From Mariprofundales bacterium (GTDB taxonomy: Bacteria > Pseudomonadota > Zetaproteobacteria > Mariprofundales > J009): 51,914 nt of DNA. Below, piece by piece: positions 1-51,914 of this stretch (position 1 is its first letter; each line of letters opens with the position of its first letter). Below the pieces are notes generated by a model. The model saw nothing but the letters and a program-made list of their open reading frames with translations, did not search any database and was not told the origin of the DNA. The position numbers and the translations under genes were made by a program. The DNA is taken from positions 1 through 51,914 of the forward strand of contig JAUZRF010000023.1 of NCBI GenBank assembly GCA_030950645.1. The letters run 5' to 3'.

Positions 1-51
1 GCATTTTTCAACGCCGCTATCGGGAAAATCAGAAGTGAGCTGAGTAGTTAC
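1..51 (+). repeat. MITE-1 copy, cut by the window edge
   Basis: This is the right part of the 153-bp repeat found throughout the window. It contains the block reading tttttcaacgccgctatcgg and ends with ctgagtagttac at position 51. The left half lies outside the window, so its target duplication cannot be tested; the right flank is cattttag. It lies upstream of tpiA and could affect that promoter. Confidence 0.85.
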
Positions 52-215
52 CATTTTAGAGCCCTTTTCGGCGCGAACTCCACCGATATTATTGCAACTT
101 GCCAAGTAGAGCGATTTTTCTAGCATGCGCAACCCTCGCGCGCGTCTCCTATTCACACCGTTTAAATAGAACCAACGCGCCAAAATCCCGATTGGAATAC
201 AGGAGAGTACACACT

Positions 216-968
216 GTGAGCACCCACCAACGCTACCTAATTGCCGGCAACTGGAAAATGAATGGCGTACTCTCAGAAGCACGCGAATTCATCCGCGCTC
301 TGGCAGAAAACCCCGCACCTGAACATGTTGAAGTGGCACTAATGCCCCCATTCACCCTGCTCCATCCGCTGGCCGACAAGCTTTCCACGCGCGGTGTGCG
401 ACTAGGCGCGCAGAATGTCTACTACGAACCCAAAGGTGCCTTCACCGGCTCAATTTCCCCACTAATGTTGCGCGATGCAGGTTGCCGCTATGTCATCCTG
501 GGACACTCTGAACGGCGTGATATCATGGGTGAGAAAAATGATACTATCCGTCACAAACTAGATGCAGCATGGAACAGCGGCTTGGAGCCCATCCTCTGCA
601 TTGGCGAACATTTGGATGACCGTAAAAGTGGCAATACCAATGCAGTGCTAACTGAGCAACTCAGCGTACTTGAGGGCAGCGATGCTGAAAAAATGCTCAC
701 CATCGCCTACGAACCAGTTTGGGCAATCGGCACTGGTGTCACCCCCACCACCGATGAGGTGCGTGATACCCATACCTTTATTCACCAAAAGCTAACCGAT
801 ATCGGCAAAGATCATCGCGTGCTCTATGGTGGTAGCGTCAACGCCGCTAATGCAGCTGAACTATTGGGATTGCCGGGTGTCGACGGCGCACTGGTTGGCG
901 GCGCCAGCCTACAAGCGGAATCGTTCTCGCAAATCATTCAGGCAGCGGCTAGCTGCGCGAACAACTAG
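216..968 (+). CDS. tpiA: Triosephosphate isomerase
   Basis: The enzyme interconverts dihydroxyacetone phosphate and glyceraldehyde 3-phosphate in cytoplasmic glycolysis and gluconeogenesis. The protein is about 250 residues, the usual length. It opens with the substrate-binding GNWKMNG motif (N and K), carries the catalytic histidine in LGHSERR and the catalytic glutamate in AYEPVWAIGTG, and ends with the phosphate-binding YGGSVN and GALVGGASL loops. The ORF track starts at 99, but a GTG at 216 follows a clear AGGAGA Shine-Dalgarno at 201-206 and begins exactly where the family begins, so I chose it. secG follows after 10 bases, the common tpiA-secG pair. Confidence 0.96.
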   Translation: MSTHQRYLIAGNWKMNGVLSEAREFIRALAENPAPEHVEVALMPPFTLLHPLADKLSTRGVRLGAQNVYYEPKGAFTGSISPLMLRDAGCRYVILGHSERRDIMGEKNDTIRHKLDAAWNSGLEPILCIGEHLDDRKSGNTNAVLTEQLSVLEGSDAEKMLTIAYEPVWAIGTGVTPTTDEVRDTHTFIHQKLTDIGKDHRVLYGGSVNAANAAELLGLPGVDGALVGGASLQAESFSQIIQAAASCANN

Positions 969-978
969 GAGTTTCATC

Positions 979-1344
979 ATGACAACCGTGCTGACCACAC
1001 TGCATATTATAGTGGCACTGCTACTAATCGGCGTTGTTTTGATCCAGCGCGGCCAAGGCGCAGACATGGGAGCATCCTTTGGCGGTGGTGGTGCCCAAAC
1101 CCTGTTTGGTAGTCGCGGTTCAGGATCATTCCTAGGAAAAATAACAGGTGCGCTAGCTGGCTTATTCATGATCACCAGCCTGACACTGGCATTCTTCACT
1201 CAGCAACAGCGTGGATCGGTCGTAGAACAGAGCGTCATTCCACAAAGTGCACCACAAAAAAATGCGCCGCAAAAAGGTTTTGATGCATCCAAGTTAAAGA
1301 GCAACACAAAAACCGCAGGTGACAGCTTACCCGCTGCCCAATAG
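979..1344 (+). CDS. secG: Preprotein translocase subunit SecG
   Basis: SecG is the small auxiliary subunit of the SecYEG protein-export channel in the inner membrane. The 121-residue product has a first membrane segment at about residues 3-22, the family motif IQRGQGADMGASFGGGGAQTLFG, and a second membrane segment at about 50-70. A polar, alanine- and glutamine-rich tail follows, as is usual. The ATG at 979 is preceded by AGGAG at 967-971 with good spacing; the longer track ORF from 826 lies inside tpiA. It is probably co-transcribed with tpiA, and tRNA-Leu lies 55 bases downstream, a frequent proteobacterial arrangement. Confidence 0.95.
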   Translation: MTTVLTTLHIIVALLLIGVVLIQRGQGADMGASFGGGGAQTLFGSRGSGSFLGKITGALAGLFMITSLTLAFFTQQQRGSVVEQSVIPQSAPQKNAPQKGFDASKLKSNTKTAGDSLPAAQ

Positions 1345-1399
1345 CATTCGCCGCGCATTTTCCTCAGTCTGTGCGACAAATAGCACAGACATTCTTAAC

Positions 1400-1484
1400 G
1401 CCGATGTGGTGAAATTGGTAGACACGCCATCTTGAGGGGGTGGTGGGGAGACCCGTGCTGGTTCGACTCCAGTCATCGGCACCA
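1400..1484 (+). tRNA. tRNA-Leu (anticodon GAG)
   Basis: The sequence folds as a class II tRNA. The acceptor arms gccgatg and catcggc pair perfectly. The D-loop reads aattggtagacac, the anticodon stem ccatc/ggtgg encloses the loop ttgaggg (GAG at 1434-1436), and a long variable arm is followed by the T arm ggttcgactcc. The discriminator A and an encoded CCA end the gene. It closely resembles E. coli leuU. Its 3' end faces an integrase remnant, so it probably served as an attachment site. Confidence 0.96.
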
Positions 1485-1510
1485 AATAGCTGTTTCATAC
1501 AGTGCCAAAC

Positions 1511-1543
1511 AAGCCCGTAAGTGTAATGCTTGCGGGCTTTTTT
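1511..1543 (+). terminator. Rho-independent terminator after tRNA-Leu
   Basis: The inverted repeat aagcccgtaag / cttgcgggctt forms an 11-bp stem (one G-T pair) with a 7-base loop, followed directly by a run of six T. It lies 26 bases after the tRNA CCA end and would terminate the tpiA-secG-tRNA transcript. Confidence 0.85.
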
Positions 1544-1585
1544 ATTGTCTTCACTGTTCCATGCGGTACCATCCAGACCCATGAC

Positions 1586-1660
1586 ATACCAACAAAATTG
1601 TTGGTATTTCTGTTGGTATAAATCCAAATATGCCAACACCACTGGAAAAAGTACCAACAA
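1586..1660. promoter_or_regulatory. TTGGTA inverted/direct repeats upstream of the integrase stub
   Basis: The arms ataccaaca and tgttggtat surround a 4-base spacer, followed by a further tgttggtata and, near 1651, gtaccaacaa. Four copies of one 9-10 bp motif in both orientations just before the integrase start look like a recombinase arm site or an operator. This rests on pattern only. Confidence 0.35.
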
Positions 1661-1672
1661 ATAGGGGTGCAC

Positions 1673-1868
1673 ATGGCTCTAACTGATGTAAAAATAAAAG
1701 CTTTTGTATTACCTGCTGGTAAGCAACAACGGCGTGAGTCTGATGGCGGTGGCCTTTACCTTCAAATCACCCCGTCTGGTAAATATTGGCGCATGGCCTA
1801 CCGCTTCGGTGGTAAACAGAAAACGCTATCAATCGGGATTTTGCCGTATCGCTGAAACAAGCGAGGTG
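1673..1868 (+). pseudogene. P4-type tyrosine integrase, N-terminal stub (DUF4102)
   Basis: The reading frame starts MALTDVKIKAF and continues with SDGGGLYLQI, WRMAYRFGGKQKTLSIG, the arm-type DNA-binding N-terminal domain of P4-like tyrosine recombinases. A full protein has about 400 residues; this frame stops after about 61. Just past the stop, another frame reads LKQAR, matching the expected continuation, which suggests a small frameshift before a MITE-2 element cuts the gene at about 1869. The start follows a purine-rich aggggtg. Its position after tRNA-Leu fits an integrated element that has since been lost. The catalytic domain is absent, so it is not functional. Confidence 0.8.
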
Positions 1869-2120
1869 TTACATTCCGGCTTATTTGAGGGGGTTGTGCC
1901 ACGATGAGGCAGGCCGTTTAGAACGGCTGATTACCCACCCCGAATCCGCACATGCCCAAGACTACTTACGCTCCAGATGCGATGCCTCAAGGAGCTTGCT
2001 ACGCTTCGCTCCGCACTCCTCCTTAACCCATCTTTCGCTACAAAAGAGGGTGGTCATGTACGAATTCGGGAGCCCTTGCTGAACGAGGGATGACTCCCCT
2101 CAAATAAAGGTAAACATAAC
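1869..2120. repeat. MITE-2 copy A, long form
   Basis: The element runs from ttacattccggcttatttgagg to cccctcaaataaaggtaaaca, so its ends share the inverted core ttatttgagggg. The same element, about 122 bp, recurs at 51111-51232. This copy carries about 130 extra bases between 'aacggctgatt' and 'cgggagccc'. It contains no convincing gene; the short track ORFs here are incidental. It separates the integrase stub from the IS66 remnant. Confidence 0.75.
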
Positions 2121-2135
2121 ACAAACTGACAGAGG

Positions 2136-2605
2136 ATGAAAAAACGCGGCCCATGCAAACGAACAAAAGCTCAGAATCTATTGCGACGACTGGAGGATGA
2201 TGAGGATTCTGTTCTCGCGTTCCTGCATGATTTCAATGTGCCGTTTACCAACAACCTCACTGAACAGGACATTCGCATGCTCAAGGTGCGGTTGAAAGTT
2301 TCCGGCTGCTTTCGAACCTTGGAGGGGGCTGAAAAGTTCACTCATATTCGCGGCTATCTCTCCACAGCTAGAAAAAATGTAACTACTCAGCACCCTACCC
2401 AAAAATGATTGTAACTGCTCAGATTGCTTCCGGTTTTCCTGATAGCAAGGCGAAAAATCGGAGTTTACTACTGTCAATGTGCATTTTTCAACGCCGCTAT
2501 CAGGAAAACCGGGAGTGAGCTGAGTAGTTACGAAAAAATAACATCAACCCGCTTGATACGATCATCCGTGCTTATCAGGATGAGCCCTTTATCCCAACTG
2601 CATAA
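2136..2605 (+). pseudogene. IS66 transposase C-terminal fragment, interrupted by MITE-1
   Basis: The frame reads KKRGPCKRTKAQNLLRRL, then VPFTNNLTEQDIRMLKVRLK, SGCFRTLEGAEKFTHIRGYLS and TARKN, the typical C-terminal end of the IS66 transposase. It includes the conserved TNN..E.D.RM region that carries the last catalytic glutamate. At 2379 the MITE interrupts it. Removing the element and one 8-bp duplication restores an open frame that reads NNINPLDTIIRAYQDEPFIP and stops at 2605. The N-terminal three quarters of the gene are missing, so it is inactive. Confidence 0.9.
2379..2531 (+). repeat. MITE-1, full 153-bp copy with perfect target duplication
   Basis: The element begins gtaactactcagcacccta and ends gagctgagtagttac. 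Inside are a second end-like motif gtaactgctcag and a pair of 17-bp arms, ccggttttcctgatagc and its reverse complement. It is flanked on both sides by gaaaaaat (2371-2378 and 2532-2539), an 8-bp duplication of the size made by IS66-family transposases. It encodes no protein. Confidence 0.95.
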
Positions 2606-2674
2606 ACTCATAGGATCAGGGGTGCTGAGTAGTTACGAGTCCCAAACAATAGGCTGCCAATCCAAGCTGATGGC

Positions 2675-5053
2675 GTGGCCGACAATGTAGAGATACCGAG
2701 GAGAAGCCCGATAAACATTCTGATTGTTGATGATAGCGCCATGCATCGTGGCCTCATCGCCAAAGAGCTCTCAACGCTAACCAATAAAACCCTGATCACC
2801 GCAACCTCAGCACGCGAAGCAATTGATATTGCACTCAATCAACACCCCGACCTCATCACCATGGATTTGGAGATGGAGGGGATGGATGGCATCGCAGCCA
2901 CCGCCAAGCTGGCTAGTTACCCCTCCTGTGCCGACATTCCGGTGGTGGTCATCTCCAGTAAAACCGATCCCGTGATTCGCCAGATGGCCTTCGATGCCGG
3001 AGCCATCAACTTCTTCACCAAGCCGTTTGAGGAGGGTGCGCTGTGCGCCTTTGTCGAGGATATATTGGGCAAACACCAAAAACGATTCGATGGGTTACGC
3101 ATTCTGCTAGCCGATGACTCCACCATCGGCCGCGCCATGATCAGGCGGGCACTAGAGCCTCAAGGTGCGATCCTATTCGAAGCCGAAAATGGCGTGACCG
3201 CTATTGAACTACTGCAACATCACACCATCGATCTGCTCATCACCGATTTCATGATGCCAGGCATGGATGGACTGGATCTAACCCAGTATGTCCGTGAAAA
3301 GATAGGCAATAGCGATCTACCCATCGTGCTGATCACCGCTGCCAGCGATCTCAATATCGAGATCAAGGCGCTCAACCTTGGAGTCGATGACTTTCTGGTC
3401 AAACCCTTCTCACACGAGGAGTTGGTAGCGCGTATCGCCAACCACCAGCGGCGCATCCTGCTGACCAACAAGCTCAAGAATCAACAAAAAGATAAGGCGA
3501 AAATGGTTGCCACCACTACCCGCGATACGGCAATCTTAAATGCCGCTTCCGATGCCATCATCATGATTGACCGCAAGGCCACCATCGAGCTATTCAACCG
3601 AGCGGCTGAGACCATCTTCGGTTACCGCAGCGAAGAGGTGGTGGGCTCCAACATCTCGGTATTAATGCATCCCGAACTGGCGGCACGCCATGACGACTAT
3701 GTGCAAAACAGCCTCATCCACAGCAAGTTGGTCTTCGGCAACGAGCGCCAGCTTCAGGCGATCACCAAGCAGGGCAACACCATCACTATTGAACTCAATG
3801 TTACCCCGGTGGTAATGGAGGATAGCGAGACCCATTTTGTCGGGGTGGCGCGTGACATCAGTGAACGCCTGCGCCGCAGCCAACAGCTGCAACAGGCACA
3901 ACAACTGGCCGAAGAGGCCAATCAGGCCAAGACCGATTTTCTCTCCTCCATGAGCCATGAACTGCGCACCCCGCTCAATGCCATCCTCGGTTTTGCCGAG
4001 ATGCTGGAGATGGATCCGCTTGATCGCCGCCAGACCAAGTGTGTCAGCCACATCCTAGACGGTGGACGCCATCTACTGGCGCTGGTCAACGATATCCTCG
4101 ATCTGGCCAAGGTGGAGAGCGGGAAAACCACGCTGTCACTGGAGGTGGTATCACTGAACAGCGCGATCGAAGCGGTACTCACCACCCTTATCCCCATTGC
4201 CACGCGAGCTGCTATCACCCTCCATTATCAATGTGACTGCGCCACGAGCCATTGCATCACGGCCGATCAGACCCGGCTCAAACAGATCCTGACCAACCTC
4301 ATCACCAATGCCATCAAATACAACCAGGAAGAGGGATCGGTGTGGATCACTTGCGAGGATGAGGGTGAAACGCGCATGCGCGTAGCGGTGCGTGATAACG
4401 GCTTTGGCATCGCTGAATCTGACCATGGCCAAGTCTTCGTTCCATTCCAACGACTAGGTCAAGAGGCCAGCGCGATTGAGGGTACCGGCATCGGTCTGGC
4501 CTACTGCAAAAAACTGGTGGAGATCATGGGCGGAGATATTGGATTCAACAGCGAGGAGGGAAAGGGAAGCTCCTTCTGGTTTACCCTGCCCAATGCCGAA
4601 GCAACACAATTGCCCAACGACAGCGAAGGAACTCCCCCAGAGCAGATAGCCAATGAGACCGAGATCTCACCGCATCATAGCAAACGCACCCTACTCTACA
4701 TCGAAGACAATCTTTCCAACCGCGAGCTGATGATGATGATCGTTGACCAAATTGACCACCTGACCCTGCATACCGCCGAAAATGGCGAAACGGGGCTATC
4801 GCTGGCCAAGGACTTACGGCCAGACATGATTATTGTCGATATCAACTTGCCGGGCATGGATGGCTATGGCGTGCGTAAACGATTGGCTGCGATGGCCGAG
4901 ACCCGCAACATCCCGACATTTGCCCTCTCTGCAGCAGCCAACAACAACGATATCAGCAAAGGTCGGAGCGCCGGCTTCGCCCGTTACCTAACCAAGCCCA
5001 TGAATATCAATGAGATCAGCGCTGTTATCCAAGAGACACTGGGAAAACTGTGA
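2675..5053 (+). CDS. Hybrid sensor histidine kinase with three receiver domains and a PAS domain
   Basis: This predicted cytoplasmic phosphorelay protein of 792 residues lacks membrane segments. Domains in order are REC1 (about 13-130, acceptor D64, K116), REC2 (141-255, D191, K243), PAS (284-395), HisKA with H428 in SSMSHELRTPLNAILGF, an HATPase domain (N box NLITNAIKYN, DNGFGI, GTGIGLAYCKKL, to about 638), and a C-terminal REC3 (672-790, D722, K774). Having two N-terminal receivers suggests it is itself controlled by an upstream kinase. The start is uncertain: the track uses GTG 2675 without a good ribosome site, and the frame stays open upstream to the IS66 end, so the 5' end may have been cut. 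A second kinase remnant and an HD-GYP regulator follow. Confidence 0.9.
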   Translation: MADNVEIPRRSPINILIVDDSAMHRGLIAKELSTLTNKTLITATSAREAIDIALNQHPDLITMDLEMEGMDGIAATAKLASYPSCADIPVVVISSKTDPVIRQMAFDAGAINFFTKPFEEGALCAFVEDILGKHQKRFDGLRILLADDSTIGRAMIRRALEPQGAILFEAENGVTAIELLQHHTIDLLITDFMMPGMDGLDLTQYVREKIGNSDLPIVLITAASDLNIEIKALNLGVDDFLVKPFSHEELVARIANHQRRILLTNKLKNQQKDKAKMVATTTRDTAILNAASDAIIMIDRKATIELFNRAAETIFGYRSEEVVGSNISVLMHPELAARHDDYVQNSLIHSKLVFGNERQLQAITKQGNTITIELNVTPVVMEDSETHFVGVARDISERLRRSQQLQQAQQLAEEANQAKTDFLSSMSHELRTPLNAILGFAEMLEMDPLDRRQTKCVSHILDGGRHLLALVNDILDLAKVESGKTTLSLEVVSLNSAIEAVLTTLIPIATRAAITLHYQCDCATSHCITADQTRLKQILTNLITNAIKYNQEEGSVWITCEDEGETRMRVAVRDNGFGIAESDHGQVFVPFQRLGQEASAIEGTGIGLAYCKKLVEIMGGDIGFNSEEGKGSSFWFTLPNAEATQLPNDSEGTPPEQIANETEISPHHSKRTLLYIEDNLSNRELMMMIVDQIDHLTLHTAENGETGLSLAKDLRPDMIIVDINLPGMDGYGVRKRLAAMAETRNIPTFALSAAANNNDISKGRSAGFARYLTKPMNINEISAVIQETLGKL

Positions 5054-5159
5054 ATCATGGTGCCAGTCGCACCTACATGAAAATCGGAGCCAGGTCTTGT
5101 TTCGCGGATTATATTCTGATTTTTAAGTACGTTGTAATTTACAAAAAAGGTAAAAACAC

Positions 5160-5301
5160 AGCTCACTCCCGGTTTTCCTGCTAGCGGCGTTGAAAAATTC
5201 TCATTTACAGTAGTAAACTCCGCTTTTTCGCCTTGCTATCAGAAAAACCGGAAGCGATCTGAGCAGTTGCGGGATGTTTTTAATGGGTGCTGAGTAGTTA
5301 C
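5160..5301 (-). repeat. MITE-1 copy, truncated at one end
   Basis: This copy is in reverse orientation relative to the one at 2379. It starts within the end motif (cagctcactcccggttttcct), keeps the paired arms, the tttacagtagtaaa centre and the subterminal gagcagttgc, and finishes ggtgctgagtagttac at 5301. The terminal gtaactact of the left end is missing. It lies directly between the hybrid kinase and the truncated kinase remnant. Confidence 0.85.
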
Positions 5302-5643
5302 AATATATCAACAAATTGACAACCTAAACCCGCGAAACAAGACCCCAAAACATTCGGCGAAAGCCAGCTGGAAATAGCTGCGCAAGCCGATGCCAACATG
5401 GCTCGCATCTGGGTGCACAACGATGGCAAGCCCATCCCGATAGCGATGCGTGACCAGCTGTTCCAACCCTTCAGCAGACTGGGCCGAGAATCAGGAGAGG
5501 TCGAGGGCAGCGGGGTTGATCTCGTGATCAGCAAACGCTTGATGGAGATGATGGGGGGTGCGATTGGCTTGGATGAAGATGTGACCGAAGGCAGCACCTT
5601 CTGGATTGAGGTGCCATTGGATCAAGATCCCCACCCAGCATGA
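5302..5643 (+). pseudogene. Histidine kinase remnant (HATPase C-terminal part)
   Basis: The open frame runs from about 5323 to 5643 and reads ARIWVHNDGKPIPIAMRDQL, FQPFSRLGRESGEVEGSGVD, LVISKRLMEMMGGAIG and GSTFWIEVPL. This is the second half of a histidine kinase ATP-binding domain with G1/G2-like boxes; the D of DNG is preserved as ND and the usual GTGIGL reads GSGVDL. All upstream domains (H-box, N-box) are absent, and the region immediately before it is a MITE-1 copy. It probably formed a kinase/HD-GYP pair with the next gene, but it cannot be a working kinase now. Confidence 0.8.
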
Positions 5644-5698
5644 CACCCACGGCGAGCTGCGACTAGTATAGCGCAATACCCTTCAGGAGACTGACACC

Positions 5699-6769
5699 AT
5701 GACTGACACCATAACTGACACCATCTATCAATCCACTATTTTGGTAGTTGATGACAAACCCGCCAACACCGACCTCATCGAGATGATGCTCGACTCGAGC
5801 GGTTATACCAATGTTACCTGCATCAACGACCCATGCCTGGTGGAGTCGCTCCATATCCAGCACAGCTATGATCTCATCCTGCTTGACCTGCGGATGCCGC
5901 AGATGCACGGCTTCGAGGTGATGAAAATGCTACAGGAACAGATCGACCCGCTCGACTACCTGCCGGTGATGGTGCTGACCGCCGATCTCGACGCCGCCTC
6001 GCGTCACCAGTCATTAGAGCTTGGTGCCCGCGACTTCCTCAACAAGCCGGTGGATCACGAGGAGTTGCTGTTCCGCGTGTTCAATCTACTCCAAGTGCGA
6101 CAGCTCTACAAAGAGCGCAAATCACGCGCCGCTCTGCTGGAGGTGGAGGTGGCACAACGCACCTCCGCACTGCGTGAGAGTCACCTCGAGACCATCCGTA
6201 CGCTGGGGCGCGCAGCAGAATTTCGTGACAATGAAACCGGTATGCATGTGCTGCGGATGAGTACTTGCTGCCGAGAGCTAGCGCAGCTGACGGGAATGGA
6301 TGCCGACTTCCAGAACCTGATCCATATCGCCAGCCCAATGCACGATATCGGAAAAATAAGCACCCCCGATGCCATCCTCCTCAAACCAGGAAAACTGGAA
6401 CCCCATGAGTGGGATATCATGAAGAAACACGCGGAAAATGGCGCTGATATTCTCTCTGAGAGTTCTTCTGACTTCATGAAAATGGGCGAGATCATCGCTA
6501 GAACTCACCATGAGAAATGGGATGGATCGGGCTATCCCAACGGATTATCGGGTGAAGATATCCCGATTGAGGGGCGCATTGCCTCCATCTGTGATGTCTT
6601 CGATGCCCTGCTCTCGAAACGACCCTACAAGCAGGCGTGGCCGCTGGAACCGACTGTGGAACTCATCCATGAAGAGTCCGGTCGCCACTTCGATCCAACG
6701 CTGGCGCAAATCTTTCTCGATAACATCCCTGCCATGGTAGCCATTCGTGAACGGTTCGCTGATCAGTGA
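5699..6769 (+). CDS. HD-GYP domain response regulator (RpfG-like c-di-GMP phosphodiesterase)
   Basis: This cytoplasmic regulator is predicted to hydrolyse cyclic di-GMP when its receiver is phosphorylated. The 356-residue protein has a receiver at about 12-128 with acceptor D63 and K116, a short coiled linker (KSRAALLEVEVAQRTSALRE), and an HD-GYP domain at about 150-345. The metal-binding HDIGK lies at 215-219 and HHEKWDGSGYPNGL at about 260-272, so the active site looks complete. The start at 5699 follows caggagac at a suitable distance. The kinase remnant just upstream is its likely former partner, so phosphate may now come from the hybrid kinase or elsewhere. Confidence 0.94.
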   Translation: MTDTITDTIYQSTILVVDDKPANTDLIEMMLDSSGYTNVTCINDPCLVESLHIQHSYDLILLDLRMPQMHGFEVMKMLQEQIDPLDYLPVMVLTADLDAASRHQSLELGARDFLNKPVDHEELLFRVFNLLQVRQLYKERKSRAALLEVEVAQRTSALRESHLETIRTLGRAAEFRDNETGMHVLRMSTCCRELAQLTGMDADFQNLIHIASPMHDIGKISTPDAILLKPGKLEPHEWDIMKKHAENGADILSESSSDFMKMGEIIARTHHEKWDGSGYPNGLSGEDIPIEGRIASICDVFDALLSKRPYKQAWPLEPTVELIHEESGRHFDPTLAQIFLDNIPAMVAIRERFADQ

Positions 6770-6788
6770 GTCGGTTGCGGTAAGAGAC

Positions 6789-7805
6789 ATGATGCAACGG
6801 CTCACGGCATTAACGGCACTGATACTCCTTGCCGCCTGCACCACCAATACCATTGGGCTGGAGCTTACCTCGGGGTGGCAAAGCAAGTCACTGGCTGTCT
6901 GGCGCCAGATTGAACCGGCTGCGATGGCCACCTCCAAAGATCGCCATTACCTCTATATCGCCTGTAACAATCAGGCCGACCTTGAGTCTCCCAGCCTCTA
7001 TCTCTACAACCTCAAGAGTGGCCGCAGCAGCATCTTAATCAATGGGTTGGAACACGCCGATGTGCTCAAATCGGCGCCCGATGGCAGCCTATGGTTGGGA
7101 GAGGGGTTCGACAAAGGGTTGATCTGGCGCATTGCCCAACCCGACAAACTACCCTCCGATCAACTAGTCGAACGCGACAAGGTACGCAGCTCAAACCCAG
7201 CCATCTCACCCCTGCGCCGTACCGGAACCTTTTCGCACCAAGGCATCGATTTCTCCGCTGATGGCCACTACGCCTACCTGCCAGATAATAACCGCCACGG
7301 TGCGCTCTACCGTTACCGCCTACAACCGCCCCACGGCTTGCAGGTATTAGGGCCAAAGGGGGCATGGATCGTGATTGCCGACCCCTCACAGGCACGCGCT
7401 ATTGCTAAGCAACACCATGCACCCACCTTCAACCATATGGAGGGTATGGCGCGACTACCCAATGGCCATCTGCTAATCGCCGAAACCGATGCCCCACGCA
7501 TCCTTGAGCTGATTGATCACGGCACGCACGCAGAGCTGCGCACCTATCTGGATGATCCACGCATCCACCATCCAACACATCTGGCGTGGGATGCACGCCG
7601 TAACTGGTTATGGATCACCGATAACGATACACCAGCGATCCTATGGGCATGGGATGGCCACAGCTTGCAGCAAATCGCGCTGCACAAGCATGCAGAGATC
7701 ACCGGCGTATTGCCGCTTGATCGCGACATCCTAATCAACCTGCAGGGACGCAATAACGGCCCAGAATTCACCCTGCGCCTTCACGAGGAACCGTTAAAAT
7801 CATGA
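6789..7805 (+). CDS. Predicted lipoprotein, beta-propeller-like
   Basis: The family is not clearly recognisable. The protein starts MMQRLTALTALILLAACTTN, a lipoprotein signal with the lipobox LAAC, so a membrane-anchored periplasmic or outer-membrane location is expected. The body has repeated short blocks such as SLWLGEGFDKG, GIDFSADGHYAYLPDNN, GMARLPNGHLLIAETD and LAWDARRNWLWITDND, the pattern of a beta-propeller (SMP-30/NHL or PhoX-like). I set the start at 6789 because the track start at 6747 lies inside the HD-GYP gene and would place the lipobox too far in. The stop overlaps gshA by four bases (ATGA). The function is unknown. Confidence 0.75.
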   Translation: MMQRLTALTALILLAACTTNTIGLELTSGWQSKSLAVWRQIEPAAMATSKDRHYLYIACNNQADLESPSLYLYNLKSGRSSILINGLEHADVLKSAPDGSLWLGEGFDKGLIWRIAQPDKLPSDQLVERDKVRSSNPAISPLRRTGTFSHQGIDFSADGHYAYLPDNNRHGALYRYRLQPPHGLQVLGPKGAWIVIADPSQARAIAKQHHAPTFNHMEGMARLPNGHLLIAETDAPRILELIDHGTHAELRTYLDDPRIHHPTHLAWDARRNWLWITDNDTPAILWAWDGHSLQQIALHKHAEITGVLPLDRDILINLQGRNNGPEFTLRLHEEPLKS

Positions 7806-9160
7806 GTAGCAACCACTCCCCAACCATCGAACATGAGGAGGACTTAATCACAGCCCTATCCTGCGGCTGCAAACCAGAGAGCGCATGGCGCATCGGCACT
7901 GAGCATGAAAAAATCAGTTTCCAGCATAGCACATTGCGCCCAGCACCCTACCACGGGGAGGAAGGTATCGGCTGCCTGCTCACCCGCCTAGCCAATGAAA
8001 CTGCATGGAAACCCGTGGTTGAGGGCGATAATATTATCGCACTAACCTTGAATGGTGCCTCCATTACCCTCGAACCGGGAGGCCAGTTTGAACTCTCAGG
8101 CGCGCCGCTACCCACCCTATTCGACACCTGCAAAGAGGTGCATGATCACCTCGCACTGCTGGAGAATATCACCCGAGAGATCGGCATCGGTTTTGTCGGT
8201 GTCGGTTTTCAGCCCAAATGGCCCCGTGAAGCCATCGACTGGATGCCCAAGAAACGCTACAAAATCATGCGCAATTACATGCCGAAGGTGGGCAATCAGG
8301 GGTTGGATATGATGCTGCGTACAGCCACCGTACAGGCCAACCTCGATTTCTCGGATGAGGCGGACATGGTACGAAAAATGCGAATTAGTAGCGCATTGCA
8401 ACCCTTGGTTACCGCGCTATTTGCCGCCAGCCCATTCCGCGATGGTGTCCCATCAGGCTTAAAATCTACCCGTGCCGGCTGCTGGCTCGATACCGACAAT
8501 GCACGCACCGGCATCCCAAAATGCGTATTTGAAACCACCTTCAGCTTTGCCAGTTATGTGGAGTGGGCACTGGATGTGCCGATGTATTTTGTCCTTCGAG
8601 ATCACCACTATATCGACTGTGCTGGCGCCTCATTTCGGGATTTCTTACAGGGAAAGCTGCCGCAACTCCCTAAAGAGCTGCCGACTATTATTGATTGGGA
8701 AAACCACCTCTCCACCCTATTCCCTGAGGTGCGACTCAAACAGTTCCTCGAGATGCGCGGTGCTGATACCGGCGCATCCAACTGGATCTGCGCCCTTCCG
8801 GCACTATGGAAAGGGCTGCTCTACGATACTGAGGCGCAAAACCAAGCCTGGAATCTGATCGCGGACTGGAGCTGGCATGAGGTGTGTACACTACGCCGTC
8901 TGGCTCCGGTGCACGCATTTGCCACCCCATTTCGCGGCACCACGCTACTGGAGCTGTGCCGCACCATGGTCGAGATTGCTGAGAACGGGCTGCAACGGTT
9001 GGCTCCGTTGGATGCCACCACCAGTGAAGCCTGTTTCCTCGCGCCGCTCAAAGATGCCATCAATGACAAGAAGACCCAAGCTGATCAGTTACTTGAACTC
9101 TACTATGGCACATGGCAGGGGAATATTGACCCGCTATTTACCTACCATCGCATGCAGTGA
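7802..9160 (+). CDS. gshA: Glutamate-cysteine ligase (alphaproteobacterial/plant type)
   Basis: The enzyme joins glutamate and cysteine using ATP, the first step of glutathione synthesis in the cytoplasm. The 452-residue length and motifs (RIGTEHEKISF near residue 32, EPGGQFELSG, MRNYMPKVGNQGLDMMLRT, TVQANLDFSDEADM, ALFAASPF) match the plant/alphaproteobacterial family rather than E. coli GshA. Plant-type enzymes can be regulated by disulfides; I did not test for the cysteines involved. The start overlaps the lipoprotein stop and the end overlaps lipB by four bases (GTGA), so the three genes form one coupled unit. No gshB is present in the window. Confidence 0.95.
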   Translation: MSSNHSPTIEHEEDLITALSCGCKPESAWRIGTEHEKISFQHSTLRPAPYHGEEGIGCLLTRLANETAWKPVVEGDNIIALTLNGASITLEPGGQFELSGAPLPTLFDTCKEVHDHLALLENITREIGIGFVGVGFQPKWPREAIDWMPKKRYKIMRNYMPKVGNQGLDMMLRTATVQANLDFSDEADMVRKMRISSALQPLVTALFAASPFRDGVPSGLKSTRAGCWLDTDNARTGIPKCVFETTFSFASYVEWALDVPMYFVLRDHHYIDCAGASFRDFLQGKLPQLPKELPTIIDWENHLSTLFPEVRLKQFLEMRGADTGASNWICALPALWKGLLYDTEAQNQAWNLIADWSWHEVCTLRRLAPVHAFATPFRGTTLLELCRTMVEIAENGLQRLAPLDATTSEACFLAPLKDAINDKKTQADQLLELYYGTWQGNIDPLFTYHRMQ

Positions 9161-9771
9161 GCAACCCCGATTTCCGCTGGCTAGGCAGACAACCGTACCA
9201 ACCTTTTGCGACAGCAATGCGCCAGCATGCGGAAAAGTTACAAGCAGGCGATGAAAAAGAGGTTATTTGGTGCTGCGAACATGATCCCATCTACACTACC
9301 GGTAGACGCGCGATTGATAATCGCATCACACCAACCCTTCCCGCAGCACTGATCGTCAGCGACCGTGGCGGTGAAACCACCTTCCACGGGCCGGGGCAAT
9401 TGATGCTCTATCCGATCATCAACCTCAAGCGGCGTCACTTGGCGCCACGGGCCTATGTTGCGTTATTGGAAGAGGGCTGCATCCGCCTGCTGGCAGACTA
9501 CGGAATCATCACAGCGCGCCGTAAAGGCGCCCCCGGAGTATGGACCACTTGCGGCAAAATCGCAGCCATCGGGCTGCGCATTAGTCGGGGGGTTGTTTGG
9601 CATGGGATGGCGCTCAATGTCACCACGAAACTCGCGTGGTTTGACCCCATTCACCCCTGCGGGCTCAATTTTGCGATGGACAGCATCGCCCACCACGCCA
9701 CTCCGCAGCCACTGGCCGTACTAGCGAACCAATGGGCAAAAAACCTCAATCAACTATTGGAAATATTGTAA
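9157..9771 (+). CDS. lipB: Octanoyltransferase LipB
   Basis: LipB transfers the octanoyl group from acyl carrier protein to lipoyl domains, the first step of lipoate assembly. The 204-residue protein has HDPIYTTGRRA, the conserved DRGGETTFHGPGQLMLYPI segment, KGAPGVWTTCGKIAAIGLRI with the catalytic lysine, and HPCGLN with the catalytic cysteine. It starts at GTG 9157 overlapping the gshA stop. The stop codon TAA belongs to the first bases (gTAActactcag) of a MITE-1 copy, so the natural C-terminus may have been altered slightly; the catalytic part is complete. Confidence 0.95.
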   Translation: MSNPDFRWLGRQPYQPFATAMRQHAEKLQAGDEKEVIWCCEHDPIYTTGRRAIDNRITPTLPAALIVSDRGGETTFHGPGQLMLYPIINLKRRHLAPRAYVALLEEGCIRLLADYGIITARRKGAPGVWTTCGKIAAIGLRISRGVVWHGMALNVTTKLAWFDPIHPCGLNFAMDSIAHHATPQPLAVLANQWAKNLNQLLEIL

Positions 9772-9846
9772 CTACTCAGATCGATTCTGGTTCTTCTGAT
9801 GGCAAGGCGTTTCAACGCCGCTATCGAGAAAACCGGAAATCAGCTT
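9768..9846 (+). repeat. MITE-1 copy with internal deletion, between convergent genes
   Basis: It begins gtaactactcagatcgattc and retains both arms (ctggttcttctgatggcaaggcg and cgccgctatcgagaaaaccgg), but lacks about 35 central bases and the right terminus. The left end supplies the lipB stop, and the right side overlaps the last codons of the convergent UPF0114 gene. The hairpin arms could act as a terminator for both genes. Confidence 0.8.
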
Positions 9847-10340
9847 CTATGGCCGAAGTATCCGGCTAATGACACCATCAAAATGCCCGCCCCCATGTAA
9901 AGAATATTGAGCGGATTATCAAAAGTAACATGAAGCACCTGCTTAAAGAAAGCAACGATCAGAATCATCAAAATCACCTTACCTAGGCGATCCTTGAGGT
10001 CATCCAAGCTGTTCACCATCAGAATATTGCCCGCATTTTCCGACTGATGCGCGCACTTAATCTTACCAATATGCAACTCATACACGCCAAGGGCAAAAAT
10101 CAGCAACACGATCGCAAGTAAAAAGTCATCCACTGCGGTAATAACATGGCTAACCACGATAATATGAAAATGCTCCACCACATGACCCATAAAATAGACC
10201 TGGACGAACTCGACTAGCAATTTTCCCATATCCCAAGCGGAAGAGATAAACAGCAGCGCCATCCCCACTATACACGACCATACAGCCAGCAAGGTTAGAT
10301 AACGCGAGCCCCACAGCATTCTTTCCAAAAAATCTTGCAT
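9840..10340 (-). CDS. UPF0114 (YqhA family) inner membrane protein
   Basis: The 166-residue protein has about four hydrophobic segments, near residues 14-34, 60-85, 117-137 and 143-162, with the family-like stretches ERMLWGSRYLTLLAV and HVITAVDDFLLAIVLLIFALGVYEL. UPF0114 proteins are widespread integral membrane proteins; their role is not established. It lies 12 bases after lpxC on the same strand and is probably co-transcribed from the end of the dcw operon. Its final codons and stop (HRS-stop) overlap a truncated MITE-1, so the extreme C-terminus may not be ancestral. Confidence 0.88.
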   Translation of the reverse strand: MQDFLERMLWGSRYLTLLAVWSCIVGMALLFISSAWDMGKLLVEFVQVYFMGHVVEHFHIIVVSHVITAVDDFLLAIVLLIFALGVYELHIGKIKCAHQSENAGNILMVNSLDDLKDRLGKVILMILIVAFFKQVLHVTFDNPLNILYMGAGILMVSLAGYFGHRS

Positions 10341-10352
10341 CGCTTCGTTTTC

Positions 10353-11270
10353 CTACAGTGCTGCCGCTGCGCTAGCAGCAAAGGGTTGCGCAACCTCTTC
10401 GCGATCACCGGGACTGCGCACCAATGACTCCACCCGATAGGCTGAAGGGTCCGCCAGCAGAGCTTCAACCAGCTGATGATTACAGGCGTGTCCGGTACGC
10501 GCACCCTCAAATGCCCCAACAATCGGTAACCCAGCCAATGACAGATCGCCTAGGGTATCCAAAATTTTATGGCGCACACACTCATCCTGATAGCGCAAGC
10601 CGCCCTCATTCACCACCCGATAGGAGTCTAAGCCAATCGCATTCTCCAAGGAGCCGCCGAGTGCCAATCCTGCCTTCTGCAACGCCTCGATTTCATGCAA
10701 GAAACCGAAGGTGCGCGCGCGACTCACCTCACGGGTATATGCCTGACGAGAAAAATCAATAGAAACATGGCGATTGTTGAGCAAAGGATGATCATAATCA
10801 AGCAAATAGGAGACCCGAAACCCTGAAGCTGGACGCAAAGCGCAGTGCTTATCTCCATCTTCAATCGCCACCTTACGCAGAATACGGATCACTTTCTTGG
10901 CTGCCTTCTGCTCGCGAATCCCTGCACACTGAATCAGAAACACAAAGGGCGCAGCAGAACCGTCCATGATCGGAATCTCACCACCACCAACCTCAATCCG
11001 AGCATTATCCACACCCAAACCAGCTAGTGCTGAGAGCAGGTGTTCCACCGTCGAGATGGTCACACCATCACGACCCAAGGTAGTACAGAGACGCGTATCA
11101 ACCACAAATTCAGATTTTGCCGGTATTTCAACCGTCTGACCACTGCGTATAAAGGTAACACCACTATTCTCAGCCGCCGGATATAGCGTCAATTCGATTT
11201 TCTTGCCCGAATGCAGACCAATACCACCGCAGTGGATTGCCCTGTTCAGCGTCCGTTGAGGAATCATCAC
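10353..11270 (-). CDS. lpxC: UDP-3-O-acyl-N-acetylglucosamine deacetylase
   Basis: This zinc enzyme catalyses the committed step of lipid A synthesis. The 305-residue protein shows RTLNRAIHCGGIGLHSG at the N-terminus, the zinc-binding H77 in TVEHLLSALAGLGVDN, GGEIPIMDGSAAPFV, and HKILDTLGDLSL with the second metal histidine and aspartate. Start ATG 11270 (or the adjacent ATG at 11267) follows aaggag. It ends the canonical dcw cluster just after ftsZ, the usual gammaproteobacterial-type order. A 50-bp MITE-1 derivative lies in the ftsZ-lpxC gap, so read-through from ftsZ could be affected. Confidence 0.96.
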   Translation of the reverse strand: MMIPQRTLNRAIHCGGIGLHSGKKIELTLYPAAENSGVTFIRSGQTVEIPAKSEFVVDTRLCTTLGRDGVTISTVEHLLSALAGLGVDNARIEVGGGEIPIMDGSAAPFVFLIQCAGIREQKAAKKVIRILRKVAIEDGDKHCALRPASGFRVSYLLDYDHPLLNNRHVSIDFSRQAYTREVSRARTFGFLHEIEALQKAGLALGGSLENAIGLDSYRVVNEGGLRYQDECVRHKILDTLGDLSLAGLPIVGAFEGARTGHACNHQLVEALLADPSAYRVESLVRSPGDREEVAQPFAASAAAAL

Positions 11271-11406
11271 TTCTCCTTAGTTAAAGCTCATCGTCCCCAA
11301 ATGGGGCGCGCAGCCACCGCGCAGGGCGAATTTCAACGGCATTCAGCCATGCGGAAAAGGGCAATGCTGCCCAATTTCGTGTAGCTAGCAAGTTGATGAA
11401 ATATTC

Positions 11407-11456
11407 GTAACTACTCAGCACCCATTGAAAACATCCCGTAACTGCTCAGTAGTTAC
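11407..11456 (+). repeat. Minimal 50-bp MITE-1 derivative with perfect 8-bp target duplication
   Basis: The sequence begins gtaactactcagcacccatt, includes the internal motif gtaactgctcag, and ends directly in tagttac. It lacks the central palindrome of the 153-bp form. Both flanks read gaatattc (11399-11406 and 11457-11464). It is the smallest copy with intact ends in the window and lies between ftsZ and lpxC. Confidence 0.9.
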
Positions 11457-11496
11457 GAATATTCCGATATTGTATCAAGGAGCGATCCTCGAAAAA

Positions 11497-12681
11497 TCAA
11501 TCCGCCTGACGCCGCAAAAAAGCGGGAATATCGTAATCGCAATTCAGCTCGGCACCATCACCAGCCTGCGGCTGCCGAGCCAGATGCGTTAATTGATCAC
11601 CCAGCCGCGAACTACCACTAGGCGCATCCGTTCCCGTGGCCAACATGCCGGGTAATGGCAACTGCACTGGAGGCAAAGAGGCGGTATTGTCCACAACTGT
11701 TTGCATATGCACCACTTGACCGCTCATCAACCCTGTCGCGACCACAGTAACCCGCAATTCGTCGCCCATACTGTTGTCATACACCATGCCACAGATCACA
11801 TTGGCATCATCATCGGCCATGGTCTGCACAATCGATACCGCCTCATCGTACTCCGCCAGCGTCATCTCCTCACTGCCCGTTACATTGATCAAAATCCCTC
11901 GGGCACCATGAATATCAACATCCTCCAACAGCGGCGAGGAGATCGCCAACTCCGCAGCAGTGATCGCACGATTTTCACCAAAAGCAGATCCGGCCCCCAT
12001 CATTGCCAACCCCTGACTACCGCTCATCACCGACTTCACATCTGCAAAATCGACATTGACATACCCCGTCTCGGTAATCAGTTCGGAGATGCCGCGAACC
12101 GCCTGTAGCAAGACCTCATCCGCCTGACGGAAAGCCTCAAGCATGGAGGTGTTTTTACCTACCGCACCAATCAATTTCTGATTCGGGATAGTGATCAGGG
12201 TATCAACATGCTTGCTAAGCTCCGCAATCCCCGACTCCGCCTGTTTCATCCGACGCTTGCCCTCAAACTTGAACGGTTTAGTCACCACCGCCACGGTAAG
12301 CACCCCCAACTCCTTCGCGATCTCCGCAATGACAGGTGCGGCACCGGTACCGGTACCGCCCCCCATCCCTGCGGTAACAAACACCATATCTGCTCCCTCC
12401 AGATATTCGCGAATATGGTCGCGTTCCATCTCTGCTGCATCACGCCCAATCTGAGGCTTGGCTCCCGCGCCCATGCCACGGGTAAGCTCTGACCCCAACT
12501 GCAGCTTAAGTTCCGCCTGATTGCGTTCAATTGCCTGCGCATCGGTATTGGCAACAATGAACTCAACCCCAGTTAGGTTATGGGTAATCATGTTGTTCAT
12601 GGCGTTGCCACCACCACCGCCAACACCGATCACTTTTATCTTAGCCGACAGGCTGCTGCTATCCTCAAAAAACATGGACAT
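11497..12681 (-). CDS. ftsZ: Cell division GTPase FtsZ
   Basis: FtsZ polymerises at mid-cell to form the division ring. The 394-residue protein has the N-terminal nucleotide-binding KVIGVGGGGGNAMNN, the tubulin signature GMGGGTGTGAAPV (about 105-117), and the C-terminal peptide DYDIPAFLRRQAD that binds FtsA. The track ORF starts at 12795 inside a MITE; the real start is ATG 12681, after a strong ggaggag. A 105-bp MITE-1 lies about 60 bases upstream, between ftsA and ftsZ, and could change the ratio of the two proteins. Confidence 0.97.
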   Translation of the reverse strand: MSMFFEDSSSLSAKIKVIGVGGGGGNAMNNMITHNLTGVEFIVANTDAQAIERNQAELKLQLGSELTRGMGAGAKPQIGRDAAEMERDHIREYLEGADMVFVTAGMGGGTGTGAAPVIAEIAKELGVLTVAVVTKPFKFEGKRRMKQAESGIAELSKHVDTLITIPNQKLIGAVGKNTSMLEAFRQADEVLLQAVRGISELITETGYVNVDFADVKSVMSGSQGLAMMGAGSAFGENRAITAAELAISSPLLEDVDIHGARGILINVTGSEEMTLAEYDEAVSIVQTMADDDANVICGMVYDNSMGDELRVTVVATGLMSGQVVHMQTVVDNTASLPPVQLPLPGMLATGTDAPSGSSRLGDQLTHLARQPQAGDGAELNCDYDIPAFLRRQAD

Positions 12682-12738
12682 AATTGAATTCTCCTCCGAA
12701 TTGATGTGAACTATTGATGATCGTACTGATGTTGTAAA

Positions 12739-12843
12739 GTAACGACTCAGCTCGCGTCCGATTTTTCGCCTTGCTATCAGGAAAACAGGAAGCAATCTGA
12801 GCAGTTACAGCCATTTTTAGGTAGGGTGCTGAGTAGTAGTTAT
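12739..12843 (-). repeat. MITE-1 derivative (105 bp) between ftsA and ftsZ, perfect target duplication
   Basis: It begins gtaacgactcagctcgcg, contains one arm cgccttgctatcaggaaaac, the subterminal gagcagttacagcc and an end ggtgctgagtagtagttat. Both flanks read gttgtaaa (12731-12738 and 12844-12851), a perfect 8-bp duplication. The opposite arm has been deleted. In the minus-strand transcript it lies between the ftsA stop and the ftsZ ribosome site. Confidence 0.88.
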
Positions 12844-12875
12844 GTTGTAAACAGGTTGCGTAATCGTTCTGGATA

Positions 12876-14111
12876 TCATGATGTATCCCCAAACCAAGCA
12901 CGCATGCGTTGCCATAGAGAAGGCCCGGATACGCTATGATGTTTTTTGGTCGTAGACCTCGTGTTTGTTTGCCGATAACGGCAGCCATAAAGCACCAAAC
13001 CCACCCCAGTGGAGTAGACTGGCGTCGCCACCACATCAACCAACCCCCCCACACCACTTGGTCGCCCTAGCCGAACCGGCGCATCGAAAATCTCTTCAGC
13101 CAACTCCACTGCGCCTTTAAGCAGCGAGCTACCACCGGTCAGCACCACCCCCGCAGAGACTTGATTGTGAAAGCCAGACTGCTCCAAATGGGCTTTTACC
13201 ATCTCAAACAGCTCCTCCATCCTAGGCTCAAGAATCTGTATCATCACCTGGCGTGGCATCGCCCGTGGCTCACGGCCACCTACGCTGGGGATCTCAATCA
13301 TTTCGTCAGGAGCCACCATTGATGGCATACAGGCGCCATGTTTGCGCTTAAGCTGATCCGCCTCGCGCGGTGAGGTGCGCAACCCCACCACTAGGTCGTT
13401 GGTCAAATGGTCGCCACCAATGGGAATCACCGAGGTGTGGCGAATAGAACCATTAATAAATACCGCGATATCGGTGGTGCCACCACCAATATCAACCAAT
13501 ATCACGCCAATCTCTTTCTCTTCCGGTTGCAGCACCGCCTCGCTGGAAGCGAGCTGTTCAAGCACCACATCCGCCACCTCCAGATCACAACGATGGCAAC
13601 ATTTGATAATATTCTGTGCCGAGGAGACGGCCCCCGTCACCACATGCACCTTCGCCTCCAGCCGGACGCCACTCATCCCAACGGGTGACTTAATCCCATC
13701 CTGGCCATCAATGATGTAATCCTGCGGCAGGATATGCAGTACCTTCTGATCGGCGGAGATATTCATTGCCTTGGCGGCCTCAATCACCCGCGTCACATCC
13801 TCTTGCGACACCTCACCGTCTTTGGTCGCCACCACACCATGGCTATTGTAACCATGGATATGGCTCCCCGCGATACCAGTGTAGACGCGCTTAACCTCAA
13901 CCCCTGACATCAATTCAGCCTCTTGCACCGCCAGCCCAATCGACTCCACCGTACTATCGATATTGACCACCACGCCTTTGCGCAGGCCACGCGATGGGTG
14001 GGTGCCAATACCGATCACATCCACCTTGCCATCTGGTGAGACTTCCGCGACCACACATGCGATTTTGTGTGTACCTATATCGAGACCAACAACCGTCTGC
14101 TGATGTTTCAT
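12876..14111 (-). CDS. ftsA: Cell division protein FtsA
   Basis: FtsA is the actin-like membrane tether for FtsZ. The 411-residue protein contains VVGLDIGTHKIACVVAE (phosphate 1 loop), the SHS2-type 1C subdomain, DIGGGTTDIAVF (phosphate 2), VVLTGGSSLLKGAVELAEEI (adenosine region) and a C-terminal amphipathic helix LWQRMRAWF that inserts into the membrane. I chose ATG 14111 (MKHQQTVVGL) because GGAGGTGAT precedes it; the longer track ORF begins inside ftsQ. It starts 2 bases after the ftsQ stop. Confidence 0.96.
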   Translation of the reverse strand: MKHQQTVVGLDIGTHKIACVVAEVSPDGKVDVIGIGTHPSRGLRKGVVVNIDSTVESIGLAVQEAELMSGVEVKRVYTGIAGSHIHGYNSHGVVATKDGEVSQEDVTRVIEAAKAMNISADQKVLHILPQDYIIDGQDGIKSPVGMSGVRLEAKVHVVTGAVSSAQNIIKCCHRCDLEVADVVLEQLASSEAVLQPEEKEIGVILVDIGGGTTDIAVFINGSIRHTSVIPIGGDHLTNDLVVGLRTSPREADQLKRKHGACMPSMVAPDEMIEIPSVGGREPRAMPRQVMIQILEPRMEELFEMVKAHLEQSGFHNQVSAGVVLTGGSSLLKGAVELAEEIFDAPVRLGRPSGVGGLVDVVATPVYSTGVGLVLYGCRYRQTNTRSTTKKHHSVSGPSLWQRMRAWFGDTS

Positions 14112-14113
14112 CC

Positions 14114-14899
14114 TTATATCACCTCCCGAACGGCATTGCCTGCCCGTACAAACCAACGATCCTGCTGCCTGGCATCAATCTTCCACTGCCCATGACGCCA
14201 AGGTGCCCTGCCCAACAAGGCGAGAATGTGACCCACACACGCCGTCATCTGGTGATTAAGCGGGAAACTCCATTGTGCACCCTTATTCATATCTATCCGC
14301 ACCGTGCCATCCTCCACAATCAACTCACTCACCTCTGCCAACCTGCCGGGATCCTTTTTTTGTATCTGCTTCATCAAGGCAACCATCTTCAAGACAATAT
14401 TCGCGTTGACACAACGCAGTAGAGGCAAGTCCCAATGCTCACCACGGTGAATTGAACGGTACGAAACCCCCTGACCATCCACCAACATCAGCCGGCCATC
14501 ACCCGTCGTCCATAAAGCAAAAGGTTGGCGAATGGTGGCATGCACCGCCAAGCTGTGCGGCAAATGCCGAACAATCTCTATCTTGGCGATATCCGGCTCT
14601 AAATGCCGCAAGGCATGGGCAAGCACCTCCGGACGGGAATTCAAAAAATTGAGCGGCATCATCTGGCGTAGACGGGTAGATATCGCCTGTTGTAGCGTCG
14701 CATTATCGCTCTGCACCTGCCAGAAACGCACCCCTAAAGCATGGTTCAGCGCATTCAAACCCCCACCCACCGCCACCAGTACCAACATCACCCATAGGCT
14801 GGCGCGCACTGGCGGATAACACCGCACCACCCCTTGGCGCCAAGCAATATTGCCGAATCTTTGCGCCCAAGGGGGGGGCACTGCGATGTTTTTCGCCAT
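14114..14899 (-). CDS. ftsQ: Cell division protein FtsQ
   Basis: FtsQ is a bitopic inner membrane protein that links FtsBL and other late division proteins. The 261-residue product has a cytoplasmic tail, one membrane segment (SLWVMLVLVAVGGGLNALN), and a periplasmic part with PDIAKIEIVRHLPHSLAVHATIRQPFAL, which matches the POTRA-beta junction, and ends RWFVRAGNAVREVI. ATG 14899 overlaps the ddl stop by one base (TAATG). Conservation in this family is low, so identification relies partly on position between ddl and ftsA. Confidence 0.9.
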   Translation of the reverse strand: MAKNIAVPPPWAQRFGNIAWRQGVVRCYPPVRASLWVMLVLVAVGGGLNALNHALGVRFWQVQSDNATLQQAISTRLRQMMPLNFLNSRPEVLAHALRHLEPDIAKIEIVRHLPHSLAVHATIRQPFALWTTGDGRLMLVDGQGVSYRSIHRGEHWDLPLLRCVNANIVLKMVALMKQIQKKDPGRLAEVSELIVEDGTVRIDMNKGAQWSFPLNHQMTACVGHILALLGRAPWRHGQWKIDARQQDRWFVRAGNAVREVI

Positions 14900-15783
14900 T
14901 ACAGGCCATCCCGTGTCGCACTCGCCAACATGCGCAAGCAAAGCGCATCAAAACCGATGCCTGCAACCGCCGCCGATTTAGGCAACAGGCTGGTCGAAGT
15001 CATGCCGGGAATGGTATTAACCTCCAACACCACCGCCTCGCCACCATCGGTAACAATCATATCCACCCGAGGAGCGCCTCGGCATTCAAGCAGGGCAACG
15101 GCCATCTCCGCCTGATCCATACATAATCGCTGGCTCTCGACCGGCAATTCAGCCGGGCAGATGTAACGGGTATCGTGCGCTTCATACTTGGCGGCGTAAT
15201 CGTAAATACCGCTAGCTGGACGCACCTCAATGCAGGGTAGCGCCTCGCCATCGAGTACGGACACCGCCACCTCGACGCCTTTCGCCGGCATCTCGATCAA
15301 CCAATCGGAGGTATCGGTAATCGTGATCTCAGCCCACTCTGCTGCGGATGTCACCAGATGCAGCCCCACGCTCGATCCCTGTGCCACCGGCTTGACAAAT
15401 ACCGGATAACGCACCGGAAAACCATCTGCACCCAACGGAATATCCATCGCTACTGGAATGCTATGGGCATGAAGCAGATCCTTGCTCACACGCTTATTCA
15501 TGCAGATTGCAGAGGCCATCACCCCCGAACCAGTGTAGGGCATTCCGATCGTCTCCAACAGCCCTTGAATCGCGCCGTCCTCACCCAGCGTGCCATGCAG
15601 GGCAACAAAGGCGACGCCAATCTCCGCCTCGCGAATCATGGCTGGCCAATCACCGTCAGGAGGGAGATCAAGTGCCACCACGCTCCTGCCACCCCGTTGC
15701 AACGCCGCGACCACTGCCTGACCAGAACGCAATGAAACCTCGCGTTCCGCCGAAGCCCCACCCATCAATACCCCGACCCTCAT
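14899..15783 (-). CDS. ddl: D-alanine--D-alanine ligase
   Basis: The enzyme makes the D-Ala-D-Ala dipeptide for peptidoglycan precursors. The ATP-grasp fold shows VLMGGASAEREVSLRSG at the N-terminus, ALHGTLGEDGAIQGLLE, YTGSGVMASAICMNKRVSKD, PVFVKPVAQGSSVG, and the metal- and substrate-binding VLEVNTIPGMTSTSLLPKSA. Length is 294 residues from MRVGVLMGG. Three imperfect copies of a 14-bp unit at the murB-ddl border create several possible starts; I chose the ATG at 15783 that begins the conserved domain (track: GTG 15804). Confidence 0.95.
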   Translation of the reverse strand: MRVGVLMGGASAEREVSLRSGQAVVAALQRGGRSVVALDLPPDGDWPAMIREAEIGVAFVALHGTLGEDGAIQGLLETIGMPYTGSGVMASAICMNKRVSKDLLHAHSIPVAMDIPLGADGFPVRYPVFVKPVAQGSSVGLHLVTSAAEWAEITITDTSDWLIEMPAKGVEVAVSVLDGEALPCIEVRPASGIYDYAAKYEAHDTRYICPAELPVESQRLCMDQAEMAVALLECRGAPRVDMIVTDGGEAVVLEVNTIPGMTSTSLLPKSAAVAGIGFDALCLRMLASATRDGL

Positions 15784-15822
15784 TGTTCGCACCTCATTGT
15801 TCACACCTCATTGTTCACACCA
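15783..15822 (-). repeat. 14-bp tandem repeat across the murB stop and ddl start
   Basis: Read on the minus strand, the unit tgtgaacaatgagg occurs two times and is followed by tgcgaacaatgagg. The first copy contains the murB stop (caa tga) and the last contains the ddl ATG. The repeat therefore duplicates the stop/start overlap and spaces murB from ddl. Confidence 0.85.
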
Positions 15823-16707
15823 AGAGCCAACCACCTTCAACTCGGGTTCAAGATGAATATCCGACTGTAGCTTCACCGCCCGTTGCGCCACCGTCATCAG
15901 ATGCAGCACATCCTGGCTACTCGCGCCACCAAGATTGACAATAAAATTGGCGTGTTGGGGCGATATTTGTGCCTGACCACACCGCTCCCCTTTCAGCCCT
16001 GCCGCCTCAATCAGGCGTGCGGCGTGATCGCCCGGTGGATTCTTAAACACCGAACCACAGTTGGGCTGTGCCAACGGTTGGCTCACCCCCCGCTTCGTGC
16101 GCATCGCACGGATACGACCGCGAATCGCCTCGGCATCATCGCGCTGAAGTTCAAACTCCGCCCCCACCACCAGCGCACCAGTAGGCAACACACTATGGCG
16201 ATAGGCCATTTTAAGGGCATCGGCAGCCACCGCTTCGCGCCGACCATCGCGATGCAGCAACGCTACCCGCTGCAAAATATCGGAAAACTGATGGCCAAAG
16301 GCACCAGCATTCATCGCCACACCACCACCGATATTCCCCGGTACAGTGGCCATAAATTCAGCCCCAGCCAACCCCGCATCAGCACAGCGCGCAGCAACCT
16401 GCGACATCCTGCAACCAGCCTGACAATGGAGTAGCGTCCCATCCAGCGATATCCCTTGCAGGGATGCCAGATCAATCACCACGCCATCAAACCCCGCATC
16501 CGTAACCAGCAAATTACTGCCTCGGCCAATCACAAGCAGGGGAATCTCGCTAGGGATTTTCGTCATCGACGCTACCAACGCATCAAGATCGTGTGGCCGA
16601 AAATAGCATCGCGCCGCACCACCCACGCCCAGCGTGACATGGCCAGCCATCGATTCGTACTCGCGCACCTCACCGAACGCTGAGAGATTATTGTAGTCCA
16701 TCAGCAT
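15808..16707 (-). CDS. murB: UDP-N-acetylenolpyruvoylglucosamine reductase
   Basis: MurB is the FAD enzyme that reduces UDP-GlcNAc-enolpyruvate to UDP-MurNAc using NADPH. Features are TLGVGGAARCYF (FAD domain start), PLLVIGRGSNLLVTDAGFDG, GAEFMATVPGNIGGGVAMNAGA, YRHSVLP and PNCGSVFKNPPGDHAARLIE with the catalytic serine. Length is about 299 residues. Two starts are possible, ATG 16707 (MLMDYNN) and ATG 16701 overlapping the murC stop by one base; an AGGAG lies just upstream of both. The longer track start at 16800 is inside murC. Confidence 0.95.
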   Translation of the reverse strand: MLMDYNNLSAFGEVREYESMAGHVTLGVGGAARCYFRPHDLDALVASMTKIPSEIPLLVIGRGSNLLVTDAGFDGVVIDLASLQGISLDGTLLHCQAGCRMSQVAARCADAGLAGAEFMATVPGNIGGGVAMNAGAFGHQFSDILQRVALLHRDGRREAVAADALKMAYRHSVLPTGALVVGAEFELQRDDAEAIRGRIRAMRTKRGVSQPLAQPNCGSVFKNPPGDHAARLIEAAGLKGERCGQAQISPQHANFIVNLGGASSQDVLHLMTVAQRAVKLQSDIHLEPELKVVGSWCEQ

Positions 16708-18074
16708 GCTGCTCCTGCTCGGATAGCGCGGGCAACGCTGCCGATGGAGCCCGCACCAAGCACTAGGACGACATCTCCATCCGCCAGCCGTTGGCGGCAT
16801 AGGCTCTCGGCGGCAGCCAAATCTGCTACCGTATCCGCGTGACGATGGCCGCGCTGGCGCATACTTGCCACCAGCGCTGTACTGTTGACACCATCAATGG
16901 GTTGCTCGCTGGCTGGATAAATAGGCAGCAAATGACCCTCATGCGCCCCATCAAGCACCGCAATAAAATCATCGAACAGATCGCGGGTACGGGTAAAACG
17001 GTGCGGCTGGAACACCACCACCAACCGCCGACCGGGCCAAGACTCAGCGGCCGTAGCCAGCGTGGCAGCAATCTCCGCCGGATGGTGTCCATAATCATCC
17101 ACCAAAAGCCCCGCACCCACCGATGTCACCTGAAAACGGCGTTCAATACCGGAGAATGAGGCGATTCCGGCCTCAATCTGCTGTGGCGCAATCCCCAAAC
17201 GGTGCAACACCGCCACCGCTGCCAATGCGTTTTCAGCATTGTGCGCACCGGGCATCGCTAGCGAGAGGTGTAGCGACTCTTTTAGGCCACGGATCCCTAC
17301 CGTCAACTGTTGATGCACGCCATCCACCTGCCGCTCCAACAGATGCACATCAGCCTGCGGGCTATCGCCATAAGTCAGTACCGGCTTGTGCAACCCCTCG
17401 CGTAGCTCCGCCACCCGGGGATGGGCGTGATGCAGCACCGCGCAACCATAAAATGGGGTGAGATTGACGAAAGCAGCAAACGCCTCCATCAATCGATCAA
17501 ATGAGCCATAATGGTTGAGGTGTTCGGGATCGATGTTACTGACCACTGTCATGGTGGGCGTCAGGCGTAGGAATGAGCCATCGCTCTCATCCGCCTCCGC
17601 CACCAGCCACGGACTGGCACCAAGGCGCGCGTTGTCGCCGCTGGCAATCAACCGCCCGCCAATCACGAAGGTCGGATCCATCCCCGCCGCCTCCATACCG
17701 TGGGCAATCAACGAGGTGATGGTGGTCTTACCGTGGCTACCGGCAATGGCGATGCCGCGCTTCATGCGCATCAACTCCGCCAGCATCTCAGCGCGAGGAA
17801 TCACCGGAATCCCGCGCGTTTTGGCTGCTGAAATCTCGGGATTGGTCACATCGACTGCCGAGGTAACCACCACCACCTGTGCATCTCCCAAATGTTCGGC
17901 GGCGTGACCGATCTGCACCGAAATTCCCAATTGGCGCAAGCGATCCACATTGGCACTCTCCGCCATATCGCTGCCCTGCACCACAAAACCTTGGGTATGG
18001 AGCACCTCGGCAATCCCGCTCATACCGATGCCGCCAATGCCGGTGAAATGGATGGTGCGCACCAACTGCTTCAT
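16701..18074 (-). CDS. murC: UDP-N-acetylmuramate--L-alanine ligase
   Basis: MurC adds L-alanine to UDP-MurNAc using ATP. The 457-residue protein has IHFTGIGGIGMSGIAEVL at the N-terminus, the P-loop AIAGSHGKTTITSLIAHGM, EADESDGSFLRL, NIDPEHLNHYGSFD, DDYGHHPAEIAATL and VVFQPHRFTRTRDLFDDF. All three Mur ligase domains are present at the usual length. The start overlaps the murG stop by four bases (ATGA), and the stop overlaps the murB start region. Confidence 0.97.
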   Translation of the reverse strand: MKQLVRTIHFTGIGGIGMSGIAEVLHTQGFVVQGSDMAESANVDRLRQLGISVQIGHAAEHLGDAQVVVVTSAVDVTNPEISAAKTRGIPVIPRAEMLAELMRMKRGIAIAGSHGKTTITSLIAHGMEAAGMDPTFVIGGRLIASGDNARLGASPWLVAEADESDGSFLRLTPTMTVVSNIDPEHLNHYGSFDRLMEAFAAFVNLTPFYGCAVLHHAHPRVAELREGLHKPVLTYGDSPQADVHLLERQVDGVHQQLTVGIRGLKESLHLSLAMPGAHNAENALAAVAVLHRLGIAPQQIEAGIASFSGIERRFQVTSVGAGLLVDDYGHHPAEIAATLATAAESWPGRRLVVVFQPHRFTRTRDLFDDFIAVLDGAHEGHLLPIYPASEQPIDGVNSTALVASMRQRGHRHADTVADLAAAESLCRQRLADGDVVLVLGAGSIGSVARAIRAGAAC

Positions 18075-19156
18075 GCCGCTTCCTCAAGAAACGGGGCGAT
18101 CTCTGTCAGCATCTTGTCCGCAGCATGGCGCGGTGCATGGCGCACTGCCGCATCGTGCATCTGTTGCAACTTTTCAGGCCGTTGCAGCAACACAGTAATC
18201 ATGGAAGCCAGCGATTCAGGTGTTGCTTCCTCCTGCCGTAGCACCACCGCAGCACCATCATCCGCCTGCGCCTTGGCATTGTGAAACTGGTGATCATCCG
18301 CAGCGCCCGGAAGTGGAATAAAGATCGTCGGCACCCCGACCACAGCCGACTCCGCGACCGTCATTGCGCCCGCACGGGCCACCAACAGATTGCCACTGGT
18401 ATAAAAATCAACCATATCGTGACAAAAAGGCACAACCTCCGCCGCAATCCCCCCCTGCTGATAGGCTGCAGATACTGCGGCCTCGTTATCACGACCACAT
18501 TGGTGACGCACCGTGAACAAACACCCCGATTTCTGCAACACCGCAGCCACCAACGGCATGGTTTCATTAAGAAACCTTGCTCCTTGCGAACCGCCAAGCA
18601 CCAACAACTGCGGTGGCTCATGAGGCTGCCACCGAGCGGTGGCAATCTCACTCCGCACCAAATTTCCACACACCACCGCCTTGGCCGTCGGCAAATGCCG
18701 GGCAGCGGCCTCCATGCCAAGCAGTACGCGGCGAGCAAAGCGCGCCAACTGACGATTGACCATGCCAGGAATGGCGTTCTGTTCATAAAGCAGCACCGGA
18801 ATGCGGGCGATGATCGCAGCCACCACCCCCATGGCGCTGGCATAACCACCAACACCAATCACCAACTTAGGCTTTTGTTCGCGCCAGCTCTTGAGAATGA
18901 CCCGCACCGCACGGGGAAGCTCTGCACACACCACCCACATCCGCTGCCAGATTCCCGCACCAGAAACGGCATGCATGGAGAGCAGCAACACCTCTTCACC
19001 GCGCTCAGGCAGCATTTTCGCCTCCAACCCGCGCTCAGCACCAATAAAACGCACCGTCAGATCTGGCCAACGGCCACGCATCGCATCCGCCAGCGCCAAC
19101 GCCGGCATCAAATGCCCCCCGGTACCGCCACCAGCGATACAAACCGTAGCACTCAT
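18071..19156 (-). CDS. murG: UDP-N-acetylglucosamine--undecaprenyl-pyrophosphoryl-MurNAc-pentapeptide transferase
   Basis: MurG is a peripheral GT-B glycosyltransferase at the cytoplasmic face that makes lipid II. The protein has CIAGGGTGGHLMPALALAD at the start, LVIGVGGYASAMGVVAAI, LLYEQNAIPGMVNRQLARFA, LLVLGGSQGARFLNE, and the UDP-GlcNAc site LVARAGAMTVAESAVVGVPTIFIPLPGAADDHQ. Length is 361 residues. It overlaps murC by four bases. Upstream is one of two larger gaps in the mur operon, 109 bases before ftsW. Confidence 0.97.
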   Translation of the reverse strand: MSATVCIAGGGTGGHLMPALALADAMRGRWPDLTVRFIGAERGLEAKMLPERGEEVLLLSMHAVSGAGIWQRMWVVCAELPRAVRVILKSWREQKPKLVIGVGGYASAMGVVAAIIARIPVLLYEQNAIPGMVNRQLARFARRVLLGMEAAARHLPTAKAVVCGNLVRSEIATARWQPHEPPQLLVLGGSQGARFLNETMPLVAAVLQKSGCLFTVRHQCGRDNEAAVSAAYQQGGIAAEVVPFCHDMVDFYTSGNLLVARAGAMTVAESAVVGVPTIFIPLPGAADDHQFHNAKAQADDGAAVVLRQEEATPESLASMITVLLQRPEKLQQMHDAAVRHAPRHAADKMLTEIAPFLEEAA

Positions 19157-19182
19157 TGCAGCCAGCCAACGACACGCGCTGC

Positions 19183-19250
19183 ATCCGTCTCCGCGTCTCT
19201 GCGGTGAAAAGTCTTCGCTTCTCTGTGCCTCCGTGCCTCCGTGGTGAGAA
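19183..19250 (-). repeat. accacggaggcacgg-type G/A repeat in the ftsW-murG gap
   Basis: On the minus strand the gap contains caccacggaggcacggaggc followed by acagagaagcg and, about 20 bases later, caccgcagagacgcggaga. A related block lies in the murD-mraY gap near 21850-21880. The units are short, purine-rich and tandem-like, with no reading frame. Confidence 0.6.
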
Positions 19251-19265
19251 CCATCCTTTCCCAGC

Positions 19266-20450
19266 TCATGGCGTCGCCTTCATACGCGGTGAATATTCCG
19301 CACTTTTTGTTTTTGAATGGGCAACAGGAAGATGGCGCTGCACCGACAAAATCAACCCCACCAACAGGCAGTTGCCAAACAGCGCACTACCGCCATACGA
19401 GATAAATGGCATCGGCATCCCTTTGGTCGGCAACAGGCCGCTGGAAGCACCAAGATTGATGATGAATGTTACCGCGATCATCATGGTACAACCCAAAACT
19501 ACCAGCCGTTCGTAGAGCACATCGGTTTTTGTTGCCAGATGGAAGCAGCGACCAATCAGCAGTGCAAACAACAGCACCAGACTCAATGTGCCAACCAACC
19601 CCAGCTCTTCACCAATCACAGCCACAATAAAATCGGTAAACGCTTCCGGCAGGTAAAACAGCTTCTGCACCCCCTGACCCAAACCCACGCCAGTCAAACC
19701 ACCAGAACCATACGCAATCATGGACTGCACCAGCTGATATCCGCTATTGAGTTTATCATCCCATGGATGAGTAAAGCTTAAAAATCGCGTGACCCGATAC
19801 GGTTCAACTGCAATAGCTATGGCGGCAAAAGCCACCACCAACACCACCATCACACTCATATGACGCAGCGGCACCCCACCCAAAAACCACATCGCCACCG
19901 TAACCGCGATGATCAACATGGTGCTACCAAAGTCTGGTTGCAGCAGCAGCAGGCAGGAGAACACGCCCAACACAAGCAGCATCGGCATTACACCTTGGCG
20001 GAAGCGCCCCAGCCGTTCGGGAAAGCTGGACAGGTAATAGGCCATGTAGAGTATCACCACCGGCTTGACCAACTCCACCGGCTGGAGCGTAAAGCCAAGA
20101 AAGGAGAACCAGCGCTGAGCTCCGTTAAGACGCAACCCAAGGCCAGGAATCAGTACCAACACCATCAACAGCAGTGCCAACGGCAACAGCCAATTCAGTG
20201 TCGCCGCCTTGAGCCAACTGAGCTCGATGCGCGACACCCCCCAGATAATCGTCAGCCCCATCGGCACATAGACCAGCCAGTGACCGGTGATGCGCAACGG
20301 ATTACCAAAACGATCATTGGCCACCGCCATGCTGGCACTGGCGATCATAATGGTGCTGAAAGTAAGCAGAGTGAGCACCAGGCCAATCAACATCGGGTCC
20401 ATCGGTGCCAAGGGTTTGGATTGCTCCATATCCATATCAACTTGGCTCAT
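19266..20450 (-). CDS. ftsW: Septal peptidoglycan polymerase FtsW (SEDS family)
   Basis: FtsW polymerises septal glycan from lipid II together with FtsI. The 394-residue integral membrane protein has about ten hydrophobic segments and the SEDS hallmarks FGNPLRITGHWLVYVPMGL, LNGAQRWFSFLGFTLQPVELVK, LLLQPDFGSTMLIIAVTVAMWFLGG, HPWDDKLNSGYQLVQSMIAYGSGGLTGVGLG and LPEAFTDFIVAVIGEELGLVG (with the conserved aspartate), then GLLPTKGMPMPFISYGGSALFGN. Overlap of four bases with the murD stop suggests coupling. Confidence 0.96.
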   Translation of the reverse strand: MSQVDMDMEQSKPLAPMDPMLIGLVLTLLTFSTIMIASASMAVANDRFGNPLRITGHWLVYVPMGLTIIWGVSRIELSWLKAATLNWLLPLALLLMVLVLIPGLGLRLNGAQRWFSFLGFTLQPVELVKPVVILYMAYYLSSFPERLGRFRQGVMPMLLVLGVFSCLLLLQPDFGSTMLIIAVTVAMWFLGGVPLRHMSVMVVLVVAFAAIAIAVEPYRVTRFLSFTHPWDDKLNSGYQLVQSMIAYGSGGLTGVGLGQGVQKLFYLPEAFTDFIVAVIGEELGLVGTLSLVLLFALLIGRCFHLATKTDVLYERLVVLGCTMMIAVTFIINLGASSGLLPTKGMPMPFISYGGSALFGNCLLVGLILSVQRHLPVAHSKTKSAEYSPRMKATP

Positions 20451-21751
20451 TTCAGCGCCTCAATGGCCTGTTTGAAGGCATCGCCGCGGGCAGCATAGTT
20501 GGCGAACTGATCAAAGCTGGCTGCTGCCGGTGACAGCAGTACCGGCAGCAGTGAATCCTGCACTTGCGAGGCCTTCAGCACCGCCTTCTTTATGGTTCCA
20601 AGCTTACTCCACGGCACCCCAGAAGCCTTGGCCAACGCAACAAACGGCGCCTGTTTCTTACCAATAATCAGCATGCTGTGCACATGTCGGCGCACAGAAT
20701 CCAACAACACCATCGGATCCAACCCCTTGGTCACGCCACCGCAGACCCAAACCACACTACCCAACGCCGCCATTGCGGCGGCGGCGGCATCCGGGTTGGT
20801 TGCCTTGGAGTCATCAAACCAGTCTCGTCCACCATGGCTAGAGACCAGCTGCAGGCGGTGCGGCAGACCGCGAAAGCTTGTCACCCCCTCACGAATCACC
20901 GCCTCATGAATACCACAATCGGCTGCCGCCTGTGCTGCCACTGCCAGATTGCACTGCTGATGGCTCCCAATCAGATGCAACTCCGCTAACGGAACCGTGC
21001 AGCGCACCCCAGCACCATCCTGCCAAAATAGATCGGTATCCGTGCTACCAATATCCGCATGGTTGCCATACCCAAAACGCCGCACCCGCACCCCACGCTG
21101 CTTCAAATTGGCGGCAAGATCATCAAAACTATCGCCAACCGGCAGCACAGCGGTATCGCCTTCGGACTGATGGGCAAACAGGCGCAACTTGGATGCACGG
21201 TACTCTTCGGGATCGGCATGCATATCGGCATGATCCGACTGAATATTGAGCAACGCCGCCCATTTTGGATGTGCCTCATGGCAGCGCTGAAGCTGAAAAC
21301 TGGAGAGTTCAAGCAATGCGCGCGGTGACGGATGAATCTCACTGAGCAGATCGAGCATCGGTTGACCAATATTGCCACCAACGCCCACCCCGCCAGCGGC
21401 AGTTTCCAGAAGCACACCGAGAAGATGGGTGACACTGGTCTTACCATTGGTGCCAGTAATCGCAAGCAATTCACCTTGATACGATTCCAAAAAGATATCC
21501 AGATCACTGCACAGCCGCACCTCAGCCGCGCGTAGCTGATCAAGCACGGGGTGATGCCATGAAATGCCAGGACTAACCGCCACACGATCAAAGGCTGCAA
21601 GCTTTTTCGCATCCAATGGGCCAATCTGCACATCCGCCGTCATCGATTTTCCACCCTGCTCATCGAAAGTGGCGCATAACTCGCCACGCGCCCGCAAAAA
21701 GCGCGCAATCGACTGCCCAGTCACGCCCATACCCAAAATCGCGGTGCTCAT
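20447..21751 (-). CDS. murD: UDP-N-acetylmuramoyl-L-alanine--D-glutamate ligase
   Basis: MurD adds D-glutamate to UDP-MurNAc-L-Ala. The 434-residue protein contains AILGMGVTGQSIARFLRARG (UDP site), VAVSPGISWHHP, LLAITGTNGKTSVTHLLG (P-loop), GNIGQPMLDLL, LELSSFQLQ, NIQSDHADMHADPEEYRASK, FRGLPHRLQLV and DWFDDSKATNPDAAAAAM. These are the expected motifs at full length. It lies 157 bases downstream of mraY, across one of the few real gaps in the operon. Confidence 0.96.
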   Translation of the reverse strand: MSTAILGMGVTGQSIARFLRARGELCATFDEQGGKSMTADVQIGPLDAKKLAAFDRVAVSPGISWHHPVLDQLRAAEVRLCSDLDIFLESYQGELLAITGTNGKTSVTHLLGVLLETAAGGVGVGGNIGQPMLDLLSEIHPSPRALLELSSFQLQRCHEAHPKWAALLNIQSDHADMHADPEEYRASKLRLFAHQSEGDTAVLPVGDSFDDLAANLKQRGVRVRRFGYGNHADIGSTDTDLFWQDGAGVRCTVPLAELHLIGSHQQCNLAVAAQAAADCGIHEAVIREGVTSFRGLPHRLQLVSSHGGRDWFDDSKATNPDAAAAAMAALGSVVWVCGGVTKGLDPMVLLDSVRRHVHSMLIIGKKQAPFVALAKASGVPWSKLGTIKKAVLKASQVQDSLLPVLLSPAAASFDQFANYAARGDAFKQAIEALK

Positions 21752-21842
21752 TGGGTGGAACCCAGAGAAGGAGAAAAAGCGCGCAGATTGGGATTTGAAA
21801 AACGGTGCTGAGATCCATTCACTGCCTCAGAAACGATCCTAT

Positions 21843-21890
21843 TCCATCTTGCTCTGTGCCTCTGTACCTCTGTGGTTAAGCGCTTCATTG
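21843..21890 (-). repeat. accacagaggtacagaggcac-type repeat in the mraY-murD gap
   Basis: On the minus strand the gap reads taaccacagaggtacagagg then cacagagcaagatgg, the same unit as in the ftsW-murG gap. No gene is visible in this 157-base gap, and I see no convincing promoter. Confidence 0.6.
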
Positions 21891-21908
21891 TCTGAGTTCT
21901 ACCAATGC

Positions 21909-22976
21909 TCATCGTAACTTCAGCGTGGAGAGCGCGATGAGTGATAGCAGTAGGGATATGATCCAAAAACGGACAATCACCTTCGGCTCCGCCCACCCCT
22001 TGAGCTCATAATGGTGGTGGATCGGCGCCATGCGAAACACCCGTTTTCCAGTCAGCTTAAACGATGCCACCTGCACCATCACGCTGACTGCCTCCAATAC
22101 AAACAGCCCACCTGCAATCGCCAACAACAGTTGTTGGTGCGCAGCGCAAGCCACCACTCCCAGTGCCGCACCCAGTGCCAATGCACCAACATCGCCCATA
22201 AACACCTGTGCTGGATAGGTATTGAACCAGAGAAATCCGAGACAAGCGCCAACCATCGCACCACAGAAGATGGTCAACTCCCCCACCCCAGAGACATGTG
22301 AAATTAACAAATAGTTCGCGAATTTTGTGTTGCCAGCAAGGTAGACCGTTACCGCCAAAGCCGCCGCCACCATAAAGGTGGGAGCCACCGCCAGCCCATC
22401 AAGGCCATCGGTCAGATTCACTGCGTTGGAGGCGCCCACCAACACCAACATCACAAACAGCACATACCACCCACCGAAGTTCAACGGATCCTTCATCAAT
22501 GGCACATCCACCACCGGATCCGTCATCATATAGAGCGCCACACCCGCCACGAGACCAAGCACCACCATCGCCAACATCTTGTACCTAGCAGCGAGACCAT
22601 CGGAGTCCTGACGCATCACCTTGAGGTGGTCGTCATACCAGCCGATCGCACCAAACCCGAGCGTCACCAACAGCGTCAACCAGACAAATCCGTTGGTAAG
22701 ATCCGCCCACAACAGCGTGGAGATGGTGAGCGCAAACAAAATCAACAGTCCGCCCATGGTCGGCGTGCCCTGTTTGACTAGATGCGACTGCGGGCCATCG
22801 CTGCGAATCGGCTGCTGGTGCTGGCTTGCATCCAACCAGCGAATGAAGCACGGCCCTACCACCCAGCAGATTACCAGTGCCGTCACCAACGCATAAACGG
22901 TACGGAAGGTGATGTAATGAAACAGGTTAAAAAATGAATATTGATCTGCCAAAGGATAGAGCAGGTTATACAGCAT
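21909..22976 (-). CDS. mraY: Phospho-N-acetylmuramoyl-pentapeptide-transferase
   Basis: MraY transfers phospho-MurNAc-pentapeptide to undecaprenyl phosphate, making lipid I in the inner membrane. The 355-residue polytopic protein shows the family blocks [25 protein letters not shown] (catalytic aspartates), [24 protein letters not shown]-like [45 protein letters not shown] and [20 protein letters not shown]. The start overlaps the murF stop by 11 bases. Confidence 0.97.
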
Positions 22977-24315
22977 AGGGATCTGCCTCCGCTTCCCTAG
23001 TGACCATCAACCGCGCTACCACCTGCTCTAGCGCCATCATGTGTGAGCCCTTCACCAGCACCACATCCCCAGTAGAAAGCCCCAGCCCATCAAGCGCAGA
23101 AAGTAGAGCCTCTGTAGTCGCAAACCACTGCGCCTGCGGCTGGTGATCCGCGAGATAACGCATCGCACTTCCCACTAGAAGCAGGCAATCAACCCCGGCC
23201 ACGCCAAGGGATTCATGCGCCTGGCGTGCATGCGCACCAAGCTCACCCATATCGCCCAGAATCGCGACGGTGCGGCCATCCATCGCCCGCAAAGTAGTGA
23301 GTGCTGCCTCCATTGAGGCGGGATTGGCATTGTAGCTATCATCAAGGATACGGCAGCCGCCACGACCCGATACCATACCCATGCGTCCGGCCATCGGCTG
23401 CCAGGATTGTAGGCCGTGCGCCAACACATCCAACGCACTATCGGGCACGATGCGACGCACCACTGTCGCTGCCAGCGCCATATTGGCCGCCATGTGTGCC
23501 GCTGGCCACGGTAGATTCAGTGTCGCGCTCGTTGCATCATCCGTGAGGATAAGTTGGCTGCCAGTCAGCTGCCACGCTACCTGCTGATCTGCAGTCACCA
23601 TGGGTGCGGGAACCATCACTTCAAAGCGCGCCAACATCTCAGCCACGCCGCTGCCGACCACACAGGCCTCCGTTGCCGCCTGCGCCATTACCCCCTTCTC
23701 ACGCACAATCGTAGCTAGATCATGCAGCCCCGCACTATGCGCCAACGATAACGCGGGAATCACCACCAGATCGGGACGCACCATCTTGGCCAACCTCGCC
23801 ATTTCGCCGGGCTCGCTAATGCCGCACTCCACGACCGCAACATCGCTAGCGGTTGGAACCTTAAGCAGCGTGAGAGGCGTACCAATTAAGTTATTAAGAT
23901 TGCCTTGGGTTTGTGCCACCTGCACACCAAGGTGCTGCAACAGGTGCGCAATCATCCGTCGCAGGGTGGTTTTCCCCTGCGAGCCGACCACCGCGATCAC
24001 CCGACAACGGACAGGCAACTGCTGGCGCCAACACGCGGCCAGATCAATCAGCGCCTGATAACTATCCTCCACCAGCAATTGTGGCGTCATCATCCCCTGC
24101 CACAGCCCAGCACTGCGCCGTTCGCCAATCAGTGCGGCGATCCGCCCATCCAGCTTCGCGGCAAAGGCGTGACCATCATGGTTGGGGCCGCGCAGGGCAA
24201 CAAATGCCTGCTCGGCAGTCGCATGCCGACTATCAATGCTACAACCGGTCACCAACGATGGTGGCGTTCCATACCAGCGACCACCCGTTGCCTGAGCCAT
24301 CATCGCGCCGCTCAT
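22966..24315 (-). CDS. murF: UDP-N-acetylmuramoyl-tripeptide--D-alanyl-D-alanine ligase
   Basis: MurF adds D-Ala-D-Ala to the muramyl tripeptide. The 449-residue protein has [43 protein letters not shown] (P-loop), [52 protein letters not shown] and [19 protein letters not shown]. The P-loop reads GSQGKTT where GSxGKTT is expected. I chose ATG 24315 ([12 protein letters not shown]), which overlaps the murE stop by four bases; the track start at 24348 lies within murE. Confidence 0.95.
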
Positions 24316-25784
24316 CTGCACGCTTGCTCCAAGCCACGCTGCACACAATCGGCATCACTCCATGGGGTACGCACCCCGCCCTCGTCCATGTAAGGCTCCC
24401 GACCTTTGCCTGCAATCAGCACCAGATCATCCGCACCCTTGGTCGCGACGGCCTGCGCAATAGCCACGGCACGATCAAGCTCCACCACCACCGCAGCATG
24501 AGAATCAGCCATGCCCGCCAACACCTGCTCAGCAATCACCTCAGGCTGCTCACTGCGACAATTATCCCGAGTCAACCAACACCGATCCGCTCCGCGCGCC
24601 GCAATCTCACCCATCAAGGGGCGTTTGGCCGCATCGCGACCCCCACCGCAACCAAACACCAGCAACAGCTGGCCGCGACACAACTTGCGTGCCGTCGCCA
24701 ACAAGGCACGCAAAGCCTCCGGCGTGTGGGCATAATCTAAGTAGATCCCAGCAGCTATCGACTCCATCCGTCCCGGCGGCGGCGGCATCTGCGCCAAGGC
24801 GTGCGCTACGGTGGCAAAATCGGCCACGCCCGCATGCAGCAACAAGGCTGCCGCCGCCGCACAATTCTCCTGATGAAACTCGCCAGCAGGAATATTCTCC
24901 ACCAACAATCGCGCATCACCATGCTCCAACCACACCGCATCGGCTCCCTGCGGCTGCCAACGCAGATTCAAAGAACCATGGTTCACACGATCGCCGCGTC
25001 CGTACCAAAACACCTGATCCGCAATCTTTTCAAGCGCGCTCCACAGTGCGGATTGATCACCATTGGCTACCACGACCCCACCTTGGGCTACCTCGCGCTC
25101 AAGAAAACCGGCCTTGAGTGCGAGGTAGCGATCCCAGCCACCATGATCCTCAAGATGATCACGCCCGACCGTGCTCCACAGTGCTGCGGAAAAGGGGATA
25201 CCAGCAATGCGTTGCTGCGCGATGGCATGGGACGACACCTCGCACACCAATGCGCCCACAGCTTTCCGCCCTGCCTCAGCCAACACGCGGTGCTGCATCA
25301 ATAATGACGGCGTGGTATTGGCCAACGGCGACACCTGATCCGCAGCGCGAATCCAGCCCAGCGTGCCCAGCGACCACGCAGAACCCAACAGACGCGCTAG
25401 CGCCACCCGTACCATCCAAGCGATGCTGGTTTTCCCATCCGTGCCAGTAATACCAAAGCAGCGCGGATATGCATTCACCGTTCCCAACAGCCGCCGTAGC
25501 CAATGCCCTGCCTCATCCATGGTATCTAAAGCGATATGGGGAACCTCCCCAAACAGACGCTTCAGCGCGGCATTCGCCCCTACGGACAACACCGCCATGG
25601 CACCAAAGTCCACCGCCTGACGCAGGTAATCGCTAGCAGATGCGTCCAAGTTCCGCGCCCCTGCATGCGGCAACAAAAGAAACAGATCGCCAGATTCAAC
25701 CCGACGGCTATCGTCACAAACCGCGGCGATCTCCCCAGTGACTCCTGGAAGGGTCATGGCCTGTGCCAGCACCACCCTACTCAT
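24312..25784 (-). CDS. murE: UDP-N-acetylmuramoyl-tripeptide synthetase (diaminopimelate-adding type expected)
   Basis: MurE adds the third stem-peptide residue, meso-diaminopimelate in most Gram-negatives. The 490-residue protein has DDSRRVESGDLFL, CFGITGTDGKTSIAWMVRV (P-loop), NTTPS, CEVSSHAIAQQRIAGIPF, GRDHLEDHGGWDRYLALKAGF and DYAHTPEALRALL. The substrate-selecting motif DNPR reads DNCR here (residues 407-410), and GRDHL replaces the common SRDHLD. These departures make the substrate worth checking, although the position in the dcw cluster and the overall pattern leave little doubt about the family. It overlaps ftsI by 8 bases. Confidence 0.93.
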   Translation of the reverse strand: MSRVVLAQAMTLPGVTGEIAAVCDDSRRVESGDLFLLLPHAGARNLDASASDYLRQAVDFGAMAVLSVGANAALKRLFGEVPHIALDTMDEAGHWLRRLLGTVNAYPRCFGITGTDGKTSIAWMVRVALARLLGSAWSLGTLGWIRAADQVSPLANTTPSLLMQHRVLAEAGRKAVGALVCEVSSHAIAQQRIAGIPFSAALWSTVGRDHLEDHGGWDRYLALKAGFLEREVAQGGVVVANGDQSALWSALEKIADQVFWYGRGDRVNHGSLNLRWQPQGADAVWLEHGDARLLVENIPAGEFHQENCAAAAALLLHAGVADFATVAHALAQMPPPPGRMESIAAGIYLDYAHTPEALRALLATARKLCRGQLLLVFGCGGGRDAAKRPLMGEIAARGADRCWLTRDNCRSEQPEVIAEQVLAGMADSHAAVVVELDRAVAIAQAVATKGADDLVLIAGKGREPYMDEGGVRTPWSDADCVQRGLEQACR

Positions 25785-27732
25785 TCAACCATACCTCAAC
25801 AGCCCCACCATCGGGCACCTGCGCCAACGATGCCGGGCTCTGCCGATACACCCAGCCGCTGCCATGGCTGCGAAGCTGCCACCGGTGCCGATCAGCCTGT
25901 ACCCGAACCGCGCGCAAGGATAATCCAGCCAGCGAGGCACGCACGGAAAGGATTGCGGTATCCCGCATCGCTACCCGCCTCAGCATAGACCTCTGCTGGT
26001 GCAGCGCCTGATAGGTTGGAGGCACGCCCAAATAGGGCAACGCCTGCTCGGCGATATGACGGAAAATAGGCCCTGCCACACGGCCTCCATAGATACTCTT
26101 CTGGGGGTCATCAACCATCACCAGAATCACCAACCTGGGCGATGCTGCCGGGACAATTCCAGCAAAAACAGCATTATAATGCTTACGGTCATAGCTGCCG
26201 TAGCGATTGGGCTTCTGTGCGGTGCCGGTTTTTCCCGCTACGCTGTACCCAGTGGGAACCGCGCGCCAACCGGTGCCATCACGGGTCGTGGCCTGCCGCA
26301 ACATCGCCATCACCGAATCAGCCACCTGAGGTGTCATCACCCGATGCGGTGGATCCTTCAACAATTTGGGCTCAATCATCAACTGGGGTGCCCGGTAAAC
26401 GCCATGATTGGCGAAGACTGCAAATGCAGTCGCTAACTGCAGCGCGGTCACCGCAACCCCCTGACCAAAAGCGATATTGGCGGTCTCAACCTTTCCCCAG
26501 CGCGCCATCGGCAACAGATTGCCACTCGCCTCGCCGGCTAGCCCAATATGGGTGCGCGCACCAACGCCCACCCGTAGCAACATGTCATGTAGTGATTCAC
26601 CACCAATATTAAGCGCCAACTTGGCCGCGCCAATATTGCTCGAGTGGGCAATCACCCCAGTCATACTCAGCCACCCCTGAGGATGGTCATCATGGATAGT
26701 GTAATTCGATACCCGATAGTGGCCATGTTCACAAAATATCACCGATTCTGGCTTCCATTTACCGGATGAAAGCGCCGCCGCCATCGTGAAGGGTTTCATC
26801 GTCGATCCCGGCTCAAACAGATCGGTAATCGCCCGATTGCGCCACTGATCTGGCGTATAATGGCCAAAATCATTGGGATTAAATGCTGGCCAGTTCGCCA
26901 TGGCAAGCACGCCCATGGTATGGGGATCAAGCACCACCACCGAGCCCGATTTGGCACCATTCTCCTGCACACCTTTCGCCAATGCCGCATACGCCATCGA
27001 CTGAATCGCACTATCAATCGTTAGTCGCACCGGCAACCCCGGCTGTGGTGGCTTAATCCACTCACCCCCAGGCAACAGATGTCCCTTGGCATCACGGCGC
27101 ACCTGACGCAGGCCAGGAATCCCCCGAAGGTGATTATTCAAGCTGTACTCCAGCCCCTCAAGCCCCTTACCGTCGATGCCGACAAATCCAAGCAGATTCC
27201 CAGTGTCCGCACCAAACGGCTGAAAACGCCGCCACTCATCCTCTTGATGAACCCCAGGAAGATGGAGCGCCAACACCCGCTTCGCCACCATCGGTGGGCA
27301 TTGGCGCCGCAGCCAGACAAACCCGTGATGGCGCGCCAATTTATGCCGCAGCCGACCGTGATTGATCCCCAGGGCATGTGCTAACGCTGCGATCTGCGCA
27401 GTCGGCACCTCATCGGCAATCGCGGCAATCGAGGGGATCCGAATACTTTCCGCCAACACCGTACCTTGGCGATCATAGATCAGACCACGGGGCGCCGCCG
27501 TTTTAAACTGCCGCAAGCGTTGGTGCTCCGCCTCCAGCTTGAGATGCGGACTCTCCATCCACTGTAGGTCAAACAGGCGCACGGTAATCAAGACAAAACC
27601 CAAGGTGATCAAGCCCGCGATCACCCCAACGCGACGACGGAAAAAACAGTCGCTACTATCCATTGCAGCGGTTGCGCTTGGCGTCTTCTTACTTGGCCGA
27701 GCCCGATTTGACTGAACTCGCCGCGCGCTCAT
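25777..27732 (-). CDS. ftsI: Septal transpeptidase FtsI (PBP3) with C-terminal PASTA-like domain
   Basis: FtsI cross-links septal peptidoglycan with FtsW. The 651-residue protein has a short basic cytoplasmic tail, one membrane segment at about 36-53, a dimerisation domain (RGLIYDRQGTVLA) and a transpeptidase domain with S310-T-M-K313, the SSN motif and AGKTGTAQ. Residues from about 590 (ASLAGLSLRAVRVQADRHRW ... SPASLAQVPDGGAVEVWL) look like a single PASTA domain, which E. coli FtsI lacks. Overlap with ftsL is four bases. The N-terminus is somewhat longer than in E. coli. Confidence 0.95.
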   Translation of the reverse strand: MSARRVQSNRARPSKKTPSATAAMDSSDCFFRRRVGVIAGLITLGFVLITVRLFDLQWMESPHLKLEAEHQRLRQFKTAAPRGLIYDRQGTVLAESIRIPSIAAIADEVPTAQIAALAHALGINHGRLRHKLARHHGFVWLRRQCPPMVAKRVLALHLPGVHQEDEWRRFQPFGADTGNLLGFVGIDGKGLEGLEYSLNNHLRGIPGLRQVRRDAKGHLLPGGEWIKPPQPGLPVRLTIDSAIQSMAYAALAKGVQENGAKSGSVVVLDPHTMGVLAMANWPAFNPNDFGHYTPDQWRNRAITDLFEPGSTMKPFTMAAALSSGKWKPESVIFCEHGHYRVSNYTIHDDHPQGWLSMTGVIAHSSNIGAAKLALNIGGESLHDMLLRVGVGARTHIGLAGEASGNLLPMARWGKVETANIAFGQGVAVTALQLATAFAVFANHGVYRAPQLMIEPKLLKDPPHRVMTPQVADSVMAMLRQATTRDGTGWRAVPTGYSVAGKTGTAQKPNRYGSYDRKHYNAVFAGIVPAASPRLVILVMVDDPQKSIYGGRVAGPIFRHIAEQALPYLGVPPTYQALHQQRSMLRRVAMRDTAILSVRASLAGLSLRAVRVQADRHRWQLRSHGSGWVYRQSPASLAQVPDGGAVEVWLNE

Positions 27733-27992
27733 GGTCGAACCACCTGCTGCGCCTTGGGTGGAGCCATCCCAAGCTGATCCCGGGCAATGCGCCGCAACCG
27801 CTCAGGCCGGATCAAGCTCGAGCGCTCTAACCGCAATTGCGTGATACGGTAACGCAAATCCGAGTATTCGGTCGTCAACGACTTCGACTGGCGCGACATC
27901 TCGTAACGCGCCTGCGATACCCACACCTGAACCCCAGCCAGCAGGGCCAATAGAGACAAGATCAACACCAAACGCGCCATATCATGTCGCAT
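27729..27992 (-). CDS. ftsL: Cell division protein FtsL
   Basis: FtsL is a small bitopic protein that forms a complex with FtsB and FtsQ. From ATG 27992 the 87-residue product has one membrane segment (ARLVLILSLLALLAGVQVWV) followed by a coiled coil (EMSRQSKSLTTEYSDLRYRITQLRLERSSL) and RLRRIARDQLGMAPP, the typical C-terminal FtsL block. The track ORF to 28223 runs into rsmH and is not credible; ATG 27980 is an alternative start. It overlaps the rsmH stop by 11 bases. Confidence 0.9.
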   Translation of the reverse strand: MRHDMARLVLILSLLALLAGVQVWVSQARYEMSRQSKSLTTEYSDLRYRITQLRLERSSLIRPERLRRIARDQLGMAPPKAQQVVRP

Positions 27993-29007
27993 AACATTTC
28001 GTGGCGATACGCAATTTGGCCGAGCGCGCCCGAGGATTGTGTGCCAGCTCCACGGCATCCGCCCGCAATGGCTTCTTTTGTGTCCAAGCCATATCGGCAA
28101 CCCGATGGCAAATACAGATTGGGAACTGCGGTGGGCAGGTGCAGGGATGCACATGCGACTCCACAATATCACGCACCCGGGAATCCTCACCGGAGTGAAA
28201 CGCAATCGCCACCAACTTGCCACCAGGAGTCAACGCAGCCATCGCCGATGCCAATCCGCGCGCAATCTGACCATACTCATCATTGACCCAAATCCGTAGC
28301 CCCTGAAAGGTTCGGGTCGCCGGATGGCGATCACGACCTGTTTGCCCATGATGTCTCTTGGGATGGCGTGCCTTGGCAGGCAATGCGCGCGTAATCACCT
28401 CAGCCAGATCCGTCGTCGAGGAGAGCACGCCCGCATCACGCGCCTCAAGAATGGTGCGTGCCACCCTGCCTGCGAAACGCTCCTCACCATATTCACGAAT
28501 AATCTTGGTCAATTCGGAATGGTTTACCTTGGCCAACAAGGAGGAAAGCGGTGCGCCCATCTCGGGATTCATGCGCATATCCAACGGGCCAGTGCCACCA
28601 AATGAGAAGCCGCGTTGCTGCTGATCAAGCTGCGGTGAAGAGACCCCAAAATCAAAGCCGACCGCATCGGCTGCGGTCACCTCCATCTCGGCCAACACCG
28701 CACCCAGATCACCAAACTCGGCATGCACGATACGGAACCGCGCATCCTCTCTCTCCAGCCGTTGGCCATACGCCACCGCCTCAGGATCGCGATCCAGCGC
28801 AATGAGACGGCCTTGATTGGACAGCCGCTCCAACACCATGCGACTATGGCCACCACGGCCAAAAGTGGCATCAACCACCACCCCATCAGGACGGTGGCAA
28901 AGCGCCTCAACAAAAGGGGTAGCCAATACTGGAACATGGCCATCATCTTTCGCATCCGAATCAGTCAAGGAGAGGCGGAGGAGGTGTGCGCAAAATCTCA
29001 AGATCAC
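27982..29007 (-). CDS. rsmH: 16S rRNA (cytosine(1402)-N(4))-methyltransferase RsmH
   Basis: RsmH (MraW) methylates C1402 of 16S rRNA with S-adenosylmethionine. The protein contains HVPVLATPFVEAL, VVVDATFGRGGHSRMVLERL (cofactor site), LIALDRDPEAVAYGQRL, FDFGVSSPQLDQQQRGFSF, DMRMNPEMG, IREYGEERFAGRVARTI, RTFQGLRIWVNDE, and GGKLVAIAFHSGEDSRVRDIVE, where most homologues read FHSLEDR. The start is not certain: the GTG at 29007 would overlap mraZ by 47 bases, and a TTG at 28968 next to the mraZ stop is also possible. Neither has a strong ribosome site, so translation may depend on mraZ. Confidence 0.93.
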   Translation of the reverse strand: MILRFCAHLLRLSLTDSDAKDDGHVPVLATPFVEALCHRPDGVVVDATFGRGGHSRMVLERLSNQGRLIALDRDPEAVAYGQRLEREDARFRIVHAEFGDLGAVLAEMEVTAADAVGFDFGVSSPQLDQQQRGFSFGGTGPLDMRMNPEMGAPLSSLLAKVNHSELTKIIREYGEERFAGRVARTILEARDAGVLSSTTDLAEVITRALPAKARHPKRHHGQTGRDRHPATRTFQGLRIWVNDEYGQIARGLASAMAALTPGGKLVAIAFHSGEDSRVRDIVESHVHPCTCPPQFPICICHRVADMAWTQKKPLRADAVELAHNPRARSAKLRIATKCYAT

Positions 29008-29401
29008 GCATCAGCTTCTGATCGCGAAGTTCCGCATCCCAGAGCTGAAAATGGCTCACACCACCGGTAAAAATCACCCGCTTATTCAGGCCAGCATGCT
29101 GCCGTAATAACGCTGCAACCGGAATGCGACCCTGCTTGTCAGGCGTGCAGGTAACCGCAGCACTAATTACATAACTCTCAAAAGCCCGCGCCCAGGGATC
29201 GGTGATCGGGCGTTTGCGTACCTCAGCCAGCACCGTTCGCTCCCACTCCCGAGGTGGATACAGCGAGATGCAGCCATCGTAATCGCGGGTCACAACCACA
29301 CGCAAATCATCGTAGCTGTCGCGCAGGGTTTCACGGTAGGGCGCGGGGATACTTACCCGCCCTTTATCATCCAATGAAACGCTGTATTCACCCTCGAACA
29401 T
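28961..29401 (-). CDS. mraZ: Transcriptional regulator MraZ
   Basis: MraZ is the AbrB-fold DNA-binding protein that opens most dcw clusters and usually represses its own operon. The 146-residue protein has two repeats: FEGEYSVSLDDKGRVSIPAPYRE and, later, AVTCTPDKQGRIPVAALLRQHAGL, followed by VIFTGGVSHFQLWD. A gaggggtg lies before the ATG. TGGGN repeats upstream fit its own operator (see separate entry). Confidence 0.95.
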   Translation of the reverse strand: MFEGEYSVSLDDKGRVSIPAPYRETLRDSYDDLRVVVTRDYDGCISLYPPREWERTVLAEVRKRPITDPWARAFESYVISAAVTCTPDKQGRIPVAALLRQHAGLNKRVIFTGGVSHFQLWDAELRDQKLMRDLEILRTPPPPLLD

Positions 29402-29452
29402 TGCTGCCGTTCACCCCTCTTGATCAATCGGCCAAGAACCGCGAGCCAGATA

Positions 29453-29488
29453 ACCCACAATTCCCCACCAGATGCCAAGAGTTCCCCA
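29453..29488 (-). promoter_or_regulatory. Putative MraZ operator (TGGGN repeats) and possible -35
   Basis: On the minus strand, 52-87 bases before mraZ, TGGGG (29484-29488) is followed by TGGGG (29463-29467) and TGGGT (29453-29457); the last two are separated by exactly five bases, the arrangement reported for MraZ boxes. A weaker TTGGC lies between. Upstream, TTGACA at 29505-29500 is a possible -35 element, but no good -10 follows it. Confidence 0.6.
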
Positions 29489-29624
29489 CTACAATCCATT
29501 GTCAACCCTCATCACCACCAAAAAGATCAACTATAGGGATAATTTTACAGCAATGAGGCCATCATGGCGCGCAATCGCACACACAATGAACGCGTGATAC
29601 TTCACGCTAAATCATTAATATTGT

Positions 29625-29807
29625 GTAACTACTCAGCTCACTTTCGGTTTTCCTGATAGCGGCGTTGAAAAACGCTCATTTACAGTAGTAAACTCTGCTT
29701 TTTCGCCTTGCTATCAGAAAAACCGGAAGCAATCTGAGCAGTTACAGCCATTTTTGGGTAGGTGCTGAGCAGTTACAGCCATTTTCGGATGGGTGCTGAG
29801 TAGTTAC
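29625..29807 (-). repeat. MITE-1 copy, long form (183 bp) with duplicated subterminal unit
   Basis: It starts gtaactactcagctcactt, has both arms and the tttacagtagtaaa centre, then carries the subterminal unit (gcagttacagccatttt...gggtgctga) twice before ending gagtagttac. The left flank is taatattg plus one T; the right flank is taatattg, so the duplication is nearly perfect. It lies about 220 bases upstream of mraZ. Confidence 0.9.
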
Positions 29808-29815
29808 TAATATTG

Positions 29816-29968
29816 GTAACTACTCAGCTCACTCCCGGTTTTCCCTATAGCGGTGTTGAAAAATGCGCATTTACAGTAGTAAACTCCGCTTTTTCGCCTT
29901 GCTATCAGGAAAACCGGAAGCAATCTGAGCAGTTACAACCTTTTTTTGGTAGGGCGCTGAGTAGTTAC
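29816..29968 (-). repeat. MITE-1, second tandem copy (153 bp)
   Basis: This standard-length copy begins gtaactactcagctcactc immediately after the 8-bp taatattg that separates it from the previous copy, and ends gcgctgagtagttac. Its right flank, gattttat, does not match. The two elements together fill most of the gap between mraZ and the hda-like gene. The rest of that gap, 29969-30083, shows no gene I trust. Confidence 0.9.
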
Positions 29969-30083
29969 GATTTTATGAGAATAACCCTGCAACGCTACAC
30001 CAGGTGGGGATTGGTGGGTTAAACAATGCATATCCGCCCTCGTGACGGACAGCAAAACGGCGCAATCAGCACAAAATGCGGCG

Positions 30084-30800
30084 TCAGCTAGGTGAATCAC
30101 CCGCCGCGATATCGGCTTGAAGCAATGCGCGCACATTCAATAACGAGGGGCGCATTTTCCGGGCAATCGATTGCAATTGCAGCTGGTGTACGGTGCACAA
30201 TAGCAGATCCAATCTGCGCGGGGTATGGCGCAACAGATAGCGCTGAACCGCCGCATTCAACTGCCACTGCATGCATGCCAACTCCGCCTGCATCACCATC
30301 AGCAACGCCGTATCATCTTGCGGTGGCGACATCTCCACCTGACTAAAGCTACGAAGCCGGCTACGCAGCTCGGGACAACTGATCGCCGCATCGTCGCAAC
30401 GCCAAGCAATCACCAATGGGTGCGCCTGCTGTTTCGCGCGCTCAATCAGATGAAACAACGCCAACTGCGAGGCGTGATTCAAGCCACCAGCAGCCACATC
30501 CACCAGCCACCAATGATGGCCATCCAATTGAATCAGCCAACCACCACTTTGCTGCTGAGAATCTGCATCCAGATCTGCGTGTACCGTCAGCAGCGCACGA
30601 TCCGTCTGCTCAATCGCTAATGCATGCAACAAGTGACTTTTCCCCGCCACCGTGGTTGAGCGCAACCACACCATGCCTCCTGCCACCGCCCACAATGCCA
30701 ATCTGGCACAGGCAGCAGTCACCCCCTCATGATTCACCCAACCATCGTGGGTGAATTGCTGCGGTAGCTGTAGTGGCAATGGATGTTGCGCTACCCTCAT
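30084..30800 (-). CDS. hda: DnaA-like ATPase, Hda-type replication regulator
   Basis: Hda proteins work with the DNA clamp to switch DnaA to its ADP form. The 238-residue protein starts MRVAQHPLPLQLPQQF, close to the Hda clamp-binding QLPL peptide, and continues with an AAA+ core (WLRSTTVAGKSHLLHALA, WWLVDVAAGG, LFHLIERAKQQAHPLVIAW, LRSRL, PRRLDLLLCTVHQLQ). The Walker A reads STTVAGKS, so one of the usual glycines is missing, and the Walker B carries a single aspartate. A structural or weak ATPase role is possible. It lies 10 bases after pgsA. Confidence 0.8.
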   Translation of the reverse strand: MRVAQHPLPLQLPQQFTHDGWVNHEGVTAACARLALWAVAGGMVWLRSTTVAGKSHLLHALAIEQTDRALLTVHADLDADSQQQSGGWLIQLDGHHWWLVDVAAGGLNHASQLALFHLIERAKQQAHPLVIAWRCDDAAISCPELRSRLRSFSQVEMSPPQDDTALLMVMQAELACMQWQLNAAVQRYLLRHTPRRLDLLLCTVHQLQLQSIARKMRPSLLNVRALLQADIAAGDSPS

Positions 30801-30810
30801 ACGATCCGTA

Positions 30811-31377
30811 TCACTCGGTAGCCGTCACCGCTTTACCCGTCCAGACAACCAAATAATGCAGGCCGGAGACCACCGTCAACACAAACGCCAACCAAATCGC
30901 CACCCCCGTAAACAGGGTCGGAATCGGCCACGCTTGATGCATCGTTAGCACCACCAGGCAGACGATCTGCATCGCGGTGGTCGCCTTCGATACCAGACTT
31001 GGCTCCATCTTTAAATTATGGGTAACCAGCTCGTAAAAAATAGCTCCCAACACGATGACTACATCACGAAACAGCACCGCTAAAAAGAGAAACAGTGGCA
31101 CCTCACCCAAAAGATAGAGTGCCACCATTCCACCAATCAGCATGATTTTATCGGCCATAGGATCAAGATAGGCGCCCACCACCGTGCGCTGGTTAAAGAA
31201 ACGGGCAATGGCGCCATCAAGCATATCCGTCAACCCCGCAACCAACAGCAGCACCAGTGCCAACTGGGCTTGATGCCGTAGCAAGGCAAACACCATCACA
31301 GGTGTTAGCACGATACGCGTGAGTGTCAGAATATTGGGGATGCTAAGCCACCCCTTCGAACTCAATGCACCAACCAC
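30811..31377 (-). CDS. pgsA: CDP-alcohol phosphatidyltransferase, likely phosphatidylglycerophosphate synthase
   Basis: This inner membrane enzyme probably makes phosphatidylglycerol phosphate from CDP-diacylglycerol and glycerol 3-phosphate. The 188-residue protein starts with SIPNILTLTRIVLTPVMVF and carries the complete family motif D..DG..AR........G...D...D as DMLDGAIARFFNQRTVVGAY followed by LDPMADK. About five hydrophobic segments follow. The exact alcohol substrate cannot be read from sequence, but the N-terminal block fits PgsA. It overlaps the DUF2066 gene by 16 bases. Confidence 0.87.
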   Translation of the reverse strand: MVGALSSKGWLSIPNILTLTRIVLTPVMVFALLRHQAQLALVLLLVAGLTDMLDGAIARFFNQRTVVGAYLDPMADKIMLIGGMVALYLLGEVPLFLFLAVLFRDVVIVLGAIFYELVTHNLKMEPSLVSKATTAMQIVCLVVLTMHQAWPIPTLFTGVAIWLAFVLTVVSGLHYLVVWTGKAVTATE

Positions 31378-32357
31378 CCTCGGTCAGTGCGCTTTGCCTG
31401 CATACCGCGACTGGCAAACCAGGGGATGATCCAATCGGTCCCCCGCACCTGCAGGCGATACTCCTGCTCGGCATGTGACAACCTGCGCAGGGTGAGCGCT
31501 CTCACCTGTGGCTGTGCCACCAGCACCTGCTCTAACCCCACCTGCTCGGCCAGCGAAGCCGCATGATTCACGATAAGATCAATCGTGACCAACGAGCCTG
31601 CCACCGCGCTATAACCATCAACCACAACGGGTACTGCTACCAGTTGCGCACCTCCATCGCGAGCACGCAACAAAATACGCTCCAACCAGTCACCAAATTG
31701 CGCCATCGGTGGTTGGGATTGGGTCAAATGCTCCCCCCCCAGCGTTGCCAACTCCGGATTATCGCTCTCCACCGTCAAGGAGATCCATTGATCGTCCAGC
31801 CAGTTCCAACGCAGAATCAACGGCGTCCCATCCGCCGTCAACGCAATTCCCCACCGCGCCGCCAATACCGTAGCCTGCTGCTGCAACTGCTGCTCGGTCT
31901 TCGGCATGCGTTGTCCCTGCACCCCCTCCATCGTGAAATGCAACGCCATGGTGGGCAACACAGCAATTGGGTGCAAGCCACGCGCTCGGAGTGCATCAAG
32001 TAACATCTGATGACGGAAAGTAAACTGCACCTGAGAGGATTGCGGCAGCACCTTACTAAGGTAACGCTCTGCCTTCATTGCGCCACCCCCAACCGTCACC
32101 ACCCGATTTCGCTCCGCACGCGACAATAGGCGATCAAGCACCAAACCCAATCCGTCTCCACGCTCCTGCTTCCACCCCTGGCCAACAGCAAGGGGCATAC
32201 TAACCGTAAAGCGCCAGTCGGCCGGCACCATAGAGCCTTGCGCCAATGCCTCTTGCGCCAATCCCATTTGCGAAGATGCCAGCAACAGCAACATCAGCCA
32301 GCACCGCAACAACACGCTACACAATGCGCAAATGTCCCTTGCGGCGTTTACCGCCAT
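31362..32357 (-). CDS. DUF2066-containing secreted protein
   Basis: The start at 32357 gives MAVNAARDICALCSV, followed by a hydrophobic stretch (LLRCWLMLLLLASSQMGLAQ), a probable signal peptide, so the protein is likely periplasmic. The body matches the DUF2066 pattern: RYLSKVLPQSSQVQFTFRHQ, TVLAARWGIALTADGTPLIL, EYRLQVRGTDWIIPWF. The function of this family is unknown; in many proteobacteria it lies beside hda and purM. A GTG at 32315 just after the sspB stop is another possible start. The track ORF to 32450 is too long. Confidence 0.75.
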   Translation of the reverse strand: MAVNAARDICALCSVLLRCWLMLLLLASSQMGLAQEALAQGSMVPADWRFTVSMPLAVGQGWKQERGDGLGLVLDRLLSRAERNRVVTVGGGAMKAERYLSKVLPQSSQVQFTFRHQMLLDALRARGLHPIAVLPTMALHFTMEGVQGQRMPKTEQQLQQQATVLAARWGIALTADGTPLILRWNWLDDQWISLTVESDNPELATLGGEHLTQSQPPMAQFGDWLERILLRARDGGAQLVAVPVVVDGYSAVAGSLVTIDLIVNHAASLAEQVGLEQVLVAQPQVRALTLRRLSHAEQEYRLQVRGTDWIIPWFASRGMQAKRTDRGWLVH

Positions 32358-32835
32358 CCGATGAAGGCTCGGGCGCTGAAGTCGCACCAGATTCACCACC
32401 CTCGGCATGCGACCCATCACCACCGACCTGCTCAACGGATTCCCTCTCAATCGCCTCCCGCATCACTTGCTGTACCTGTGCCGGCACCGACTCTGGCCAA
32501 ACCACACCTTGATCCAACGATCCGCCCGGCGGATATACTGCCCACACCGCATCTAGCGGCACAAAACAACCAAAGGGCTGACCGGAGAATGAAAATACGG
32601 ATGAAACGCCTTTGGGCGAGATATCAATCCGCTGCGGCATCCGCACATTCAGCAAAAGACAGAGGCCAGGATCTCCCATCAAATGCGGCGGCACCACAAC
32701 CCCATCACGCGTGCTATCTATCAGCAGATGGATGCGAATATTCCGATCAAGGTAATCACGAACCTCTTTGGCCTTCCGTGCCCGTTGCAGCTCACTATTT
32801 TCCACTACCATTTTCTCGCATACCCCTCTTGCCAT
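32317..32835 (-). CDS. sspB: ClpXP adaptor SspB
   Basis: SspB delivers ssrA-tagged proteins to the ClpXP protease. The conserved core runs RNIRIHLLIDSTRDGVVVPP, HLMGDPGLCLLLNV, SPKGVSSVFSFSGQPFGCFV and PLDAVWAVYPPGG, matching the alphaproteobacterial SspB fold. A long polar linker ends with KRRKGHLRIV; E. coli SspB ends in LRVVK, the peptide that binds ClpX. I place the start at 32835 (MARGVCEK); 32811 (MVVENSEL, with aagagggg upstream) is also possible. The track start at 32943 lies inside the next gene. Confidence 0.82.
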   Translation of the reverse strand: MARGVCEKMVVENSELQRARKAKEVRDYLDRNIRIHLLIDSTRDGVVVPPHLMGDPGLCLLLNVRMPQRIDISPKGVSSVFSFSGQPFGCFVPLDAVWAVYPPGGSLDQGVVWPESVPAQVQQVMREAIERESVEQVGGDGSHAEGGESGATSAPEPSSDGGKRRKGHLRIV

Positions 32836-32845
32836 AAAATCCGAT

Positions 32846-33913
32846 TCACAGCGCCTCACCATCGGGATCCCTTCCCGCTTCGATCTCAACCCTGCTCCCA
32901 CCCAGTGCACGAGCAATATACATCGCCTGCTCACCGCGATCAATCAGATCCCGCACCTCAGTATGCGCCACATCCACTTCGCAAGCTACACCGATATGGA
33001 CGGAAGCTCCGGCCAACACCTTGGATACAGCCGCAACAATCTTTTGTGCCAATGCCGCGGCTTTATCCCCGTCACAGCCGGCAAGAAAAAGAGCAAACTG
33101 CTCATCATCCATCCGTACCAGCGGATCACTTCGGCGCACCGACGGTGCCAGCGCGGCATGCAATTCCACCCCCGGCACAGCTTTACCATCCGCTGCCATG
33201 GCATCAATGCAACACAGGGAAACCGGTGCCAAGTCCCCAAACCATTGCGCTAAAGCATGGCGAGACAGTGGCTGCAAAAAGCGGCGATTATAACACCCCG
33301 TCACGGCATCACGCACCGACCTGCGAATCAGTTGATCGCGCGTCACCCCATGCTCCAAGCTGAGGCCGATCATCAACGCCAGATGCTGCAACAATTCCGT
33401 TCCCTTATCTGGCGAGAAGCGATCGCGCATCGCCGCACCAAGAACCAGCACCCCCAATGGCTGCGTCGCTGACCCTAGTCGCAGCAGTGCCAGCGAGGAG
33501 ATATGGCTATCCTCGGCAGCGAGCAGTGCAACCTCCTCCACCGCGAGATCAACCAAACGCACGGAGTGGCGTGCCAGATCGAGCTCACGCAACGCCTTTG
33601 GTGCCACCCATCGCAAGTAACGAAGGCTAATGGCATCCAATCCGCAATCGGCAAGACACCCCTCTTGATCCAACCAGAACTGCACCAAATCAAGCGAAAA
33701 CTCTTCCTGAAGCAGGGTGCGCAATTGCAGACAGAGGGCTGCGGGATTATCGCTCTGCAGCACCGCACTTTCAATGGCAGTCAGACGGGCGAAAAGCTGC
33801 TCATTATCATGCAGCCGTTGGTGAATAGCGCCTAGCTGCTGCTTCAGTTGGCGATTCTCATCCGCAATCGATCGCGCCCGAAGATCCCCAATATTTGTTA
33901 CCTTAGCCATCAT
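32846..33913 (-). CDS. DUF484-like sensor with degenerate GGDEF domain
   Basis: The 355-residue protein has an N-terminal helix/coiled coil (IADENRQLKQQLGAIHQRLHD), a GAF-like DUF484 region (about 40-175) and a GGDEF-type domain (DAVTGCYNRRFLQPLSRHAL to VEIEAG). The signature that should read GG[DE]EF is RMDDEQFALF, so catalytic activity as a diguanylate cyclase is unlikely; it may bind c-di-GMP or a partner. ATG 33913 (or 33910) follows gaagggga. A full MITE-1 lies nine bases upstream and its target duplication contains that ribosome site; the track start at 33946 is inside the MITE. Confidence 0.8.
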   Translation of the reverse strand: MMAKVTNIGDLRARSIADENRQLKQQLGAIHQRLHDNEQLFARLTAIESAVLQSDNPAALCLQLRTLLQEEFSLDLVQFWLDQEGCLADCGLDAISLRYLRWVAPKALRELDLARHSVRLVDLAVEEVALLAAEDSHISSLALLRLGSATQPLGVLVLGAAMRDRFSPDKGTELLQHLALMIGLSLEHGVTRDQLIRRSVRDAVTGCYNRRFLQPLSRHALAQWFGDLAPVSLCCIDAMAADGKAVPGVELHAALAPSVRRSDPLVRMDDEQFALFLAGCDGDKAAALAQKIVAAVSKVLAGASVHIGVACEVDVAHTEVRDLIDRGEQAMYIARALGGSRVEIEAGRDPDGEAL

Positions 33914-33922
33914 TTCCCCTTC

Positions 33923-34075
33923 ATAACTACTCAGCACCCTACCCAAAAACGGCTGTAACTGCTCAGATCGCTTCTGACTTTTCTGATAGCAAGGCGAAAA
34001 AGCGGAGTTTACTACTGTAAATGCGCATTTTTCAACGCCGCTATCGGAAAAACCGGGAGTGATCTGAGTAGTTAC
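33923..34075 (+). repeat. MITE-1, full 153-bp copy with perfect target duplication
   Basis: The copy begins ataactactcagcaccctac (first base changed from g) and ends gatctgagtagttac, with both arms and the gtttactactgtaaa centre. Both flanks read tccccttc (33915-33922 and 34076-34083). It lies between the divergent DUF484 and aroE genes and probably carries or displaces their promoters. Confidence 0.95.
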
Positions 34076-34189
34076 TCCCCTTCCAACACTGCGCAGATGC
34101 GACCAACCGACAATGCGCCAAGGCTTACAGACCGCAAAAAATGGTCAAATCCCCTTGCAAAGCTGACGGTTTCAATGAGGTTACGCCCT

Positions 34190-35089
34190 ATGCAGATTCA
34201 GGCAAGCACCCGCATCTACGGCATTATCGGCCATCCAGTCGCGCACTCCTTGTCCCCGCTATTTCAAAACGACTTCCTTCATCAGCATGCGATCAACGGC
34301 TGTTATGTGGCTTTTCCCGTAGAGCCCACAGCATTGACCGAGGCGCTTGCTGGCCTATGGGCATGCGGCGTCACAGGAATCAATATCACCGTGCCACACA
34401 AAGAGCTGACCCTACCATTGGTTGCAGCCGATGATGATGCCCGCGCCATTGGTGCTGTGAACACCCTGCGCCGTGGTGATTGCGGCTGGCAGGCCACCAA
34501 CACCGACTGGATTGGCCTGCGCCAAGTGATCGAAGCCCTCGCTCCCCACCAGCAACCACGATCTGTGCTCCTATTTGGTGCTGGCGGCACCGCGCGAGCA
34601 GTGCTGCACGCCTGCCATGCCTTAAACATACCGCATCTATCCATCTGCAACCGCACCACCAGCCGGGCTGAAGCCTTAAGCAAACACGCGAAGCAGCAAG
34701 GGTACGCCATGGAAATAACTGTGCTACCATGGCAGCAATCGTCAGTAGATCATGGCTGCATGCAGAGCGAGCTGCTGATCAACACCACCACTTTAGGGCT
34801 ACACAATGGTGCTCCGTTTCCATTTTCACTCCCCGCAACCAAGGGCGAATATCCTGGTGTCGCAATCGATGCCGTCTACCAACCCGATGGCATCACGCCA
34901 TTTGTTCGGGCTGCAACACAACAAAAAAGAGCAGCCATTGATGGCCTCCCGATGCTGATTGCACAAGGTGCTGCATCGTTCTACTATTGGCATGCGCTGC
35001 GACCAAGCCGACAACAGGCTCTCGCATCCGTTTGCAACCATCTGCACCGCCAACCTCTTCACATGCATGGCTGGGAGAAAAATCCATGA
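34190..35089 (+). CDS. aroE: Shikimate dehydrogenase (NADP+)
   Basis: AroE reduces 3-dehydroshikimate in the aromatic amino acid pathway. The 299-residue product has IYGIIGHPVAHSLSPLFQND (shikimate-binding serines), GINITVPHKELTL with the catalytic lysine, GAVNTLRR, NTDWIGL with the catalytic aspartate, VLLFGAGGTARAVLHAC (NADP loop), CNRTTSRA and DAVYQPDGITPFV. ATG 34190 follows GAGG at a suitable distance; the track start at 34097 is upstream of this. It overlaps pilB by four bases (ATGA). A MITE-1 lies about 115 bases upstream. Confidence 0.94.
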   Translation: MQIQASTRIYGIIGHPVAHSLSPLFQNDFLHQHAINGCYVAFPVEPTALTEALAGLWACGVTGINITVPHKELTLPLVAADDDARAIGAVNTLRRGDCGWQATNTDWIGLRQVIEALAPHQQPRSVLLFGAGGTARAVLHACHALNIPHLSICNRTTSRAEALSKHAKQQGYAMEITVLPWQQSSVDHGCMQSELLINTTTLGLHNGAPFPFSLPATKGEYPGVAIDAVYQPDGITPFVRAATQQKRAAIDGLPMLIAQGAASFYYWHALRPSRQQALASVCNHLHRQPLHMHGWEKNP

Positions 35090-36783
35090 AACAGACCCGA
35101 TTGGGCGATGTCTTGCTCCGCAAGAAACGCCTCACCAAAGAGCAACTCATCAACACCATCAAAGACGCCAAGCTTTCTGGTGCCACCTTAACCCAACAAC
35201 TGGTGCAAAACAATATTTTTAGTGCCGAAGCGTTAACCACATTTATCGCCAATTGCTATGGACGCCCCGTCATTGATCTCACACAGCTGGAGATTGACCC
35301 AAAGCTCGCCAACATCAGTCTGGATATCCTCAAGAAAAACCAAGCGATCCCGATCCGTCGTCGCGGTAACAACCTGACACTAGCTGTTGTCGACCCCTAC
35401 GATATCCACGCCCTAGATGAGATGACCTTTATTAGCGGCTGCCAGATTGATGTCGCTATATGCCAGGAAAATAAACTGGTTGAAACGCTTGATGGCCTGG
35501 GCGGATCAGATCAACAACTCGAAGATGTGATGGCAGATCTTGGTGCCGAAAACATGGAGATTGTCGATACCAGCGAGTCGCAAGCGGATGAAAGGCTACT
35601 GGCCTCGGAGAGTGAAGAGGCTCCGGTGGTCAAGCTGGTCAACCTCATTCTGCTCGATGCCATCAAACGCGAAGCCTCGGATATCCACATCGAGCCCTAC
35701 GAAAAGGTGATGCGAATACGCTACCGCATTGACGGCGTGCTTCAGGAGATCATGAGACCCCCCATGTCGATGCGTGAGGCCATCGTATCGCGACTCAAAA
35801 TTCAGGCACGCCTCGACATCTCGGAACGACGCATCCCCCAGGATGGCCGCATCAAGCTGCGTCTCTCCAAAACCAAATCCGTGGACTTTCGCGTCTCGAT
35901 CCTGCCCACGCTGTTCGGTGAAAAGGTGGTGATGCGCCTGCTCGACCCATCCAACCTGCAGCTCAACATGGAGGTATTAGGTTACGAGACGGAAGACTTG
36001 AAAAACTTCAAGGATGCCATCAATATGCCCTATGGCATGGTGCTAGTTACTGGCCCTACGGGTTCAGGGAAAACCGTCAGTCTCTACTCAGCAGTGGGTG
36101 AATTAAACAAGCCTGGCATCAACCTCTCTACCGCAGAAGATCCGGTAGAGTTCAATTTCATGGGGATCAACCAAGTCAATATCAATGCCGCCATCGGGCT
36201 TGATTTCCCAACCGTGTTGCGCTCCTTTCTACGACAAGATCCCGATGTCATCCTCATCGGTGAGATTCGTGACCACGACACCGCCGCGATCGGCATCAAG
36301 GCAGCACTCACCGGCCACTTGGTATTGGCCACACTGCATACCAACGATGCGCCATCCACCATGTCACGGCTAATCAACATGGGCATTGAATCCTTTCTGG
36401 TTGGCTCTGCCGTGAACCTAGTCACCGCACAACGGCTAGCGCGACGCACCTGCAAAGCGTGCACAGAGCCAGAGACAATCGCACGCGAGGCACTTATCGA
36501 TGCCGGCTTCAAGCCCGAAGAGGTTGGCTCCTTCCAGCCAATGAAGGGCAAAGGCTGTTCAGTCTGCAACGGAACTGGCTACAAAGGACGGGTCGGTATC
36601 TACCAAGTGATGCCCATCTACGATGAGATTCGCGATGCGGTCTATGCCGATAAGAACTCGGATGAAATCAATAAAATCGCCATCGCCAAAGGGGTGAGAA
36701 CCCTGCGTATGGCTGCTCTGAGCAAGGTCAAAGGCGGCTCGGTATCCCTCGAAGAGTGCCTGCGCGTCACGATAGCAGACTGA
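35086..36783 (+). CDS. pilB: Type IV pilus assembly ATPase PilB
   Basis: PilB drives extension of type IV pili from the cytoplasmic face of the inner membrane. The 565-residue protein has an N-terminal MshEN domain (GDVLLRKKRLTKEQLINTIK), ASDIHIEPYEKVMRIRYRIDG, GPTGSGKT (about residues 322-329, Walker A), AEDPVEF (Asp box), DPDVILIGEIRDHDTAAIGIKAALTGHLVLATLHTND (Walker B and His box) and the zinc-binding CKAC...CSVCNGTGYKGR. Start ATG 35086 overlaps the aroE stop; the track start at 34987 is inside aroE. pilC follows directly. Confidence 0.96.
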   Translation: MKQTRLGDVLLRKKRLTKEQLINTIKDAKLSGATLTQQLVQNNIFSAEALTTFIANCYGRPVIDLTQLEIDPKLANISLDILKKNQAIPIRRRGNNLTLAVVDPYDIHALDEMTFISGCQIDVAICQENKLVETLDGLGGSDQQLEDVMADLGAENMEIVDTSESQADERLLASESEEAPVVKLVNLILLDAIKREASDIHIEPYEKVMRIRYRIDGVLQEIMRPPMSMREAIVSRLKIQARLDISERRIPQDGRIKLRLSKTKSVDFRVSILPTLFGEKVVMRLLDPSNLQLNMEVLGYETEDLKNFKDAINMPYGMVLVTGPTGSGKTVSLYSAVGELNKPGINLSTAEDPVEFNFMGINQVNINAAIGLDFPTVLRSFLRQDPDVILIGEIRDHDTAAIGIKAALTGHLVLATLHTNDAPSTMSRLINMGIESFLVGSAVNLVTAQRLARRTCKACTEPETIAREALIDAGFKPEEVGSFQPMKGKGCSVCNGTGYKGRVGIYQVMPIYDEIRDAVYADKNSDEINKIAIAKGVRTLRMAALSKVKGGSVSLEECLRVTIAD

Positions 36784-38000
36784 TGGCAATGCCGAAAAAG
36801 AAAAGCATCGAATTTATCTGGGAGGGTAAAAACAGCCAAGGACAGAAAAATAGCGGCACAATCGAAGCGAAAAGTTTAGCTGGGGCCGCAGCCAAACTCA
36901 AAAAGCAGGGGATCAAAAACCCCAAGGTACGGCCGAAAGCTTGGTATGATATTGAACTATCCCAAGCCAAAGTGGAGGAGAAGGAGATCAGCATCTTCTT
37001 CCGTCAACTCTCCACCATGCTCAACGCCGGCCTACCCGTAGTACAGGGATTTCAACTTGCGGAGAAAGGTGCAGAAAATCCAGCACTGCTCAAGCTACTT
37101 GTCGCCGTGCGTGGCGACCTCGAAGCAGGACTTCCGCTAGGAGAGGCCTTCCGCAAACATCCCGAGCAGTTTGATCGCCTGACCTGCGCATTGGTCGAAG
37201 CCGGTGAAGCTGGCGGCATCCTCGACACCATTCTGCTACGGCTGTGCACATACAAAGAGAAGGCGTTAGCACTCAAAGGGAAAATCAAGTCCGCCATGGT
37301 CTATCCCGCCTCCATTATTGTGATATCATTTGTTATTACCTCGATATTGATGATCTTTGTGGTGCCGGTATTCGCAACAATGTTTGCCGATATGGGAGGA
37401 CAACTTCCTGCACCAACCCGGGTCGTGATGGCGATCTCCGACCTCTTTGTCAACTACTGGTATCTGGTTGTCTCTGTCCCAATCGGGCTGGTAATGGGGA
37501 TCAAACGGATCTACAAAACGCCAAAAGGACGCTATGCACTAGACACACTGCAACTCAACCTTCCCGTCCTCGGAGATGTGTTGCGCAAGGCCGCAGTCGC
37601 CCGCTTTTGCCGCACCTTCGCGACCCTCACCTCTGCTGGGGTACCAATCCTGGATTGCCTGGACACTACCGCAGAGATCGCCGGCAACATGGTGTTGGAA
37701 GAGGTGATCAGAAACTGCAAATCATCCATTGAGAGCGGCTCAACACTCTACGAACCGCTGGAAAAAGCTGGGATTTTCCCAATCATGGTTACCCAAATGA
37801 TTGCTATTGGTGAAGAGGCGGGGGCACTAGAGACCATGCTAACCAAGATTGCCGACTTCTACGAAGAGGAGGTGGACACCGCAGTCGATGGCATGACTGC
37901 CCTGATGGAGCCAGCCATCATGGCCTTCCTCGGTGTGGTCATTGGCGGACTGGTCATTGCCATGTACCTGCCCATCTTCAAGATGGCCTCGCTGGCATAA
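36783..38000 (+). CDS. pilC: Type IV pilus inner membrane platform protein PilC
   Basis: PilC is the polytopic platform protein that couples PilB to pilin polymerisation. The 405-residue protein has two T2SSF domains, with FFRQLSTMLNAGLPVVQGFQL in the first and RFCRTFATLTSAGVPILDCLDTT in the second, and three long hydrophobic segments (about 175-200, 220-245 and 375-400). ATG 36783 overlaps the pilB stop by one base (TGATG); ATG 36789 is an alternative. No pilin, prepilin peptidase or pilT follows; a MITE-1 fragment and a convergent priA come next. Confidence 0.95.
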   Translation: MAMPKKKSIEFIWEGKNSQGQKNSGTIEAKSLAGAAAKLKKQGIKNPKVRPKAWYDIELSQAKVEEKEISIFFRQLSTMLNAGLPVVQGFQLAEKGAENPALLKLLVAVRGDLEAGLPLGEAFRKHPEQFDRLTCALVEAGEAGGILDTILLRLCTYKEKALALKGKIKSAMVYPASIIVISFVITSILMIFVVPVFATMFADMGGQLPAPTRVVMAISDLFVNYWYLVVSVPIGLVMGIKRIYKTPKGRYALDTLQLNLPVLGDVLRKAAVARFCRTFATLTSAGVPILDCLDTTAEIAGNMVLEEVIRNCKSSIESGSTLYEPLEKAGIFPIMVTQMIAIGEEAGALETMLTKIADFYEEEVDTAVDGMTALMEPAIMAFLGVVIGGLVIAMYLPIFKMASLA

Positions 38001-38008
38001 TCCGTTTC

Positions 38009-38091
38009 GTAACTACTCAGCACCCTACTCAAAAATGACTGTAAATGAGCATTTTTCAACGCCGCTATCGGGAAAACCGGAAGCAATTTGA
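38009..38091 (+). repeat. MITE-1 copy, partial, between pilC and priA
   Basis: The left end gtaactactcagcaccctac is intact. The inner part has a deletion joining gactgtaaatgagc to the atttttcaacgccgctatc arm, and the right terminal gagtagttac is missing. The element starts 8 bases after the pilC stop and lies between convergent genes, where the remaining arm offers little hairpin potential. Confidence 0.8.
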
Positions 38092-38117
38092 TGGCTAGGT
38101 GTGCGCAGAAGCTAGCG

Positions 38118-40259
38118 CTACATCATCTCCACCGGATCGACATCAATCCGTCGTCGCACGCCACGAGGAATGGGTTGTGTCAGCAATGGTGCCAAGGCCC
38201 ATGGCAAACAGTTGCGGCTTGGGTCTCTCAATAGCACCTCATAGCGAAAGCGACGATTGATCCGTTCAATAGCACAAGGAATCGGGCCAATACAGCCCAC
38301 CTCTGCGGTCAACAAGGATGCCACCCCATCCACCATCTGCTGCGCAGCATCCAATGCCCGCTCGGTATGCAGCGCTGAAAACACCACCCGTACCCAACGC
38401 GAAAATGGAGGCGCCTGCATATCACGCCGCAGTGCTAGCTCTTCACGCAGAATCGACTCCGCATAGGCATCACCGAGCCGCGACAACCACGGGTGATCGG
38501 GCTGATAACTCTGCAGCAGGGTTCGACCAGCCACCTCCCCACGACCGGCACGACCAATCACCTGGGTTAGCTGTTGCCACCAACGCTCAGCCGCGCGCAA
38601 ATCTGGTAAATTCAGCCCCAAATCGGCCTGCACCACACCCACCAGCGTCACATTGGGAAAGTGGTGCCCCTTGACCACCATCTGGGTGCCAATCAGGCAA
38701 TCTACTTCACCACTGCCGAACTGTCCCAACAGCACCGACAGATCCTCTGGCGAACGAATCGCATCACGATCCATCCGCGCAGTGGCAAGCGTAGGCAAAC
38801 GCTCAGCCAACAGCTCAAAGATACGCTCGGTCCCAGCGCCTAACGGCAATAGCGCCACCTCGCCACAGCTATCGCAACGATCCTGCACTCTCCGTTTCCA
38901 ACCACAGAGATGGCAGCGCAGCTCACCACGCCCCCGGTGAAGCGTCAAGCGCGCAGCGCAGTGACGGCACAGTGGCACATGGCCGCAAGCCGTGCAATGC
39001 AACGCTGGGGCATAGCCGCGCCGATTGAGGTAAAGGATCGACTGCTGCCCCGCCGCATGGGTCGCCTCAAGCGCAGCCAACAGTCCTGGTGACAAAATAT
39101 CCCGACTACCACGCATATCAATCACCTGGGTAGTTACGGTAGACGCACGACCAATTCGCGAAGGAAGCGTCAACAGCCGATAGCGACCTTCACTCGCCAG
39201 ACGCCAACTCTCCACACTCGGTGTTGCCGACCCCAATACCAGCGGAATCTGCAGCTGTTGCGCCAGCAATACCGCCATATCCCGTGCCGAAAAAGCCACT
39301 CCGTCCGACTGCTTAAACGAGGCATCATGTTCCTCATCCACCACGATCAACCCCAAACGCTGTAGTGGCAAAAACAGCGATGAACGCGTTCCCACCACGC
39401 AATCCACCCGATCCAGCGCATGGCGCACCGCATGCTTTTGCCGTGGTTTCAGCCCGGAATGCCACGCCGCCACCACACCAAGTCGCTGTGCTACCCGCGC
39501 CAGCCACATGGGTGTTAACCCAATCTCTGGCACCAGAATCAGTACCTGACCACCCTGATCAACCACCCGCCGTGCTGCACGAATATAGACTTCGGTTTTA
39601 CCCGAACCGGTGCAACCAAACAGCAAGTGTGGTGCAAACCGATCCCCACTCAGCGCCAGCGCATCCACCGCCTGTTGCTGTGGCGGGGTCAATTGCGCCA
39701 CCACAGGCTCATCATTGCGGTGCAGTGTCGCGAGGGGTTCCACCACCTCTTCGATCAGGCCATCGATCTCCGCCTGTCGTAGCTGCCAGTAACTGTCTGA
39801 AGCACCAAGGCGCGCAACGATCGTTGCCTGTGTCAGTGGGGTCAGATTGCGGAATAGGAAGGACAAGGCCGGATTCTCTTGCGACAGGCGCACCGTGTCT
39901 CGTGGTCGAAAACGGCGCCGCTGCTCATCCGCAGCCCAAGCGAGCGGCAATGCCCAGCGATCCCCAGGCAACGCCAAATAGTAGGCGGCCAGCCGTGCGC
40001 TCCAGATGACATATTGCGGGGGCAACAAAGGGGCGTGATCCAACCGATCTTCAACCCATTTAAGCCGATCTTGCGCAATCTCACTCGCTTCAACAGCCGT
40101 CAGCACCCGCTCCACCACCCCCGTTCGCAACGCAGCTGCCAACGGCACCCGTAGCCGCACCCCCACCTCAGGATTCCCCAAAGATGCAGGCCAAGCGTAA
40201 GTGAAGAGCCGTGGTAGTGGCGCAAATAGGGCAACGGCAACCAACAGTGGCGATTTCAT
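38118..40259 (-). CDS. priA: Primosomal helicase PriA (replication restart)
   Basis: PriA reloads the replisome at stalled forks. The 713-residue protein has a 3'-end-binding N-terminal domain (LFAPLPRLFTYAWPASL), helicase motif I GCTGSGKTEVYIRA, GTRSSLFLPLQRLGLIVVDEEHDASFKQ (motif II DEEH), LGSATPSVESW, the zinc-binding cysteine cluster (CTACGHVPLCRHCA, RCHLCGWKRRVQDRCDSCG), IGTQMVVKGHHFPNVTLVGV and GRAGRGEVAGRTLLQ. The ORF begins at 40295, overlapping the transpeptidase stop by four bases, but ATG 40259 has a strong agaggggg ribosome site and starts the family consensus. Confidence 0.95.
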   Translation of the reverse strand: MKSPLLVAVALFAPLPRLFTYAWPASLGNPEVGVRLRVPLAAALRTGVVERVLTAVEASEIAQDRLKWVEDRLDHAPLLPPQYVIWSARLAAYYLALPGDRWALPLAWAADEQRRRFRPRDTVRLSQENPALSFLFRNLTPLTQATIVARLGASDSYWQLRQAEIDGLIEEVVEPLATLHRNDEPVVAQLTPPQQQAVDALALSGDRFAPHLLFGCTGSGKTEVYIRAARRVVDQGGQVLILVPEIGLTPMWLARVAQRLGVVAAWHSGLKPRQKHAVRHALDRVDCVVGTRSSLFLPLQRLGLIVVDEEHDASFKQSDGVAFSARDMAVLLAQQLQIPLVLGSATPSVESWRLASEGRYRLLTLPSRIGRASTVTTQVIDMRGSRDILSPGLLAALEATHAAGQQSILYLNRRGYAPALHCTACGHVPLCRHCAARLTLHRGRGELRCHLCGWKRRVQDRCDSCGEVALLPLGAGTERIFELLAERLPTLATARMDRDAIRSPEDLSVLLGQFGSGEVDCLIGTQMVVKGHHFPNVTLVGVVQADLGLNLPDLRAAERWWQQLTQVIGRAGRGEVAGRTLLQSYQPDHPWLSRLGDAYAESILREELALRRDMQAPPFSRWVRVVFSALHTERALDAAQQMVDGVASLLTAEVGCIGPIPCAIERINRRFRYEVLLRDPSRNCLPWALAPLLTQPIPRGVRRRIDVDPVEMM

Positions 40260-40291
40260 CACCGCCCCCTCTTGATCATCAGCCCCGCGAT

Positions 40292-41599
40292 TCATTGCGC
40301 GATGGGCATCACCTTCTCTTCACTCAATATCTTCCAGGGTTGCTTGACTGATTTGCGCACTAGGTAAAGGCGTTTAGTCGTAACATCATGGTAATTGTTA
40401 GAGTGATAACGCTGCAAGAATTGCGCAACAACCACCTCCCCCTCCGGCCATCGATTGGGGTCATGAATCAGCGTTAAGTTCGATATTTGCACATCAACCT
40501 GACGCTTATTCTTATTCACCCGCCGCTTGTAGCGTTTCCACGCCGCCAAGTTGCGACCACCAGAGTAGAACTTCTGGGCATAATGGCTTAGATACCGCGT
40601 GCTATTCAAGCTCGCCCAATCATTCAGCCAAGCTGCAATAGATTTCTCCACGGAGAGGCGCAGTTTTTTGCGCGCAGCCTCATTGCCAAAACGCAAGTGG
40701 TTCCCCACCACCACCCAACTGCGCCCCAATTTCACCATGGAAGCCAGCTTTTGCAGCCGTGCATTCGGTAACGAAAAACAACCATTGGTATTGCGCGGTG
40801 GCCGTCGGCTCACACTGGGCGCATAGCCATGCAACCAAATGCCATGACCGCTTTTATGATGCAAAAGATCCAGCACATTGGGATAATTAATGGGGAAAGC
40901 GACCGGGCCATAGCGCGCCTCAAGCCCTCTACCTGAAAGCCTACGGATAAATTGGTAGATGCCATCAGGGCTGCGTTCGTCGCCCTCTTTCTGCTTATCC
41001 CCCAAATGCGCACCAGTAACCACATACTCATCAGCCAGTTTGGTAAACCCACCATCCGCATTCGGAGCAAAAACTCTCAGCCGGGAATTTGCCTTATCCA
41101 CCATAAACACATTGGCTACCATCGGTGAAAGCGTCAACAGATCAACCGGATTCCCCTCTTGTCGCGTCGCGAGATGATCACGCAACAGCTTCAATTTGGT
41201 CTCGGCTTCTCCCAACCCCGCAGTCAAGGCCGCATCGGTGAGCATCTGCTGCTGATGGCGCATCGAACCGGCATAGCCACCTGCTCTGTGTAACGCCTTG
41301 AGTGCCTGCCGTCGATGCGCCTCGGCAGCAATCATATCAAGCAACGGATCGGTAGTGCTCTTCGCCGAGGCAATGAATTGCAACGCGCGCTCCTCCTGAT
41401 GCTGTTTGAGTGCCAACACCGCTTGCAGTGCCAGGCGATCACCTGCGGTCATCCGCTGCACCTCGGGGATAGAGTTACTCGCCAATGCCCGCTTCACTCG
41501 CGACCAATCTTGCTGCGCAGCTGCCGCATGGGCATCCGACCCCACGCCACAACTCGCCACAAATCCGATAACCAACAGCCACCTAATAGGTAATTTCAC
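40292..41599 (-). CDS. L,D-transpeptidase (YkuD family) with C-terminal NTF2-like domain
   Basis: This exported enzyme probably cross-links or modifies peptidoglycan through a catalytic cysteine. From GTG 41599 the sequence starts VKLPIRWLLVIGFVASCGV and continues GSDAHAAAAQ, a signal peptide. The YkuD domain (about 160-310) has HGYAPSVSRRPPRNTNGCFS, the histidine and cysteine of the active site, with TNGCFSLPN in place of the common SHGCIRL. The last 115 residues (AWLNDWASLNSTRYLSHYA ... KILSEEKV) resemble the NTF2-like domain found in Csd6-like enzymes, and the next gene upstream carries a similar domain. GGAGG precedes the GTG. The start overlaps the TPR gene by 17 bases. Confidence 0.88.
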   Translation of the reverse strand: MKLPIRWLLVIGFVASCGVGSDAHAAAAQQDWSRVKRALASNSIPEVQRMTAGDRLALQAVLALKQHQEERALQFIASAKSTTDPLLDMIAAEAHRRQALKALHRAGGYAGSMRHQQQMLTDAALTAGLGEAETKLKLLRDHLATRQEGNPVDLLTLSPMVANVFMVDKANSRLRVFAPNADGGFTKLADEYVVTGAHLGDKQKEGDERSPDGIYQFIRRLSGRGLEARYGPVAFPINYPNVLDLLHHKSGHGIWLHGYAPSVSRRPPRNTNGCFSLPNARLQKLASMVKLGRSWVVVGNHLRFGNEAARKKLRLSVEKSIAAWLNDWASLNSTRYLSHYAQKFYSGGRNLAAWKRYKRRVNKNKRQVDVQISNLTLIHDPNRWPEGEVVVAQFLQRYHSNNYHDVTTKRLYLVRKSVKQPWKILSEEKVMPIAQ

Positions 41600-42716
41600 G
41601 CACAATCCTCCACTGATCATCCTGCCACACCATCGTCAACCCTTTGTGGTCGCGACTGGTATATCCATCGGAACTAAAGTCCTGTATAAATCTAGCGCTG
41701 ACACGATCAGGAGCCAGATATTTTAGTCTAATCTGATGCAGGGCCACCGAAATAAAACGCTTCTTTTTAATGAGATGCCTCTTATACAGACGCCAGGATG
41801 CCAAGCTTCGATCACCCGGATTAAAATCTGCACCGTAACTTGCAAGATAGCCCGCCACATCACGCGCACTCCACGCCTGACGCCACCGTTCAATGGCCTT
41901 CCGTACTGCACGATCCACCCCTGCCGCTAACTGGTGTGGTGTCGGTAAGACCCCCTTCGCCTGGGTCAACACTGCGGCATGATCCGCCACCAGCGGCACC
42001 ATCGGCGGAACTTTGGCCACCACTACAGCCCTCTTCGGCGCCGTGCGTTTGGCTTGAGCTACCGGTTTGAAAACCACAGGAGCTGGCTCCACAACCTGCT
42101 CGAACGCCGTGGTGGGGATTGGAAGCACGGTCTCCGTGTGCGCCACTGCAACGGGCTTGGCGATCGCACCCACCTTCGCCATCCGTTTTTTCTCTGGTGC
42201 TGGAGTCTTGAATAACCGCGCTAGTGTCTCGGCCATCTTGTTCACCGGCTGTTGCAGTAGTCGCCGCTGACACAACGCCCGCGCCAAACGAAAACGGCCA
42301 GCGACCAGCGATCCATCCCCCTTGGTGCCAATCAAGCGATATAGACTCTCCCCGCGATCCAGATATGCCTGAGCCAACTCTTGCTGCGCCCGAATATCGC
42401 GTGGCGCAAGTGATACCACCTGTTTAAGCTCATCAATCACCGAACCCTCATCCTCTAACTCACGATAGATTGCGGCCAAATTGTAGTGTGGCGCCACAGC
42501 CCGAGGATTAATTCGCACCACCTGATGAAACGCCTCAATTGCCTGCAGCGTGCGGCCATCATGGGTCTGCAACACCCCAAGTCGGAACCAAGAGGTGGCA
42601 TCATCGGGGTTCTCCTGTATGGCATGATTCAACGCTTTCTCATTGTACGAAGGGGTGGCAGCAACCCCCAGCAATGGAACCAATAGCAGCAACAGCGCCA
42701 TCCCCACGACACGCAT
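41583..42716 (-). CDS. TPR-repeat protein with NTF2-like C-terminal domain
   Basis: No known gene name applies. The 377-residue protein starts with a signal peptide (MRVVGMALLLLLVPLLGVAA), then has about three TPR units (ATSWFRLGVLQTHDGRTLQA, VAPHYNLAAIYRELEDEGS, DIRAQQELAQAYLDRGE), a proline/valine/alanine-rich linker, and a C-terminal domain (AIERWRQAWSARDVAGYLAS ... WRIVREITY). That last domain resembles the end of the neighbouring L,D-transpeptidase, including GDRSLASWRLYKRHLIKKKR against GGRNLAAWKRYKRRVNKNKR. It probably works with the transpeptidase in the periplasm. ATG 42716 overlaps the deacetylase stop by one base (TGATG). Confidence 0.8.
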   Translation of the reverse strand: MRVVGMALLLLLVPLLGVAATPSYNEKALNHAIQENPDDATSWFRLGVLQTHDGRTLQAIEAFHQVVRINPRAVAPHYNLAAIYRELEDEGSVIDELKQVVSLAPRDIRAQQELAQAYLDRGESLYRLIGTKGDGSLVAGRFRLARALCQRRLLQQPVNKMAETLARLFKTPAPEKKRMAKVGAIAKPVAVAHTETVLPIPTTAFEQVVEPAPVVFKPVAQAKRTAPKRAVVVAKVPPMVPLVADHAAVLTQAKGVLPTPHQLAAGVDRAVRKAIERWRQAWSARDVAGYLASYGADFNPGDRSLASWRLYKRHLIKKKRFISVALHQIRLKYLAPDRVSARFIQDFSSDGYTSRDHKGLTMVWQDDQWRIVREITY

Positions 42717-43678
42717 CAATGCAACAACGCCGTCAGTGGCCGCAACAGTGCCACATCACCCTTCTTCAAACCCTGAAGAAATTTCACCGTATGCAATCGT
42801 GGGTGCGCAATCACGATACAATCCACATGGCGCGCCGCAATGCGCTGCGCATGCCTCCAGGAGCGAGCAATCGCCACCAGATCATTCTTATCATCCAAGA
42901 ACACACGGCGCGCCCCCCAACGCAACCCCGCCCGCTTGGCCTCGCGTGCCGCCACTGATCGACTGCTGGTTCGCGAGTCCACAAAAAACAGCCCATGACT
43001 ACGGCATACCGCCATCACCCCCCGCATCGACGCGGCATTGGCAGTTAACAGTGATCCCATATGGTTATTCACCCCCTGCACAAAAGGCACCTTGGAGAGC
43101 GCCTGAGTAAACAGCGCCTGCTGTCTGGCGATCGACATGCCCAAACGCAGGAAGCTGGCATCCAAATGGCTGCGCAACCGTGGGTTTTCCGGCTCCATTG
43201 GCAGATGCAACATCACCATTCGGCCAGCCTGATGCGCCAATTTCGCCGCCCGACGGCTATGGGTAGCGTCCGGCAACACCGAAATCGTCAAAGGAAAAGG
43301 AAGCGCCAGCAGTTGGCGCTCCTTGACCAAATCGTAGCCAATATCATCAATAATCAAGGCGATGTGGCCAGATTTACCACCCGATTTACCACCCGATTTG
43401 CCACCATGTTTTGCTCGTTGCCGGTGTGCTGCAGGAGGTGCTGGCTGTGGCGCAGCAGGAGATGACGATGACACCGGCGGGATCAGCCTTGCGGCAGCCT
43501 CCCCCGAATCGGGCACCCGCGAAAAATCCTCGAACAGCTCTCCGGCCATCGGATCGGGCAGATGCCAACCCTTGCTGCGGGCAGACTGCTGCGGATTCTC
43601 GCTGCCGTGTGGCCATTGCAATGCCACCAACCCAACCAGCACCAACAAAAGCAACAGCGTCAACCACCGTCTCAGCAC
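42716..43678 (-). CDS. Divergent polysaccharide deacetylase (YibQ/DUF610 family)
   Basis: The 320-residue protein has an N-terminal membrane segment (WLTLLLLLVLVGLVAL), a long proline/alanine-rich linker with three GGKS repeats (12-bp units in DNA), and a deacetylase-type domain: HIALIIDDIGYDL, PLTISVLPDATHSRRAAKLAHQAGRMVMLHLPME, NHMGSLLTANAASMRGVM, FFVDSRTSSRS and RRVFLDD. The family is related to NodB deacetylases but the activity is not established. It lies just after ctpA on the same strand, as in other proteobacteria where the two genes follow an EnvC-type protein; none is present here. Confidence 0.85.
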   Translation of the reverse strand: MLRRWLTLLLLLVLVGLVALQWPHGSENPQQSARSKGWHLPDPMAGELFEDFSRVPDSGEAAARLIPPVSSSSPAAPQPAPPAAHRQRAKHGGKSGGKSGGKSGHIALIIDDIGYDLVKERQLLALPFPLTISVLPDATHSRRAAKLAHQAGRMVMLHLPMEPENPRLRSHLDASFLRLGMSIARQQALFTQALSKVPFVQGVNNHMGSLLTANAASMRGVMAVCRSHGLFFVDSRTSSRSVAAREAKRAGLRWGARRVFLDDKNDLVAIARSWRHAQRIAARHVDCIVIAHPRLHTVKFLQGLKKGDVALLRPLTALLH

Positions 43679-43715
43679 CGAACCCTAGGCCAACATTCCT
43701 CGTTAACGACCAGAT

Positions 43716-45074
43716 TTAGATGTGCACATGCAGTGCCGTCAGGCCACGCAACAGATCTTTGGCACGCTGTAGCTGAACATCGAGCAGCAATCGCCGCTGC
43801 ATCTTGACGGACACCAACGACTTGGCCGTCCCCTTGATGCCCGATGCCGCTGATGCTGCCGACGGAGAAGTTACTCCGCCACTATTCTTAAGGTGACCTT
43901 TCAATGAACGCTCAAACACGAACTTCCGCTTCTTGAGCGCAGCTTCCACCTTCTTGTCCACCTTAAGCGCCACCAGCTTCACCTCGACATCGGGTGTGAT
44001 CCCCAACGCCTGAATCGAGCGCCCACTCGGTGTGTAGTAGAGCGCAGTAGTCAGCTTCACCGCGCTGCCATCATTCAACGGCACCACTGATTGCACACTC
44101 CCCTTACCAAAGCTCTTTTCACCCATCAACACTGCGCGGTGGTTATCTTGCAAGGCTCCACTCACAATCTCCGAAGCCGAGGCCGAGCCCTGATTGATCA
44201 GCACCACCAGCGGCATACCATGCAAAATATCGCCTTTTTTGGCATCAAACTGCATGTTGCGACCAACCCGCGACTTGGTACTAACAATCCCACCCTTATC
44301 TAGAAATAGATCTGATATTTCAACAGCTTGATTAAGAAGCCCGCCAGGATTGTTGCGCAAATCCAGTACCGCCCCTTGCAAGGTATGACCGGAACGGGCA
44401 TCAAGATCGGCAAACTGTTTCTTCAACTCCGAGGTGGTATGTTCCTGAAACTGAGTAATGCGCAAATAGGCCAGATGCGGTGTGAGAAAATCACTCTTAA
44501 CCGACTTCACATGAATCACCGCCCGAGCAAGCGTGAAATCTAAAGTGCGCCTTGCACTAGCACGAAACACCGTCAGCGTAATCTTGCTACCGGGCTTACC
44601 GCGCATCAGATCGACCCCCTCTTGCAAGGAGAGATCGCTGGCCAACGCATCACCAATCCGAATGATCAGATCCCCCGCCTTCATTCCCGCTTTATCCGCC
44701 GGCGTATCCTCAATCGGTGCCACCACGCGGATGCCACCATCACCTTGGGCAATCTCGATACCAAGGCCACCAAACTCACCCTTGGTCTCCACCTGCATCT
44801 GGCTAAACTGCTTCTTGTTCATATAGACCGAATGCGGATCAAGCGATGCGAGCATCCCCGTCAAGGCGCCATCAATCAGCTGCGCATCACTCCGCTTCTT
44901 CACATACGATTGTTGCACCAACCGCATCACCTGAGTGAATTTGCGCAACTGTTGGTAGTCGGTCGCCGCCACTGCCTTGAGGCCATCCAGCGGCGCCTCC
45001 AGTGTCAGCCAGCCACCCACCAACACGGCGGTTACTCCGCCGGCAATCATAGTCCATCGCATTCTTGGTTTCAT
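43716..45074 (-). CDS. ctpA: Carboxy-terminal processing protease (S41 family)
   Basis: This periplasmic serine protease cuts substrate C-termini and often controls cell wall hydrolases. The 452-residue protein has an N-terminal membrane anchor or signal (MIAGGVTAVLVGGWLTL), a PDZ domain (GLGIEIAQGDGGIRVVAPIEDTPADKAGMKAGD), and an S41 domain with DLRNNPGGLLNQAVEI, the nucleophile in NQGSASASEIVSGAL, and the catalytic lysine in EKSFGKGSVQ. A lysine-rich C-terminal tail follows. It starts 6 bases after the yaaA stop and is probably co-transcribed with the deacetylase, TPR and transpeptidase genes downstream. Confidence 0.95.
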   Translation of the reverse strand: MKPRMRWTMIAGGVTAVLVGGWLTLEAPLDGLKAVAATDYQQLRKFTQVMRLVQQSYVKKRSDAQLIDGALTGMLASLDPHSVYMNKKQFSQMQVETKGEFGGLGIEIAQGDGGIRVVAPIEDTPADKAGMKAGDLIIRIGDALASDLSLQEGVDLMRGKPGSKITLTVFRASARRTLDFTLARAVIHVKSVKSDFLTPHLAYLRITQFQEHTTSELKKQFADLDARSGHTLQGAVLDLRNNPGGLLNQAVEISDLFLDKGGIVSTKSRVGRNMQFDAKKGDILHGMPLVVLINQGSASASEIVSGALQDNHRAVLMGEKSFGKGSVQSVVPLNDGSAVKLTTALYYTPSGRSIQALGITPDVEVKLVALKVDKKVEAALKKRKFVFERSLKGHLKNSGGVTSPSAASAASGIKGTAKSLVSVKMQRRLLLDVQLQRAKDLLRGLTALHVHI

Positions 45075-45080
45075 GTAAAC

Positions 45081-45854
45081 CTACTCCTTAACAAAGACCC
45101 ACTCCGACCCACACGACTGTGCCGCATCAAAATGGTAATCCGCAATAGTAAATGTTTTCAACGCTTCCGCATCCCCAATCCGCTGGGTAGCGATCCATCG
45201 GCACATCAGCCCACGCGCCCGTTTGGCATGGATGCCGATGACGCGATACTGACCCCGACTATAGTGCTTGAACAGTGGCGTGATCACAGGAACCGCCAAT
45301 GCTGCCACATCTACCGCCTTAAAATACTCTTGGGAGGCGAGATTGATCAGATGCGTCGCGCCCGACTCTGCGACCTCCTGCATCAATACCGATGCCAACC
45401 GTTGCCGCCAAAATGCGTAGAGATTCTTGCCTTGCGCATTCGTCAACTGCGTGGACATTTCGAGGCGATACGATTGCATCAGATCCAGGGGTCGCAGCAG
45501 GCCATACAGACCAGAAAGTATACGCAAATGCTTCTGACAAAAAGCCAGTTCACTCCCGCCCAGAGTATCTACATCCAGCGCCCGGTAGAGATCACCACGA
45601 AAAGCAAACAGTGCCTGCATCGCATTACCACAATCAAATGGCCGTTGCCACGCCGCAAAACGGTCAACATTCAACACTGCCAACGGCATACTAAGCTTCA
45701 TCAATTTGGCGAGCGCATCCGCGTCCAACTGCCGTAGCTCCCTCACCAACACCTCCGCCTGATCAAGCAATACCGGCTGCGTGGCATCCACGCCAAGACG
45801 CGCCCCACCCTCTGCCAACCGCTTCGCTGGCGAAATCACAACCATTATCGACAT
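45081..45854 (-). CDS. yaaA: YaaA family peroxide-stress protein
   Basis: YaaA (DUF328) lowers intracellular iron-driven damage during peroxide stress in E. coli and binds DNA. The 257-residue protein shows MVVISPAKRLAEGG, LSGLYGLLRPLDLMQSYRLEMST, INLASQEYFKAVD, and KRARGLMCRWI, the conserved family blocks, and ends FDAAQSCGSEWVFVKE. I chose ATG 45854 (MSIMVVIS) because GGAGGTGGAG lies just before it; the track start at 45872 is longer. It begins the minus-strand run that continues with ctpA. A solo MITE-1 end lies about 85 bases upstream. Confidence 0.93.
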   Translation of the reverse strand: MSIMVVISPAKRLAEGGARLGVDATQPVLLDQAEVLVRELRQLDADALAKLMKLSMPLAVLNVDRFAAWQRPFDCGNAMQALFAFRGDLYRALDVDTLGGSELAFCQKHLRILSGLYGLLRPLDLMQSYRLEMSTQLTNAQGKNLYAFWRQRLASVLMQEVAESGATHLINLASQEYFKAVDVAALAVPVITPLFKHYSRGQYRVIGIHAKRARGLMCRWIATQRIGDAEALKTFTIADYHFDAAQSCGSEWVFVKE

Positions 45855-45939
45855 GTAACTCCACCTCCCCATCCATCATCAATCCCAAACACCCACGCAG
45901 CATGCTACACCAACATCTCAATCGCCGAGATTCCTATCC

Positions 45940-45957
45940 GTAACTACTCAGCACCCT
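45940..45957 (+). repeat. Solo MITE-1 left end
   Basis: Only gtaactactcagcaccct remains, with unrelated sequence after it. It lies between the divergent yaaA and dnaE genes and may be the scar of a deleted copy. Confidence 0.7.
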
Positions 45958-45997
45958 GCTCTTTGGATAAAGCGCGCCAACGGCTAGCCTTCGCGCA

Positions 45998-48900
45998 ATG
46001 CAATTCTCCCACTTCGCACATCTGCACACCCACTCCGACTACTCCCTACTCAACAGTGCGATGACGGTGGATCAGATGATTGCCCGAGCGGTAACGCTGC
46101 GCCAACCAGCATTGGCATTGACCGATTATGGTAACCTGTTTGGTGCGATTGAGTTTTACACCAAGGCGATGCGCAAAGGCATTAAACCGATATTAGGCTG
46201 CGAACTCTATATCGTCGACGATATGCACCAGCATGAACACGCCCCCGGCGGTCGGCCCAACTACGCCAAGTTGGTGGTGCTGGCGCGCAACAATATCGGC
46301 TGGCACAACCTGCTCCACCTCGTTAGCGACGGCTACCTTGAGGGGTTTTACTACAAACCCCGTATCGACCGCGCCCGATTGGCCGAGCATAGCCGCGGGC
46401 TGATCGCACTAAGCTCCGGCGATGGTGAAATCGACCGAGCCCTACGCGATGGGGACGCTGCCAATGCCCGAAACTTGTGCCAAAGCTATCGCGACATATT
46501 CCCCAACAACAGCTTTTTTATTGAGCTACAAGCCGATTTCCGCGAAGGCACCGTCGCGATGAATCAACGCCGCATCGAACTAGCACGCGAGCTCGATCTT
46601 CCATTGGTGGCCAGCAACAATGCCCATTTTCTCCACGCCGAGGATTTTGATGCCTACCGCGCCATGGTCGCGATTGGCCGCAACCGACTGCTTAGTGACA
46701 TCGGATCCGAGGAGGTATCGGCACAGAACTACTTCAAGAGCGAAGCGGAGATGCGTGAGCTGTTCGAGGCGACTCCTGAGGCAATAGAGAACACGCTGCA
46801 CATCGCCAATCGCTGCAATGTCGATCTGCAATTTGGCAACTACCAACTGCCAGACTTCGCCCTGCCCGATGGCATTGAGATCGATGCCTATTTCCGCCAG
46901 CAGGCAACCAAAGGCCTCGATGGCCGCTGGCCAACCATCCTCTTCGGACGGCCCGATGCGCAGCGCGAGGAGTACGATCAGCGGCTCGAATTTGAGTTGG
47001 GCGTGATTAAAAAAATGGGTTTCCCCGGCTACTTCCTCATTGTCGCCGATTTTATTCAATGGTCAAAACAGCAAGAGATTCCGGTCGGCCCTGGACGAGG
47101 ATCCGGCGCAGGGTCGCTGGTCGCCTACGCCATGCTGATCACCGACCTTGATCCAATTCGCTACGGCCTGCTATTCGAGCGGTTTCTCAACCCCGAACGG
47201 GTTTCAATGCCCGATTTTGATATCGATTTCTGTATGGAGCGCCGTGGTGAGGCGATTCAATATGTCACCGAGCATTACGGCCAGGAGCGGGTATCGCAAA
47301 TCATCACCTTCGGCTCGATGAAGGCCAAGGCGGTGGTGCGCGATGTCGGCCGTGTATTGGCGATCGATCTCGGCAAGATCAATACCATCGCCAAGCTGAT
47401 CCCCAGCGACCTCAAGATGACGCTGGAGAAGGCGCTGATCGAAGAACCCAAACTTGAAGCGATGCGCCGAGAGGATCCGGAAGTCACCGCACTGTTTGAC
47501 CTCGCCACCAAGCTAGAAGGGATGCACCGCAACGCAGGCACCCACGCCGCTGGGGTGGTAATCGGACGCACCCCGCTGGTCGAGGTGGCGCCACTCTTCA
47601 AGCTCTCGGGCGAAGAGGGTAAGGTGGTGCAGTGGGACATGGCGCACGCCGAGAAGATGGGGCTGATTAAATTCGACTTTCTGGGACTGAAAACCCTGAC
47701 CGTGATTGATAAGGCCTGCCGCAATGTGCGCCGCGAGCCTAAGTTGGCCGATTTCGACATCGTCACCATCCCGATGGATGACCAAAAAACCTTCGCCCTT
47801 TTGCAGCAAGGACAGACCAGTGCGGTGTTTCAGGTCGAGTCGGACGGCATGCGCGACCTGCTGCGCAAGGTCCTTCCGGACTGCTTCGAGGATATTATCG
47901 CGCTGGTTGCGCTCTACCGTCCCGGCCCGTTGGAGTCGGGCATGGTCGAGGATTTTATCGAACGCAAACATGGCCGCCAGGAGAGCGTCTACGCGCTGCC
48001 GCAGCTCAAGCCAATTCTAGAGGAGACCTACGGCGTCATCCTCTATCAGGAGCAGGTGATGAAAATCGCCCAGGTATTGGCTGGCTACTCGCTGGGACAG
48101 GCGGATATGCTGCGTCGCGCCATGGGTAAGAAAAAACCAGAAGAGATGGACAAGCAGCGCACCATCTTTATGGAGGGCTGCACCAAAAACCGCATCGCCG
48201 CCGACAAGGCGGAATATATCTTCGACCTCATGGCCAAATTCGCAGGTTACGGCTTCAATAAGTCCCACTCCGCAGCCTATGCCTTGATCGCCTACCAAAC
48301 CGCCTACCTCAAAGCACACTTTCCCCAAGCATTCATGGCCGCCACCCTCTCCTGTGACATGGGAAACAGTGATAAAATCGCGGCCTTGGTCAGCGACTGC
48401 CAACGGATGGAGATCACCATTCTACCGCCGGACATGAATACCTCAGAGTGGGCATTTGTGCCGGAGAAGCGGTCAATCCGCTTCGGACTCGGTGCCATCA
48501 AAGGAGTAGGCGAAGCCGCCTCGCTCGACCTAGTCGCACAACGCAACCAAGGCGGCGCATTCACTTCGTTGGAGGATATTGTCACCCGCTGCGGGGATAA
48601 ACAGATCAACAAACGGCTGATGGAGTCATTAATTAAAGCCGGAGCCACCAACGGCGTATTACCACATATGCATGCCGCGATTGAAGGAATAGATCACGCG
48701 CTAAGCGGACTGAAATCCCGCAAAAAACGCCAAACGCACCGCCAAGGATCGCTCTTCTCGGCCACACAGATGCCAGCGACACCGCTGTTCCCGCAACTGC
48801 CGGAATGGAGCGCCGGGGAGTGCCTGCAGCAGGAGCGCGAGGTGCTGGGGTTTTACCTCAGCGGCCATCCACTCCAAGATTATCTGGCCAATATCGATCA

Positions 48901-49501
48901 ACTGGGCAGCGGAAATCTGGTTGATATTCTCCGTATGGAGGATCAAAGCCCAGTGGTTGTAGCGGTAGGCGTAAGCTCAATACGCGAGCATCGTGGCGGC
49001 AAGGGAACCATGGCCTTTGTTCAGGTCGAGGATCTCCACGGTAGCGCTGAATCGGTATTCTTTGCGAAAAACTATACGCAATATCGCGAGCTATTGGCGC
49101 AAGAAAAGCCGCTGCTGCTGGTGGGATATCTCGACAAAAGTCGGGAAAAGCCCTCGATTTTGGTTCATGAACTCCACCTCCTCGCCGAGGCACTGCCAAA
49201 GCTGATTAGCCGAGTTCGGCTTCGTAGCAGCGCCATCTTCTGGGATGCTGCAGCTATCGAATCCATTCAACAGGCCGCCCGTGACCACCCTGGAGAGACC
49301 ACGCTGGTATTGGATGTCCGCCTGCCCGATGGCAGCATCGCCGAACTCAACAGTGGGGTGCGATTGTGCTGGAACACCACCGTGCACCAACAATTTCAGC
49401 GCCAATTCGGCAAAGGTATGCGCTGCGAGCGCCGGGAGTGGAAGGTCCCCCCCGCCAAGCGCCGATTCATTAAAAAACCGCCTCAGAGCAATACGGAGTA
49501 A
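45998..49501 (+). CDS. dnaE: DNA polymerase III subunit alpha
   Basis: DnaE is the catalytic subunit of the replicative polymerase. The 1167-residue protein has an N-terminal PHP domain (HLHTHSDYSLLNSAMT), palm motifs GPGRGSGAGSLVAYAM and PDFDIDFCMERRGEAI (catalytic aspartates, about residue 405), a finger region with ALYRPGPLESGMVEDFIERKHG and GYGFNKSHSAAYALIAYQTAYLK, a clamp-binding QGSLF near 915 and a C-terminal OB fold. The start ATG 45998 has no clear ribosome site but gives the standard N-terminus MQFSHFAHLH. accA follows after 6 bases, a frequent pairing in proteobacteria. Confidence 0.97.
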   Translation: MQFSHFAHLHTHSDYSLLNSAMTVDQMIARAVTLRQPALALTDYGNLFGAIEFYTKAMRKGIKPILGCELYIVDDMHQHEHAPGGRPNYAKLVVLARNNIGWHNLLHLVSDGYLEGFYYKPRIDRARLAEHSRGLIALSSGDGEIDRALRDGDAANARNLCQSYRDIFPNNSFFIELQADFREGTVAMNQRRIELARELDLPLVASNNAHFLHAEDFDAYRAMVAIGRNRLLSDIGSEEVSAQNYFKSEAEMRELFEATPEAIENTLHIANRCNVDLQFGNYQLPDFALPDGIEIDAYFRQQATKGLDGRWPTILFGRPDAQREEYDQRLEFELGVIKKMGFPGYFLIVADFIQWSKQQEIPVGPGRGSGAGSLVAYAMLITDLDPIRYGLLFERFLNPERVSMPDFDIDFCMERRGEAIQYVTEHYGQERVSQIITFGSMKAKAVVRDVGRVLAIDLGKINTIAKLIPSDLKMTLEKALIEEPKLEAMRREDPEVTALFDLATKLEGMHRNAGTHAAGVVIGRTPLVEVAPLFKLSGEEGKVVQWDMAHAEKMGLIKFDFLGLKTLTVIDKACRNVRREPKLADFDIVTIPMDDQKTFALLQQGQTSAVFQVESDGMRDLLRKVLPDCFEDIIALVALYRPGPLESGMVEDFIERKHGRQESVYALPQLKPILEETYGVILYQEQVMKIAQVLAGYSLGQADMLRRAMGKKKPEEMDKQRTIFMEGCTKNRIAADKAEYIFDLMAKFAGYGFNKSHSAAYALIAYQTAYLKAHFPQAFMAATLSCDMGNSDKIAALVSDCQRMEITILPPDMNTSEWAFVPEKRSIRFGLGAIKGVGEAASLDLVAQRNQGGAFTSLEDIVTRCGDKQINKRLMESLIKAGATNGVLPHMHAAIEGIDHALSGLKSRKKRQTHRQGSLFSATQMPATPLFPQLPEWSAGECLQQEREVLGFYLSGHPLQDYLANIDQLGSGNLVDILRMEDQSPVVVAVGVSSIREHRGGKGTMAFVQVEDLHGSAESVFFAKNYTQYRELLAQEKPLLLVGYLDKSREKPSILVHELHLLAEALPKLISRVRLRSSAIFWDAAAIESIQQAARDHPGETTLVLDVRLPDGSIAELNSGVRLCWNTTVHQQFQRQFGKGMRCERREWKVPPAKRRFIKKPPQSNTE

Positions 49502-49507
49502 CCATCT

Positions 49508-50464
49508 ATGGCCAGCTATCTCGAATTTGAACGCCCAATTGCCGAACTCTCGATGCGAATCGACGAACTCGCTCAACTTGCCAACAATGGCGAGGTCAAT
49601 GTTGATGATGAGATCATCCAATTACAGAAGAAACGCGATCTCCTAACCGAGCAGATCTACGCCAACGCATCACGGGCAGAGATATGCCAGCTATCGCGCC
49701 ATCCGGATCGCCCCGGATTTCTCGATTACATCCCAATGATTTTCGATGATTTCCAAGAGCTAAAAGGAGATCGCGCATTTGCCAATGATGGCGCTATCAT
49801 TGGAGGAACCGCCAGCCTCGATGGCATCAGCGTGATGCTGGTCGGCCAGCACAAAGGGCGCACTACCAAAGAGAAAATCGCCTGTAACTTCGGCATGGCA
49901 CGCCCAGAGGGCTACCGCAAAGCGCTGCGCCTATTTCATATCGCCGAGCGCTTTGCCATGCCGGTACTCACCTTCATCGACACCCCCGGTGCTTGGCCGG
50001 GAATCGATGCCGAAGAGCATGGGCAAAGCGAGGCGATTGCCCGCAATTTGATGGAGTTGGCCGTGCTTAAAGTGCCGGTGATCAGCACGGTCATCGGTGA
50101 AGGCGGGTCGGGTGGCGCGCTGGCCATTGGGGTTGGCGATCGCCTGCTCATGCAGCAGTTCTCTACCTATGCGGTGATCTCCCCGGAAGGGTGTGCCGCC
50201 ATTCTGTGGCATGATCGTAAATTTAGCGCACAAGCCGCAGAGGCACTCAAGCCCACCGCCAAAGATTTGCGCGAACTGGGTATCAATGATGCCATTATCC
50301 CCGAGCCCTCCTATGGTGCGCACCGCGCCCCAAAACAGGCCGCAGCCAAGCTTAAAGCCACACTACTACAACAACTTAATCCACTGCTCGCCCTGCCTGT
50401 CGAGAGCTTGCTACAACAGCGTCAACAACGGCTGCGTACCATCGGGCTGTTTGAAGAGGGATAA
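49508..50464 (+). CDS. accA: Acetyl-CoA carboxylase carboxyltransferase subunit alpha
   Basis: AccA with AccD transfers the carboxyl group from biotin to acetyl-CoA, giving malonyl-CoA for fatty acid synthesis. The 318-residue protein has MASYLEFERPIAELSMRIDEL, RHPDRPGFLDYI, FGMARPEGYRKALRL, FIDTPGAWPGIDAEEHGQSEAIARNL, GEGGSGGALAIGVGDRLLM and SPEGCAAILWHD, all expected at full length. It follows dnaE closely. Its last codons overlap the likely start of the thiE-like gene. Confidence 0.97.
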   Translation: MASYLEFERPIAELSMRIDELAQLANNGEVNVDDEIIQLQKKRDLLTEQIYANASRAEICQLSRHPDRPGFLDYIPMIFDDFQELKGDRAFANDGAIIGGTASLDGISVMLVGQHKGRTTKEKIACNFGMARPEGYRKALRLFHIAERFAMPVLTFIDTPGAWPGIDAEEHGQSEAIARNLMELAVLKVPVISTVIGEGGSGGALAIGVGDRLLMQQFSTYAVISPEGCAAILWHDRKFSAQAAEALKPTAKDLRELGINDAIIPEPSYGAHRAPKQAAAKLKATLLQQLNPLLALPVESLLQQRQQRLRTIGLFEEG

Positions 50465-51071
50465 CACCGCCCCACAGCTACTCTACATCACCGACAGCAG
50501 CCGCACCGGTCAGGAGCGGCTATTGGAGGTGGTGCGGATTGGATTACAACATGGAGTCGATGGGGTTCTGTTACGAGAGCCCACCCTGAACTCCGGCAAG
50601 CTGCTAGCACTAGCCTCCACCCTGCGCGAACTCACCCGCCAACACCATGCCCAACTAATCATTCATAGCCAGGCCGACATTGCCCGCGCGGTATCCGCAG
50701 ATGGTGTGCACCTCTCCAGCACCGCCATCGACGAAGCGCCCGCCATGCGCCGCTGGCTCGCACCCCTTGCGCTCACCATCTCCGCCTCATGCCACCAGGC
50801 CGCAGAGCTGAAACAGGCGGCGCTCGCAGGGATCGATTACGCCCTGCTCTCGCCACTATTCACCACCGCCAGCCACCCAAAGGCCACCGCACTCGGAGCG
50901 AACCGCTTCACCGCGCTTGCCACACAGTCACCCATCCCGGTGCTTGCATTGGGTGGCATCAACCCCGACAACCGCAACCAAGTCCCGAGCTCAGCACACG
51001 GCGTAGCGGTGATGCGAGGCTTGGATGAGGCCGCGCACATCACCGATGCAGCGGATCTACTGTTGGGATAA
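50451..51071 (+). CDS. thiE: Thiamine phosphate synthase / TenI family protein
   Basis: The product belongs to the ThiE/TenI TIM-barrel family, which joins thiazole and pyrimidine phosphates or aromatises the thiazole. Motifs are LLYITDSS, GVDGVLLREPTLNSGKL, LIIHSQADIARAVSADGVHLSS, LTISASCHQAAELKQAALAG, ALLSPLFTTASHPKATALG and VLALGGINPDN. The reading frame has no ATG before the domain; TTG 50451, inside the end of accA, is the best start, giving 206 residues. The TTASHP form is closer to TenI-like or MutT-associated members than to E. coli ThiE. No other thiamine gene is near, so the exact role is unsure. Confidence 0.78.
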   Translation: MKRDNTAPQLLYITDSSRTGQERLLEVVRIGLQHGVDGVLLREPTLNSGKLLALASTLRELTRQHHAQLIIHSQADIARAVSADGVHLSSTAIDEAPAMRRWLAPLALTISASCHQAAELKQAALAGIDYALLSPLFTTASHPKATALGANRFTALATQSPIPVLALGGINPDNRNQVPSSAHGVAVMRGLDEAAHITDAADLLLG

Positions 51072-51110
51072 CCATCCAGCACCCCTTTTGTCCCGTAACG
51101 CTGTAGCTAT

Positions 51111-51232
51111 TACATTCTGACTTATTTGAGGGGGAGGGTCGTGCCACGATGAGGCAGGCCGTTTAGAACGGCTGATTCGGGAGCCCTTGCTAAACGAGGG
51201 ATGACCCCCCTCAAATAAAGGTAAACATAACA
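51111..51232. repeat. MITE-2 copy B, short form
   Basis: It runs from ttacattctgacttatttga to ccctcaaataaaggtaaaca and shares nearly the whole internal sequence (cacgatgaggcaggccgttt, gggagcccttgctaaacgag) with the copy at 1869-2120, but without the latter's extra 130 bases. It begins 40 bases after the thiE stop. The track ORF on the minus strand here is incidental. Confidence 0.75.
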
Positions 51233-51264
51233 ACCCTGAAGCGGATCCCTTGAATGCTAAAGTG

Positions 51265-51531
51265 TTAACACGCATCAATAGCTGGTGGAAGGCCGCGCAT
51301 GGCTATCACCAAGCGAGCCACCACTATCCGACTACCTGAAAATTCATCGAAGCACATACGCACATCAGCTGGTTGATAACTGTTGATAGGTTTGGCAATC
51401 GCATCCAAGTAATCCTCCGCCCGAACCACCATCCAACGAACATAGCTATTGCCATGCCTATGGCTAGCAGCAAAACGAATGAATTTATCCCAGAAATCAT
51501 CTGGAGCACCTTCGTGAGCTGAAGCTATTTT
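51265..51531 (-). pseudogene. Probable tyrosine recombinase N-terminal remnant
   Basis: A frame without a start codon, not listed in the track, reads DDFWDKFIRFAASHRHGNSY, VRWMVVRAEDYLDAIAKPIN, SYQPADVRMCFDEF and stops at 51265. The FWDK...RW...RAE.Y pattern is like the SAM-like N-terminal domain of integron-type and XerC/D-like recombinases. The N-terminus is cut near a 44-bp inverted repeat, and no catalytic domain follows. I am only moderately sure of the family. Confidence 0.4.
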
Positions 51532-51568
51532 TTACTTTCTGGTTTCTTGATGTTTAGAGTATTAAACC

Positions 51569-51709
51569 ATGAAGGCAATGGATGCATTACATTTAGCCTG
51601 TGCTATAAATATGAAAGTTGATTATTTTTGCACAACAGATGATGATGCCCTCGCAAAAAGTCAGAATGTCTATTTTCATGGGGTGTCCAAACCCTACCGA
51701 AGGTCATAA
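51569..51709 (+). pseudogene. PIN-domain toxin fragment
   Basis: The 46-residue frame reads MKAMDALHLACAINMKVDYF then CTTDDDALAKSQNV. The DALHLACA...DYFCTTDD pattern is the C-terminal half of a PIN nuclease (VapC-like), which would carry two of the acidic active-site residues. From about 51643 the frame runs into the MITE-3 element, so the domain end is replaced. The N-terminal half is absent. It lies on the same strand as a short RHH-like stretch at 51299, but that may be chance. Confidence 0.6.
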
Positions 51710-51794
51710 ACATCGATTCTGGGGCAAATGGTGAGCTCATTTTTCCATCGATGTGAAAAGTTCGGGAACATCTCGACTTTTTGCGAGGGCATCA
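51643..51794. repeat. MITE-3, 152 bp with perfect 20-bp terminal inverted repeats
   Basis: The ends tgatgccctcgcaaaaagtc (51643-51662) and its exact reverse complement (51775-51794) enclose 112 bases with no gene of their own. It interrupts the PIN fragment after TTDD. I could not identify a clear target duplication. Only one copy is visible in the window. Confidence 0.85.
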
Positions 51795-51914
51795 GTTAAT
51801 TAGACAGAAGCGAGATGATCGCATCATAGGCCGATTTCAACCTATTTGACATATTTCGTTGCCATCATCACCATTGCCTTCATGGTTTAATACTCTAAAC
51901 ATCAAGAAACCAGA

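What the first reader, a model, noticed from the sequence alone, without database searches (positions are those of the whole stretch)
12731..12851. MITE insertion between ftsA and ftsZ
A 105-bp derivative with a perfect gttgtaaa duplication lies in the short ftsA-ftsZ gap, about 60 bases before the ftsZ start. The FtsA:FtsZ ratio is critical in well-studied bacteria. A hairpin-prone or promoter-bearing insert here could uncouple ftsZ from upstream transcription or attenuate read-through. One arm of the palindrome has been lost, which may have been selected.
Basis: partly seen in the sequence, partly recalled or inferred. Interest (0 to 1): 0.65.

Follow-up and report, generated by a model that had tools for sequence, protein, structure and literature searches.

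The report
Deleted IS66-type MITE between ftsA and ftsZ
A small parasitic DNA element, one of several hundred scattered copies of an IS66-type miniature transposon in this zetaproteobacterium, once landed in the gap between two cell-division genes and later lost the half that forms a strong hairpin; nothing in the sequence indicates that it changes how the genes are read, so it looks ordinary.

Summary
At 12739-12843 (105 bp) there is a MITE copy with a perfect 8-bp duplication, gttgtaaa, in the ftsA-ftsZ gap of a zetaproteobacterium (Mariprofundales). Without insert and one duplicate the gap is 81 bp; the two same-family relatives have 83 and 97 bp and no insert. Full copies are 153 bp with GTAACTACTCAGC ends and 8-bp duplications. 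The ends match the IS66-type tnpC remnant in this window, IS66 elements of other Zetaproteobacteria, and published ISDge4 (ISBst12 group of IS66). The family has about 410 copies here, far more than in any other genome of the order searched. This copy lost about 50 bp, including one arm of a strong hairpin, and has diverged more than most. The proposed regulatory effect has no positive support: no terminator, one chance-level promoter-like site in host DNA, no excess folding of the gap, and an unchanged ftsZ SD and start. Intact copies sit in at least 14 other short same-strand gaps, so hairpin loss need not have been selected. A second deleted copy downstream of ftsZ leaves a weak case for local purging. 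Verdict: a degenerate, probably neutral member of a known kind; the family's copy number is more notable.

The parts
12876..14111 (-). ftsA (start inferred at the ATG of MKHQQTVVGLDIG; open frame runs to 14156)
   Evidence: Pfam FtsA and SHS2_FTSA; translation intact to WQRMRAWFGDTS*
12844..12851 (.). target-site duplication, copy next to ftsA (gttgtaaa)
12739..12843 (+). 105-bp deleted MITE copy (orientation of the 153-bp consensus)
   Evidence: BLAST and profile matches to dispersed copies
12739..12751 (+). left terminal inverted repeat, degenerate: GTAACgACTCAGC
   Evidence: alignment to the consensus of 45 full copies
12753..12758 (.). junction of the ~50-bp internal deletion that removed the left palindrome arm
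   Evidence: alignment; exact breakpoint uncertain by a few bases
12762..12808 (+). retained right palindrome arm, ending in the internal TIR-like GAGCAGTTAC
   Evidence: alignment; folds
12828..12843 (-). right terminal inverted repeat, degenerate (3-base duplication and last base changed): GCTGAGTAGtagTTAt
12731..12738 (.). target-site duplication, copy next to ftsZ (gttgtaaa)
11497..12681 (-). ftsZ; the mechanical ORF runs on to a TTG at 12795 inside the MITE, but the conserved SD/ATG is at 12681
   Evidence: Pfam Tubulin and FtsZ_C; start and SD conserved in G001; extended frame shown
2379..2531 (-). full 153-bp reference copy of the family, inserted inside the IS66 tnpC remnant, TSD gaaaaaat
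2133..2637 (+). IS66-type tnpC 3' remnant and its right end GGGTGCTGAGTAGTTAC, identical over 17 bp to the MITE end
   Evidence: PF03050 match 40.1 bits; 17-bp identity
11407..11456 (-). second, 50-bp heavily deleted copy just downstream of ftsZ, flanked by aaatattc/gaatattc (7 of 8)
   Evidence: profile match E 6.8e-8; sequence

Best explanation
It is a degenerate, non-autonomous copy of a MITE family mobilised by an IS66-family transposase of the ISBst12 (single-ORF) type. Shown: the family's ends equal the ends of local IS66-type elements, and insertion duplicated 8 bp of an ordinary ~81-bp ftsA-ftsZ gap. Inferred: after insertion a deletion of about 50 bp, perhaps by slippage between short repeats, removed one palindrome arm, and point changes and a 3-base duplication in the ends made the copy immobile. 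Inferred: it is now a passive spacer that is read through as part of the ftsA-ftsZ transcript, with little or no effect on ftsZ.
For: Perfect 8-bp duplication. Gap of 194 bp = 81 + 105 + 8, against 83 and 97 bp in same-family relatives, and no MITE in any of the 39 relative loci. 410 copies of the core motif in the assembly, control 0. 16 of 38 scored full-length matches have perfect 8-bp duplications. MITE end identical over 17 bp to the right end of the IS66-type remnant it sits in, and GCTGA(A/G)TAGTTAC ends on other zetaproteobacterial IS66 elements. ISDge4, ISBst12 group, has TIRs GTGACTACTCAGCA/GTAACTGCTCAGCA and an 8-bp DR (PMC12898284). Passivity: no terminators and promoter matches at chance level, gap fold z 0.1, SD accessibility unchanged, intact copies common in short same-strand gaps, 7.8% divergence from consensus against 1-4% for most copies.
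Against: No RNA or protein data. Simple sigma-70 and terminator scans would miss other promoter types, Rho-dependent termination and RNase sites. No genome of the same species with an empty site was held. The assembly has only a tnpC remnant, so the mobilising transposase has not been seen in this genome. Lengthening an intercistronic gap from 81 to 194 bp could itself alter translational coupling or mRNA stability.
Confidence: 0.85

Rival explanations
1. The insert is functional: it brings a promoter, terminator or processing site that sets the FtsA:FtsZ ratio, as Correia elements do for some neisserial genes.
For: Position in the ftsA-ftsZ gap. Precedent: Correia elements create promoters and RNase III sites, and one acts on a dcw-cluster gene, dcaC (PMC2649163). 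A 9-of-12 promoter-like match begins at the duplication (12738-12710).
Against: That match is at chance level (0.8 expected) and uses host sequence present before insertion. No terminator or IHF consensus in insert or gap. The strong hairpin that RNase III might cut is gone.
Confidence: 0.1
2. A full-length hairpin at this site was harmful, and selection favoured the deletion that removed one arm.
For: The deletion is private to this copy among those read; the second copy beside ftsZ (11407-11456) has also lost the palindrome, whereas 35 of 46 copies in other same-strand gaps keep it.
Against: Only two copies. Intact hairpins sit in many short same-strand gaps. This copy is older than most, so decay alone would serve. 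Two intact copies lie upstream of mraZ, the head of the same cluster, though not inside the operon.
Confidence: 0.15
3. Assembly artefact: a MITE wrongly joined between ftsA and ftsZ contigs.
For: Metagenome-like draft with 134 contigs; many contig ends fall in MITE copies.
Against: The gene order is the conserved one; only one ftsA is present; the copy is a private variant (deletion and altered ends) flanked by a perfect duplication, which a misjoin of repeat copies would not produce.
Confidence: 0.03

Closest known systems
ISBst12 group of the IS66 family (ISDge4 of Deinococcus geothermalis) and MITEs derived from such elements
   Same: End sequence GTAACTACTCAGC(A) and an 8-bp target duplication; tnpC C-terminal domain (PF03050) next to the same end in this genome and in relatives.
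   Different: No transposase in the MITE; 153 bp (or 121 bp) with a near-perfect internal palindrome. The copy in question is a 105-bp deletion derivative with damaged ends.
Correia repeat enclosed elements (CREE) of Neisseria
   Same: Hundreds of copies in a ~2-Mb genome, palindromic MITEs with a long (153-157 bp) and an internally deleted (about 105 bp) form, found in a dcw cluster (PMC2649163).
   Different: Different ends and family. In Neisseria the ~105-bp form is a standing class, whereas here the 105-bp deletion was seen once. No IHF consensus, and the one promoter-like match in the consensus (9 of 12) is of the weakness expected by chance. The similarity in size is coincidental.

Membership tests
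MITE (miniature inverted-repeat transposable element) | short, non-coding, terminal inverted repeats | tested here: met
   153-bp consensus with 13-bp inverted ends from 45 copies; in this copy both ends are present but degenerate
MITE (miniature inverted-repeat transposable element) | target-site duplication of constant length | tested here: met
   perfect 8 bp here and at 16 of 38 scored full-length matches
MITE (miniature inverted-repeat transposable element) | many dispersed copies | tested here: met
   410 core-motif matches, control 0
IS66 family, ISBst12 group (as source of the ends) | GTAAC... ends shared with a single-ORF IS66 element | tested here: met
   same ends on tnpC-bearing elements in this window and in G016, G039, G065, G041, G055; ISDge4 ends
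IS66 family, ISBst12 group (as source of the ends) | 8-bp duplication | tested here: met
   ISDge4 DR of 8 bp
IS66 family, ISBst12 group (as source of the ends) | an intact tnpC in the same genome that mobilises the MITE | tested here: not met
   only one remnant found in the assembly; assembly 91% complete, so absence is not certain. The claim is 'derived from', not 'is an autonomous IS66'
IS66 family, ISBst12 group (as source of the ends) | transposase acts on these ends | not testable with these tools
   needs a transposition assay
Correia element (CREE) | TA target duplication and Correia-repeat ends (TA from own knowledge) | tested here: not met
   8-bp duplications and GTAACTACTCAGC ends
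Correia element (CREE) | IHF site in long forms | tested here: not met
   no IHF consensus in the 153-bp consensus or in the insert
Correia element (CREE) | promoters generated at the element ends | tested here: inconclusive
   no match above chance in the insert; one 9-of-12 match inside the consensus; no RNA data

The most novel reading that the evidence does not exclude
ftsZ in this lineage is bracketed by two MITE copies that have both lost the hairpin, because strong hairpins in the ftsA-ftsZ-lpxC transcript are selected against, while hundreds of intact copies are tolerated elsewhere. The family would then map, by where palindromes survive, which transcripts are sensitive to an inserted hairpin.
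Probability: 0.12. Interest if true: 0.5.

Novelty: new member of a known kind. Interest (0 to 1): 0.25.

Why it matters
The single insertion matters little: it shows that the ftsA-ftsZ gap tolerates a doubling in length. The family is more useful. About 410 copies in under 2 Mb is more than the ~250 Correia elements reported per meningococcal genome (PMC2649163), and no other Mariprofundales genome searched comes close. This gives a natural experiment on what a strong hairpin does inside many operons, and explains part of why this assembly is broken into 134 contigs.

Tried and rejected
Promoter and terminator scans of the gap: nothing above chance. IHF and extended -10 motifs: none in the gap. 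Rfam: no RNA family at the insert. Folding of gap with and without insert: no effect on the ftsZ SD. Orientation bias of copies in same-strand gaps: 26 opposite, 20 same, no signal. Avoidance of operons: 46 of 59 copies lie between co-directional genes, as do 117 of 148 gene pairs in the same sampled loci (these loci were chosen because they hold copies, so the background is not independent). An N-terminally extended FtsZ starting at TTG 12795 inside the MITE: rejected because the SD and ATG at 12681 are conserved. Literature: nothing on MITEs in Zetaproteobacteria or on an insertion between ftsA and ftsZ. Some ftsZ start calls in distant relatives (gaps of 12, 18 and 31 bp) are automatic mis-calls and were not used.

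Full report
What is there. The window is contig 51 of a 1.99-Mb, 134-contig draft. ftsA ends at 12876 and ftsZ starts at 12681, both on the - strand, and both proteins are intact. Between them lies a 105-bp element, 12739-12843, flanked by perfect gttgtaaa duplications.

It is an insertion. The gap is 194 bp. Taking out the element and one duplicate leaves 81 bp; the same-family relatives G001 and G002 have 83 and 97 bp. None of 39 fetched relative loci has a match to the element in or near ftsA-ftsZ. No genome of the same species was held, so the exact empty site has not been seen.

The family. The insert matches many dispersed copies. A full copy is 153 bp, for example at 2379-2531 in this window, with ends GTAACTACTCAGC and an 8-bp duplication gaaaaaat. 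A shorter 121-bp form ends at an internal end-like GAGCAGTTAC and also has perfect 8-bp duplications at two sites. Across 38 scored full-length matches, 16 have perfect and 3 nearly perfect 8-bp duplications; for one pair chance gives about 2e-5. The core motif occurs 410 times in the assembly, none in the reversed control. The 14-base end motif occurs 661 times here and at most 57 times in any of the other 77 genomes of the order, so the large expansion is particular to this lineage, although related copies occur in 18 of 61 relatives, the window's own genome included. Profile matches cover 2.3% of the window.

Parentage. The copy at 2379-2531 sits inside an IS66-type tnpC remnant (PF03050), whose own right end is identical over 17 bp to the MITE end. 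IS66-type elements in G016, G039, G065, G041 and G055 end in GCTGA(A/G)TAGTTAC at or just after the tnpC stop. ISDge4, assigned by its authors to the single-ORF ISBst12 group of IS66, has ends GTGACTACTCAGCA and GTAACTGCTCAGCA and made an 8-bp repeat on transposition (PMC12898284). The family is therefore best read as ISBst12-type IS66 MITEs. No intact tnpC was found in this assembly, and none in 11 of 14 MITE-bearing relatives. It may be lost or unassembled.

The deletion. Against the consensus of 45 full copies, the ftsA-ftsZ copy lacks about 50 bp, including the whole left palindrome arm, and its ends carry changes that probably make it immobile (immobility is inferred). Its divergence of 7.8% over the shared part is higher than that of most full copies, which lie at 1-4%, so it is likely an old copy. 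A full copy folds at -66.5 kcal/mol (z -8.2); this one at -26.7 (z -2.2).

Effect on ftsZ. The scan finds no terminator and one promoter-like site where 0.8 are expected. That site starts in the duplication and runs into host DNA, which would have been the same before insertion. The gap as a whole folds no more strongly than shuffles, and the ftsZ SD is as open with the insert as without (0.56 and 0.52). Intact palindromes stand alone in at least 14 other same-strand gaps of 260 bp or less, next to genes such as purH-like, glycosyltransferase and ThiF genes. Of 59 copies in classifiable gaps, 46 lie between co-directional genes, which is the share of such pairs in the same loci (117 of 148). 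Insertion into intercistronic gaps with a hairpin is thus routine for this family. In other bacteria the main ftsZ promoters lie inside or upstream of ftsA (PMC3762067), which would leave the gap itself free to vary; whether this holds here is unknown.

What remains open. A second copy, 50 bp long at 11407-11456, lies just downstream of ftsZ and has also lost the palindrome. Two deleted copies around ftsZ, where 76% of copies in same-strand gaps are intact, is suggestive but too few to count as evidence of selection.

Comparison. The closest functional analogy is the Correia element of Neisseria, with about 250 copies in meningococcus, long (153-157 bp) and short (about 105 bp) forms and known promoter, IHF and RNase III effects, including one in the dcw cluster (PMC2649163). 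It is not the same family: the ends and duplication length differ, and no IHF consensus is present.

Verdict. The element is a decayed member of a known kind and most likely passive. The regulatory interpretation is untested and has no positive sequence support.

Noticed in passing
whole genome G000; window 1-51, 2379-2531, 5150-5301, 9761-9845, 11407-11456, 12739-12843, 29625-29968, 33924-34075, 38009-38091: Very heavy load of one MITE family: about 410 core-motif matches in 1.99 Mb, 2.3% of the window, against at most 57 end-motif matches in any other genome of the order. Many contigs end in a copy.
   Followed up: partly
window 11407-11456: A 50-bp deletion derivative of the same MITE with a 7-of-8 duplication lies between ftsZ and lpxC, so ftsZ has a deleted copy on each side.
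   Followed up: partly
window 29625-29968: Two full MITE copies and a fragment in tandem lie upstream of mraZ, the first gene of the dcw cluster, where its promoter would be expected.
   Followed up: no
window 2133-2637: An IS66-type tnpC remnant is itself interrupted by a MITE with the same ends, with TSD gaaaaaat.
   Followed up: yes
L015 191-311; L022 173-294; L031 378-498: A 121-bp form of the MITE uses an internal end-like sequence as its right end; two of these have perfect 8-bp duplications. Head-to-tail pairs of copies also occur.
   Followed up: partly
L086 (CP070698.1), ftsA-ftsZ gap: An unrelated bacterium has short tandem repeats in inverted arrangement (TCTCAAA.../GAGATCT...) in its ftsA-ftsZ gap.
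   Followed up: no
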